NCBI GenBank assembly: GCA_017522795.1 | Contig: JAFWXZ010000027.1 | Span: 1 to 38,338 of the forward strand | DNA length: 38,338 bases | From: Clostridia bacterium | Lineage (GTDB): Bacteria > Bacillota > Clostridia > Oscillospirales > CAG-272 | Direction of reading: 5' to 3' | Part shown: positions 1 to 38,338 of the stretch, in pieces | How positions within the stretch are numbered: position 1 is the stretch's first letter | How the letters are laid out: each line of letters opens with the position of its first letter | The notes under the pieces: model-generated | Told to the model about the DNA's origin: nothing | Database searches by the model: none | What the model saw: the letters and a program-made list of their open reading frames with translations, nothing else | Translations under genes and position numbers: made by a program

Positions 1-430
1 CACTCGCATCTGCCGTCAACAAATACGTGATTGTGAGGGGGAACATAGTTAGGATCTTCCTCACCGCACTCACATCTGCCATCAACAAATACGTGATTGT
101 GAGGGGGAACATAGTTAGGATCTTCCTCACCGCACTCACATCTGCCATCAACAAATACGTGATTGTGAGGAGGAACATAGTTAGGATCTTCCTCGCCGCA
201 CTCACATCTGCCATCAACGAATACGTGATTGTGAGGAGGAACATAGTTAGGGTCTTCCTCTCCGCACTCGCATCTGCCGTCAACGAATACGTGATTGTGA
301 GGAGGAACATAGTTCGGATCTTCCTCTCCGCACTCGCATCTGCCATCAACGAATACGTGATCATGCGGGGGAACATAGTTAGGATCTTCCTCACCGCACT
401 CGCATCTGCCGTCAACAAAATTGTGGGTGT
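1..430 (-). repeat. 66-bp in-frame tandem repeats
   Basis: About six and a half copies of a 66-bp unit run to the left edge and probably continue beyond it. The unit is a multiple of three, encodes 22 residues, and copies differ by scattered, often silent, substitutions (for example GGGGGA versus GGAGGA). The copy number is likely to vary between strains through slippage or recombination. Confidence 0.93.
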
Positions 431-1514
431 GCTCGGTCGTGGGAACGTCACAACGGTAGAGAGAAATTGCGTACTGAACGTCGTTTGTATCCCAAGGGCC
501 ATACTCCACTTCCTGCGTAACTCCCTCAAGGAAGCCGTCCTCGCCGCAGATAAAGTAAAATCTATCGTCAAACTCGCGCAGACGAAGGGTGAACATTGCG
601 CCACCAACGCTGTCATAATGCTGAGCGTACATAAGAAGGTCGCCCTCCTTAACGTTTTCACCTATTACGCCCCAGGAAAGCTGCTCTGCGTGAGTGTTGC
701 CTTCCCAATCTCTGTACGTATCCTCGGTAACCTCGGTGGTGTAGAAATCAATTATCCAGGCGGAAGAATCCCACTGACCGTACTCACCGTATGCATATCT
801 GGGGACACCCATAAAGCCGTTGTAATCATAGCCTTGACTCTGGAAAGGATATACGCAATAGTTGGGAAGAATAGGCATAACCACGTGAAGCCCCTGCTCA
901 TCCTGGCCCCAGCTCCACTGATCGGGATTTACATCAAACATAAACTCAAGGGGTCTTCCGTCACCCGGAATATCCTGACCGACAAGGCTGATGCTGCCAT
1001 CGGGAGCTGCATTAACGGGAATTGCATTTCCCACACCGTCGGGACACCAGATATTACTCTCTTCATCGGGATTAGAGTCATCAAGACCGCCGAGAACAAA
1101 ATGCTGGCCGTTAACCTCGGCAACGAATATGTAAAGATCCTCCTCGTTCACATCATCAAGAGATGTAACTCTATTGTAAACGGGAGTATCAAGTCCGCAA
1201 TTAACACACTTGCCTGTATCTTGGCTGAATTGGTGACCTGTTGCAGGGTCTTTCAAAATATCCTGCTCTCTGAGCCAATAATTATCCTCATCAACAAGAT
1301 ATTGCTTATTTTCGTCAAGGTAGCTGTAGCAATCCTCGCAATACCAATATGCGATGCATCCGGGTTCAAAGCAGGTAGGTGCTTTTCCCTCATAGAACAC
1401 CGCATTCTCGTGGGAACAACCGTTATCCGCAAATACATACAGCGGCAGAATGCCAACAAGCATAACAAGGCAAAGGATAATTCCCACAAAACGAGCGCTT
1501 ACATTATTTTTCAT
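1..1514 (-). CDS. Secreted surface protein with 22-residue Cys/His repeats, C-terminus cut by window edge
   Basis: The ATG at 1512-1514 has a strong AGGAGG ribosome-binding site in front. It opens a signal peptide (basic MKNN start, hydrophobic core to about residue 27, then ADNGCSHEN). The reading frame stays open to base 3, so at least 504 residues are present and the C-terminus is missing. Residues about 30-100 carry spaced cysteines (CEDC, CVNCG) like the modules in neighbouring exported proteins. Residues about 105-355 form an unrecognised, probably beta-rich domain with many Trp and Tyr. From about residue 360 onward there are at least six copies of a 22-residue repeat, HNHVFVDGRCECG followed by EEDPNYVPP. 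Each copy offers two His and two Cys, so metal binding is possible but unproven. The gene lies 39 bp downstream of the preceding lipoprotein gene and is probably co-transcribed. No enzymatic domain was recognised. Confidence 0.8.
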   Translation of the reverse strand, partial: MKNNVSARFVGIILCLVMLVGILPLYVFADNGCSHENAVFYEGKAPTCFEPGCIAYWYCEDCYSYLDENKQYLVDEDNYWLREQDILKDPATGHQFSQDTGKCVNCGLDTPVYNRVTSLDDVNEEDLYIFVAEVNGQHFVLGGLDDSNPDEESNIWCPDGVGNAIPVNAAPDGSISLVGQDIPGDGRPLEFMFDVNPDQWSWGQDEQGLHVVMPILPNYCVYPFQSQGYDYNGFMGVPRYAYGEYGQWDSSAWIIDFYTTEVTEDTYRDWEGNTHAEQLSWGVIGENVKEGDLLMYAQHYDSVGGAMFTLRLREFDDRFYFICGEDGFLEGVTQEVEYGPWDTNDVQYAISLYRCDVPTTEHTHNFVDGRCECGEEDPNYVPPHDHVFVDGRCECGEEDPNYVPPHNHVFVDGRCECGEEDPNYVPPHNHVFVDGRCECGEEDPNYVPPHNHVFVDGRCECGEEDPNYVPPHNHVFVDGRCECGEEDPNYVPPHNHVFVDGRCE

Positions 1515-1553
1515 ACTATCCTCCTTTGGTTGATCGTTCTTTTTTTCCTAATC

Positions 1554-4205
1554 CTATTCAGCCACCTCGGTCACAAGCTCAAAGGTAAAGATCTTTGAAT
1601 TAAGGTCGTAGGTGAGGTCGTAGATGCCTGCGTTCGGGATATAAAGCATATTGCCCTCGTTGAACTCCATCACGGTGACCAGCGATCTGTCCGAATCCTC
1701 GTGGAGAATCATAGGAAGTGCCTCAAAGGCAGAGTTATCAATATAAATATTGGCGCTTTCTGTGAACTCAAAGCGCTTTGTAACTATGCCATTCTCGTCT
1801 GCGTGGGCCTCCTCGTAGGTGTCGCTATAAAACAGATATACCAATGCGTTCGCATAGCTGACGTCGTAAATATCAATCATCAGCACGCCTGTTTCTGTGT
1901 TATAGGTAAGGTCGGCCTTGCAGTTCCAGACGAAGCTGAACATATTGTAGCTCTCATGAAGCTTTACAAGCGAGGTGTCAACGGCAGGATCAAAGCTTAT
2001 GGGAAGTTCCTCATAGTCGCTGTCCTTGATGGAAAGGTAATCTCCTGCCGAAACGGCGAGACCGGTATACTTAAACGTATTGCCCTCGGAATAAACGCTG
2101 ATAAAGCTGCCCTCGTGGTAGATTATATATTTTTCGGAGGTGGTAGTGCCGCCGCCTTCTGTGCCGCCCGAGGCTACAAAGCGTACCTCGTGGGTGGTCT
2201 TGTTGATATAGAAGTCATATTTACCTGCCGTCTGGAAGGTGATGATTCTACCGTCGGTGACAATACCTGTCGTTCCCGCGGCGAGAGTCATATCTGAGAT
2301 GTAGCTGCGATTGGTATCCCATACCTTGAACTCATCCCAGGCGCCGAGAGTCAGACCGAGATAGCACATCTCATTCGGGTCGTCCGGGTTTTCCACCAGG
2401 GTGAGCTTATTGTCATAGGAGATATAAATTGACATCGGCAGCACGGGATCTTCCTCGGGAGGATCTATCTCTGTGCCCTCCTCAGGTGTGATGGTCACAA
2501 CGCCGTCTGCAATATTATAGCTGAGAGTGTACTTGCCCGCCTTTGAGAAGAAGAGCATAGTCGTACCCTCTGACTCTATAACGTTGGCAATGCCCGAGGG
2601 GGTATCCGAGGAGATGCTGACAGGCAGGAAGGAGTAGTCTGCCTTAAGGAAGGCTATATTGGTATATGCATCTGCCTCCAGCTCATAGGTAAGGCGTCCG
2701 CCGCTCTCCTCAAGCTCTACGAATCCGCCGTCAAGGTACATAAGATAGCCGTCGCCAAGGTCCACCTCTATAATGTTGATAACATTACAGTATGGCAGAT
2801 ATTCAACCACATATGTGCCTGCCTTCTTGAGCGTAATGCCGTATGCAGGCTTTGTGTAAGAGCCTTCCTTTATGCTGCCCACGTACTTGTCAATGGCATT
2901 ACCCTCTACATATACCGTAGAGAGAAGCGTCCACGGCTTTCTATCGTAACGGTCGCCGATATAGAAGCTGTCTCCCGCCTCGGCACGAAGTATTCCTCTG
3001 TAAATGGAAATATTTTCAAGGTCAACCGTATCAAGCCATTCATCCTGTCTTGAGAACACATCGTCGGTCAGCTGCCATGTGTAATAGTTATACTCGTCAT
3101 CGCCCTTTTCAAGCGTGACCTTTTCCATCTCGGTTGTCTCGCCGCCAAAAACGGTGATAGTAGGCTTTATGCTGTCCGGAAGATTATGGCGGGTAAGAGT
3201 TATCTTACCGTCGCCGCCTATATCAAAGGCAAGCCACCAGTCAGAAAGCAAACCCTCGGCAAAGACTATCTCGCCGTTTTTACCGCGGGAGTAGGACCAC
3301 TTGTCCCAGTCGTTTGTGTCGCCGAGATCATCATAGTCATATACGGCGTCGGTGTTCATATCTATAACGCGGAGAGAGGTGGTACCGTCCGAGCCGAAAA
3401 GACCGAATACGTATGCCTTCATCTCGGGGTCATCGTAGTAATCGGTATAGCTCATCGGGAAGAGCATGGGCATATTATCGGTGCGCAAGCTGGTTATCTC
3501 AACGACAAGACCGTCGGGAATGTAGCCGTTCATAGAGAGCTCGGTCGTGCCGTCCTTTTTCAGAACGAGCCTCAGATCACAGGTGGCTGTAATACGAACC
3601 TTCTTGGTAACAGGATCAATGTTGCCTTTGCTAACGCCAAGGCTGCTGTATTTCCACTCGGCTACGGTATATTCAAGCACGGAGGAGGGATCGTCACCAA
3701 TGCAAATACTCACCGTCTGACCCTCATTTACCGACAGATCGGAGAGTGAGAGGGTTATCTCGGTGTCATCCGCCTTATCCTGCTTAAGCTCGCCCGCTAC
3801 CGCCCCGTCAAGACAGACAGAAAAATCGGGTGTAAGCTTTGGAATTATTGCATCAGAGATAAGCTGATGATCCCTGTCAAAGCTCTTACCGCACGCACTG
3901 CACTCATAGTAGCCGAGGCAGCCGTTCTCAAATAAGGTAGGAGCCTTTGCCTCCGTCCACGCGCCGAGCTTGTGATCGCCAAGCACGTATGTCACATCCT
4001 CGTCACCGCATTCTGTGCAGGTGCGTATTGCTTTACCTGTTCTGAGGCAGTCGTTTTCCTCAACTAAAACAAATTCGCCGTAGGAGTGATCGCCGTTCTC
4101 GCATTTCTTGGTATCGTGATTCGTGTTATCACAGGACGATAAGAAAATCGCAAGACATAGAGTGAGTAAAACAGTCAAGCATATCAGTCCAAATCTTTTT
4201 TTCAT
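1554..4205 (-). CDS. Large surface lipoprotein with Cys-rich N-terminus and repeated beta domains
   Basis: The start is fixed by an AGGAGG site about 9 bases before the ATG. The 883-residue product begins with a lipoprotein signal peptide ending in the lipobox LSSC, lipidated Cys25, so it should be anchored to the outer face of the membrane. Residues about 34-125 hold a CxxCG/CxxCG module (CTECG, CSACGK) shared with other exported proteins here. Residues about 130-520 look like a beta-rich domain. The C-terminal part (about 520-880) contains four loosely similar modules of 80-100 residues, each with a hydrophobic 'GKYxLxYN' or 'GIYDLTYD' type strand near its end, as in extracellular carbohydrate-binding or SusE-like beta sandwiches. 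That comparison is by eye only. No catalytic motif was seen. It lies between two other exported-protein genes and is probably in the same transcript; a role in adhesion or glycan binding is inferred. Confidence 0.85.
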   Translation of the reverse strand: MKKRFGLICLTVLLTLCLAIFLSSCDNTNHDTKKCENGDHSYGEFVLVEENDCLRTGKAIRTCTECGDEDVTYVLGDHKLGAWTEAKAPTLFENGCLGYYECSACGKSFDRDHQLISDAIIPKLTPDFSVCLDGAVAGELKQDKADDTEITLSLSDLSVNEGQTVSICIGDDPSSVLEYTVAEWKYSSLGVSKGNIDPVTKKVRITATCDLRLVLKKDGTTELSMNGYIPDGLVVEITSLRTDNMPMLFPMSYTDYYDDPEMKAYVFGLFGSDGTTSLRVIDMNTDAVYDYDDLGDTNDWDKWSYSRGKNGEIVFAEGLLSDWWLAFDIGGDGKITLTRHNLPDSIKPTITVFGGETTEMEKVTLEKGDDEYNYYTWQLTDDVFSRQDEWLDTVDLENISIYRGILRAEAGDSFYIGDRYDRKPWTLLSTVYVEGNAIDKYVGSIKEGSYTKPAYGITLKKAGTYVVEYLPYCNVINIIEVDLGDGYLMYLDGGFVELEESGGRLTYELEADAYTNIAFLKADYSFLPVSISSDTPSGIANVIESEGTTMLFFSKAGKYTLSYNIADGVVTITPEEGTEIDPPEEDPVLPMSIYISYDNKLTLVENPDDPNEMCYLGLTLGAWDEFKVWDTNRSYISDMTLAAGTTGIVTDGRIITFQTAGKYDFYINKTTHEVRFVASGGTEGGGTTTSEKYIIYHEGSFISVYSEGNTFKYTGLAVSAGDYLSIKDSDYEELPISFDPAVDTSLVKLHESYNMFSFVWNCKADLTYNTETGVLMIDIYDVSYANALVYLFYSDTYEEAHADENGIVTKRFEFTESANIYIDNSAFEALPMILHEDSDRSLVTVMEFNEGNMLYIPNAGIYDLTYDLNSKIFTFELVTEVAE

Positions 4206-4227
4206 TTTTCTTTCCTCCTTTTCTTGC

Positions 4228-4249
4228 CCCCTGCCCCGAAGGACAGGGG
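4228..4249 (-). other. Stable intercistronic hairpin with UUCG loop
   Basis: Read on the minus strand, CCCCTGTCC-TTCG-GGGCAGGGG forms a nine-pair stem (one U-G pair) closed by a UUCG tetraloop. It lies in the 73-bp gap between the 1795-residue protein gene and the downstream lipoprotein gene. No T-run follows, so it is a poor terminator. It may instead stabilise or separate mRNA segments, which would let the genes of one transcript be expressed at different levels. Confidence 0.6.
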
Positions 4250-4278
4250 ATATTTTTCGTTAAAGTGCTTAAAATATA

Positions 4279-7200
4279 TTACTGGTTTTTAAATACGTCT
4301 AAAAGCTCGGAGAATCTCTTTTCCTTGAATACTGCTATAAGATCGTTAAAGCTTCTCTTTCTGAGTCCGAACCAGATTCCTGCATATCCGCCTGCGGCGG
4401 CTACCACGGTAGAGCCTGCAACGATTGCGATTATTCCGCCCACGCTAAGGCCCTCGTCGGAATTGTTGGGATTCTCGGGGTTCTCGGGATTCTCGGGGTT
4501 CTCGGGATTCTCGGGGTTCTCGGGGTTCTCGGGATTTTCGGGATTCTCGGGATTCTCGGGGTTCTCGGGATTCTCGGGGTTCTCGGGGTTCTCGGGATTT
4601 TCGGGATTTTCGGGGTTCTCGGGATTTTCGGGATTTTCGGGATTTTCGGGATTCTCGGGATTCTCGGGTGTATCAAGGGTTGCGCCACAGGTGTCACAAA
4701 TGCCGTTGCCATCAGCGTCCGAGCATTCGCTCAGAGTCTCGCCACATACGTCACAGTCGTGGTCGCTGTCGCCGTCATTACATTCGCTTGCCGCCCTGTT
4801 ACAGTAGTCGCAGATATGACTGCCCTCTGCCGCCTCGTGTGTGCCCACGTTTCCAAAACAGGTGTCGCAGATATGGTCGGTGTTTACGTCCTCGCACTGG
4901 GTAACTACTGCGTGACAGTAGCCGCAATTATGACTGCCGAGCGCCGCCTCGTGAGTACCCATCGACTCGCCGTGAAGGTCGCAGAGATGGTTTCTGTCGC
5001 TGTCGATACAGGAGCCAACGTTCTCGCCACATACGTCGCACTTGCCGTCTCTGTTGTCGTCAGCACATTCGCTTACCGTTTTGCTGCAATAGTCGCAGGT
5101 GTGCTTTCCTGCCGCCGCCTCGTGAGTACCCACGGCAGTAGAACAGATGTCGCATCTGTGGTCAAGGTTGATATCCTCGCAGGAGGTTACTCTCACGCCA
5201 CAGTATTCGCAGTTGTGTCCGCCCTCTGACGCCTCGTGAGTGCCAACGGTTGCATCACAGGTGTCGCACCTATGGTTGCGATCGTTGTCGGTTGGATGCA
5301 GACAGGAGTATTCGCACTCGGTACAAGCGCCATCCTCCCAGCTGTGAGGCTCCTCGGCAACAACAACGGTTCCACAGCAGCCGTGAACAAGCTTGTGGGT
5401 GTCGGCGTCGGTTATCCATTCAGCCTCCTCTACGTGAGAGGTGGGAACTCTGGTAGCAAAGCAGATATTACACTCTCTGTCGCATACGTCGTCAAAGATA
5501 TGATCCTCGATGTCAAAGCGGTAGCCGTCACCGCCTACGCACTCCTTCCAGTGAGAGTCGCCGTCCTTCTGCCAAGTGTCACCGGGAGTGTGAACGTGGT
5601 CGAGGGTGGGAGTGATTACAAATTCGCATATAGTACAGATCTGAGGATTATGCTCGGTAGCCGCAGGGCCGGGTGTGTGAGGTGTGAGCTCGTCAATAGC
5701 TCCACAGCCCTGTACGGTACATACCCTTGCGTGACCATCGGGAACCTTATAATCAAGGGTTTCGGAGTAGATGTGATCGCCTCTTGTCTGGGTCTCAAAA
5801 TATCTCTCATCGCTGATGCTGTCACAGCGTGTGCAGTCGTACCAATAGCTGTCAAAGTGCTGACAGTCCTCTGCCTCTGCCTTAAGGTGAGCATTGTCAA
5901 CTATCTTCTCAACGTAGTAATGGCCGAGAGCCTCTCCGTACTCAAAGCTTCCGCTTCCGATCGCACCGCAGGTACAGCTGTAACGGTAGGTCGCCTTATG
6001 TGTGCAGTCGGCGCCGCTGACCTTATAATCCTCGGTCGCCACCTGCTGATCGAATACGCAGACGTGAGGAACTATTACCTCGCCTACGTTTATTGTGATA
6101 GATTTAACGCTTTCGTCAGCATCGGTAACGGTAATGGTAGCGGTGGTTGCCGCAACGCCCACTGCGGGACGGTTAGCTCTAACAACTCCCTCTGCATCTA
6201 TTGTGATCCAGGAGGGTCCCTCTACCGAGTATACGTAGGGAGCCTTACCGCCGCTTACTGCACCGCTGACGTCAAAGCTTGTAGTTGCGTTCGTATATCC
6301 CTCGGGAATATCGAAGGAGCTTCTGTCCTCGAAGGCGAGCGAGCCGTAGCCGATGGTTATAGTGGTATATTCGCTTGCAAAGGCGGAGGCGGTGGGTGCG
6401 AATCTTATCTCGTAGCTGCCAACGCCAAGATTAAGTATATTACCAAGGCAGTTGATCCAACCGTCCTCGCCGGAGGTTCTGTACTGCATATTATTGTTAA
6501 GACCGGAGATTATGCCGTCATTTGCACCAAAAGAGGATGCGTCGGTCTTTAAAAGTCCGCCGGGTGCTGCGGGTCTGCTCGGGATCTGAAGCACCTGTGC
6601 ATCACTGTCACAGCTGCCGCCGTTAACCCTTACTATATTCAAGGTCTTGCCGAGCCAGCTTGAAGGAATATTATAAACATCGTTTTCAGCAGTAAACTCT
6701 ACTGTATCAATTCCATCTCCGCTGATGCGATAGGTGGCTCCTACCGTAAGATTCTTAAGTCTTTCTCTTATATAATCAACAGAAAGCGCAGGAGTTCTTT
6801 CCTTTACGTAAATAACAAAGCTCTTGGTAATGCCGAGCTCTACCGTTCTTACGTTTACGGTATAGGCTCCCGTATCACCGTATACGGTTATGTAAATCGT
6901 GCTTACACCGTTTATAGGAGCGCCAATATTCAGATAAACGTTACCGCTTCCGCCAACAACGGTAGCCTCCACGTTGGGATATTCCGCATCGGAGGGTGTA
7001 ACGGTGGCTACCACCTGACCCGAGCCGTTTGGTAAGAGCGTAATGCTGTCCTTATTAAGCTCAAGTCCGCTTACAGGCTTGCTTGTGTTGTATGCGCCGT
7101 AGCTGATGGTGAACTCAATGCTTCTGTCGTCGGCGGTCTCATAGGTGCCTGCCGCATCGGTGGCTCTTATTGTTGCGGTGCCTGCTGTACAGGGCTTATA

Positions 7201-9666
7201 TACCTGGCCGCCAAGCTTACCGTTATAGGTAGTGGTAAAGTCGATAGCCGAGGGCAGACGTCCCTCGATAACCTCGAACTTCCAGTAGTAAGAGCCCTGG
7301 TTTGCGGTATATCCGCCACGAATGTACGCCCAGAGGTTTACGCCAATGTAATCACCAACGTCGCCTGCGGGGATCTCAAGCAGACCGTCGCCTACCCACT
7401 TGAGAGGAGCGGGCTCTGCCGAATACTCGAATACTACGTGGTCGAGGATGTTGCCCTCAAGGTCTGCCATATAGAAGTCCTCGTAGTAATAGTGATCATC
7501 GGTGTCCTTCCAATAATAGTTATTATCTGCGGGGGTGGTGGTCACCGTGTTGGGATTCATATAATAAGGAACATAGCTTGCATAAACTGCGCCTGTCAGA
7601 TCAAGCCTTCCGCCCTCGGTAAGATCGATATTAGTCGCACCGTCAATGGCAAGACAGTCATAGCTGCCACCCTGGTTGTCGGTGTATACGGTAATATCGG
7701 GAGAGGATTTTGATATGGATGCGGAACAGATACCGTGGATCTCGGTGTACTCGCTGCCACGTATATCAATATTTACCTCAACCGAGGAGCAGTCCTCAAT
7801 GCTGACGGGTCCGTTATAGTTACCGTAAAGTCTTACCTTGCTTGCGCTTGTATTATTGTTCTTAAGGGTAACGCTCCAGCTCTTCGCCACTGCGCTGTCA
7901 ACGAACTTAAGATAGCCGTACTGAGCGATGCCCGCAAAGCTCGAGTCGCCGGTAAAGTCGGATGCAAGATCCATATTTACACTACCGCCCGACAGGTACA
8001 GTGAAGCCTCAATGCCTGTATAGGACTTGGTGTAATTCTGCGGTGTCTTAATGTTAAGAGTGCCGCCCGCATCTGCCGAAAGATTAATATCCTTCGTAGC
8101 GTAGGTGGATTTAATACCTACGGTATTATCGTCGGTAAGGGTTATGGTGTTGTTGCCCTTAAGGTGAATATTAAGCAGACCCTCGGTGCTGATGGGACCG
8201 CCGTTATATCCGTTAAGAGTAAGGGTGGCAGTATCACCGTCATAGCTCCAGCCTGCGCCTGAGCCATCGGTCTTCATATTAACGGGATCCGCACTGCCTA
8301 CGGTAACGAATCTGTCCTTATCGGCAACAGCTCCGTAATCGATAGTAAAGGTCAGCTCTCTGTCATCGGAGTAGTCGTAGGGAGTGCCGTTCTTATCGGT
8401 GAAGAGGATGGTAACGCTACCCGCATCGCATGGAGACTCGAAGCGACCGTTAAGCAGACCGCCCTGGTATGCAATATAAAGTCCCTCGGGAAGCTGTCCA
8501 TCCGTCACCTGCGCCTTAAGATAGTAGCCGTCATAGGTGCTGGTACCTCTGATAGCGGCGAGAAGATTAACCGAGAAGTTGTCGTCAACCTTGCCTGATG
8601 GAATAGAAATATGATTTTTGCCTACCCATTTAAGCTCGGCGGGAGTGTCGCTGTATTCAAAGACAGTCTTTTCGCAAATCGCACCGTCAAGGGTGGAGAG
8701 AATATAATCGCCCGAATACATTGCGCTGTTATCGTACTCAAGCCAGATGTAGTCGTTATTCTCGGGAGTGGTGGTAACGGTATTTACGCCGGATGAGCCA
8801 CCGATAGAGTTCATTCCCACGGTGCCGTTCAGCTCAACGTAGCCGCCCTCGGTGAGCGACATAGACTGAAGCGAGTCTACTACCATACGGTATTTTGCAA
8901 GACCGCCGCTGTTGTCGGCAGTCGCCACTATTCTGGGAGATGATTTGTAAACGTCAAGATAGTTGAAGGCGATAACCGTATCGTTCTCCGAGCCTACAAG
9001 ATCCACGTTGACCTCAACGTCACTTCTCTCGGCAATATTCATTCCGTTGTAGAAGCCGTAGATCAGGCCGCTTGAATCCACGGTGCGCTCAATATCCACG
9101 TTTATTTCTACTCTGCCCGTTCCCCCACGGTCAAAGCTTGCGTTACGCTCGAAGGCATAGAGAAAGCCCGAGGAGGCGGTGGTAATATCAATATTAAGTG
9201 TACCGCTCTTGAATATGGTTGCGCCCGAAACTGCGGAGAAATAGGTATTAAGATCGCCTACGATATTAAGCGTACCGCCCTCGTCAGCGGTGATAGTCGC
9301 CGTGCCGTCTGCATAATTAAGATTAATACCGTACTGCGTTCCCGACGTAGCGGTGGAGTCAAGGGTCAGGGTGTTCTCGCCCACCAGATGAAGATTAATA
9401 TCTCCGTTGGTGGTGATGCTTCTGCCGCTGTAACCGTTAAGGGTAAGGGTTGCGCTCTCCGCATCCCAGCTGTATCCCTGTCCGCTTGAATTGGCTTCCG
9501 ACGTCATAACAGTCTGGGTGCCGTCGGTTGCGGTCAGGGTAACGGCGGTGGCATTAAGAGCCGAAGCCTCCCCCGGCAGCATAAGAAAGCCCACGCCGAC
9601 AGCAATCATCAGCGCCAGCATACTGCATATCAGTCGTAAATTCATTTTACCGGTAGTATTTTTCAT
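4279..9666 (-). CDS. Giant membrane-anchored surface protein with Cys-rich repeats and (ENP)n stalk
   Basis: The 1795-residue product begins with a signal peptide (residues about 8-37) behind a perfect AAGGAGG site. Two tandem modules follow (about 38-450 and 455-860). Each opens with 'GxxWDxxxATLTLNGY', as in secreted carbohydrate-binding/beta-helix proteins of the Cthe_2159 (DUF4353) type. Next come an Ig-like BIG2-type domain (about 865-955) and a putative Ig domain (about 1118-1195). Residues about 1200-1665 are Cys-rich: zinc-ribbon-like CxxC units, then repeats alternating CDxC with GTHEA and CDYC, resembling calcium-binding dockerin/TSP3 loops. An (ENP)22 stalk (about 1667-1732) leads to one transmembrane helix (about 1742-1767) and a basic tail. 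No LPXTG motif is present, so anchoring is by the helix. The short tail repeats itself (FNDLIAVFKEK / FSELLDVFKNQ). An adhesin-like role is inferred. Confidence 0.85.
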   Translation of the reverse strand: MKNTTGKMNLRLICSMLALMIAVGVGFLMLPGEASALNATAVTLTATDGTQTVMTSEANSSGQGYSWDAESATLTLNGYSGRSITTNGDINLHLVGENTLTLDSTATSGTQYGINLNYADGTATITADEGGTLNIVGDLNTYFSAVSGATIFKSGTLNIDITTASSGFLYAFERNASFDRGGTGRVEINVDIERTVDSSGLIYGFYNGMNIAERSDVEVNVDLVGSENDTVIAFNYLDVYKSSPRIVATADNSGGLAKYRMVVDSLQSMSLTEGGYVELNGTVGMNSIGGSSGVNTVTTTPENNDYIWLEYDNSAMYSGDYILSTLDGAICEKTVFEYSDTPAELKWVGKNHISIPSGKVDDNFSVNLLAAIRGTSTYDGYYLKAQVTDGQLPEGLYIAYQGGLLNGRFESPCDAGSVTILFTDKNGTPYDYSDDRELTFTIDYGAVADKDRFVTVGSADPVNMKTDGSGAGWSYDGDTATLTLNGYNGGPISTEGLLNIHLKGNNTITLTDDNTVGIKSTYATKDINLSADAGGTLNIKTPQNYTKSYTGIEASLYLSGGSVNMDLASDFTGDSSFAGIAQYGYLKFVDSAVAKSWSVTLKNNNTSASKVRLYGNYNGPVSIEDCSSVEVNIDIRGSEYTEIHGICSASISKSSPDITVYTDNQGGSYDCLAIDGATNIDLTEGGRLDLTGAVYASYVPYYMNPNTVTTTPADNNYYWKDTDDHYYYEDFYMADLEGNILDHVVFEYSAEPAPLKWVGDGLLEIPAGDVGDYIGVNLWAYIRGGYTANQGSYYWKFEVIEGRLPSAIDFTTTYNGKLGGQVYKPCTAGTATIRATDAAGTYETADDRSIEFTISYGAYNTSKPVSGLELNKDSITLLPNGSGQVVATVTPSDAEYPNVEATVVGGSGNVYLNIGAPINGVSTIYITVYGDTGAYTVNVRTVELGITKSFVIYVKERTPALSVDYIRERLKNLTVGATYRISGDGIDTVEFTAENDVYNIPSSWLGKTLNIVRVNGGSCDSDAQVLQIPSRPAAPGGLLKTDASSFGANDGIISGLNNNMQYRTSGEDGWINCLGNILNLGVGSYEIRFAPTASAFASEYTTITIGYGSLAFEDRSSFDIPEGYTNATTSFDVSGAVSGGKAPYVYSVEGPSWITIDAEGVVRANRPAVGVAATTATITVTDADESVKSITINVGEVIVPHVCVFDQQVATEDYKVSGADCTHKATYRYSCTCGAIGSGSFEYGEALGHYYVEKIVDNAHLKAEAEDCQHFDSYWYDCTRCDSISDERYFETQTRGDHIYSETLDYKVPDGHARVCTVQGCGAIDELTPHTPGPAATEHNPQICTICEFVITPTLDHVHTPGDTWQKDGDSHWKECVGGDGYRFDIEDHIFDDVCDRECNICFATRVPTSHVEEAEWITDADTHKLVHGCCGTVVVAEEPHSWEDGACTECEYSCLHPTDNDRNHRCDTCDATVGTHEASEGGHNCEYCGVRVTSCEDINLDHRCDICSTAVGTHEAAAGKHTCDYCSKTVSECADDNRDGKCDVCGENVGSCIDSDRNHLCDLHGESMGTHEAALGSHNCGYCHAVVTQCEDVNTDHICDTCFGNVGTHEAAEGSHICDYCNRAASECNDGDSDHDCDVCGETLSECSDADGNGICDTCGATLDTPENPENPENPENPENPENPENPENPENPENPENPENPENPENPENPENPENPENPENPENPENPENPNNSDEGLSVGGIIAIVAGSTVVAAAGGYAGIWFGLRKRSFNDLIAVFKEKRFSELLDVFKNQ
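4472..4669 (-). repeat. 22 copies of a 9-bp repeat encoding Glu-Asn-Pro
   Basis: Twenty-two tandem 9-bp units encode an Asn-Pro-Glu stalk just before the C-terminal membrane helix of the giant surface protein. Units differ only at silent positions (gattctcgg, ggttctcgg, gattttcgg in plus-strand reading), so selection keeps the peptide while the DNA drifts. Copy number can change in nine-base steps without breaking the frame, making stalk length a likely strain-variable trait. Confidence 0.95.
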
Positions 9667-9702
9667 AATAACTCCTCCTTAAAATATTTTCTTTACATCT
9701 CC

Positions 9703-9711
9703 ATTATAGCA
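9703..9711 (-). promoter_or_regulatory. Extended -10 promoter for the surface-protein genes
   Basis: On the minus strand the sequence TGCTATAAT gives an extended -10 element about 37 bases before the start codon of the 1795-residue protein. No good -35 hexamer lies 17 bases upstream, which suggests that an activator may help. The LuxR-type regulator encoded directly upstream is an obvious candidate, by inference from position only. Confidence 0.5.
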
Positions 9712-9793
9712 ATTCAAGGCAGAAAAATATATAAAATAAGAGGGTGCTTTTCGGGTAATGTGGGGGTGTTTTATGGGTGTGCGGGCAAAAAGA

Positions 9794-9823
9794 AAAGACG
9801 GTATTTTGAAAAATACCGTCTTT
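9794..9823 (-). terminator. Rho-independent terminator of the LuxR-type regulator gene
   Basis: A near-perfect inverted repeat (AAAGACGGTATTTT and its complement) separated by two bases is followed on the minus strand by TCTTTTTG. It lies about 20 bases beyond the stop of the regulator gene and separates it from the surface-protein genes downstream. Confidence 0.85.
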
Positions 9824-9845
9824 ATGTCAATATTAGTTGTCAAAT

Positions 9846-10808
9846 TTAATCACTTTTATCGCTTCCGAGCATTGCGTAGATCTCGTCTCGGTGGCTGACA
9901 CCGATAGCCTTATAGAGCGCAGACGTGTGCATCTTTACGGTGTTCTCGGAGAGGTGAAGGTCGAAGGCGATCTCCTTCCTGGTTTTGCCGTCAAGGATAC
10001 CCTCGAGGATATCAAGCTGCCTCGGAGAGAGCGAGGTGCCCTCGGGCAGTCTTGAGATGATCTGCTCCACCCTGTCCGCACGGTCGGCAGAGCTTACGAT
10101 GATGACCCTCTGCCTTTCCTCATTGGGCGTGGGAACCTGGTCCACGTGAACGTAGTCCTGGAGCATCCAATGAATGATAAACAGAATAAGCTCGCTCATC
10201 AGATAGGACACCGAGAGAAACTCAAAATTAAGGGGTACAAGCTTCTCCACGATCCACATTCCGATATTGCAGAGCACCACCGAGAGCATAAGGCCCGCCA
10301 GCTTGTGAGAGCCAACGCGATTCTTTGCAAGCGAATAGAAGATTACCGTCAGCATCGCCACAAAGTAGCCCAGCACGTACACAAGGTAAAGGGGATGCAG
10401 GTGGCCGTACTCCTTGACAAGCCTGGTTGCGCCGTCCACAAATTCAATGGACACGCTCTTGTAATACCAATCAAGATGACCTGTGGTAAGTACCAGCGAA
10501 TAGATCACAGCGCCAATGCTGATAAGAATGGCATAGAGCGCCTTTGTACGCTTGATGCCGCAGAGCCTTGCAATAATGAGGAACATACTCATAATCACTA
10601 CCACCTGGCCGAAGTAAGCAAGCTTATTTGCGAAAAGAGCAAGCTCCACCGTCTTTGACGCCGAGAGGATGAGATAGCCGAGATTTACCACACAGATACC
10701 TATATCAAGAAGGAACAGCCAAATGTCCCTTCGTTTTTTTGCTATCAAGAAATACCCAACGGGTATAATGAGTGAAATAGCAAAAATAACGCAATATACC
10801 GCTGTCAT
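9846..10808 (-). CDS. Membrane-bound LuxR-family transcriptional regulator
   Basis: The ATG at 10808 has a GGAGG site. The 320-residue protein has about seven hydrophobic segments in residues 1-225, similar in layout to the N-terminal 7TM sensor region of some histidine kinases. A linker follows, then a LuxR/FixJ helix-turn-helix at about residues 258-315 (LSPRQLDILEGILDGKTRKEIA, then LSENTVKMHTSALYKAIGV). It has no kinase, receiver or autoinducer-binding domain, so it looks like a one-component sensor that stays in the membrane while binding DNA. It sits upstream of, and in the same direction as, the giant surface-protein genes but is separated from them by a terminator, so it could be their regulator. 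Target and signal are unknown. Confidence 0.85.
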   Translation of the reverse strand: MTAVYCVIFAISLIIPVGYFLIAKKRRDIWLFLLDIGICVVNLGYLILSASKTVELALFANKLAYFGQVVVIMSMFLIIARLCGIKRTKALYAILISIGAVIYSLVLTTGHLDWYYKSVSIEFVDGATRLVKEYGHLHPLYLVYVLGYFVAMLTVIFYSLAKNRVGSHKLAGLMLSVVLCNIGMWIVEKLVPLNFEFLSVSYLMSELILFIIHWMLQDYVHVDQVPTPNEERQRVIIVSSADRADRVEQIISRLPEGTSLSPRQLDILEGILDGKTRKEIAFDLHLSENTVKMHTSALYKAIGVSHRDEIYAMLGSDKSD

Positions 10809-10861
10809 TTCTTACCTCCATAGAATTTTGTCAAAATCAAGATCTGTCTTTTGGATAAAAT

Positions 10862-10890
10862 ATTATATCATATTTTAATATATAAGTCAA
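10862..10890 (-). promoter_or_regulatory. Promoter of the LuxR-type regulator gene
   Basis: The minus strand shows TTGACT, a 17-base spacer, and TATAAT, giving a start about 45 bases before the coding start. The -35 box directly abuts the hairpin at 10889-10914. Confidence 0.75.
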
Positions 10891-10914
10891 GAGCCACCCT
10901 GAAGGATGGCTCTT
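10889..10914. terminator. Hairpin downstream of the phosphofructokinase gene
   Basis: AAGAGCCACCC-TGAA-GGATGGCTCTT forms an 11-pair stem with one mismatch. It lies 17 bases after the stop of the leftward phosphofructokinase gene, so it should end that transcript. However, the better T-run (TTTTGTTTTTATT) follows it on the plus strand, and on the minus strand the stem runs straight into the next promoter. It may be bidirectional and weak leftward. Confidence 0.6.
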
Positions 10915-10930
10915 TTGTTTTTATTAAAAA

Positions 10931-12160
10931 TTATTTATCAATAAACAAATGTCTTGGCAGACCGTCTACCATAAATGGTGAAAGCTCGCCGATGATGAGG
11001 GGGCGTGCGTAGGTATCGAACTCCTCGGACACGTAGGTGCCGTCATTTATAATCCAGTCGAGAGGAACGCACTTCTCCTTATTTGCGATCTCGCGGATGT
11101 CCATAACGTCGGTGACGATAGAATAGGGGTTGTCGGAGATACGCTTGAAGACGATCATCTTGCCCGTCTCGCCGCGCAGGGCAGCCATAACCGCGTCAGC
11201 ACCCGCCATAAACGCCTCGGTAATATCGCGGCGGGAAACGAGGTGGGATGCGCAGCGCTGGAGAGTTGCGAGAACGATACCGCGGCACTTTATACCCAGC
11301 TCGTCGGTCAGGAAGTCGGAGAGATAGAGCGCCGTACCGCCGAGAGCCTTATGGCCGAAGGAGTCCACGAGAGTGGTATTCTTATTCGCCTCGCAGACAT
11401 ACCTGCCGTCTGCGGTCTTGATACCCTCGGAGACGGCTACAATAACAGCCTTGCGAGTCTTTTTCAGCTCCTTGATCTCGGCGAGGAACTTATCGTGATC
11501 GAATACTACCTCGGGCAGATAGATAAGATCGGGACCGGTGCAGTCCTCCGAGCGAGAAAGTGAAGCTGCGGCGGTGAGCCAGCCTGCGTTTCTACCCATT
11601 ATCTCAACCACGGTGATAGAGTCGTTGGGATAGGTCTTGGCATCGCGGATGATCTCCTTCATAGTGGAGGCGATATACTTTGCCGCAGAGCCAAAGCCGG
11701 GGGTGTGGTCGGTGCAGGCAAGGTCGTTGTCAATGGTCTTTGGAACACCCATAAAGCGAATATCCGAGCCGATCCTTGCCGCGTATGCAGAGAGCTGCAT
11801 AATGGTGTCCATAGAGTCGTTTCCGCCTATATAGAAGAAGTATTTTACGTCAAGGCCCTTCAGTATGTCAAATATTCTGTCGTAAAGCTCGGGTGCCTTA
11901 TCCGCGTGGGGAAGCTTAAAGCGGCAGGTGCCGAGGAAGGATGAGGGTGTGCGCTTGAGAAGCTCAATGTCGAGGTCGTTCTTGATATAGTCGGAGATAT
12001 CAATGTATCTTTCCTCGAGAAGTCCCTCAATACCGTTGCGCATACCGTAGACTGTGCCACAGCCTGCGTCCCTTGCGGTCTTGAAAACTCCTACAAGGCT
12101 TGCATTGATAACCGAGGTAGGACCGCCTGACTGGCCTACCATTACGTTTCCACGCGTCAT
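10931..12160 (-). CDS. pfp: 6-phosphofructokinase, probably pyrophosphate-dependent
   Basis: The 409-residue protein belongs to the phosphofructokinase family and converts fructose 6-phosphate to fructose 1,6-bisphosphate in glycolysis. The N-terminal glycine loop is GQSGGPTSVINAS. The donor-specificity segments read GGNDS (about residues 113-117) and PKTIDND (about 140-146). Asp in place of the Gly of GGDGS, and Lys in PKTIDND rather than PGTIDND, are the marks of pyrophosphate-using enzymes, so diphosphate is the likely donor and the reaction reversible. The first acidic residue of GGDDS is Asn here, a variant I believe is common in clostridial members. The MGRNAGW motif for substrate binding is intact. 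The gene starts at ATG 12160 behind AGGAGA, only 42 bases after the stop of the YpmS-like gene, and the two are probably co-transcribed. Confidence 0.88.
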   Translation of the reverse strand: MTRGNVMVGQSGGPTSVINASLVGVFKTARDAGCGTVYGMRNGIEGLLEERYIDISDYIKNDLDIELLKRTPSSFLGTCRFKLPHADKAPELYDRIFDILKGLDVKYFFYIGGNDSMDTIMQLSAYAARIGSDIRFMGVPKTIDNDLACTDHTPGFGSAAKYIASTMKEIIRDAKTYPNDSITVVEIMGRNAGWLTAAASLSRSEDCTGPDLIYLPEVVFDHDKFLAEIKELKKTRKAVIVAVSEGIKTADGRYVCEANKNTTLVDSFGHKALGGTALYLSDFLTDELGIKCRGIVLATLQRCASHLVSRRDITEAFMAGADAVMAALRGETGKMIVFKRISDNPYSIVTDVMDIREIANKEKCVPLDWIINDGTYVSEEFDTYARPLIIGELSPFMVDGLPRHLFIDK

Positions 12161-12202
12161 AGATGTGTTCTCCTTTTTCGTTATATATTAATTTGTTTTC
12201 CG

Positions 12203-13702
12203 TCAGAATAATTTAAAGGTGATCTGTACGTAGCCGCCCGAGATAAGACTCTTCTCGCAGACGGTGACGATGTTTGGGCTGCTGAGCAGAGAGGCAAGCA
12301 GCGGACTCTCCTGAAAGGCGAAGGTAAAGTCAAGGGTTATGGTTCCCGCCTCCTTATCTGCTGTGATCCAGCCCTCCTGCATCTGGGTGCAGAGGAAGTC
12401 AAAGACCAGATCCACCTCGCTCTTATCAAGCTTTACGCCTCCGATATATGTCTCGCCAAGCTGTCCCGTGACCGCCGCCAGAGGCGACTCGCCCGTATGG
12501 AAATCAACCGAAATCGTAATAACGTAGCCGTTCAGGTAAAGGTCAACGTGAATGTTGATAAAATCGTCGGATACGGTGGTATAAACCTCTCTCACCGCCA
12601 TAAAGGCGCAGGAGCCGTCTCGGCTGTTGACAAACTGCCAGACCGTGCCGACCAGCTCGTGATCCGAAAGGAGCGCGTTGATATCTCTGTCGGCTATCTT
12701 GAAGCCGGGGCGCAAAAGTCCGCTGTTGCTCTCAAGCTGGGTGAGGAGCAGGCTGACAAGCGAGAGCTTCTCCCTCTCGATAAGTCCTTTATGGGCAGAT
12801 ATATCTCCCTCTGCCGATAGCAGCTCGGTAATAGCACTCTGCTCCTCGGCGTTAAGCCTGTCATAGCCGTTTACATAGTATTTTGAAGCAAGCGCCACCC
12901 TGTCACTGCCGATAACGCCGCGGGCAAGCAGTTCGGATGTAAAGCTATTGACACCCATAAGGCTGTCGTCCCGTCTTGCGCCGAAGCTACCGAGGTCGAT
13001 AGTCACTTCCACGTCCTCGGGGCTTGAAATATCAAATACCACCGCGTCGGTGCGCACGAGAAGCAGATTGTAAAGCGCATTGATAAGGCTGGCATTCGGA
13101 TCCTTCTTTATCTCCTCGGAAACCAGCGTGCCGATGTTTTCTCTCGTCAGGCGAACGTTCAGAACCTCGCCGTCCCAGAATGAAACGATCTCCTGCTCGC
13201 TTAGCATATTGACGATAGTTCCCTTAAGATTCAGTGACGTAAGCAGTCCCGAGTCAATGGGCATCTTACCCACGCAAAGTCGGCTTATACGGGCGCAGAG
13301 ATCTATGCCTCCCTCGTCGTAAAGCTCTATATCACCCGACAGCATAGTCTCAAAGCCGTAGAGAGCAATAGGCAGACAGAGCCTGTACTCCTCTCCGCTT
13401 TTCTCAAGGTAGATGCTCCGTGCGCGAAGGGGGCCGAAGCTGAGCTTTGAGCGGAAGGCGTAGAGCAGCTCGTTTATATCATAGCCGTCAAGGTGCAGAT
13501 GCGCCACACCCTCCGAGTCGGTGGATGAAAGGGCGCGGACAAGGTGGATAACGCCCGCCTCCTCCCCCGAGAGATCCCTCTCTACTATCTGAGGATCGGT
13601 GTTGTCGGTAGGATCCAACACAGCGTCAAGCAGGGCGATAACGCCAAAAAGCGCAAGCGACAGCGAAAGACCAAAAACTATAATAAGCTCTCTTACTCTC
13701 AT
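12203..13702 (-). CDS. Membrane-anchored protein resembling YpmS/DUF2140
   Basis: I place the start at ATG 13702 (MRVRELIIV) because a GGAGC site precedes it and a transmembrane segment (residues about 6-28) follows at once. The longer open frame upstream overlaps the promoter. The 499-residue product has one N-terminal membrane anchor and a large extracytoplasmic part. Residues about 60-170 ('DGYDINELLYAF' and 'LYGFETMLSGDIELYDEGGI' followed by 'VGKMPI') resemble YpmS-type DUF2140 proteins in order and hydrophobic pattern; this is a comparison by eye. The later part (about 280-495) has a second similar arrangement (DINALLSD and a strand-rich tail), so the protein may be an internal duplication. 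The function is unknown. It is the first gene of a two-gene unit with the phosphofructokinase. Confidence 0.75.
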   Translation of the reverse strand: MRVRELIIVFGLSLSLALFGVIALLDAVLDPTDNTDPQIVERDLSGEEAGVIHLVRALSSTDSEGVAHLHLDGYDINELLYAFRSKLSFGPLRARSIYLEKSGEEYRLCLPIALYGFETMLSGDIELYDEGGIDLCARISRLCVGKMPIDSGLLTSLNLKGTIVNMLSEQEIVSFWDGEVLNVRLTRENIGTLVSEEIKKDPNASLINALYNLLLVRTDAVVFDISSPEDVEVTIDLGSFGARRDDSLMGVNSFTSELLARGVIGSDRVALASKYYVNGYDRLNAEEQSAITELLSAEGDISAHKGLIEREKLSLVSLLLTQLESNSGLLRPGFKIADRDINALLSDHELVGTVWQFVNSRDGSCAFMAVREVYTTVSDDFINIHVDLYLNGYVITISVDFHTGESPLAAVTGQLGETYIGGVKLDKSEVDLVFDFLCTQMQEGWITADKEAGTITLDFTFAFQESPLLASLLSSPNIVTVCEKSLISGGYVQITFKLF

Positions 13703-13735
13703 TTTTAAAAGCTCCGTTTCTTTATTTACAATTAT

Positions 13736-13765
13736 ATTATATAATAAACCCGCCGCCTTTTGCAA
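13736..13765 (-). promoter_or_regulatory. Promoter upstream of the YpmS-like gene and phosphofructokinase
   Basis: The minus strand reads TTGCAA, an 18-base spacer and TATAAT, about 34 bases before the start codon at 13702. It lies just beyond the terminator of the preceding gene. Confidence 0.6.
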
Positions 13766-13774
13766 GGGATTTGA

Positions 13775-13808
13775 CAAAAAAAGAGCCAAGCGAAATTCGC
13801 TCGGCTCT
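13775..13808 (-). terminator. Terminator of the M3 metallopeptidase gene
   Basis: On the minus strand AGAGCCGAGCG-AATTT-CGCTTGGCTCT (one G-T pair) is followed by seven T residues, 37 bases beyond the stop codon of the peptidase gene. Confidence 0.9.
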
Positions 13809-13845
13809 AAGGATATTTGTTGCTTTTATAAATTTACTTCAAAGC

Positions 13846-15987
13846 TTAATCAGCAAGGACGAAGCTCCAGATCTTCTTATAGGTTTCCTCATCGTTATAA
13901 GAAAGAAGATCCGCGTAAAGGAGAACCTCCTCTACCGTCATATAATCCTCCTCGGATTCAAGAGAATCGGTATAGGTGAAGAGCTTAAGATAGCTTTCCT
14001 TTGCGGCGTCAAAGCCATCGCTGTATATTTTGGTATAGAGCTGAAGAGCGTTGATCGCAGATATGGAGTAGGAAATATAGTAGCAGGGAGAGGTAATGGT
14101 CATACCGTATCTCCAATAATCGTTCTGACGGTAGATGTCCGCAATGCCAAGCTCCGCGGAAATGCTGGAATAAAGGAGATCGTATTCGTCGGCGGTGATC
14201 TTTCCGTCTTCCATAATTATGTCAGCGTTAGGACCGTCGTAGCTGTTAAGATATATAGCCTGCTCGAAGCAATCCACCTGTACGGCAGACATGATCGTGC
14301 TGAGCATATTGAGTATCTGATAGGTTTCTACAAGCTCAAACGCCTTCTCGCTTATCTGGCTCTTTACGTAATAGATAAAGAGCATCTCATCACCCTGCGA
14401 ATGAGTTTCAAGCAGATCGAAGGACTGACTGTACTCCGACATATTATAGATCTCATTCATATAATGACCGAACTCGTGAGCTATGGTCGTTGCGTTGTCA
14501 TAATTCTTACCGAAGTAAGCAATAGGAATCTTCTTATCGTATATAAAGGTGACATATGCGCCCTCGTAGGTGCCGCGGAAGAGATTGCCGTCTGCCATCA
14601 GGTTGTTAAGGTGGTCGGAGAAGGATATCTGCTTATCGGGATTGGAGGTGAACGCCATCGACATATCGTCTATATAGTCGTTGAATATCTCGTTTGCCTC
14701 TGCGTTTTCAAAGAAGCTATACATAACTACGCTGTAATATTCTTCAATATCGGGGTTGGTATAGCCGTCTATCGTTTCCCATCTTTCATACATTTCATTA
14801 TAAACGGGAGCTATGTATTCCCTAACGTACTCGACAAACGCCGCTACGTCCTGATAGGTGTAATCTCTGTCGTATACGTTTTCGTACGCATACTCAAGAT
14901 AGTTGTCATAACCGAGAATCTCCGCCATTCTGTTGTTATTCTCAACGAACTCGGCGTAGAGTGCGGGAACGTCGGGGCTGGCAACGGGATCCTCAATGCT
15001 GTTGAATTCAAGCTCGATAGCGTCGTTTCTCGCCTTGAGGGCAACGTACTCCGGATCTGCAAGAGCTCTGCTGTCCGAAAGGAATGCAAGTATCTCCTCC
15101 TCGGTCGCGCCGTAGAAGAAGAAGTCGCGGTACATAGAATCGTACCAGGGCTGAGAGAGCGAGTAGAACTTTGACACAAGATCTGTGTAGTAGTTCTGCA
15201 TATCGTTATAGATCTTCTCAAGCTCCTCGTTCTTGTTATCGCAGTAATAGAGAGTCATAGCGATGGAATACTGTCCCTGGGCATCAAAGATAAGGTCGCT
15301 GTATTCTTCGTAAAGTCCCTCGGCGATCATATACGAGTCGTAAAGCTCGCCAGACTCGGCATAGCCGTGAAGCGCGGGATCGTAAGCCTCTGCCGCGTCA
15401 AGAATCGCCTCAAGCTCGGTATGCTTTGCGTCAAGCGCCGCCTTCTCGGCATCGCCGAAGCTGAATACGAGATCGTCGGTATACTTACCCGTTCCCTCGG
15501 CAAGCTTAACCGCTTTGCAGCCCTTGTTCGTGCAGACGATAAGACGGGATGCCTCAACCGCCTCGCCCCACTTGTGATCGGTGGGCTCGACAGGCACGGT
15601 TTCCTTCTTAACGCAACGAGTGCATTTATAAATGATATAGCCGTACTCGTCGCAGTTGCCGGGTATTTCATTATAGAGCTTCATATCGTGACCAAGCTTT
15701 GCGGGGTACTCCTTCTTGGTCTCGCCGCAGATGGAGCATTCGTATACGATCTTACCGTCTGCAGTACAGCTTGGATCCATAGTTTCTGTAATCACGAAAT
15801 TACATTCGTGGGGATCCGGCTTGTCGTCCCCGGGATTCTCATCACCGGGATTCTCATCACCGGGATTCTCGTCACCGGGATTCTCGATATCGGGGTTAGA
15901 ATCAGGGTTGTTATCGGGCGTGGGTGTGCATGCCACGATCAGAACCAAAGCGCAGATCAAAAGTAATAAGGCTAATAATTTTTTCAT
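13846..15987 (-). CDS. Surface lipoprotein with M3-family (oligoendopeptidase F-like) metallopeptidase domain
   Basis: The start at 15987 (MKKLLALL) is preceded by GGAGG; a longer open frame upstream crosses the promoter. The 713-residue product has a lipobox ending at Cys20, a (NPGDE)n linker, and two CxxC modules (about residues 60-150, CSICGE and CTRC) like those of neighbouring exported proteins. The rest is an M3-type domain with the zinc motif HEFGH at residues 504-508. Glu527 (LLETHSQGDE), about 20 residues on, is the probable third ligand. PepF enzymes are normally cytoplasmic peptide cutters; this copy should be tethered outside the membrane and could trim peptides for uptake. It is monocistronic, with its own promoter and terminator. 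The M3 call rests on the zinc site, the size and the C-terminal helical pattern. Confidence 0.85.
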   Translation of the reverse strand: MKKLLALLLLICALVLIVACTPTPDNNPDSNPDIENPGDENPGDENPGDENPGDDKPDPHECNFVITETMDPSCTADGKIVYECSICGETKKEYPAKLGHDMKLYNEIPGNCDEYGYIIYKCTRCVKKETVPVEPTDHKWGEAVEASRLIVCTNKGCKAVKLAEGTGKYTDDLVFSFGDAEKAALDAKHTELEAILDAAEAYDPALHGYAESGELYDSYMIAEGLYEEYSDLIFDAQGQYSIAMTLYYCDNKNEELEKIYNDMQNYYTDLVSKFYSLSQPWYDSMYRDFFFYGATEEEILAFLSDSRALADPEYVALKARNDAIELEFNSIEDPVASPDVPALYAEFVENNNRMAEILGYDNYLEYAYENVYDRDYTYQDVAAFVEYVREYIAPVYNEMYERWETIDGYTNPDIEEYYSVVMYSFFENAEANEIFNDYIDDMSMAFTSNPDKQISFSDHLNNLMADGNLFRGTYEGAYVTFIYDKKIPIAYFGKNYDNATTIAHEFGHYMNEIYNMSEYSQSFDLLETHSQGDEMLFIYYVKSQISEKAFELVETYQILNMLSTIMSAVQVDCFEQAIYLNSYDGPNADIIMEDGKITADEYDLLYSSISAELGIADIYRQNDYWRYGMTITSPCYYISYSISAINALQLYTKIYSDGFDAAKESYLKLFTYTDSLESEEDYMTVEEVLLYADLLSYNDEETYKKIWSFVLAD
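15829..15886 (-). repeat. 15-bp in-frame repeats encoding an (NPGDE) linker
   Basis: About four copies of a 15-bp unit (ccgggattctcatca in plus-strand reading) encode repeated Asn-Pro-Gly-Asp-Glu residues between the lipid anchor and the first CxxC module of the metallopeptidase. The design matches the ENP stalk of the giant surface protein. Confidence 0.9.
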
Positions 15988-16027
15988 AATTTTTTCCTCC
16001 GATTTATGAAAAATAAAATATGAAGGT

Positions 16028-16056
16028 ATTTTATCATATATATGCCAATTTTTCAA
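16028..16056 (-). promoter_or_regulatory. Promoter of the M3 metallopeptidase gene
   Basis: The minus strand has TTGAAA, a 17-base spacer and TAAAAT, which places the transcript start about 35 bases before the ATG at 15987. Confidence 0.7.
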
Positions 16057-16161
16057 GTGTTTTTGCAAGTTTTTTTGCATTTTATTTCATTTTTATATTA
16101 CAAATGTTTTTTATTCGGTTAAGTTGCACTTATTTTTGCAAGACCATTTGTGCAAAATGTC

Positions 16162-16189
16162 AAAAAAGGGCTCGGATGAGCCCTTTTTT
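16162..16189 (-). terminator. Terminator of the DUF975 gene (symmetrical)
   Basis: AAAAAAGGGCTC-ggat-GAGCCCTTTTTT is perfectly symmetrical and could stop transcription from both sides. It lies about 20 bases beyond the stop of the leftward DUF975 gene. Confidence 0.92.
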
Positions 16190-16207
16190 ATGTATGCTGT
16201 TATTCGT

Positions 16208-16927
16208 TTATACCTCGCAATTTGCCTCTGCCTTGATCTGACGGTAGAAGGCTGCAAAGGATGCCTGCATATAGGGGGTGAGCCAGAGCATACCGATGCC
16301 GAGGGTAAGCACGCTTAGCATCGCCCAGCCGAAGAAGCTGAAGGACAGGCAGAACAGACGCCAGCGGTTGCCCTTCATAAGACGCTTTGACTCCGCCATA
16401 GCCTCTCTCGCAGTCATATGGGGGTTATCCGCCATAACGAAGCTGACCATAGCGTAGCTGTAGCTCTCTATAATGCCGGGAATGATAAACAGAAGCATCC
16501 AGAGCAGCACGCGAAGTCCCACGAGAAGTCTTGCAACCAGGGCAGTCTTCCACTGATCGAAGCGGCTGAAGATCGTGCTGACAGAGGTATATCCCTTGTC
16601 AACGAGGTCAAGGTTGAGCTGAGCATAACCAACGCTGACGCCCGAGCCGACGATAAGGCATATGATAGAGTACACGAAGCCGATCACGGCGAACACTCCG
16701 ATAATGATTAAGAAGGTTGTGAGGATTTCCTCGTTAATGCCGAGCTGCGCCATAAGCGCCTCAAGCTCTGCATCGGTCATATCCTCGGTGGTGGTGAAAT
16801 CAAGGGAAAATCCGCCGCCCGTGCTGATACCGCCGAGAATCGATGCGATAAACGCGGCAATAACCGCAACAAACCAGTTGCCCTGCAGGGCTCCTCTCGC
16901 CCTTTGTCTGAAATCAGATGAGGTCAT
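16208..16927 (-). CDS. DUF975 family integral membrane protein
   Basis: The 239-residue protein starts with the typical DUF975 opening (a short 'RxRARxALxGNW' segment at residues about 8-18) directly followed by a membrane helix. It has four or five transmembrane segments in all. A loop with 'YxxLNLDLVDKG' and 'IFSRFDQWKTAL' and the later segment 'NPHMTAREAMAESKRLMKGNRWRLF' split across the membrane are characteristic of the family, which is widespread in Firmicutes. The molecular function is unknown. An AAGGAGA site precedes ATG 16927. The upstream SGNH esterase gene ends only 54 bases away with no clear terminator between, so the two are probably co-transcribed. A weak TTGACA-like element also lies in the gap. 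Confidence 0.88.
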   Translation of the reverse strand: MTSSDFRQRARGALQGNWFVAVIAAFIASILGGISTGGGFSLDFTTTEDMTDAELEALMAQLGINEEILTTFLIIIGVFAVIGFVYSIICLIVGSGVSVGYAQLNLDLVDKGYTSVSTIFSRFDQWKTALVARLLVGLRVLLWMLLFIIPGIIESYSYAMVSFVMADNPHMTAREAMAESKRLMKGNRWRLFCLSFSFFGWAMLSVLTLGIGMLWLTPYMQASFAAFYRQIKAEANCEV

Positions 16928-16981
16928 AATTTTATCTCCTTTTACAAGTTTTTGCTAATAATAGTTGTCAAAACGTAGTTT

Positions 16982-19048
16982 TTATTCAAAATATTCAATG
17001 ATAATCATATAGATATACATTCCGCTTCCCGCGCTGCCTACCGAGTATGTTCCCGCCTCCTCAATATCGAGGGAGCTGACAAGCACCGAGGTGGGAGCCT
17101 CAAAGGAGCCGACAGTCTGCTTCGCGGAATCAACGAGGGCGAGCGTTCTCACGTCAGAGCCCGAGGATCTTACCGCCACGGTGACGGTGCAGGGGCCGTC
17201 CACGGTGAAGGATATATATCTATTGGAGCCAAAGGTCGCCTTGCCGCCCACGCTGAGACCGTAGGTGTTCTCATAGCTTACGGTGCCGTAGGTGAAGTTT
17301 ACCTTGCTGGACTTTTTATCCATCGCCTTTGCCTCGGTGGCAACGAGAGTAAATTCGCCCTCGGTGACGGTTTCGGTGTACTTATCAAGAGCGAGGTCGT
17401 CGGCATCAAAGATGACAGTCTTCGTAGGCTTAGGTCTGTTGAGAATCTCAAACGCCTTTACGGTAGCCTCCGCCGCCTCGAGCTTTGCAAGATTGGTGAC
17501 CTGGGATCTGTAATCCACGTTAAGACCGTTGTACGCAAGCCTTATCTGCTCGCACATCTGACCGATCTCCTTATAGTTATCGCCGGTGATCTCACCCATA
17601 GTGTCAAGCTCGTTGATCTTGGAGATGATCTCCTCTGGCTGCGCGTACCATCTGTCAGGATTCGTCACGTTTACGGTGGTAAAGAGTGCCTCGATAAGTC
17701 CCGCGGTGGACTTGCTCATAAGGTTAGAGGGATCTATAAATTTCTCGGGAGCGGTGAGCACCTTATCTGCGAAGCTGTAAGCCTGTGCGTTGGCAAGAAT
17801 CGCCTCCGCAACGGCAGCAGCCTGCAGGAACGCGCCGTACTTGTTATAATGTGTTGCCTCGATGCCCGTATAGCCCTCTGCGGTGTTGCCGTAGGTTGCG
17901 TCATAGCCGGTAGGCCAGCTACCCGTAAGCTCGTTGGGCTTCAGAGCCATAAGGTAGTTTGCATAAGTAGAGGTTGCGGTCTCAAGCATCTCCTTCGACT
18001 CTGCGAAGAGGTCGATAAGCAGACAGTTTTCCTCGCTTGCGAGCTGACGGACAGCCTCTACGTATGCGAAGTTTTCACCGTGAAGACCTGCGCCGCCGAC
18101 TATCTCCTTGCCCGAGAACTTTACTCTAGCAACGGGAGTGACGAGAACGGGAATAGCGCCCACGCTTCTCGCAAAATCAATATACTGCTTCAGATACCAC
18201 TTGAAGCTACCGTCACCGTAGGCATAATACTCGTCGCCGTACTTTGCAATGGTAGAAAGCGCGGTGGATTCCTCCGAATCGGATGCAAGATTAATATATG
18301 CCTCGGGCAGATAATCTGTCGCACGCTTCTCGGCGGGGGTAGTAGGATAGATGCCGTTTGCATCGGGAGTGCCGAGGGGAGTCATTCTGTCATACATCGT
18401 GCCGTACGAGGACGCCTTCTTGGTATCGTCGTCGTTGTGACCGAACTGAATGAAGAGGTAGTCGCCCGCCTTTATCTCATCGGCAATGGAGTTGCCGCCG
18501 TTTTGGGAGAAGGTATAGTCCGAGCCCTCTATATCGTAAAGTCTGCCCTCGTTGATAAAGGAACGGGAGCTTCTGCCGCCGTGAGCGGCATTCTTAACTA
18601 CTATATCGTCACCGAGGAAGTAAGATAGGAACTGTCCCCAGCCTGCTATGTACTGATTTTCCTCATAGGTCTTTACAGTAGAGTCGCCCGCAAGGAAGAT
18701 TACAGGTGCGCGCTCCTCGGGAGGAACGGGAACGCCCTCGCCGCAGTTATCGCAGATCGCATCGCCGTCAGCATCCTTGCAGCCATCGGTGCAGGTAGGA
18801 GGATCGACCTTATCGTCACCTGTGGAATCGTCGCCCAATGGATCGTCGTTTTCTCCGCCTGTAGTACCGCCGCCCGTGTTATCCGAGCCGCCGCCTACGT
18901 CGGTGTTATCGTCCTTGCCGTCGTCATTGGCGGGGATATCGTCAACGTCGGGATTATCGTTATCGGGAATAAGTCCCTCTATAACCGAGCAGGACGCAAG
19001 TGAGAATACGAGAATGAATGCTATAAGTAAACTAACTATCTTTTTCAT
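16982..19048 (-). CDS. SGNH/GDSL-hydrolase lipoprotein, rhamnogalacturonan-acetylesterase-like
   Basis: The start at ATG 19048 has AAGGAG 8 bases ahead. The 688-residue product has a lipobox LASC (lipid Cys20) and a long acidic Gly/Thr-rich linker. A short CTDGCKDADGDAICDNCG motif like the giant surface protein's repeats follows. The esterase domain spans about residues 115-415: block I GDST (Ser123), block II Gly in HGGRSSRSF, block III GHND, and block V with catalytic His400 in EATHYNKYG, where Glu stands in place of the usual Asp three residues before His. The block spacing is that of pectin-deacetylating RGAE-type enzymes. The C-terminus (about 555-688) resembles carbohydrate-binding domains of pectate-lyase-type proteins. 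The protein probably removes acetyl groups from plant polysaccharide at the cell surface; the exact substrate is inferred. Confidence 0.85.
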   Translation of the reverse strand: MKKIVSLLIAFILVFSLASCSVIEGLIPDNDNPDVDDIPANDDGKDDNTDVGGGSDNTGGGTTGGENDDPLGDDSTGDDKVDPPTCTDGCKDADGDAICDNCGEGVPVPPEERAPVIFLAGDSTVKTYEENQYIAGWGQFLSYFLGDDIVVKNAAHGGRSSRSFINEGRLYDIEGSDYTFSQNGGNSIADEIKAGDYLFIQFGHNDDDTKKASSYGTMYDRMTPLGTPDANGIYPTTPAEKRATDYLPEAYINLASDSEESTALSTIAKYGDEYYAYGDGSFKWYLKQYIDFARSVGAIPVLVTPVARVKFSGKEIVGGAGLHGENFAYVEAVRQLASEENCLLIDLFAESKEMLETATSTYANYLMALKPNELTGSWPTGYDATYGNTAEGYTGIEATHYNKYGAFLQAAAVAEAILANAQAYSFADKVLTAPEKFIDPSNLMSKSTAGLIEALFTTVNVTNPDRWYAQPEEIISKINELDTMGEITGDNYKEIGQMCEQIRLAYNGLNVDYRSQVTNLAKLEAAEATVKAFEILNRPKPTKTVIFDADDLALDKYTETVTEGEFTLVATEAKAMDKKSSKVNFTYGTVSYENTYGLSVGGKATFGSNRYISFTVDGPCTVTVAVRSSGSDVRTLALVDSAKQTVGSFEAPTSVLVSSLDIEEAGTYSVGSAGSGMYIYMIIIEYFE

Positions 19049-19085
19049 AACGGGTATCTCCTTAATTATTTTTATGTACATTTTA

Positions 19086-19114
19086 ATTTTAGCATTATTT
19101 GCTTTTCTTGTCAA
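19086..19114 (-). promoter_or_regulatory. Promoter of the SGNH esterase gene
   Basis: The minus strand shows TTGACA, a 17-base spacer and TAAAAT, with the expected start about 30-35 bases before the ribosome-binding site. Confidence 0.8.
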
Positions 19115-19128
19115 TATTTTTTATAAGA

Positions 19129-19148
19129 AAAAGGGGCGTTTGCCCCTT
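19129..19148 (-). terminator. Terminator of the VWA lipoprotein gene
   Basis: AAGGGGC-aaac-GCCCCTT on the minus strand runs into a TTTTT tract, 13 bases beyond the stop codon at 19162. The next gene's promoter begins immediately after. Confidence 0.85.
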
Positions 19149-19161
19149 AATCCTTTGTTGT

Positions 19162-20706
19162 TTATTTAGTCTGCCTCTCGGCATAGAGATTTACAAGCTC
19201 GGCAAGCTCTGCCTTGAACTCATCGCCCGACAGGTCAAGACCCTCAAGCTGAGTGATAAGCCTGTCAAGGTCAGCGTCTGCCTTATACTCCGAGTCGCGA
19301 AGCAGAAGGGCAAACTCTATAACCGATGCGACGAAGAGATTTTCGTCGGTGGGCGTTTCGTTATAATCGTTAGTCATTACGCTGAGGGTAAGCTGATGCT
19401 CCTCGGTGGCATCGCCGCCTGCGTTCTCGGTGGGCTTATACTTTATGATAACGTCGGCAACCGATGCGACAGAATCGTCCCTCAGTATCTCGGGATTAGT
19501 CAGCTTTATCTCGTAAACCACCGTGACGGTGTGTCCCGAGCCAAGCTCTCCCGCATCGGTATTTGAATCGTTGAACTGATCCTCGGTGAGCAGCTTGTTT
19601 TCATAGCCGATAAGACGGAAGCTCTCCACGTACTCGCTGTTGAAGCTGATGCCCGCCTTAACGTCCTTTGCAACCGTGACGATGCTGCCGCCGATGCCCT
19701 CGACGAGAGCGCGCCTTGCCTCCTTAACGCTGTCGATATAGCTGTATGTGCCGTTGCCCTTGAGGGCGAGAGTCTCCATCTTCTCCGCCTTCAGATTTCC
19801 TCTTCCGAAGCCGTAGACCGAGAAGTAAACGCCGCTCTGGCGCTTCGCGGCAATAAGCGTTTCAAGTCCCGCACTGGTGACCGTTCCTACGTTAAAGTCG
19901 CCGTCGGTGGCAAGGATAACACGGTTGTTGCCGCCCTCGATAAAGTGCTTCTCGGCGAGAGCGTACGCCGTACGAATACCCGCCGAGCCTGCGGTAGAGC
20001 CGCCCGCGCTGAGATCCTCAATTACCGCCATGATCTTCGCCTTTTCATAGCCGTAAGCGCCGTCAAGCGCCACGGTGTCCGAGCCCGCGTAGGTGACGAT
20101 GGACACGCGATCCTCGGGATTTAAGCTCTCGGCAAGCATCATAAACGCCTGCTGTACCAAGGGAAGCTTATCCTCCGAGTACATAGAGCCGCTGGTGTCG
20201 ATAAGAAAAACAAGATTATTCTTAACTCCCGAGAAGTCTATCTCCTCTGCCTTGAGGCCAACGGTGAGCAGCTTCGTTTCGGGATTGTAGGGATTGTCAA
20301 AGATAGAGGCGTTGAGCGCGAGGATATCCTCTCCCTCGGGAGCCTTATAATCATAGCTGAAGTAGTTGAGCATCTCCTCAACCCTTACCGCGTTCTTCGG
20401 AACATTGTATCCGCCCTTGATAATATCGCGCAGGTTGGGATAGGAGGCGGTGTTTGCGTCAATGGAGAAATAGCTGGTGTTGTTTTCGTCCGTGCTGACA
20501 AAGGCGTTTTCGGTGATCTCGGTATATCCCTCGTTTGAAGTATCGCCAAGCGCACCCTCGGGAGCCATAGCGGAGTCCTTGCCATCGTAGTAGCCACCGC
20601 CTGCCGCGTCGTTCATATCGCCCGACGCAGCGCAGGAGGCAAGCGAGATCAGCATAACAAGGCTGAGGATCAGCGAGATAAGCTTTAAAAGATTCATTTT
20701 ACGCAT
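19162..20706 (-). CDS. von Willebrand factor A domain lipoprotein, YfbK family
   Basis: ATG 20706 lies 7 bases after GGAG; the ATG three codons later has no better site. The 514-residue product has the lipobox LASC (Cys25), so it is surface-tethered. Residues about 75-150 (SYFSIDANTASYPNLRDI...VRVEEMLNYFSYDY) match the N-terminal domain of YfbK-like proteins. The VWA domain follows with an intact MIDAS motif, DTSGS at 170-174, and the later T and D of the site (SIVTYAGSD, ILATDGDFN). The YfbK C-terminal domain completes it (FNDSNTDAGELGSGHTVTVVYEI and onward). Its role is unknown; MIDAS proteins bind partners through a divalent metal. It is divergent from the TetR-controlled operon, sharing the 230-base intergenic region. 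Confidence 0.9.
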   Translation of the reverse strand: MRKMNLLKLISLILSLVMLISLASCAASGDMNDAAGGGYYDGKDSAMAPEGALGDTSNEGYTEITENAFVSTDENNTSYFSIDANTASYPNLRDIIKGGYNVPKNAVRVEEMLNYFSYDYKAPEGEDILALNASIFDNPYNPETKLLTVGLKAEEIDFSGVKNNLVFLIDTSGSMYSEDKLPLVQQAFMMLAESLNPEDRVSIVTYAGSDTVALDGAYGYEKAKIMAVIEDLSAGGSTAGSAGIRTAYALAEKHFIEGGNNRVILATDGDFNVGTVTSAGLETLIAAKRQSGVYFSVYGFGRGNLKAEKMETLALKGNGTYSYIDSVKEARRALVEGIGGSIVTVAKDVKAGISFNSEYVESFRLIGYENKLLTEDQFNDSNTDAGELGSGHTVTVVYEIKLTNPEILRDDSVASVADVIIKYKPTENAGGDATEEHQLTLSVMTNDYNETPTDENLFVASVIEFALLLRDSEYKADADLDRLITQLEGLDLSGDEFKAELAELVNLYAERQTK

Positions 20707-20805
20707 AATATTTCTCCTTTTCGTCTATGTATTTTTTTCTTTTCACTATATAAGACACAAAAATTTAAGAAAGGTTACAGGATCAGCAGAATCTTCCTTA
20801 AATTT

Positions 20806-20834
20806 ATTTTACCATATCACATATTTGCTGTCAA
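20806..20834 (-). promoter_or_regulatory. Promoter of the VWA lipoprotein gene
   Basis: The minus strand reads TTGACA, a 17-base spacer, TAAAAT. The untranslated leader would be about 90 bases and contains an imperfect inverted repeat (TTAAGGAAG ... CTTTCTTAA). The promoter is back to back with that of the TetR-controlled operon. Confidence 0.75.
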
Positions 20835-20869
20835 TATGATGTAATTATTAAATATTATTTGTTAAAGTA

Positions 20870-20897
20870 TTGACAAAGTCGAATTTTGGAGTATAAT
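20870..20897 (+). promoter_or_regulatory. Promoter of the TetR-controlled reductase operon
   Basis: TTGACA (20870-20875), a 16-base spacer and TATAAT (20892-20897) form a near-consensus promoter. It is followed at once by the inverted-repeat operator and then the first gene at 20937. Such a strong promoter with an overlapping operator fits a repressed, inducible operon. Confidence 0.88.
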
Positions 20898-20900
20898 ATA

Positions 20901-20918
20901 AAATGAACAGGTTCATTT
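20901..20918 (+). promoter_or_regulatory. Perfect palindromic operator, probable TetR binding site
   Basis: AAATGAACAGGTTCATTT is a perfect 8-base inverted repeat with a two-base centre. It starts 3 bases after the -10 box and covers the expected transcription start. TetR/AcrR repressors typically bind such sites, and a TetR gene is second in this operon, so autoregulation is the simple reading. Confidence 0.8.
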
Positions 20919-20936
20919 AAACCACGGGAGAGAGCT

Positions 20937-21707
20937 ATGGATACCGTTTTTGAGAAAATAAAGGAAATATTTGCCGACAGAAAAAAGCGCGGGATCATAA
21001 TATCTTCTGCATCGGCTGCCCTGCTGATAGCGATAGTCCTCGGCTGCGCGATATATCTTAACGACTACTATCGCGCCGACTACGAAGCGGTAGCAGAGGC
21101 GGTTGCCGAAGCGACAGACATTAAAATATATGAACCCCAGGAAAAAATCACCGTGTTCAGTCCCGCATATGAAAGCGAGATCGGCTTTATCTTCTATCCG
21201 GGCGGCAAGGTTGAGGCAAAAGCCTACGAGCCCCTTATGGCAGCCCTGGCAAGCCGAGGCATCGTTGCGGTGCTGTGCGAGATGCCCTTTAATCTGGCAG
21301 TGCTTGACGTGGGCGCGGCAGAGGGAATACCCGAGATGCTGCCCGAGGTTAAGAACTGGTATATCGGCGGTCACTCTCTCGGCGGCTCTATGGCGGCAAG
21401 CTATCTTGCGGACAATACCGATAAGCTCGACGGCATTGTGCTGCTCGGCTCATATTCTACCGCCGACCTGCGCGGCAGCCGTGTTCTCTCCGTCTATGGC
21501 AGCGAGGACGGGGTTATGAACCGCGAAAAATACGGGCAATACCGTCCCAATCTGCCCGAGGACTTTACCGAGGTGATAATCGAAGGCGGAAACCACGCCT
21601 GCTTCGGTATGTACGGTGAGCAGGAGGGTGACGGCAGGGCAACTATAACAGCCGAGGAGCAGATAGACCTCACCGCCGAATACATCGCCGAATTTATTAT
21701 GCAATAA
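20937..21707 (+). CDS. Membrane-anchored alpha/beta hydrolase
   Basis: The 256-residue protein has a transmembrane anchor at residues about 20-42 and an extracytoplasmic alpha/beta-hydrolase fold of the small dienelactone-hydrolase type (Abhydrolase_5). The nucleophile elbow is GHSLGG with Ser147. A strand with 'YGSEDGVM' supplies the probable acid, and 'IEGGNHACFG' near residue 220 the catalytic His. The oxyanion segment is likely IFYPGGKVE. It probably cleaves an ester or similar bond; chlorophyllases share this fold but no specific match is claimed. It is the first gene of a seven-gene operon, with GGGAG seven bases before the ATG, and 21 bases ahead of the TetR gene. Confidence 0.85.
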   Translation: MDTVFEKIKEIFADRKKRGIIISSASAALLIAIVLGCAIYLNDYYRADYEAVAEAVAEATDIKIYEPQEKITVFSPAYESEIGFIFYPGGKVEAKAYEPLMAALASRGIVAVLCEMPFNLAVLDVGAAEGIPEMLPEVKNWYIGGHSLGGSMAASYLADNTDKLDGIVLLGSYSTADLRGSRVLSVYGSEDGVMNREKYGQYRPNLPEDFTEVIIEGGNHACFGMYGEQEGDGRATITAEEQIDLTAEYIAEFIMQ

Positions 21708-21728
21708 AATAAAAAGGATAGGTAATCT

Positions 21729-22172
21729 ATGCCTAAGATAATCGAAAACCTGCGCGAGCAGCTGCTTTCCGAGACAAAGCGGCAGATTGACGAGCGCGGA
21801 TACGGAAGCACCACCGTGCGATCGGTGGCAAACGGATGCGGCGTTGCAGTCGGCACCGTGTACAATTACTTCAAATCAAAGGATATGCTTATCGCCTCAT
21901 TCATTCTGAAGGACTGGATGGACTGTCTTAATGAGATCTCCAAGCATCAGAAGTCGGACAGGCGGGAGTATCTTGAGTTTATACATCTTTCACTTCGGGA
22001 TTTTGCCGACAAGCATATATCCCTCTTCTCCGACAAGGATGCGGCACGGGTGTTTCAGCTCTCCTTTTCGGTAAGGCACAAGCAGCTCCGCGCCCAGCTT
22101 GCCGAGCAGATAGAGCCTATTGCCAATGACGGCTTCCTCGCCGAATACGTTGCCGAGGCTATGCTCTGCTGA
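21729..22172 (+). CDS. TetR/AcrR-family regulator, ended early by an in-frame TGA
   Basis: The N-terminal DNA-binding domain is clear: residues about 5-55, with the helix-turn-helix TTVRSVANGCGVAVGTVYNYFKSKDML. The ligand-binding half follows up to residue 147. The frame then meets TGA at 22170-22172, but the same frame continues for 19 more sense codons to TAA at 22230-22232, reading TMAGRSFDEIYPLLPEKIK. That tail fits the last helix of TetR proteins, in which Trp (TGG) usually stands where TGA is now. So this looks like a one-base nonsense change, or a sequencing error, in a protein meant to be 167 residues. The DNA-binding part is intact. It probably represses this operon through the palindrome at 20901-20918. 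Confidence 0.85.
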   Translation: MPKIIENLREQLLSETKRQIDERGYGSTTVRSVANGCGVAVGTVYNYFKSKDMLIASFILKDWMDCLNEISKHQKSDRREYLEFIHLSLRDFADKHISLFSDKDAARVFQLSFSVRHKQLRAQLAEQIEPIANDGFLAEYVAEAMLC

Positions 22173-22261
22173 ACTATGGCGGGCAGGTCCTTTGACGAAA
22201 TATATCCCCTTTTACCCGAGAAAATCAAATAAAAATTTATATAAACAAAGGAGTAAACAAA

Positions 22262-23188
22262 ATGAGCAGTTTTGAAAATCTTCGTATCGTGGACAACTTC
22301 TATCAGACATCTCTGTATTTCCCTATGCCCACGGTAGTAATCAGCACACTCTGTGAGGACGGCAGCACAAACCTCGGTCCTTACTCGCTGGTTCAGCCCT
22401 ACTACGTAGCAGGAAAGGATTACTATGCAATGCTTCTCTGCTGCCGTAATTCGTCGAACACCGCGCAGAACATTCTCCGCAACGGAAAGTGCGCCATCAA
22501 CTTTATCGACGACAATCCCAAGACCTTCAAGGAGGCTGTAAAGCTCTCCTGGCCCGGTGACAAGCCCCACGAGAAGATGCCTAAGTGCAAATTCAAGCTT
22601 GAAAAGAGCCTTATCCACGAGGAGACAGGCGAGGAGCGTCCCGAGGTTATGAGCGACGCTATCGAGGTTATCGAGTGTACCTGGGTACGCGAGCTTGAGG
22701 GCGCGGATAAGTTCCTCGCGGGCGAGCTTAACGGCTACGAGCCCCCCTACAACGATTTCAACGGTATCACCTCCAAGTTCGGCGCACACTTCATTCTCAA
22801 GGTAGACAAGATCCTTATGAAGAAGAAGTATGCCGACGCTATAATAAACGGCGTAAGAGCAAAGGACTTCCCCGCCCTTCCCGTTGACTACGGCTACCGT
22901 GATTCCAAGAACTTCTGGTTTCACAGAAAGACAAAGATGCGCGCAGAGCTTCTCCAGGTTCGCGAGGCTTCTCTCGAGTCCGTGCGCTATGCGGCAGACA
23001 GAGCCGACGACACGGTTAAGTTCACCGACGACGCGCTCAAGACCATTCTCGGCGTTCCGAGAGTATTCCTCTCCGTAGTTCTCAAGGGCTGCGTTCAGTG
23101 GGCGAAGGAGAACAACGTCACCCTCATCACCGAGGAGCATATGAAGATAATTAACGACAAGCGCGCCAAGGAAAAGGCTAAAAAGTAA
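22262..23188 (+). CDS. Flavin-reductase-like protein with C-terminal PCP_red-like domain
   Basis: A strong AAAGGAG site precedes the ATG. Residues about 10-195 match the FMN-binding split-barrel fold of flavin reductase-like proteins (FPMPTVVISTLCEDGSTNLG, then NTAQNILRNGKCAINF). After a linker, residues about 245-300 (KFTDDALKTILGVP, FLSVVLKGCVQWAKEN, ITEEHMK) follow the pattern of the small PCP_red domain. That domain is named for its place at the end of the B subunit of light-independent protochlorophyllide reductase and occurs in other tetrapyrrole-related proteins. The fusion suggests an FMN-dependent reductase of a planar or hydrophobic substrate. The PCP_red match is by eye: the Thr...Ala...VP...WAKE...IT spacing fits. 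The gene is 15 bases upstream of the dehydrogenase gene. Confidence 0.78.
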   Translation: MSSFENLRIVDNFYQTSLYFPMPTVVISTLCEDGSTNLGPYSLVQPYYVAGKDYYAMLLCCRNSSNTAQNILRNGKCAINFIDDNPKTFKEAVKLSWPGDKPHEKMPKCKFKLEKSLIHEETGEERPEVMSDAIEVIECTWVRELEGADKFLAGELNGYEPPYNDFNGITSKFGAHFILKVDKILMKKKYADAIINGVRAKDFPALPVDYGYRDSKNFWFHRKTKMRAELLQVREASLESVRYAADRADDTVKFTDDALKTILGVPRVFLSVVLKGCVQWAKENNVTLITEEHMKIINDKRAKEKAKK

Positions 23189-23203
23189 AGGAGAGTTTAC
23201 AAA

Positions 23204-24064
23204 ATGAAGATTGTATTAGCAGGTGCGTTCGGAAATCTGGGCGCAGAAATATTAAAGTGCCTGTGCGCTGACGGTCATGAGGTCGTAGCGGCAGACCTTA
23301 GAGAAAGAGAGATCGAGGGCTGCGGTGGTAAGTACACCTTCAAGTCCATCGACGCCACCAATCCCGAGAGCCTTAAGGGCCTCTGCGACGGCGCGGATAT
23401 GGTTATCTCCACCGTTGGCCTTACCGGCGCATCCACAAAGGTGACCTCTTATGACATCGATCTTAACGGCAACCTTAACCTTCTTAACGAGGCAAAGGCT
23501 GCAGGCGTTAAAAAGTTCAACTACATCTCGGTTATCTCCTGCGACGAGCCCGGCGCTGAGAAGGTGCCTATGCTCCACGCAAAGTATCTCTTCGAGGAGG
23601 AGCTTAAAAAGAGCGGTCTTGAGTACATCATTCACCGCCCCACAGGCTACTTCTACGACATCGCAAAGGTATTCAAGCCCTACGTTGATAACGGCGAGAT
23701 GCAGCTTCTCAAGGGCTTTGGCGGCGTAAAGGCAAACGTTGTTGACTGCCCCGATTTCGCTCGCTTTATCGCAGACACTCTCGATAAGGTAAACGTCACC
23801 TACAGCGTAGGCGGCAAGGAGACCTACACCTACGAGGAGATGGCTGCTATGTGCTTTGAGGCGGCAAAGAAGCCCCTCAAGATCAAGTGGGCTCCCATAT
23901 GGCTCTTCGGTATTCTTGCAAATCTGCCCAAGATCAAGAAGGCAGGCAAGCACGACATCATTCTCTTCTCGAAGTGGACTCTCTCCCACGATCTCGTAGG
24001 TGATACCTGCGTTGGCGAGGGCAGCTTCAAAAAGTATCTGAACGACTACTTCGGAGGTAATTAA
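23204..24064 (+). CDS. NmrA-like NAD(P)-binding atypical short-chain dehydrogenase
   Basis: The 286-residue protein begins with a Rossmann motif GAFGNLG (Gly7, Gly10, Gly13) and an Asp after strand 2 (VVAADLRE), suggesting NAD preference. It then follows the NmrA-like atypical SDR pattern: DGADMVISTVG, NLNLLNEAKAAGVKKFNYIS, and the late HRPTGYF segment. It lacks the usual YxxxK of classical SDRs, although MLHAKYLFEEELKKSG occupies the same place. Divinyl-protochlorophyllide reductases belong to this broad family, but so do many unrelated enzymes, so substrate cannot be read off. Its stop is two bases before the next start, so it is translationally linked to the DUF1295 gene. Confidence 0.85.
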   Translation: MKIVLAGAFGNLGAEILKCLCADGHEVVAADLREREIEGCGGKYTFKSIDATNPESLKGLCDGADMVISTVGLTGASTKVTSYDIDLNGNLNLLNEAKAAGVKKFNYISVISCDEPGAEKVPMLHAKYLFEEELKKSGLEYIIHRPTGYFYDIAKVFKPYVDNGEMQLLKGFGGVKANVVDCPDFARFIADTLDKVNVTYSVGGKETYTYEEMAAMCFEAAKKPLKIKWAPIWLFGILANLPKIKKAGKHDIILFSKWTLSHDLVGDTCVGEGSFKKYLNDYFGGN

Positions 24065-24066
24065 TC

Positions 24067-24885
24067 ATGCCCTGGTCATTACTTGGAATTCTTTACATAG
24101 TTTGCGCTGTTCTCTGCGCGGTTGGCTTCTATAAGTTCGTATATTTCCTCTCTATCGGCTACGGCTTTGCAGTAGCGGGCGGCGGTATTGCCATTCTCGT
24201 TATGGCGCTTATCACTCCCACCGATGCTCCCCTCTGGATCCTTCTTATCCAGGCGGCGCTCTTCCTTGCCTACGGTATCCGTCTCAGCGGCTTCCTTCTC
24301 GTTCGAGAGCTGAAGAACATCACCTTCAAGAAGACCGACGTTGCCAAGGACACCCTTGCAAAGAACGGTGAGAAGAAGATGCCCGTTTTCGTTCTCGCTA
24401 CCATCTGGATCGTGGTTGCGGCTCTCTACGTGACACAGGTATCTCCTATGCTCTTCCGTTATGACAACGGCTGCACAGATATTCTTCTTCCCATCATCGG
24501 CTTCGTGGTTTCTATCGGCGGTCTTGTTCTTGAGTCTATCGCTGACAACCAGAAGTCCCAGCAGAAGAAGGAGCGCCCCGATATGGTTGCTACCAAGGGT
24601 CTGTACAAAATGTGCCGTTGCCCCAACTATCTCGGTGAGATCATCTTCTGGACAGGTGTGTTCATCAGCGGTATCACTGCATATCAGGGTGTCGGTCAGT
24701 GGATCATGGCAATCTTTGCGTATATCGCGATCGTATTCATTATGTTCAATGGCGCGCAGCGCCTTGAAAAGCGTCAGATGGCGCGCTACGGCAAGGACGA
24801 GGAGTACAACACTTACGCAAACAAGACTCCTATCATTATCCCCCTTCTTCCCATCTATCACCTTAATAAAATCGACAAAAAGTAA
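24067..24885 (+). CDS. DUF1295 membrane protein (steroid 5-alpha-reductase-like)
   Basis: The 272-residue protein has six or seven transmembrane segments. The family signature is near the C-terminus: GLYKMCRCPNYLGEI (compare G-L-x-x-x-x-R-H-P-N-Y-x-G-E in DUF1295 proteins), then a Trp/Gly-rich helix and 'RLEKRQMARYG' before the end. Cys replaces the His usually found before Pro-Asn-Tyr. DUF1295 proteins are related to steroid 5-alpha-reductases and isoprenylcysteine methyltransferases and likely act on lipophilic substrates at the membrane. Together with the neighbouring reductase genes it suggests reduction of a hydrophobic compound. The start is set by the two-base spacing from the previous stop. 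Confidence 0.85.
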   Translation: MPWSLLGILYIVCAVLCAVGFYKFVYFLSIGYGFAVAGGGIAILVMALITPTDAPLWILLIQAALFLAYGIRLSGFLLVRELKNITFKKTDVAKDTLAKNGEKKMPVFVLATIWIVVAALYVTQVSPMLFRYDNGCTDILLPIIGFVVSIGGLVLESIADNQKSQQKKERPDMVATKGLYKMCRCPNYLGEIIFWTGVFISGITAYQGVGQWIMAIFAYIAIVFIMFNGAQRLEKRQMARYGKDEEYNTYANKTPIIIPLLPIYHLNKIDKK

Positions 24886-24903
24886 AGCGAGGTTTACATA
24901 ATT

Positions 24904-25527
24904 ATGGATTTCACCATTGGAATGGCTCTCGTTGATTATATTCCCGTAATTTGCTTTGCTATCGGCGCGGTAATTCTCATGCGCGATCTTTACAACAAAA
25001 TGAGCAAGGGCGCCTTTGCCCTTTTCGCCGCGGGTACTATTATGATCACCCTTGCAGGCGCGCTTAAGGCTACCTGGAAGCTGCTCTATGCGGCTGGAAT
25101 CTGCAACTTTGAGGCTTTGAACAATATGTTCTTCCCCACCCAGTCCATTGGCTTCCTGCTTGCAGGCGTAGGCATTCTTGCTATGCTCGTTTACAACCAG
25201 GAGGAAACTAAGCTCCGTTCCGTTCCTCCCGTATTCTCGGGCACCTTCGTATTCGTTGGACTTATGGTTGCGGGACTTGGCGTTATGGACACAGTGCTTT
25301 GCATCGTATCTGCAAAGCTGAAGAAGCCTTGGCTTATCGCTTTGTTCGTTCTCTCCTTCGTTTGCTCGCTCTGTATGGGATATCTTTCCTCAAAGGACTT
25401 TACCGAGGCGGCTATGAACTGGATCGCCGAGGGTGTAAACGTGGTTGGACAGGGAAGCTTCCTCGCGGGCGCATATCTGCTTCACAAAAACGGCCTTGCA
25501 GAGCTTGAATTAAAGGGAGAAAAGTGA
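24904..25527 (+). CDS. Six-helix membrane protein of unknown family
   Basis: The 207-residue product has six predicted membrane segments (about residues 10-27, 36-58, 72-93, 104-124, 140-158 and 174-192) and few charged residues. Trp53 and several small Gly/Ala stretches are the only marked features. I do not recognise a family. The position between the DUF1295 protein and the bilin-reductase-like gene, with a one-base TGATG overlap with the latter, shows tight coupling. It could pass electrons, transport the substrate or hold the other enzymes at the membrane; none of these can be shown from sequence. Confidence 0.75.
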   Translation: MDFTIGMALVDYIPVICFAIGAVILMRDLYNKMSKGAFALFAAGTIMITLAGALKATWKLLYAAGICNFEALNNMFFPTQSIGFLLAGVGILAMLVYNQEETKLRSVPPVFSGTFVFVGLMVAGLGVMDTVLCIVSAKLKKPWLIALFVLSFVCSLCMGYLSSKDFTEAAMNWIAEGVNVVGQGSFLAGAYLLHKNGLAELELKGEK

Positions 25528-26177
25528 TGGTAAATAGTCTTGTCACTCTGATCGGTCAGAAGCATCCTCTCACCCAGCTTGATTGCGGCGAGTTTGCAAA
25601 AATGAAGGTGAACGGAATGAATTTCACTATCCGCGCATACAAGGCGGCAGGCCTCGGTCACGTGTCTGTTATGCGGGCGAGCGGTTTCCTCGGACTTATG
25701 AAAATGGACACTCTGATCATCAATCCCACCGAGCTTGACCTGCCCCTCTACTCCTACGATCACATCTCGGCTATGGGCAACGAAACGCTGATAGTTGAGC
25801 TGTACGATACCCTGCTCGGTGAGTACGACGAGAGCAGAATGCTGGAGGTAAAGGCGAGGAAAAAATACTCTGCCCTGCCCGAGCGCGACCCGGGTGAGCA
25901 TTGGTATGACTCCATAAAGCTTGCGTCATCTATCTCAAAAAAGGGCAAGAAAAAGCATCTTCCCCTGATGCAGAGCCTGACGGATCAGCACTTTGCAGCC
26001 TACCTTGAGTCAAGCCACGCCCCCGTCACCGACCCTGCGGCAAAGCAGAAAAAGGCGAGCGTGTACGTTGACGGCCTACTTACCAAGGGCGGCCCGTCCA
26101 CCGACGTTTTCAAGAAAAGCATCGGCGACGTCCTCACCCGCCAACTCTTCGAGCAGGTGCTGTTCGGAACGAAATAA
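25527..26177 (+). CDS. Ferredoxin-dependent bilin reductase-like protein (HY2/PcyA superfamily)
   Basis: I take ATG 25527, which overlaps the previous TGA and has GGGAG seven bases ahead; a GTG one codon earlier is possible. The protein is 216 residues, slightly shorter than PcyA (about 245). The fit to the bilin reductase superfamily is by pattern. A central LDLPLYSYDHISAMG followed by LIVELYDT matches the 'GLPLFGCDIVAGPGG...ADL' core of PcyA. The C-terminal helix DVFKKSIGDVLTRQLFEQVLF matches the 'V-x-x-K-x-x-G-x(6)-x-Q-V-L-F' end of PcyA-type enzymes. The upstream strand MDTLIINP precedes the core as in the family. FDBRs and red chlorophyll catabolite reductase reduce linear tetrapyrroles with ferredoxin. 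A bilin or related substrate is therefore inferred for this last operon gene. Confidence 0.7.
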   Translation: MVNSLVTLIGQKHPLTQLDCGEFAKMKVNGMNFTIRAYKAAGLGHVSVMRASGFLGLMKMDTLIINPTELDLPLYSYDHISAMGNETLIVELYDTLLGEYDESRMLEVKARKKYSALPERDPGEHWYDSIKLASSISKKGKKKHLPLMQSLTDQHFAAYLESSHAPVTDPAAKQKKASVYVDGLLTKGGPSTDVFKKSIGDVLTRQLFEQVLFGTK

Positions 26178-26189
26178 TTTAAAAATATC

Positions 26190-26221
26190 AAAGGACTTCC
26201 CGCACGGGAGGTCCTTTTTTG
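26190..26221 (+). terminator. Terminator of the reductase operon
   Basis: AAAGGACTTCCCG-CA-CGGGAGGTCCTTT followed by TTTT lies 13 bases beyond the stop of the last gene. It has almost the same arms as the terminator at 31421-31450. Confidence 0.95.
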
Positions 26222-26269
26222 TATATCAATAACCACGCTAAGTCCGTATGGTTGAAAGGAGGTTAACCG

Positions 26270-26386
26270 GTGAAAAAATGCGGTCAATTAATTCTGAACT
26301 CTGCAAATTTGGTGAAATTTATTAAAGATATTTACAAACCGCAAAAATTGTGGTATAATAAAAATGCTACACAAAGTGAATATTAG
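26270..26386 (+). CDS. Possible 38-residue small protein
   Basis: A full AAAGGAGG site sits seven bases before a GTG that opens 38 codons (starting VKKCGQLILNSANLV, ending TQSEY). No homologue is recognised and it has no membrane segment. The frame runs through the promoter and 5' helix of the candidate RNA at 26366, which argues that one of the two is not real or that they are expressed from different transcripts. The ribosome-binding site is the only positive evidence. Confidence 0.3.
   Translation: MKKCGQLILNSANLVKFIKDIYKPQKLWYNKNATQSEY
26331..26359 (+). promoter_or_regulatory. Promoter of the structured RNA
   Basis: TTTACA (26331-26336), a 17-base spacer and TATAAT (26354-26359). The predicted start, seven bases on at 26366, is exactly the first base of the outer RNA helix. 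Confidence 0.8.
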
Positions 26387-26575
26387 AATTAGCGGTATTT
26401 TTGTCTTTATAGGGATATTATACCCTTTTTTTGCCATAATCATTTTTGAACTTGGTAAAAGCGCAAGCTCCACTAAATGATTATGGTGATACCCTAATTC
26501 TTATTTTAGTTTGTGTAGCAACAATCGGAGTTTGCGATTTTCGGTGCGTCTAACTTCGGTTGGCGCACTTTTTTT
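26366..26575 (+). ncRNA. Candidate structured noncoding RNA, about 210 nt
   Basis: The transcript from the promoter above would fold through long, mostly perfect helices. The outer helix is GCTACACAAA (26366-26375) with TTTGTGTAGC (26510-26519). The second is AGAATTAG plus GGTAT (26385-26398, one bulged C) with ATACC plus CTAATTCT (26489-26501). The inner arm is CCATAATCATTT (26434-26445) with AAATGATTATGG (26475-26486), capped by a small AGC-GCAA-GCT hairpin with a GNRA loop. A short GGG/CCC hairpin (about 26412-26425) sits between helices two and three. A small hairpin (26523-26538) and a UUCG-loop terminator with seven T residues (26544-26575) end it. No conserved protein frame fits. It is not a tmRNA, SRP RNA or RNase P RNA that I recognise; a 6S-like or novel RNA is possible. 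Confidence 0.65.
26544..26575 (+). terminator. Terminator of the structured RNA
   Basis: GTGCG...AAC-TTCG-GTT...CGCAC forms a hairpin with a UUCG loop and one small internal loop, followed by seven T residues. Confidence 0.88.
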
Positions 26576-26667
26576 ATCAGCACCGACTTGGCACGAAAAA
26601 ACGAGAAATTACCGCAAAACGACAAAGAGAGATACTGAAAATACGAAGAATGAGGTTTTTTGAAGGT

Positions 26668-26874
26668 ATGTCAAACGAAAACCGCGAGCTTTTTAAGCGC
26701 GCAATATCAGAAGCAATGGACTTGAAAATTCAAGAGATCGATAAAGAAATAGAGAGCATTGAGCTACCACCGCCAAGCGAACGGCACAAGATACGAATGA
26801 ACCGCCTGTTTCGCGAGCAGGTTGGCGGATCTTTTCTCCCCTTTCCTGAGGTGGATAAACCCGCGGTAGAATAA
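26668..26874 (+). CDS. Small hypothetical protein, possibly a truncated anti-sigma-like fragment
   Basis: The 68-residue product (MSNENRELFKRAISEAMDL at the start) is helical and charged. It ends shortly after 'SERHKIRMNRLFREQVGG' and 'PFPEVD'. That 'K-x-x-x-M-x-x-L-x-R' segment just before a membrane helix is typical of the N-termini of small Clostridia membrane proteins of the anti-sigma type, but here the frame stops before any membrane helix, so this may be a remnant. The start is uncertain: ATG 26650 and a TTG at 26560 are in frame, and no ribosome-binding site is well spaced. No clear promoter of its own lies after the RNA terminator. The following lipoprotein gene has its own promoter. 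Confidence 0.45.
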   Translation: MSNENRELFKRAISEAMDLKIQEIDKEIESIELPPPSERHKIRMNRLFREQVGGSFLPFPEVDKPAVE

Positions 26875-26887
26875 TCGCCCGTCTGCC

Positions 26888-26916
26888 TTGACAGGAGAGA
26901 AAGAATAAAGTATAAT
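26888..26916 (+). promoter_or_regulatory. Consensus promoter of the small lipoprotein gene
   Basis: TTGACA, a 17-base spacer and TATAAT match the sigma-A consensus exactly, 20 bases before the ATG at 26936. Confidence 0.9.
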
Positions 26917-26935
26917 AAAACAAAAAGGAGTTTTT

Positions 26936-27589
26936 ATGAGACAACTAATTAAAATTATTTCGGCAACCGTAATTTTGGCTACCTTGTTTTCTCTTTGCTC
27001 CTGCGGACCGCTTTGGACAGGCGGGGATAAGGGCTATCCCGAGGGTTATACGGGTGGACACGGTATTACATACGGCTCTGACAGTGAATACTATTGGGTA
27101 GAAAGCTACGAGGAGTGCCTTGACGCTATAGAGAAGCTGAAATCCCACGGCAGCAGCTTTAAGGATTCGATAGTTTTCAGCTATGATGGAGAGCTTTTTG
27201 ATACAAAGTATTGCTTTGCTTTTGACGGACATAAGTCCGAGGACATAAGATACGGTGAAGATCCCTTTGACAGATGGAGCGAAAACGTTTACATCGTAAG
27301 CTACGGATTTTTCGAGGAGGTCACCATAGACGAGCTGATATTCTCATACGTGACTGATTACGACATTCTGTATTTATCGGCTGAAAATAATTTTGGCGAG
27401 AAAATAAACAAAGAGATCATCTCCGACGAGCATTTCAGTTTTGACCGTCACGAAACTTACCTCGGATATATATGCTACGACGGTGAGTATATAGCTCAGC
27501 TATTGAGAAGCAAGAGCCATTCTGCATTAGAGCTGACCGATGAGTGCGCGGATGCGGTGCTTACTTCGGTTGAATTATTATTTAATTGA
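26936..27589 (+). CDS. Hypothetical lipoprotein
   Basis: The 217-residue product starts behind AAAAGGAG. It has a lipoprotein signal peptide with lipobox LCSC, lipid Cys23, then a Gly-rich segment (GYPEGYTGGHGITYGSDSE). The remaining 170 residues are acidic and rich in Tyr, Phe and Asp, suggesting a small alpha/beta extracellular domain ('EECLDAIEKLKSHG', then strand-rich stretches). I do not recognise a family. It has its own consensus promoter and a terminator at 27616, so it is a single-gene unit in an accessory stretch between the reductase operon and adhE. Confidence 0.8.
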   Translation: MRQLIKIISATVILATLFSLCSCGPLWTGGDKGYPEGYTGGHGITYGSDSEYYWVESYEECLDAIEKLKSHGSSFKDSIVFSYDGELFDTKYCFAFDGHKSEDIRYGEDPFDRWSENVYIVSYGFFEEVTIDELIFSYVTDYDILYLSAENNFGEKINKEIISDEHFSFDRHETYLGYICYDGEYIAQLLRSKSHSALELTDECADAVLTSVELLFN

Positions 27590-27615
27590 GCAAATATTTA
27601 GTCAATACCAATACT

Positions 27616-27640
27616 AAAAACGGCGACTTTCGCCGTTTTT
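27616..27640 (+). terminator. Terminator of the small lipoprotein gene
   Basis: AAAAACGGCGA-CTT-TCGCCGTTTTT followed by TGTTTTT, 27 bases after the stop codon. Confidence 0.92.
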
Positions 27641-27735
27641 TGTTTTTCCCACATCGCTTGGCAAAGCGTGACTTGTGACAAAAGCATCTTCTCTCCCCTT
27701 TATAATAGAGGTGATTTTGTTTGCTCGAGGGCAAT

Positions 27736-27753
27736 TTGTTAAAAATATAACAA
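27736..27753 (+). promoter_or_regulatory. Rex box 1 upstream of adhE
   Basis: TTGTTAAAAATATAACAA fits the clostridial Rex operator pattern TTGTTA-N6-TAACAA. Rex represses fermentation genes until the NADH/NAD ratio rises. A TATAAT at 27701-27706 upstream might be an additional promoter, but its -35 is poor. Confidence 0.8.
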
Positions 27754-27794
27754 ACTACCTATCAAAAGAAAATTATCTTTGTGCACTCTGCCAA

Positions 27795-27828
27795 TTTACT
27801 TTTTGTAAGTCTTGTGCTACAATATAAT
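27795..27828 (+). promoter_or_regulatory. Promoter of adhE
   Basis: TTTACT (27795-27800) with TACAAT (27818-27823) at 17 bases, or an overlapping TATAAT at 27823-27828 with TTTTTG at 27800. Rex box 2 starts within 6-10 bases of the -10, over the transcription start. Confidence 0.65.
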
Positions 27829-27833
27829 CGTGG

Positions 27834-27851
27834 TTGTTAAAATTTTAACAA
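27834..27851 (+). promoter_or_regulatory. Rex box 2 overlapping the adhE start point
   Basis: TTGTTAAAATTTTAACAA is an exact 18-base palindrome and a consensus Rex site. Its place directly after the -10 box would let bound Rex block transcription start. The two boxes are centred 98 bases apart. Confidence 0.9.
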
Positions 27852-27951
27852 TGCAGTTTTTTATCAATGAGTTTTTTGGTTGGACAAGAAAAAACAAGAC
27901 CATAAAATCCATCATTACGTTGATTACAATTACCCTTTAGGAGAATATATT

Positions 27952-30660
27952 ATGGAAAGAAACACAGAAATGATCGTAAACAGTGTAGAGAGCCTTGAGG
28001 CTGCTATAAAGCGCATCAAAGAGGCTCAGCAGATCTTTGCCACCTATACGCAGGAGCAGGTTGACAGGATCTTTCTCGCGGCAGCTTCTGCCGCTGACAA
28101 GGCGAGAATAAGCCTTGCAAAGCTTGCCGTCGAGGAGACGGGAATGGGCATCGTGGAGGACAAGGTTATCAAGAACCACTATGCCGCAGAGTACGTTTAC
28201 AACGCGTACAAGGACACCAAGACCTGCGGAGTTATTGAGGAGGACAAGGCATACGGCATCAAGAAGATCGCCGAGCCTATCGGCGTTATCGCGGCGGTTA
28301 TTCCCACCACGAACCCCACCTCTACCGCTATATTCAAGACCCTTCTCGCCCTCAAGACGAGAAACGGCATTATCATCAGCCCCCACCCCAGAGCAAAGGG
28401 CTCTACCATTGCGGCGGCAAAGCTTGTGCTTGAAGCTGCCGTAAAGGCAGGCGCGCCCGAGGGCATTATCGGCTGGATCGACCAGCCCTCTCTCGAGCTT
28501 ACTAACACCGTTATGAAGGAGGCCGACATCATCCTTGCAACAGGCGGTCCCGGAATGGTAAGAAGCGCATATTCCTCCGGCAAGCCCGCCATCGGCGTTG
28601 GCGCAGGAAACACCCCCGCCATCATCGACAGCTCGGCTGACATTTTCCTTGCGGTAAGCTCGGTTATCCACTCCAAGACCTTTGACAACGGTATGATCTG
28701 CGCCTCCGAGCAGTCGGTCATCGTGCTCGACGAGGTTTACGAGGCGGTAAAAGAGGAGTTTGCCAACCGCGGCTGCTACTTCCTGCACGGCGATGAGCTT
28801 GACCGCGTGAGAGAGACTATCATCATCAATGGCTCGCTTAACGCGAAGATCGTAGGTCAGAGCGCCCACACCATCGCCGCCCTTGCAGGCGTTGAGGTTC
28901 CCGCGGGAACGAAGATCCTTATCGGCGAGGTTGAGAGCGTTGACATCTCCGAGGAGTTTGCCCACGAAAAGCTCTCCCCCGTTCTCGCAATGTACAGAGC
29001 GAAAAGCTTCTCCGACGCACTTGACAAGGCTGACAGACTTATTGCCGACGGTGGCTACGGTCACACATCCTCTATCTACATCAACGAGATGAGCGAGAGC
29101 GAAAAGCTCGCAGAGTTCTCCGCCCGTATGAAGACCTGCCGTATTCTCGTGAACACACCTGCGGCGCAGGGCGGCATCGGCGACCTTTACAACTTCCGTC
29201 TTGCACCCTCGCTCACCCTCGGCTGCGGCTCATGGGGTGGCAACAGCGTGTCCGAGAACGTAGGCGTAAAGCATCTTATCAACATCAAGACCGTGGCAGA
29301 GAGGAGAGAAAATATGCTTTGGTTCAGAGCGCCCGAGAAGATCTATATCAAGAAGGGCTGTCTGCCCGTGGCTCTCGACGAGCTTAAAACGGTCAGAAAA
29401 TCCAAGAGAGTATTCATCGTCACCGACGAATTCTTATACAAAAACGGCTATACAAAGCCCATCACCGAAAAGCTTGACCAGCTTGGCATCGCCCACACCA
29501 CCTTCTTCAAGGTACAGCCCGATCCCACCCTTGCAAACGCTAAGGCGGGTGCAGAGCAGATGACCGCCTTTGAGCCCGATACCATCATCGCCCTCGGCGG
29601 TGGCTCGGCTATGGACGCGGCAAAGATCATGTGGGTGCTTTACGAGCATCCTGAAGCAGACTTTATGGATATGGCGATGCGCTTTATCGACATCAGAAAG
29701 AGAGTCTACACCTTCCCCACCATGGGTGAGAAGGCTTACTTCATCGCAGTTCCCACCTCGGCAGGTACGGGTAGTGAGGTGACACCCTTTGCGGTTATCA
29801 CCGACGAAAAGACGGGTGTTAAGTATCCCCTTGCCGACTACGAGCTTCTGCCCGATATGGCTATCATCGACACCGACCTGCATATGTCCGCCCCCAAGGG
29901 ACTTACCGCGGCATCGGGTATCGACGCTGTCACCCACGCCCTTGAAGCGTATGCTTCTATGATGGCGACCGACTACACCGACAGCCTTGCCCTCGGCGCG
30001 CTCAAGACCATATTCGACTATCTTCCCAGAGCATACGAGCACGGCGACACCGACGTTATTGCAAGAGAAAAGATGGCAAACGCGGCAACCCAGGCAGGTA
30101 TGGCATTCGCAAACGCATTCCTCGGTGTTTGTCACTCTATGGCGCACAAGCTTGGCGCATTCCATCACCTTCCCCACGGAGTAGCAAACGCGCTGATGAT
30201 CGAGGAGGTTATCCGCTTTAACTCCAGCGAGGCTCCCGCGAAGATGGGTACCTTCTCCCAGTACGATCACCCCGTCACCATGGCGAGATACGCGCAGATC
30301 GCAGACGCCCTCGGCCTCGGCGGCAGAAAGACCGAGAACAAGGTGGAAAACCTTATCTCCGCCATCAACAAGCTCAAGGCAAGAGTTGGCATCAAGGCGC
30401 GCATCAAGGACTACGGCGTTGACGAAAAGTACTTCCTTGAAACCCTCGACGAGATGGTAGAGCAGGCATTTGACGATCAGTGCACAGGCGCGAACCCCCG
30501 TTATCCCCTTATGAGCGAGATCAAGCAGATGTATCTCAACGCATACTACGGCAAGCACTTTACCGAGCAGGAAATGCCCGACAGCCATATGACAAGCGTG
30601 AGATTCGACACCGCAAAGACCGCTATGAAGACCAACAGAAAGGGTAAGAGAGAGGAATAA
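27952..30660 (+). CDS. adhE: Bifunctional acetaldehyde-CoA / alcohol dehydrogenase
   Basis: I choose ATG 27952, with AGGAGA nine bases ahead; the open frame upstream is leader. The 902-residue enzyme reduces acetyl-CoA to acetaldehyde and then ethanol, using two NADH, in the cytoplasm. It usually forms long filaments (spirosomes). The N-terminal aldehyde dehydrogenase domain (about 1-440) has catalytic Cys250 in DNGMICASEQ. The C-terminal iron-type alcohol dehydrogenase domain (about 455-880) has the NAD loop GGGSAMDAAK and the iron-binding segment with CHSMAHKLGAFHHLPHG. Length is usual for AdhE (about 870-900). Two Rex boxes in front predict induction when NADH builds up. A phosphotransferase gene follows four bases later. 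Confidence 0.97.
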   Translation: MERNTEMIVNSVESLEAAIKRIKEAQQIFATYTQEQVDRIFLAAASAADKARISLAKLAVEETGMGIVEDKVIKNHYAAEYVYNAYKDTKTCGVIEEDKAYGIKKIAEPIGVIAAVIPTTNPTSTAIFKTLLALKTRNGIIISPHPRAKGSTIAAAKLVLEAAVKAGAPEGIIGWIDQPSLELTNTVMKEADIILATGGPGMVRSAYSSGKPAIGVGAGNTPAIIDSSADIFLAVSSVIHSKTFDNGMICASEQSVIVLDEVYEAVKEEFANRGCYFLHGDELDRVRETIIINGSLNAKIVGQSAHTIAALAGVEVPAGTKILIGEVESVDISEEFAHEKLSPVLAMYRAKSFSDALDKADRLIADGGYGHTSSIYINEMSESEKLAEFSARMKTCRILVNTPAAQGGIGDLYNFRLAPSLTLGCGSWGGNSVSENVGVKHLINIKTVAERRENMLWFRAPEKIYIKKGCLPVALDELKTVRKSKRVFIVTDEFLYKNGYTKPITEKLDQLGIAHTTFFKVQPDPTLANAKAGAEQMTAFEPDTIIALGGGSAMDAAKIMWVLYEHPEADFMDMAMRFIDIRKRVYTFPTMGEKAYFIAVPTSAGTGSEVTPFAVITDEKTGVKYPLADYELLPDMAIIDTDLHMSAPKGLTAASGIDAVTHALEAYASMMATDYTDSLALGALKTIFDYLPRAYEHGDTDVIAREKMANAATQAGMAFANAFLGVCHSMAHKLGAFHHLPHGVANALMIEEVIRFNSSEAPAKMGTFSQYDHPVTMARYAQIADALGLGGRKTENKVENLISAINKLKARVGIKARIKDYGVDEKYFLETLDEMVEQAFDDQCTGANPRYPLMSEIKQMYLNAYYGKHFTEQEMPDSHMTSVRFDTAKTAMKTNRKGKREE

Positions 30661-30663
30661 GAT

Positions 30664-31413
30664 ATGAAATTTGACAGAATTATTGCTGAAAGAAAGAATA
30701 AAACGATTTACCGCGACGGCGACAAATGCATCAAGGTGTTTGACGGCGAGTACTCCAAGGCAGACGTGCTTAACGAGGCGCTGAACCAGGCGAGAGTTGA
30801 GATGTGCGGACTTAATATTCCCAAGATCATCTCGGTAAACACCGTTGACGGCAAGTGGGCTATCACCACCGACTACGTAGAGGGCAAGACGCTCTCCCAG
30901 CTTATGAAGGAGCATCCCGAGAGAAAGAACGAGTATATCGAGCAGCTCGTGGACATTCAGCTTTCCATTCATGCACACAAGTGCCCCCTGCTCACCAAGC
31001 TGAAGGACAAGATGCACCGCAAGATATCCTCCTCCAGCATTGACGCTACCGTAAGATACGAGCTTCACACCCGCCTTGAGGGTATGCCAAAGCACGACAA
31101 GCTCTGTCACGGTGACCTCTGCCCCTCCAACGTGATAATCACCGAGGACGGCACGCCCTGCATCATCGACTGGGCGCACGCAACCCAGGGCAACGCCTCT
31201 GCCGATGCGGCGAGAACCTACCTAACCTTCAAGCTCTCGGGCGACAGCGAGGCAGCCGAAGCCTACCTCACCGCCTTCTGCAAGAAGAGCGACACCGCCC
31301 GCCAGTACGTTCAGAAATGGATGCCCATCGTAGCCGCCTCCCAGTCGGTCAAGGGCAACCCCGACGAGCGCGCCCTGCTCATGAGCTGGGTCAACGTTGT
31401 TGATTGGCAGTAA
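30664..31413 (+). CDS. Aminoglycoside/choline-kinase-like phosphotransferase
   Basis: The 249-residue protein has the APH/choline kinase fold. The ATP-binding lobe reads KTIYRDGDKCIKVFDGEY. The catalytic loop is CHGDLCPSNVI (His149, Asp151, Asn156), and the metal-binding Asp is in CIIDWAHA (the DFG-like aspartate). It is co-transcribed with adhE, starting three bases after its stop and ending at the terminator at 31421. The substrate is unknown; members of this family act on small hydroxyl compounds, and resistance to an aminoglycoside should not be assumed. The link to AdhE is only one of position, but it implies expression under Rex control. Confidence 0.88.
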   Translation: MKFDRIIAERKNKTIYRDGDKCIKVFDGEYSKADVLNEALNQARVEMCGLNIPKIISVNTVDGKWAITTDYVEGKTLSQLMKEHPERKNEYIEQLVDIQLSIHAHKCPLLTKLKDKMHRKISSSSIDATVRYELHTRLEGMPKHDKLCHGDLCPSNVIITEDGTPCIIDWAHATQGNASADAARTYLTFKLSGDSEAAEAYLTAFCKKSDTARQYVQKWMPIVAASQSVKGNPDERALLMSWVNVVDWQ

Positions 31414-31420
31414 AATCACA

Positions 31421-31450
31421 AAAGGACTTCCCTATCGGGAGGTCCTTTTT
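31421..31450 (+). terminator. Terminator of the adhE operon
   Basis: AAAGGACTTCCC-TATC-GGGAGGTCCTTT followed by TT, eight bases after the stop. Its arms equal those of the terminator at 26190. Confidence 0.95.
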
Positions 31451-31458
31451 GTAAAATC

Positions 31459-31487
31459 TTGACATAGTATAGCTGTAATGATATAAT
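31459..31487 (+). promoter_or_regulatory. Consensus promoter at the left border of the Rhs island
   Basis: TTGACA, a 17-base spacer and TATAAT give a perfect sigma-A promoter. Transcription would begin about 31494, at the start of the broken immunity gene, and run into the membrane protein gene at 31585. Confidence 0.88.
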
Positions 31488-31491
31488 AAAA

Positions 31492-31588
31492 ATGTTTGAT
31501 GGTGGCATTTCAAAAAAATGTTATGTTATCCATCAAGGGAATTAACGAAATTGTTATTGAAGAGTTCAAAAAAGGAAATCTTTTATGA
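31492..31588 (+). pseudogene. Frameshifted C-terminal remnant of a putative immunity gene
   Basis: The DNA and its translation are clearly related to the end of the putative immunity gene at 32246-32662. MFDGGISKK here matches MFEGSISKK there, then after a frameshift in the A-run (31511-31517) NVMLSIKGINEIVI matches NIQLSIEGIRTIII. Only the last third is present. The shifted frame ends at TGA 31586-31588, overlapping the ATG of the next gene (TTATGA), so translation of the remnant could still feed the downstream start. Confidence 0.75.
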
Positions 31589-32043
31589 AAAATGAATTGA
31601 AGTTTTATACATCCTTACCATTGTTTATACTTACTACTTGCATAATGTGGGGAATGTCTTTAAGCCTTATTTACTTTTTTGTGATTTCTTATGATGCCAC
31701 TGATTTCTGGTGGTGGCTTTCGGTGATATTAATATACGGTTTATCAATTGGTTTGCCAATTTTGATTTATCTAAGAACAATGTCTAAAATACATTTAAAT
31801 GAAAGTGGCATTAAGAAAACAGTTTTTGGTAAAGAAAAATTTATTAAATGGGAAGATGTTCGTGATTTTCAAATCTTAACACGACCAAACGGATATTCAT
31901 ATATTATTATCTCCGATAATCAGATAAATACTGAGAGCTTTGAAAAAGTTATTAAGGAAAAGAGTATAATCTATTTTACGTACAATGAAAAAGCTGTTGA
32001 ATTTATTAATGATAAGATCATGAACAAGGATATAAATAATTGA
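31585..32043 (+). CDS. Small membrane protein with PH-like domain, possible immunity protein
   Basis: The 152-residue product has two membrane helices (residues about 10-34 and 42-61). A C-terminal cytoplasmic domain (about 67-150) has the alternation of a PH-like or YcxB-like domain (KIHLNESGIKKTVFG, then KFIKWEDVRDFQ and SYIIISD). A GGAAATC-type site lies ahead; the start overlaps the stop of the immunity remnant. It sits in the Rhs island in the position of an immunity gene, before a scar of Rhs DNA. The gene at 33870 has a similar layout of two helices and a strand-rich domain. Base composition is AT-rich compared with the flanks, as in exchanged toxin/immunity cassettes. The immunity role is inferred from context. 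Confidence 0.7.
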   Translation: MKNELKFYTSLPLFILTTCIMWGMSLSLIYFFVISYDATDFWWWLSVILIYGLSIGLPILIYLRTMSKIHLNESGIKKTVFGKEKFIKWEDVRDFQILTRPNGYSYIIISDNQINTESFEKVIKEKSIIYFTYNEKAVEFINDKIMNKDINN

Positions 32044-32061
32044 TTTTTCGCATCCAACCTT

Positions 32062-32099
32062 GGCGAACTTGCCTTTTGGCAGGCTCGCCTTTTCTTTTT
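32062..32099 (+). terminator. Terminator of the first membrane-protein gene in the Rhs island
   Basis: GGCGA-act-TGCC-TTTT-GGCA-ggc-TCGCC style hairpin, then TTTTCTTTTTC, about 20 bases after the stop at 32043. The T-rich tail also begins the Rhs scar. Confidence 0.7.
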
Positions 32100-32100
32100 C

Positions 32101-32214
32101 TCCTTCGATCAATTAGTGTGCTAAAACAACAAAGCTCTTGACAAGACCTATATTTACAGTTATAATGAAATTGGAAATATAACAAAAAAAGCAATAAAAA
32201 ATTATGGGATTTAA
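32101..32214 (+). pseudogene. Rhs YD-repeat scar
   Basis: The frame reads SFDQLVC, a TAA stop, then NNKALDKTYIYSYNEIGNITKK and a second stop. This is plainly an Rhs/YD repeat ('QLxRENNxxxDKTYxYxYDxxGNI') with an internal stop and no start. It shares about 60 bases of imperfect identity, including the TTTTCTTTTTCTC lead, with a second scar at 34345. Such scars are left when a new C-terminal cassette is inserted into an rhs gene. Confidence 0.8.
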
Positions 32215-32245
32215 TCCTTAAAGCATTATCCCAATAGAGGAAAAA

Positions 32246-32662
32246 ATGAATAATATTTTTGAACAACTATTTCAATATGGCTTTCATGACACCGAATTAT
32301 CTTCTATTTGCGGACAAAATTTAGAAATCAGTTTATTCTTTCAAAAAGGATTATATCTATTAGATAAAACCGGAAAAGAGACTTTTTTGTCCAAACCTAT
32401 TCAAATTGAATTGAAACTCGAATCATATTGTCAACATTTTGAAAATGCTATAGAAGTTAAAGAATATGGGGGGAAAATAAAATTTCTGAATTACTCACAA
32501 ATGAAAAAATATTTGGAAAAAGGAAATTTCGAAATTTTTATGGCTTATTATAGCAATTTTAATAATTGTATAATGTTTGAAGGTAGTATTTCAAAAAAAA
32601 ATATTCAGTTATCCATTGAAGGAATTAGAACTATAATTATTACCGAAATTAATTCGTGCTAA
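32246..32662 (+). CDS. Putative Rhs-associated immunity protein
   Basis: The 138-residue soluble, AT-rich gene starts behind a GAGG-type site. Its N-terminus (FEQLFQYGFHDTELSSICGQNLEIS, split over two strands) has the 'HDxExxSI' start of small immunity-type proteins found beside polymorphic toxins. The C-terminal segment MFEGSISKK is duplicated in the remnant at 31492. It sits directly between a Rhs scar and the Rhs core, with its stop codon immediately before Rhs-homologous sequence, which is the usual place of a displaced immunity gene. The cognate toxin is not in this window, so it may be an orphan. The role is inferred. Confidence 0.65.
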   Translation: MNNIFEQLFQYGFHDTELSSICGQNLEISLFFQKGLYLLDKTGKETFLSKPIQIELKLESYCQHFENAIEVKEYGGKIKFLNYSQMKKYLEKGNFEIFMAYYSNFNNCIMFEGSISKKNIQLSIEGIRTIIITEINSC

Positions 32663-32683
32663 AATTGCTACAGCAATATTCTT

Positions 32684-33868
32684 GTGGATCTTTACGGTCA
32701 GAGAACTAAGGTAACCTATAGCTTTTTCCCCGGCGTGGCGCAGCAGATAGACTACCTCGCAAGCTCTACCACCGAGTACACCTACGACAACAGCGGCAGG
32801 CTTGTAAACGAGCGTTGTGTTTCGGTCTATGACGATAACTCAACCGAAACCCACGAGTTCACCTATCTCTACGACGAGAGCGGTATTATTGGCGCGATGT
32901 TCAGCAAGAACGGCGCGACTGCAACGCCTTACTATTACCGTAGGAACTTACAGGGTGACGTGACTGCGATCTACAATCAAAGTGGAACTAAAGTCGCAGA
33001 ATACGCCTACGATGCGTGGGGCAACTGCACTGTCACATACAGCGGCGATTACAACATCGCATACACCAATCCTATCCTATACAGAGGCTATTATTATGAC
33101 CGAAGTACAGGACTGTACTACCTCAACGCACGCTATTACAACCCCCAGTGGCGTAGATTTATCTCGCCCTCTAAAATTGAAGCATTAACTGCAAACGCAG
33201 TAAATGGTCTTAATTCGTATATTTATGCGAATAATAATCCAGTAAATGTTAAAATTAATTCATGCTTTTCGAGCGTAAAAAGTATAGATGAAGAAATTGC
33301 TTCAACAAGTGCGGCTGGTTCTTTACCGTTTAATAGTTTAGGATGGTTCGGTTCTATGATTTCCGGGTTGTCTTCCGTACATGGCTTTGTTGATAAAGTA
33401 TCATCCTACTTAGTAGGTTCGATGGATGGCTTGCTGAATTATGCTGGCATTGCAAAGTTAAATGGATTTCAATCAAAGCTATCTACCTACTCAAAATGGT
33501 TGCTTGGCATTGGAATCGGATTGGATATAGCAGTAAGTGCTTACGATAACTATCATAATCATAATCTAACCGAAGGACAGAAATGGGCCAGTTTTGTTGC
33601 TGATTTAGGATATATCGGGGCCACATCCGCTTTGGCATATGGTGCTGGTATATTAGTAACAAAAGGTTCTGTCGCTTTAGGTACAGCGGTCGCAGGTTAT
33701 ACATTAGGAGCTACAATAGGAGGAGTTACTATCGGTTTTGCAGGTGCAATTGCAATAGGAGCGACAGTGGTTGTTGTGGGAGTTGTAGCAGGTACTATTC
33801 TCATTGCTGTTGTATCGGACGCGCTTGATAATTTGTGGGAACAGAAAAAGGAGGAATGGCTTTTTTAA
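32684..33868 (+). CDS. N-terminally truncated Rhs core protein with hydrophobic toxin-like tip
   Basis: The GTG at 32684 is only a formal start: homology to Rhs continues in frame back to 32663, right after the immunity stop, and no ribosome-binding site is seen. Residues about 25-165 hold YD repeats (TTEYTYDNSGRLVNE) and the Rhs core (RNLQGDVTAIYNQSG, then GYYYDRSTGLYYLNARYYNPQWRRFISP). The core ends near NSYIYANNNPVN (about residue 185). The variable tip (about 190-394) is AT-rich and hydrophobic, with several Gly/Ala-rich helices between residues 270 and 380 and a charged end (NLWEQKKEEWLF). This suggests a membrane-inserting toxin, but it matches no family I know. The full rhs gene is absent, so this is a silent cassette or needs recombination. 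Confidence 0.82.
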   Translation: MDLYGQRTKVTYSFFPGVAQQIDYLASSTTEYTYDNSGRLVNERCVSVYDDNSTETHEFTYLYDESGIIGAMFSKNGATATPYYYRRNLQGDVTAIYNQSGTKVAEYAYDAWGNCTVTYSGDYNIAYTNPILYRGYYYDRSTGLYYLNARYYNPQWRRFISPSKIEALTANAVNGLNSYIYANNNPVNVKINSCFSSVKSIDEEIASTSAAGSLPFNSLGWFGSMISGLSSVHGFVDKVSSYLVGSMDGLLNYAGIAKLNGFQSKLSTYSKWLLGIGIGLDIAVSAYDNYHNHNLTEGQKWASFVADLGYIGATSALAYGAGILVTKGSVALGTAVAGYTLGATIGGVTIGFAGAIAIGATVVVVGVVAGTILIAVVSDALDNLWEQKKEEWLF

Positions 33869-33869
33869 T

Positions 33870-34313
33870 ATGAAAAGAATATATCTATTTAGTAGAACTC
33901 TAAGGTTTTTTTTTATAATATCTTGTATATTCCTAGTTTATGGTATGTTTGAAATTGTTCAAAGCGATTTTAATTTTTTAAACTTGCTTTTACTAGCGAT
34001 ATCCATTTGTTTTGTCGTTGCTTGGTTAATATATACTTATTCTTTGGGCTTATTTTTTGATAAGGAGAACGATAAACTTAAAATTGTTACAGGATTTTCA
34101 AAAAAAGAGATAAATGAACGTGTTCTAAGTAATATCAATTCTATTGACGTCGAACTTAATGGCAACTTGGGTATGACTTTTATTATTAACTATAAGCATA
34201 ATTGTGCGGAAAAAATAGAATATAAGTTTTATAGAATTTCTATTCTGGAAAAATCACAATATAAAAGGCTCAAAAAACAATTGAACAAAATAAATTGTTC
34301 GTTATCAATTTAA
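33870..34313 (+). CDS. Two-helix membrane protein, probable immunity partner of the Rhs tip
   Basis: The 147-residue protein starts one base after the Rhs stop, with GGAGG about 15 bases ahead. Two membrane helices (residues about 11-28 and 37-60) precede a basic, strand-rich domain (KLKIVTGFSKKEINERV, YKFYRISILEKSQYKRLKKQ). Its place right behind the toxin-like tip is that of the cognate immunity gene, and a membrane immunity protein fits a membrane-acting toxin. It shares the layout of the protein at 31585 but little direct sequence. It is very AT-rich. No family is recognised. Confidence 0.72.
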   Translation: MKRIYLFSRTLRFFFIISCIFLVYGMFEIVQSDFNFLNLLLLAISICFVVAWLIYTYSLGLFFDKENDKLKIVTGFSKKEINERVLSNINSIDVELNGNLGMTFIINYKHNCAEKIEYKFYRISILEKSQYKRLKKQLNKINCSLSI

Positions 34314-34344
34314 AATATCAATACCAATACTCTTTTTCTTTTTC

Positions 34345-34425
34345 TCATTCGGCCAGCTTATCCGCGAAAACAACAAGGCTCTTGACAATACTTGCATTCG
34401 CGAGTATGAGAAATATAATATTTTA
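34345..34425 (+). pseudogene. Second Rhs YD-repeat scar
   Basis: The frame SFGQLIRENNKALDNTCIREYEKYN is an Rhs repeat without start or core, 32 bases behind the immunity-like gene. It parallels the scar at 32101, including the CTTTTTCTTTTTCTC lead, so both appear to derive from the same rhs position. Confidence 0.78.
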
Positions 34426-34435
34426 CCAAAAACGA

Positions 34436-34464
34436 GGGCGGAGTTTTTATGCTCTGCCCTTTTG
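34436..34464 (+). terminator. Weak terminator at the right border of the Rhs island
   Basis: GGGCGGAG and CTCTGCCC pair except for one position across an eight-base loop, followed by TTTT. Confidence 0.55.
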
Positions 34465-34508
34465 ATTTGTAAAAATTCAACAATATTTACAAAATTCACA
34501 TAAAAGCC

Positions 34509-34537
34509 TTGATATTTTGTGTGCGTTGTGTTATAAT
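34509..34537 (+). promoter_or_regulatory. Promoter of the riboswitch operon
   Basis: TTGATA, a 17-base spacer and TATAAT. The start at about 34544 leaves roughly 42 bases before the aptamer and 151 before the first ATG. Confidence 0.85.
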
Positions 34538-34585
34538 GTGTTAGCTGTGGAAGGAGCGGAGGCTCGCCGCGGCGATAATAAAGTT

Positions 34586-34652
34586 TTTTGGTATATGATT
34601 GCGATATGGGCAAGCGTTTCTACAAACCGCCGAGAATGGTTGACTACCGAAG
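34586..34652 (+). promoter_or_regulatory. Purine riboswitch aptamer, guanine-type
   Basis: The order matches the xpt-type purine aptamer. P1 is TTTTGGTA with TACCGAAG. P2 is TTGC with GCAA around the loop GATATGG. J2/3 is GTTTCTAC. P3 is AACC with GGTT around loop GCCGAGAAT, whose CC can make the loop-loop pairs with the GG of L2. J3/1 is GACTA, whose C (34644) is the ligand-pairing base of guanine sensors (U in adenine sensors). Position 23 of J1/2 is G instead of the usual A (TATGAT versus TATAAT), a variant that might tune the ligand. It precedes a YgjV-like and a nucleoside kinase gene, fitting nucleoside control. Confidence 0.85.
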
Positions 34653-34675
34653 TGACGTAGTCAATTTTATTTTTC
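34640..34675 (+). terminator. Riboswitch-controlled terminator that overlaps the aptamer
   Basis: TTGACTAC (34640-34647) pairs perfectly with GTAGTCAA (34657-34664), followed by TTTTATTTTT. The left arm is made of the end of P3, J3/1 and the first bases of P1, so aptamer and terminator cannot form together. Ligand binding should therefore prevent termination and switch the operon on. Confidence 0.82.
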
Positions 34676-34694
34676 TCGGAGGTTTTTTTGTTTT

Positions 34695-34991
34695 ATGGAT
34701 ACGAAAATTGTAATGGAAATTCTCGGCTACGTGGGCACTGCCCTCGTGCTGCTATCATTTCTGATGACAGATTTAAAATGGCTGAGAATCTTTAATATGT
34801 GCGGAGGCTTTTTAAGCCTTGTTTACGCGATATACACAAACACGATGCCCGTGGTAGTGCTGAACGGCTCGCTGATTACAATTAACGGTATACAGCTTAT
34901 GCGGATAATTCGCTCGGAGAAAGAGGCAAAAGCTGCAGACGGCGAGCATATAATAGAGAAAGAAAATGAGAAAGACGAGGCAAAAGGATGA
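34695..34991 (+). CDS. YgjV-like small membrane protein
   Basis: The 98-residue protein has three membrane helices and the YgjV-type pattern: LGYVGTALVLLSFLMTDLKWLRIFN at the start (strung over the first helix), a G-rich second helix and a third with 'NGSLITINGIQLMRI'. A charged 25-residue tail follows. YgjV family members are uncharacterised inner-membrane proteins. An ATGA overlap joins it to the nucleoside kinase gene, and both are behind the purine riboswitch. The GGAGG site lies about 12 bases before the ATG, after the terminator. Confidence 0.8.
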   Translation: MDTKIVMEILGYVGTALVLLSFLMTDLKWLRIFNMCGGFLSLVYAIYTNTMPVVVLNGSLITINGIQLMRIIRSEKEAKAADGEHIIEKENEKDEAKG

Positions 34992-36688
34992 AGCTTATTA
35001 TAGACGGTCACGAGATAGTGGCAGAGGCGGGCAAATCCCTGCTTGATATGATACGGGAGCTTGGGCTTGTGACGGGAAAGCTGTCCACAGATCCCATAGC
35101 GGCAAAGATCGGCGGTGACGTATACACCTTAAACTATATTCCCCTGCGTGAGAAGGACGTTAAGGAGGACAGCGTGCGCGTAAGAGAGGCGATGATCGGC
35201 TCGGACGGCGTTGTTCGCCTGCTGAGATATCCCGACGCGGCAGGCCAGGAGGTCTACACCAGAACGGCGCAGTTCGTGCTGTTCCTCGCTATTGAGCAGC
35301 TTTGGCCCGAGGCGGAGGCTACCATGAGCTTTACCGTAGGCTCGGGACTTTACGTCAAGGTAAGCGGCGCCGAGGACTTCTCTGCCGAGGTGCTGCGCGA
35401 GAGAGTTGACAGGATAGTTGACGAAAACATACCCCTTATGCGCCACAGGATCACCACCGCAAAGGCGATAAAGTACTACAAGGAAAACGGCCAGGAGGAC
35501 AAGGCGCGCCTGCTCAGCTACCGCACCACCCCCACCTTTGATATTTACAGCCACGGCGACTTTGCCGACTACTTCTACGGCGAGGTTGCGCCCTCTACGG
35601 GCTACCTGCGCTCCTACGACATACTTGAGGCGGACGAGGGCTTTATCTTCGTATTTCCGCAGAAAAAGTGTCCCGACCGCGTGTCGCAGTACAAGGAGCT
35701 GCCCAACCTCTTTGCAGTATGCAACGAGGGCAAGGAATGGGGCGAGCTTATGGAGTGCGAGACGGTTGCAGATCTCAACGAGCTCGTTGAAAGCGGAAAG
35801 ATCCGCGAGCTTGTGAGAATAAACGAGGCTCTGCACGAGAAGCGATTTTCGGCTATTGCCGACCAGATATGCGAGAGAGGCGTTAAGGCGGTTATGCTGG
35901 CAGGCCCCAGCTCGTCGGGCAAGACAACCTCGGCAAACCGACTTTCCACCCAGCTTCGCGTTCACGGCAAAAAGCCCATACTTATGAGCCTTGACGACTA
36001 CTACGTAGACCGCGACAAGATTGCTCCCGGCCCCGACGGCAAGATCGACCTTGAACATATAAACACCATCGACACCGAGCTGTTCGGTCAGCATCTGCGC
36101 GCTCTGCTTGACGGCGAGGAGGTAGAGCTACCCTCATTCAGCTTTAAAAAGGGACGCCGCGAGTGGCTCGGTCACAAGCTACGCCTTACCGAAAAGTCGG
36201 TTATTATCGTTGAGGGACTTCACGCGATGAACCCCGTGCTACTGCCCGACGATCTTGATTCCAGCCTTATTTTCCGTCTTTTCGTCACTCCCCTGCTCCC
36301 CCTTAACCTTGATGACCACAACCGTATTCCCTCAAGCTACCTGCGCCTGCTTCGCCGCATAGTGCGTGATTACGAAACTCGCGGCGCGTCGGTGGCAAGA
36401 ACCCTTGATATGTGGCAGTCGGTAAGAGCCGGCGAGGAAAGATGGATATATCCCTATCAGGAGATGGCTGACGTGATTTTCAACAGCTCCACTCTCTACG
36501 AGATAGCCGTGCTGAAAAAGCACATCTTCCCTCTGCTGACCGAGATCGAGCCCTCAGACGAGTGCTACGACCAGGTGCGCTCTATCGTAAAGGTGCTGAA
36601 CTTCGTCCACGAGGCAGACGTTGACTACGAAATTCCGCCCACATCCCTCGTCCGCGAGTTCATCGGCGGAAATACATTCTATAAATAA
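34988..36688 (+). CDS. TGS-domain nucleoside (uridine-type) kinase
   Basis: The 566-residue protein has an N-terminal TGS domain (about 1-60) and a second segment like threonyl-tRNA synthetase's editing-domain neighbour (about 65-220). The kinase domain follows (about 290-560), with the P-loop GPSSSGKT (306-313), the nucleoside-binding LDDYYVDRD and the lid region with RxxRRIVRDYETRG. This is the clostridial family annotated as uridine kinase or nucleoside kinase. It phosphorylates nucleosides with ATP; the exact base is not known from sequence, but guanine-type riboswitch control argues for a role in purine salvage. It is the last gene of the riboswitch operon, ended by the symmetrical terminator at 36737. 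Confidence 0.88.
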   Translation: MKLIIDGHEIVAEAGKSLLDMIRELGLVTGKLSTDPIAAKIGGDVYTLNYIPLREKDVKEDSVRVREAMIGSDGVVRLLRYPDAAGQEVYTRTAQFVLFLAIEQLWPEAEATMSFTVGSGLYVKVSGAEDFSAEVLRERVDRIVDENIPLMRHRITTAKAIKYYKENGQEDKARLLSYRTTPTFDIYSHGDFADYFYGEVAPSTGYLRSYDILEADEGFIFVFPQKKCPDRVSQYKELPNLFAVCNEGKEWGELMECETVADLNELVESGKIRELVRINEALHEKRFSAIADQICERGVKAVMLAGPSSSGKTTSANRLSTQLRVHGKKPILMSLDDYYVDRDKIAPGPDGKIDLEHINTIDTELFGQHLRALLDGEEVELPSFSFKKGRREWLGHKLRLTEKSVIIVEGLHAMNPVLLPDDLDSSLIFRLFVTPLLPLNLDDHNRIPSSYLRLLRRIVRDYETRGASVARTLDMWQSVRAGEERWIYPYQEMADVIFNSSTLYEIAVLKKHIFPLLTEIEPSDECYDQVRSIVKVLNFVHEADVDYEIPPTSLVREFIGGNTFYK

Positions 36689-36736
36689 TTCTGCGAAAAT
36701 CCGTGCCAAATCCGCACGAAAATTCGCCAGGCAAAC

Positions 36737-36774
36737 AAAAAACCACCCTCGGCGCACGCCTTGGGTGGTTTTTT
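36737..36774. terminator. Bidirectional terminator between convergent genes
   Basis: AAAAAACCACCC, an inner GGCG-CA-CGCC, and GGGTGGTTTTTT form a two-part stem with T-runs in both directions. It serves the nucleoside kinase (plus) and the XRE regulator (minus) genes. Confidence 0.95.
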
Positions 36775-36778
36775 ATTA

Positions 36779-37612
36779 TTAGTCCTCATCATCCTCATCG
36801 TCATCGTCTTCATCGTCGTATGCTTCACCGTGGATCTTTTTATCAAGGGCGGATGCGATAGAATAATAGACGGGTACGGTGACGAAAATGATCCAGGATG
36901 GATGCCAGTTTCCAAAATAGCAGCCGAAAATGAGATAAATAACGGCTGTAAGTACGGGATATGCAAATGTTGAAAAGCGTCTGGCATATATCGCCTCGAC
37001 CAGCGTGTAATAAACGGGTATGGTGACGAAGATTATCCACGCGGGATGCCAGCCGCCCAGCAGATCAAGAAATCCGCAAAGCAGGTATGCTATGGTGCAA
37101 ATTATCGGGTAAGGCAGCTCGAGCCAGAATTTTGTCTTTTTCTTTGTGTTGACGTCAATATTTACAGCTGCCCCATCGCCCACTGTGACGGTTCCACTGC
37201 CCTTATCATCAGACTTGTTTATATTTATTTTTAATCCGCTCCAGCCGATCTCAACCTTTTCGCCGGTTTTTTCCTCAACGATTATGCCGGACGAGCCTAT
37301 CTTGACCTTGTCGCCCGAGTTGTCGTTTATGTAAATAAAGCTGTTGTCCTTGCTATCGGCAGATTCATCATCCGATTGCTTATCGGGCTCCTCGGATTCC
37401 GCGTCTGTCCTCTCACCGTAGATAAGCTCGTCAAGCGAAAGACCGTATATTTTAGCAAGGGCGATAAGGTTATCCGTGTCGGGCGACGCCTCGCTGCGCT
37501 CCCATTTTGACACAGCCTGCCTGGACACGCCAAGCTTCTCCGCAAGCTCCTCCTGGGAGAGCCCCTGCTTCTTCCTTAATTCATATAATCTGTTTGCAGT
37601 TTCGATAGTCAT
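36779..37612 (-). CDS. XRE-family regulator with membrane-anchored C-terminus
   Basis: Residues 1-65 are a typical HTH_3 domain (LYELRKKQGLSQEELAEKLG, SRQAVSKWERSEASPDTDNL). An acidic linker and a strand-rich middle part follow (about 88-160). That part repeats the GEKVEIGWSGLKI / GDKVKIGSSGIIV pattern, as in domains of this regulator class. Four membrane helices come at about 165-255. They contain a duplicated motif, GGWHPAWIIFVTIPVYY and GNWHPSWIIFVTVPVYY. The C-terminus is a run of Asp and Glu. Such proteins sense membrane or envelope conditions, but the signal is unknown. A possible autoregulatory palindrome lies at 37630-37645. Start ATG 37612 has GGGG about eight bases ahead. Confidence 0.85.
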   Translation of the reverse strand: MTIETANRLYELRKKQGLSQEELAEKLGVSRQAVSKWERSEASPDTDNLIALAKIYGLSLDELIYGERTDAESEEPDKQSDDESADSKDNSFIYINDNSGDKVKIGSSGIIVEEKTGEKVEIGWSGLKININKSDDKGSGTVTVGDGAAVNIDVNTKKKTKFWLELPYPIICTIAYLLCGFLDLLGGWHPAWIIFVTIPVYYTLVEAIYARRFSTFAYPVLTAVIYLIFGCYFGNWHPSWIIFVTVPVYYSIASALDKKIHGEAYDDEDDDDEDDED

Positions 37613-37629
37613 TGAATATTCCCCTTTGG

Positions 37630-37645
37630 TTAGATTTGTATCTAA
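37630..37645 (-). promoter_or_regulatory. Inverted repeat in the leader of the XRE regulator gene, possible operator
   Basis: TTAGATTTGTATCTAA on the plus strand is a perfect six-base inverted repeat with a four-base centre, 18 bases before the start codon. XRE regulators commonly bind such sites, so self-control is possible. Confidence 0.5.
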
Positions 37646-37716
37646 ATTCTATCAAATAGCGTCTTTTTTTACCATACTTTTTAGTTTTCATTTGCGCAAC
37701 TATCGGTTGCATTTTA

Positions 37717-37745
37717 ATTATAGCGCAAATTCCCCTCGGTTTCAA
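37717..37745 (-). promoter_or_regulatory. Promoter of the XRE regulator gene
   Basis: The minus strand shows TTGAAA, a 17-base spacer and TATAAT, about 100 bases before the coding start. The leader opens with a small GCAAC...GTTGC hairpin. Confidence 0.75.
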
Positions 37746-37756
37746 GAGGAAAATAA

Positions 37757-37797
37757 AGAAAACCACCCGAGGAGTACTCCAAGGGTGGCTGTTTTTG
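37757..37797 (-). terminator. Terminator of the DUF2130 gene
   Basis: CCACCC-tt-GGAG-TACTCC-tc-GGGTGG on the minus strand is followed by TTTTCTTTATTTT. It lies about 85 bases beyond the stop at 37874; the interval holds nothing recognisable. Confidence 0.85.
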
Positions 37798-37873
37798 GGG
37801 GAAGAAAAAGTCTATATGTGTATGTTGGTATGCAGAGAACAGATTTATATGTTTCTATTTTCCCCCTCAAAAA

Positions 37874-38338
37874 CTATTCTGTTTTTCCTGATTTGAGCTC
37901 GGCAAACATTGCTTGCATTGTGGGGTTTCCTTTTGTAAGACTTTTTATACTCAAATCATCTGCTTTTTGGTTCGCTATGCGAAAATTCTTTACAGAAAGG
38001 GTGAGTTCGGTTTTTATTTTCTCTAGATTTTTAATAGTATCGTCAATTTTTTTAATTGCATCATTAAAATGTTTATCTGCCAAACGATAATTTTCCCCCA
38101 TAGCTTTCTTAAAACCATTTAAATTCTCTTCAAACTCTGATATGTCATAATTTTGTTCCTTAACAAGCGCCAACTCTCTTTTATAATCAACAGAATTGAG
38201 TGCCGCATTTCGCAAAATGGTAATCAATGGGATAAAGAACTGCGGACGGATAACATACATTTTAGGATATCTGTGTGATTTTTCCACAATACCCATATTG
38301 TATTCCTCGTTGTCCGCTTCAAGCGTAGAAACAAGAAC
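37874..38338 (-). CDS. DUF2130 family protein, C-terminal part (N-terminus beyond window)
   Basis: The frame is open from the right edge; 154 residues are visible. The segment VSTLEADNEEYN, then SHRYPKMYVIRPQFFIPLITILRNAAL, is the conserved DUF2130 C-terminal block (Tyr-x-x-Met-Tyr-Val-x-Arg-Pro-Gln-Phe-Phe). A coiled-coil-like tail rich in Lys, Glu and Asp follows (about 70 residues), then a short basic end. Whole members are about 400-450 residues, with a long coiled coil before this region, and resemble RmuC-like nuclease-associated proteins. Their function is not established. A start codon inside the window (ATG at 38296) is an internal methionine only. Confidence 0.85.
   Translation of the reverse strand, partial: VLVSTLEADNEEYNMGIVEKSHRYPKMYVIRPQFFIPLITILRNAALNSVDYKRELALVKEQNYDISEFEENLNGFKKAMGENYRLADKHFNDAIKKIDDTIKNLEKIKTELTLSVKNFRIANQKADDLSIKSLTKGNPTMQAMFAELKSGKTE

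Follow-up and report, generated by a model that had tools for sequence, protein, structure and literature searches.

A seven-gene operon of gut Clostridia with a predicted remote HY2-superfamily protein and a possible tetrapyrrole substrate

Introduction

Enzymes of the HY2 superfamily (PF05996), among them PcyA, PebA/PebB/PebS, PcyX and HY2, act on tetrapyrroles in every case of known activity of which we are aware. To our knowledge, few genes have been described by which microbes of the gut convert bile pigments or chlorophyll from the diet. One such product is phylloerythrin, which gut microbes form from chlorophyll and which causes photosensitisation in livestock whose liver is diseased. 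The bilirubin reductase BilR is of the Old Yellow Enzyme type. BilR (PMC10769871) and BilV (PMC13252198) are described as gut-bacterial bilirubin reductases, and BilV is likewise assigned to the Old Yellow Enzyme family (PMC13252198). HY2 enzymes outside phototrophs are represented by the pre-PcyA proteins of heterotrophic bacteria (PMC10151467). As described there, pre-2 and pre-3 proteins keep Asp105 without His88, pre-PcyA proteins are without Glu76, and the pre-PcyA clusters contain heme oxygenase, V4R, Fe-S and globin genes, or a B12-binding protein and a globin; the main text of that paper makes no mention of Firmicutes, Bacillota or names in Clostridi-. The same paper presents red chlorophyll catabolite reductase (RCCR) as a distant HY2-fold relative that acts on a chlorophyll catabolite, downstream of an oxygen-dependent enzyme (PMC10151467).

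Here, we analyze a window (the whole stretch of 38,338 nucleotides, from a Clostridia bacterium) for which an original prediction, made from the sequence alone, had proposed an inducible operon that may reduce bilins or chlorophyll catabolites. This operon resembles the BilR and BilV systems in its gut host and, if the substrate assignment holds, in tetrapyrrole reduction. None of its seven products matches the Old Yellow Enzyme family (Pfam, E ≤ 1), in agreement with the prediction that no gene of the operon is BilR. Like the pre-PcyA proteins, its last product, P0007, would be an HY2 relative outside phototrophs; unlike the pre-PcyA clusters, the operon combines it with a TetR regulator, a flavin-reductase-like protein, a short-chain dehydrogenase (SDR), a DUF1295 protein and a further membrane protein.

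Results

Seven open reading frames, all on the plus strand, occupy positions 20937-26177. A promoter and a palindromic operator precede them, and a terminator follows. The operon is confirmed as an observation, and with it the claim that seven genes share one promoter, TetR operator and terminator. The sigma-70-type promoter-like site TTGACA-16-TATAAT (20870..20897, plus strand) agrees with the consensus in 12/12 positions; directly 3' of its -10 box lies the predicted TetR operator, the palindrome AATGAAC-AG-GTTCATT (AATGAACAGGTTCATT, 20902..20917). Downstream of the genes there is an intrinsic terminator-like stem of 12 pairs with a T run (26190..26217, plus strand). It should be noted that the scan for such sites yielded 10 promoter-like and nine terminator-like sites in total, against shuffle means of 4.6 and 5.8, so that only the two best sites, at 20870-20897 and 26190-26217, are counted.

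The first gene, P0001 (20937..21707), encodes an alpha/beta hydrolase (PF12695) whose N-terminal segment is hydrophobic in the hydropathy profile and probably a membrane anchor. It is followed by the TetR-family regulator P0002 (21729..22172; PF00440), the flavin-reductase-like P0003 (22262..23188; PF01613), the NmrA-like atypical SDR P0004 (23204..24064; PF13460, PF05368) and P0005 (24067..24885), a DUF1295 membrane protein that resembles steroid 5-alpha-reductase (PF06966, PF02544) and has about six hydrophobic segments. P0006 (24904..25527) is a membrane protein with about five hydrophobic segments and no family above any cut-off in Pfam and further profile-library scans, and P0007 (25527..26177) closes the operon. 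The best-scoring solved chains for P0004 were KtrA (Rossmann stretch only), the epimerase 3e8x, SimC7 and NDUFA9-type subunits; P0005 matched the solved structure 7c83 over 30 residues (E 3.1e-4). The NmrA-like SDR, DUF1295 and hydrolase families, cited in the original prediction for their relatives in chlorophyll or steroid chemistry, were all found, but the SDR and DUF1295 families do not help to tell one substrate from another.

The operator, with up to two mismatches, stands ahead of the operon or of the TetR gene in 37 of the 45 related loci with a TetR match and is missing in the other 8. Its exact 14-base core occurs as a single site, at the operon, in 6/8 whole genomes and is absent in two. 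The TetR gene of the window ends about 20 codons before the end seen in 45 relatives (167-185 residues), and this regulator may be impaired. Reading UGA as a sense codon in this gene was considered and dropped, because P0006 ends in TGA about where its relatives stop. P0002 weakly resembles the fatty-acid regulator FadR (41 bits versus a cut-off of 200).

P0007 alone had no match in the Pfam, NCBIfam or PHROGs scans, and a PF05996 search of the whole genome of the window gave none at E up to 10. Since the single-sequence scans were empty, alignments of relatives were used instead. PF05996 matches 31 of the 59 members of the P0007 family (E ≤ 10, best E 8e-7), with no match in the remaining 28. 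When ten relatives were scored singly, four matched, with 13.5-19.7 bits, i.e., under the curated cut-off of 31 bits; the matches in loci L046, L064, L129 and L141 run from profile positions 29-34 to 222-227 of 228. With a model of phage PcyA and PebS proteins, P0007-family proteins were the top 21 of 4570 open reading frames (best E 1.9e-5), these copies not being independent of one another. Ten column shuffles of the model recovered 0-3 of the 21 and the reversed model none, and the models restricted to PcyA/PcyX or to PebS recovered 15/21 each. The hhalign comparison of the P0007 family with HY2 proteins was collinear, with an E of 0.008 versus 0.34 and 0.2 for two controls, at a probability of 4.9%. 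Searches of PDB sequences found no HY2 chain with the P0007-family profile and no firm relative with P0007, P0003 or alignments A2, A3 and A9. The AlphaFold2 model of P0007 (pLDDT 96.9, pTM 0.93) has a helix, seven strands and then mostly helices.

Taken at the sequence level, these comparisons place the homology of the P0007 family to HY2 proteins beyond chance, so that P0007 is assigned to the HY2 superfamily as a remote member, at the level of the family and not as a single sequence. The prediction of an HY2/PcyA-like last gene holds in this form (31/59 for PF05996, top 21 of 4570), and fails for P0007 alone, which has no PF05996 match.

The likeness to described HY2 proteins extends over most of the chain and includes the size, about 216 residues. 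In the hhalign alignment, Asp78 of P0007 corresponds to PcyA Asp105 and is invariant in 59/59 sequences of alignment A2 and 16/16 of A1; that the phage residue is the counterpart of Asp105 is taken as an assumption and not from a Synechocystis sequence. At the position of PcyA His88 (position 61), all 59 A2 sequences have Asp, whereas the 16 of A1 have Asp in 12 cases and Glu in 4; that of Glu76 is Ser47, invariant in A2. As neither His88 nor Glu76 is conserved, P0007 does not appear to be PcyA proper. The family differs from the HY2 superfamily in these residues, in scores below the Pfam cut-off wherever seen, in its gut clostridial hosts and in its gene neighbors. The RCCR Pfam family had no match in P0007, and it was not one of the families listed as matches to the 59 relatives in the alignment.

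PF01613 is present in 34/34 members of the P0003 alignment. The original prediction had treated the PCP_red-like C-terminus of P0003 as an independent pointer to tetrapyrroles, and this part of it has weakened: PF08369 (PCP_red) has no match in P0003 itself, matches 1/34 alignment members (E 0.017) and 3/10 isolated C-terminal domains (best E 6e-4; that of the window not among them), and its curated cut-off of 32.5 bits is not reached by the P0003 family. By sequence, the PCP_red resemblance of this domain is weak.

Among 80 loci found through P0007, genes 6-7 are adjacent in 66 and the order 2-3-4-5-6-7 is kept in 44, as predicted for a gene order conserved beyond the source strain. The central claim of an HY2/PcyA-like last gene under TetR control in conserved order is supported, except that three loci (L050, L058, L059) keep 2-3-4-5-6 without a P0007 match, and a P0003 search across the order found no P0007 match near any locus other than that of the window. 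Therefore, P0007 is not obligatory for the operon. L122 has TetR, P0003, P0006 and P0007 with no SDR or DUF1295 match; divergence is correlated among genes 2, 3, 5, 6 and 7, and SDR distances follow most other genes poorly, so the SDR and DUF1295 can also be missing or exchanged. The hydrolase gene has no fixed place in relatives: it may open or close the operon, be internal or divergent, or be absent. L135 has P0001 and P0006 within one open frame.

P0007 was found in 17/196 genomes of the same family, its own included, and in 0/4 other genomes of the genus among those displayed in the family search; its profile had no match beyond the window's own in 398 phylum-wide genomes. The operon is present in herbivore gut MAGs. 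The neighbors of stand-alone P0007 relatives are kinases, MATE pumps or other genes, none of them specific to tetrapyrroles.

Discussion

Starting from what was computed (operon, operator, conservation and remote HY2 homology), we infer repression and induction, ferredoxin dependence, a substrate and an order of steps, and consider it an even bet that in anaerobic gut Clostridia the locus encodes a dedicated reductive pathway switched on by its ligand, most likely acting on a gut tetrapyrrole. TetR would repress the operon that encodes it through a single operator and be released by a lipophilic ligand. P0007 would most likely take electrons from ferredoxin to reduce this ligand or a product of it, further reductions may be done or fed by P0003, the NAD(P)H-dependent SDR P0004 and the reductase-like membrane protein P0005, and P0006 together with the hydrolase P0001 might handle the substrate at the membrane. 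This reading draws on the promoter and operator, the kept gene order, the correlated divergence of genes 2, 3, 5, 6 and 7, the HY2 comparisons with their controls, the invariant Asp78, the high-confidence model of P0007 and the occurrence in herbivore guts. Points against it are the low PF05996 scores and hhalign probability, the empty PDB sequence search, the replaced His88 and Glu76, the operon versions and P0003 loci that have no P0007 match, the neighbors of stand-alone relatives and the early end of the TetR gene in the window.

A tetrapyrrole, i.e., a feed chlorophyll catabolite or a host bile pigment, is the best if unproven candidate for the substrate, because HY2 enzymes of known activity act on tetrapyrroles; the original prediction had offered the substrate as inference only, and it keeps that standing. 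Heme oxygenase (PF01126) was found in 0/8 genomes, 74-98% complete, and therefore the substrate would be external, from host or diet. Host bilirubin as the sole substrate is weakened, because Pseudobutyrivibrio ruminis CF1b and Pseudobutyrivibrio sp. YE44, which we take to be rumen isolates, carry partial versions (genes 4-7), and bile enters the gut below the rumen. A narrower proposal is that a new HY2 lineage operates independently of heme oxygenase in anaerobic gut Clostridia, within a ligand-induced pathway that reduces either host bile pigments or feed chlorophyll catabolites, the latter for instance towards pigments of the phylloerythrin type. This proposal is tentative, and we rate it somewhat below an even chance. 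No paper on such an operon was found among the matches listed for bilirubin reductase, DUF1295/flavin reductase, phylloerythrin, bilin reductase and gut or rumen chlorophyll topics, nor any pairing the HY2 family with gut bacteria, in searches that covered few subscription papers.

Alternatively, plants or the host might supply a lipophilic enone, such as a steroid, sterol or terpenoid, that the operon reduces. P0007 would then be an HY2-fold protein recruited for binding or for a substrate other than a tetrapyrrole, or else an accessory that only some operon versions carry. The steroid 5-alpha-reductase similarity of P0005, the NmrA-type SDR, the hydrophobic N-terminus of the hydrolase and the three loci with SDR and DUF1295 and no P0007 match all suit this reading; however, DUF1295 and SDR are broad families, both lack a match in L122, and SDR distances track most genes poorly, which leaves it rather unlikely. 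Upkeep of the envelope, in which the operon senses membrane-active compounds and alters lipids, with P0007 and P0003 as redox maintenance without a defined catabolic substrate, would fit the three products with hydrophobic membrane segments and the weak resemblance of TetR to FadR. A single-site operator and an HY2 relative would be unexpected in a general response to envelope stress, and the FadR score is far below its cut-off, so that we regard this as improbable.

The least probable reading, to which we attach little weight, is that P0007 is not an HY2 relative and that the match reflects convergence. The sub-threshold PF05996 scores, the empty PDB and whole-genome searches and the low hhalign probability are in line with convergence, but it would not readily account for 21/21 top matches against the shuffled and reversed controls, for the recovery of 15 by either partial model, or for matches in four loci that span most of the profile.

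If the tetrapyrrole reading is true, the operon would represent a so far unrecognised route by which gut microbes modify bile-pigment-like or chlorophyll-breakdown molecules, and as a compact unit with a defined operator it could serve as a sensor to find its own inducer. Anaerobes with an HY2-type enzyme would also broaden a family hitherto linked with oxygen-dependent pathways.

Results

Seven ORFs occupy 20937-26177 of the window, all on one strand. They had been predicted to share a promoter, a TetR operator and a terminator, and candidates for all three are present, i.e., a sigma-70-type promoter-like site upstream of the ORFs (20870-20897, 12/12 matches), the perfect palindrome AATGAAC-AG-GTTCATT directly 3' of the -10 box, and a terminator-like stem of 12 pairs downstream (26190-26217). 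Pfam identifies the first five products, in gene order, as an alpha/beta hydrolase (P0001), TetR (P0002), a flavin-reductase-like protein (P0003), an NmrA-type SDR (P0004) and a DUF1295 protein with steroid 5-alpha-reductase similarity (P0005); it gives nothing over the cut-off for the membrane protein P0006, and nothing at E<=1 for P0007 searched alone. The DUF1295 profile matches a 3-oxo-5-alpha-steroid 4-dehydrogenase over 30 residues, and the SDR profile ranks KtrA, an epimerase, SimC7 and NDUFA9-type chains first, with triphenylmethane reductase lower; as profile matches, the SDR results do not fix the substrate.

P0007 relatives were found in 17/196 genomes of the same family and P0003 relatives in 15/295 genomes of the order, the window's own included in both counts. 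Phylum-wide, the operon system was found in 1/398 genomes, namely the window's own; the system is rare outside the family. A profile search of genome contigs with A1, an alignment of P0007 relatives, yielded 165 relatives. We retained the best 80 as loci (some being contigs that other searches, including the family-wide one, also found) and read gene order by tblastn of the window's proteins. Gene order extends beyond this strain, as originally predicted: 2-3-4-5-6-7 is kept in 44/80 loci, including two with P0001 between genes 5 and 6 and one (L088) with other ORFs between genes 3 and 4, and many of the remaining loci are cut by contig ends. P0006 is directly followed by P0007 in 66/80 loci; in the other 14, P0007 has no preceding P0006, and in ten of these it is the sole match.

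Composition varies among relatives. P0001 may be first, last, divergent, internal or absent; a P0001-like hydrolase stretch lies between DUF1295 and P0006 at L135:7647-8990 and L136:7709-8993, and in L135 the P0001-like and P0006-like stretches share one 447-residue open frame. L122 matched TetR, P0003, P0006 and P0007, with no SDR or DUF1295 match. The order-wide P0003 search contributed L050-L063: three loci (L050, L058, L059) keep the order 2-3-4-5-6 and lack a P0007 match, nine (L051-L057, L060, L061) have P0003 with no P0007 found, L062 ends inside P0003, and L063 is a weak match. Loci of this kind count against a fixed seven-gene unit; the 80 loci, having been picked via P0007, cannot reveal how frequent operons without it are. 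P0003 stands apart from operon genes in L051-L057, all from other genomes of the order, and shows 82-87% identity there; the remaining operon genes are much less conserved, a hint that P0003 has a wider role or was transferred. In Butyrivibrio sp. AC2005 (L132:3179-9195), a P0007 relative outside any such operon is flanked by MATE-family pump genes, one of which has an ECF riboflavin transporter S-like stretch.

Gene distances were compared over the 37 loci in which all six genes could be read. Those for genes 2, 3, 5, 6 and 7 are correlated with one another (r 0.57-0.79, every value exceeding all 500 permutations), which common ancestry of the genomes could by itself explain; SDR distances track the other genes poorly (r 0.01-0.35), the SDR-P0007 correlation being the sole SDR value above all permutations.

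The HY2/PcyA likeness proposed for the last gene is recovered for the family, but not for P0007 itself. In alignment A2 (P0007 plus sequences from 58 of the 80 loci, with truncated and some similar ones omitted and L124 dropped for a stop), PF05996, the family of ferredoxin-dependent bilin reductases, matches 31/59 members at E<=10 (best E 8e-7), P0007 not among them. When ten relatives were scored singly, four matched at 13.5-19.7 bits (cut-off 31), spanning profile positions 29-34 to 222-227 of 228, and six did not match. The Methanosarcina acetivorans control genome also has a sub-threshold PF05996 match at E<=10. The 80 loci and the window together contain 4570 open frames, 82 of them P0007-family, and we searched these with an HY2 model built from 13 phage/viral-contig PcyA-, PebS- and PcyX-like proteins. 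The top 21 matches are all P0007-family (best E 1.9e-5), as are 42 of the 60 matches listed, although these copies are kin and the 21 matches are not independent. Ten column-shuffled models retrieved 0-3 of 21, the reversed model 0 of 21, a PcyA/PcyX-only model 15 of 21 (best E 0.0033) and a PebS-only model 15 of 21 (best E 0.093). Profile-profile alignment pairs positions 4-213 collinearly with 20-233 (E 0.008, probability just 4.9%); two control alignments gave E 0.34 over 67 columns and E 0.2 over 19 columns. It places Asp78, invariant in 59/59 (A2) and 16/16 (A1) sequences, opposite a residue that we take to be PcyA Asp105, and Asp61 (Asp or Glu in the family) opposite His88. The AlphaFold2 model of P0007 (pLDDT 96.9, pTM 0.93) has one helix, seven strands, then mostly helices, presumably the order of the HY2 fold. 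P0007 thus appears to be a remote member of the HY2 superfamily; we do not claim it as a bilin reductase.

The PCP_red-like C-terminus proposed for P0003 is matched in some relatives only: PCP_red is the best-scoring family for isolated C-terminal domains (3/10, best E 6e-4), and the window's own domain has no match. An Xre-like HTH family likewise matches 3/10 (best E 0.021). The likeness is a weak sign because PCP_red matches at E<=10 in 9/14 control genomes (above its cut-off in one).

In the 45/80 loci with a TetR match (683,432 bases), the palindrome occurs 41 times at <=2 mismatches, compared to 0-7 matches for each of twenty shuffled palindromes. It precedes the operon or directly precedes TetR in 37/45 loci; eight have it at neither place, one of which (L083) begins inside P0001. 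The exact 14-base core has one site per genome, always just upstream of the operon, in 6/8 whole genomes, and thus the regulator appears dedicated to this operon alone; the core was not found in the other two, and the control pattern also gave one match, in the whole genome G126. At 21729-22232 of the window, the TetR reading frame is interrupted by a stop at codon 148, beyond which an open stretch resembles the relatives' C-terminus; TetR of 45 relatives (167-185 residues) reads past this position. The regulator may be impaired in the window's strain, or the stop may be an assembly error; intact copies exist elsewhere.

Discussion

Most likely, a lipophilic gut compound would release TetR; the hydrolase and membrane proteins would handle this compound, and P0007 with ferredoxin, together with the flavin and NAD(P)H enzymes, would reduce it. 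Known HY2-superfamily enzymes act on tetrapyrroles, and only for this reason is a tetrapyrrole the preferred substrate, by analogy; we give even chances to the operon being a putative tetrapyrrole-reducing pathway, the loci without a P0007 match making this reading slightly less likely. Heme oxygenase (PF01126) was found in none of eight operon-carrying genomes (completeness 74-98%), and therefore the cell's own canonical heme breakdown could hardly supply a bilin.

A chlorophyll catabolite and a bile pigment both fit and cannot be separated by these data. A ruminant gut site is named in 39/80 record titles (36 caecum/colon/rectum, and one each of ileum, omasum and rumen), further ones name, for instance, horse faeces, 'Lapin' (inferred to be rabbit) or RUG catalogues, which we take to be rumen, and six of the 80 are Butyrivibrio or Pseudobutyrivibrio isolates; this tally mirrors which MAGs exist and is no survey. 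The many hindgut MAGs agree with either substrate. We lean toward a dietary substrate because the rumen isolates L118 and L127 carry genes 4-7. It is possible, if somewhat doubtful, that these operons represent an HY2-superfamily lineage of anaerobic gut Clostridia that, without heme oxygenase, would reduce chlorophyll catabolites or bile pigments.
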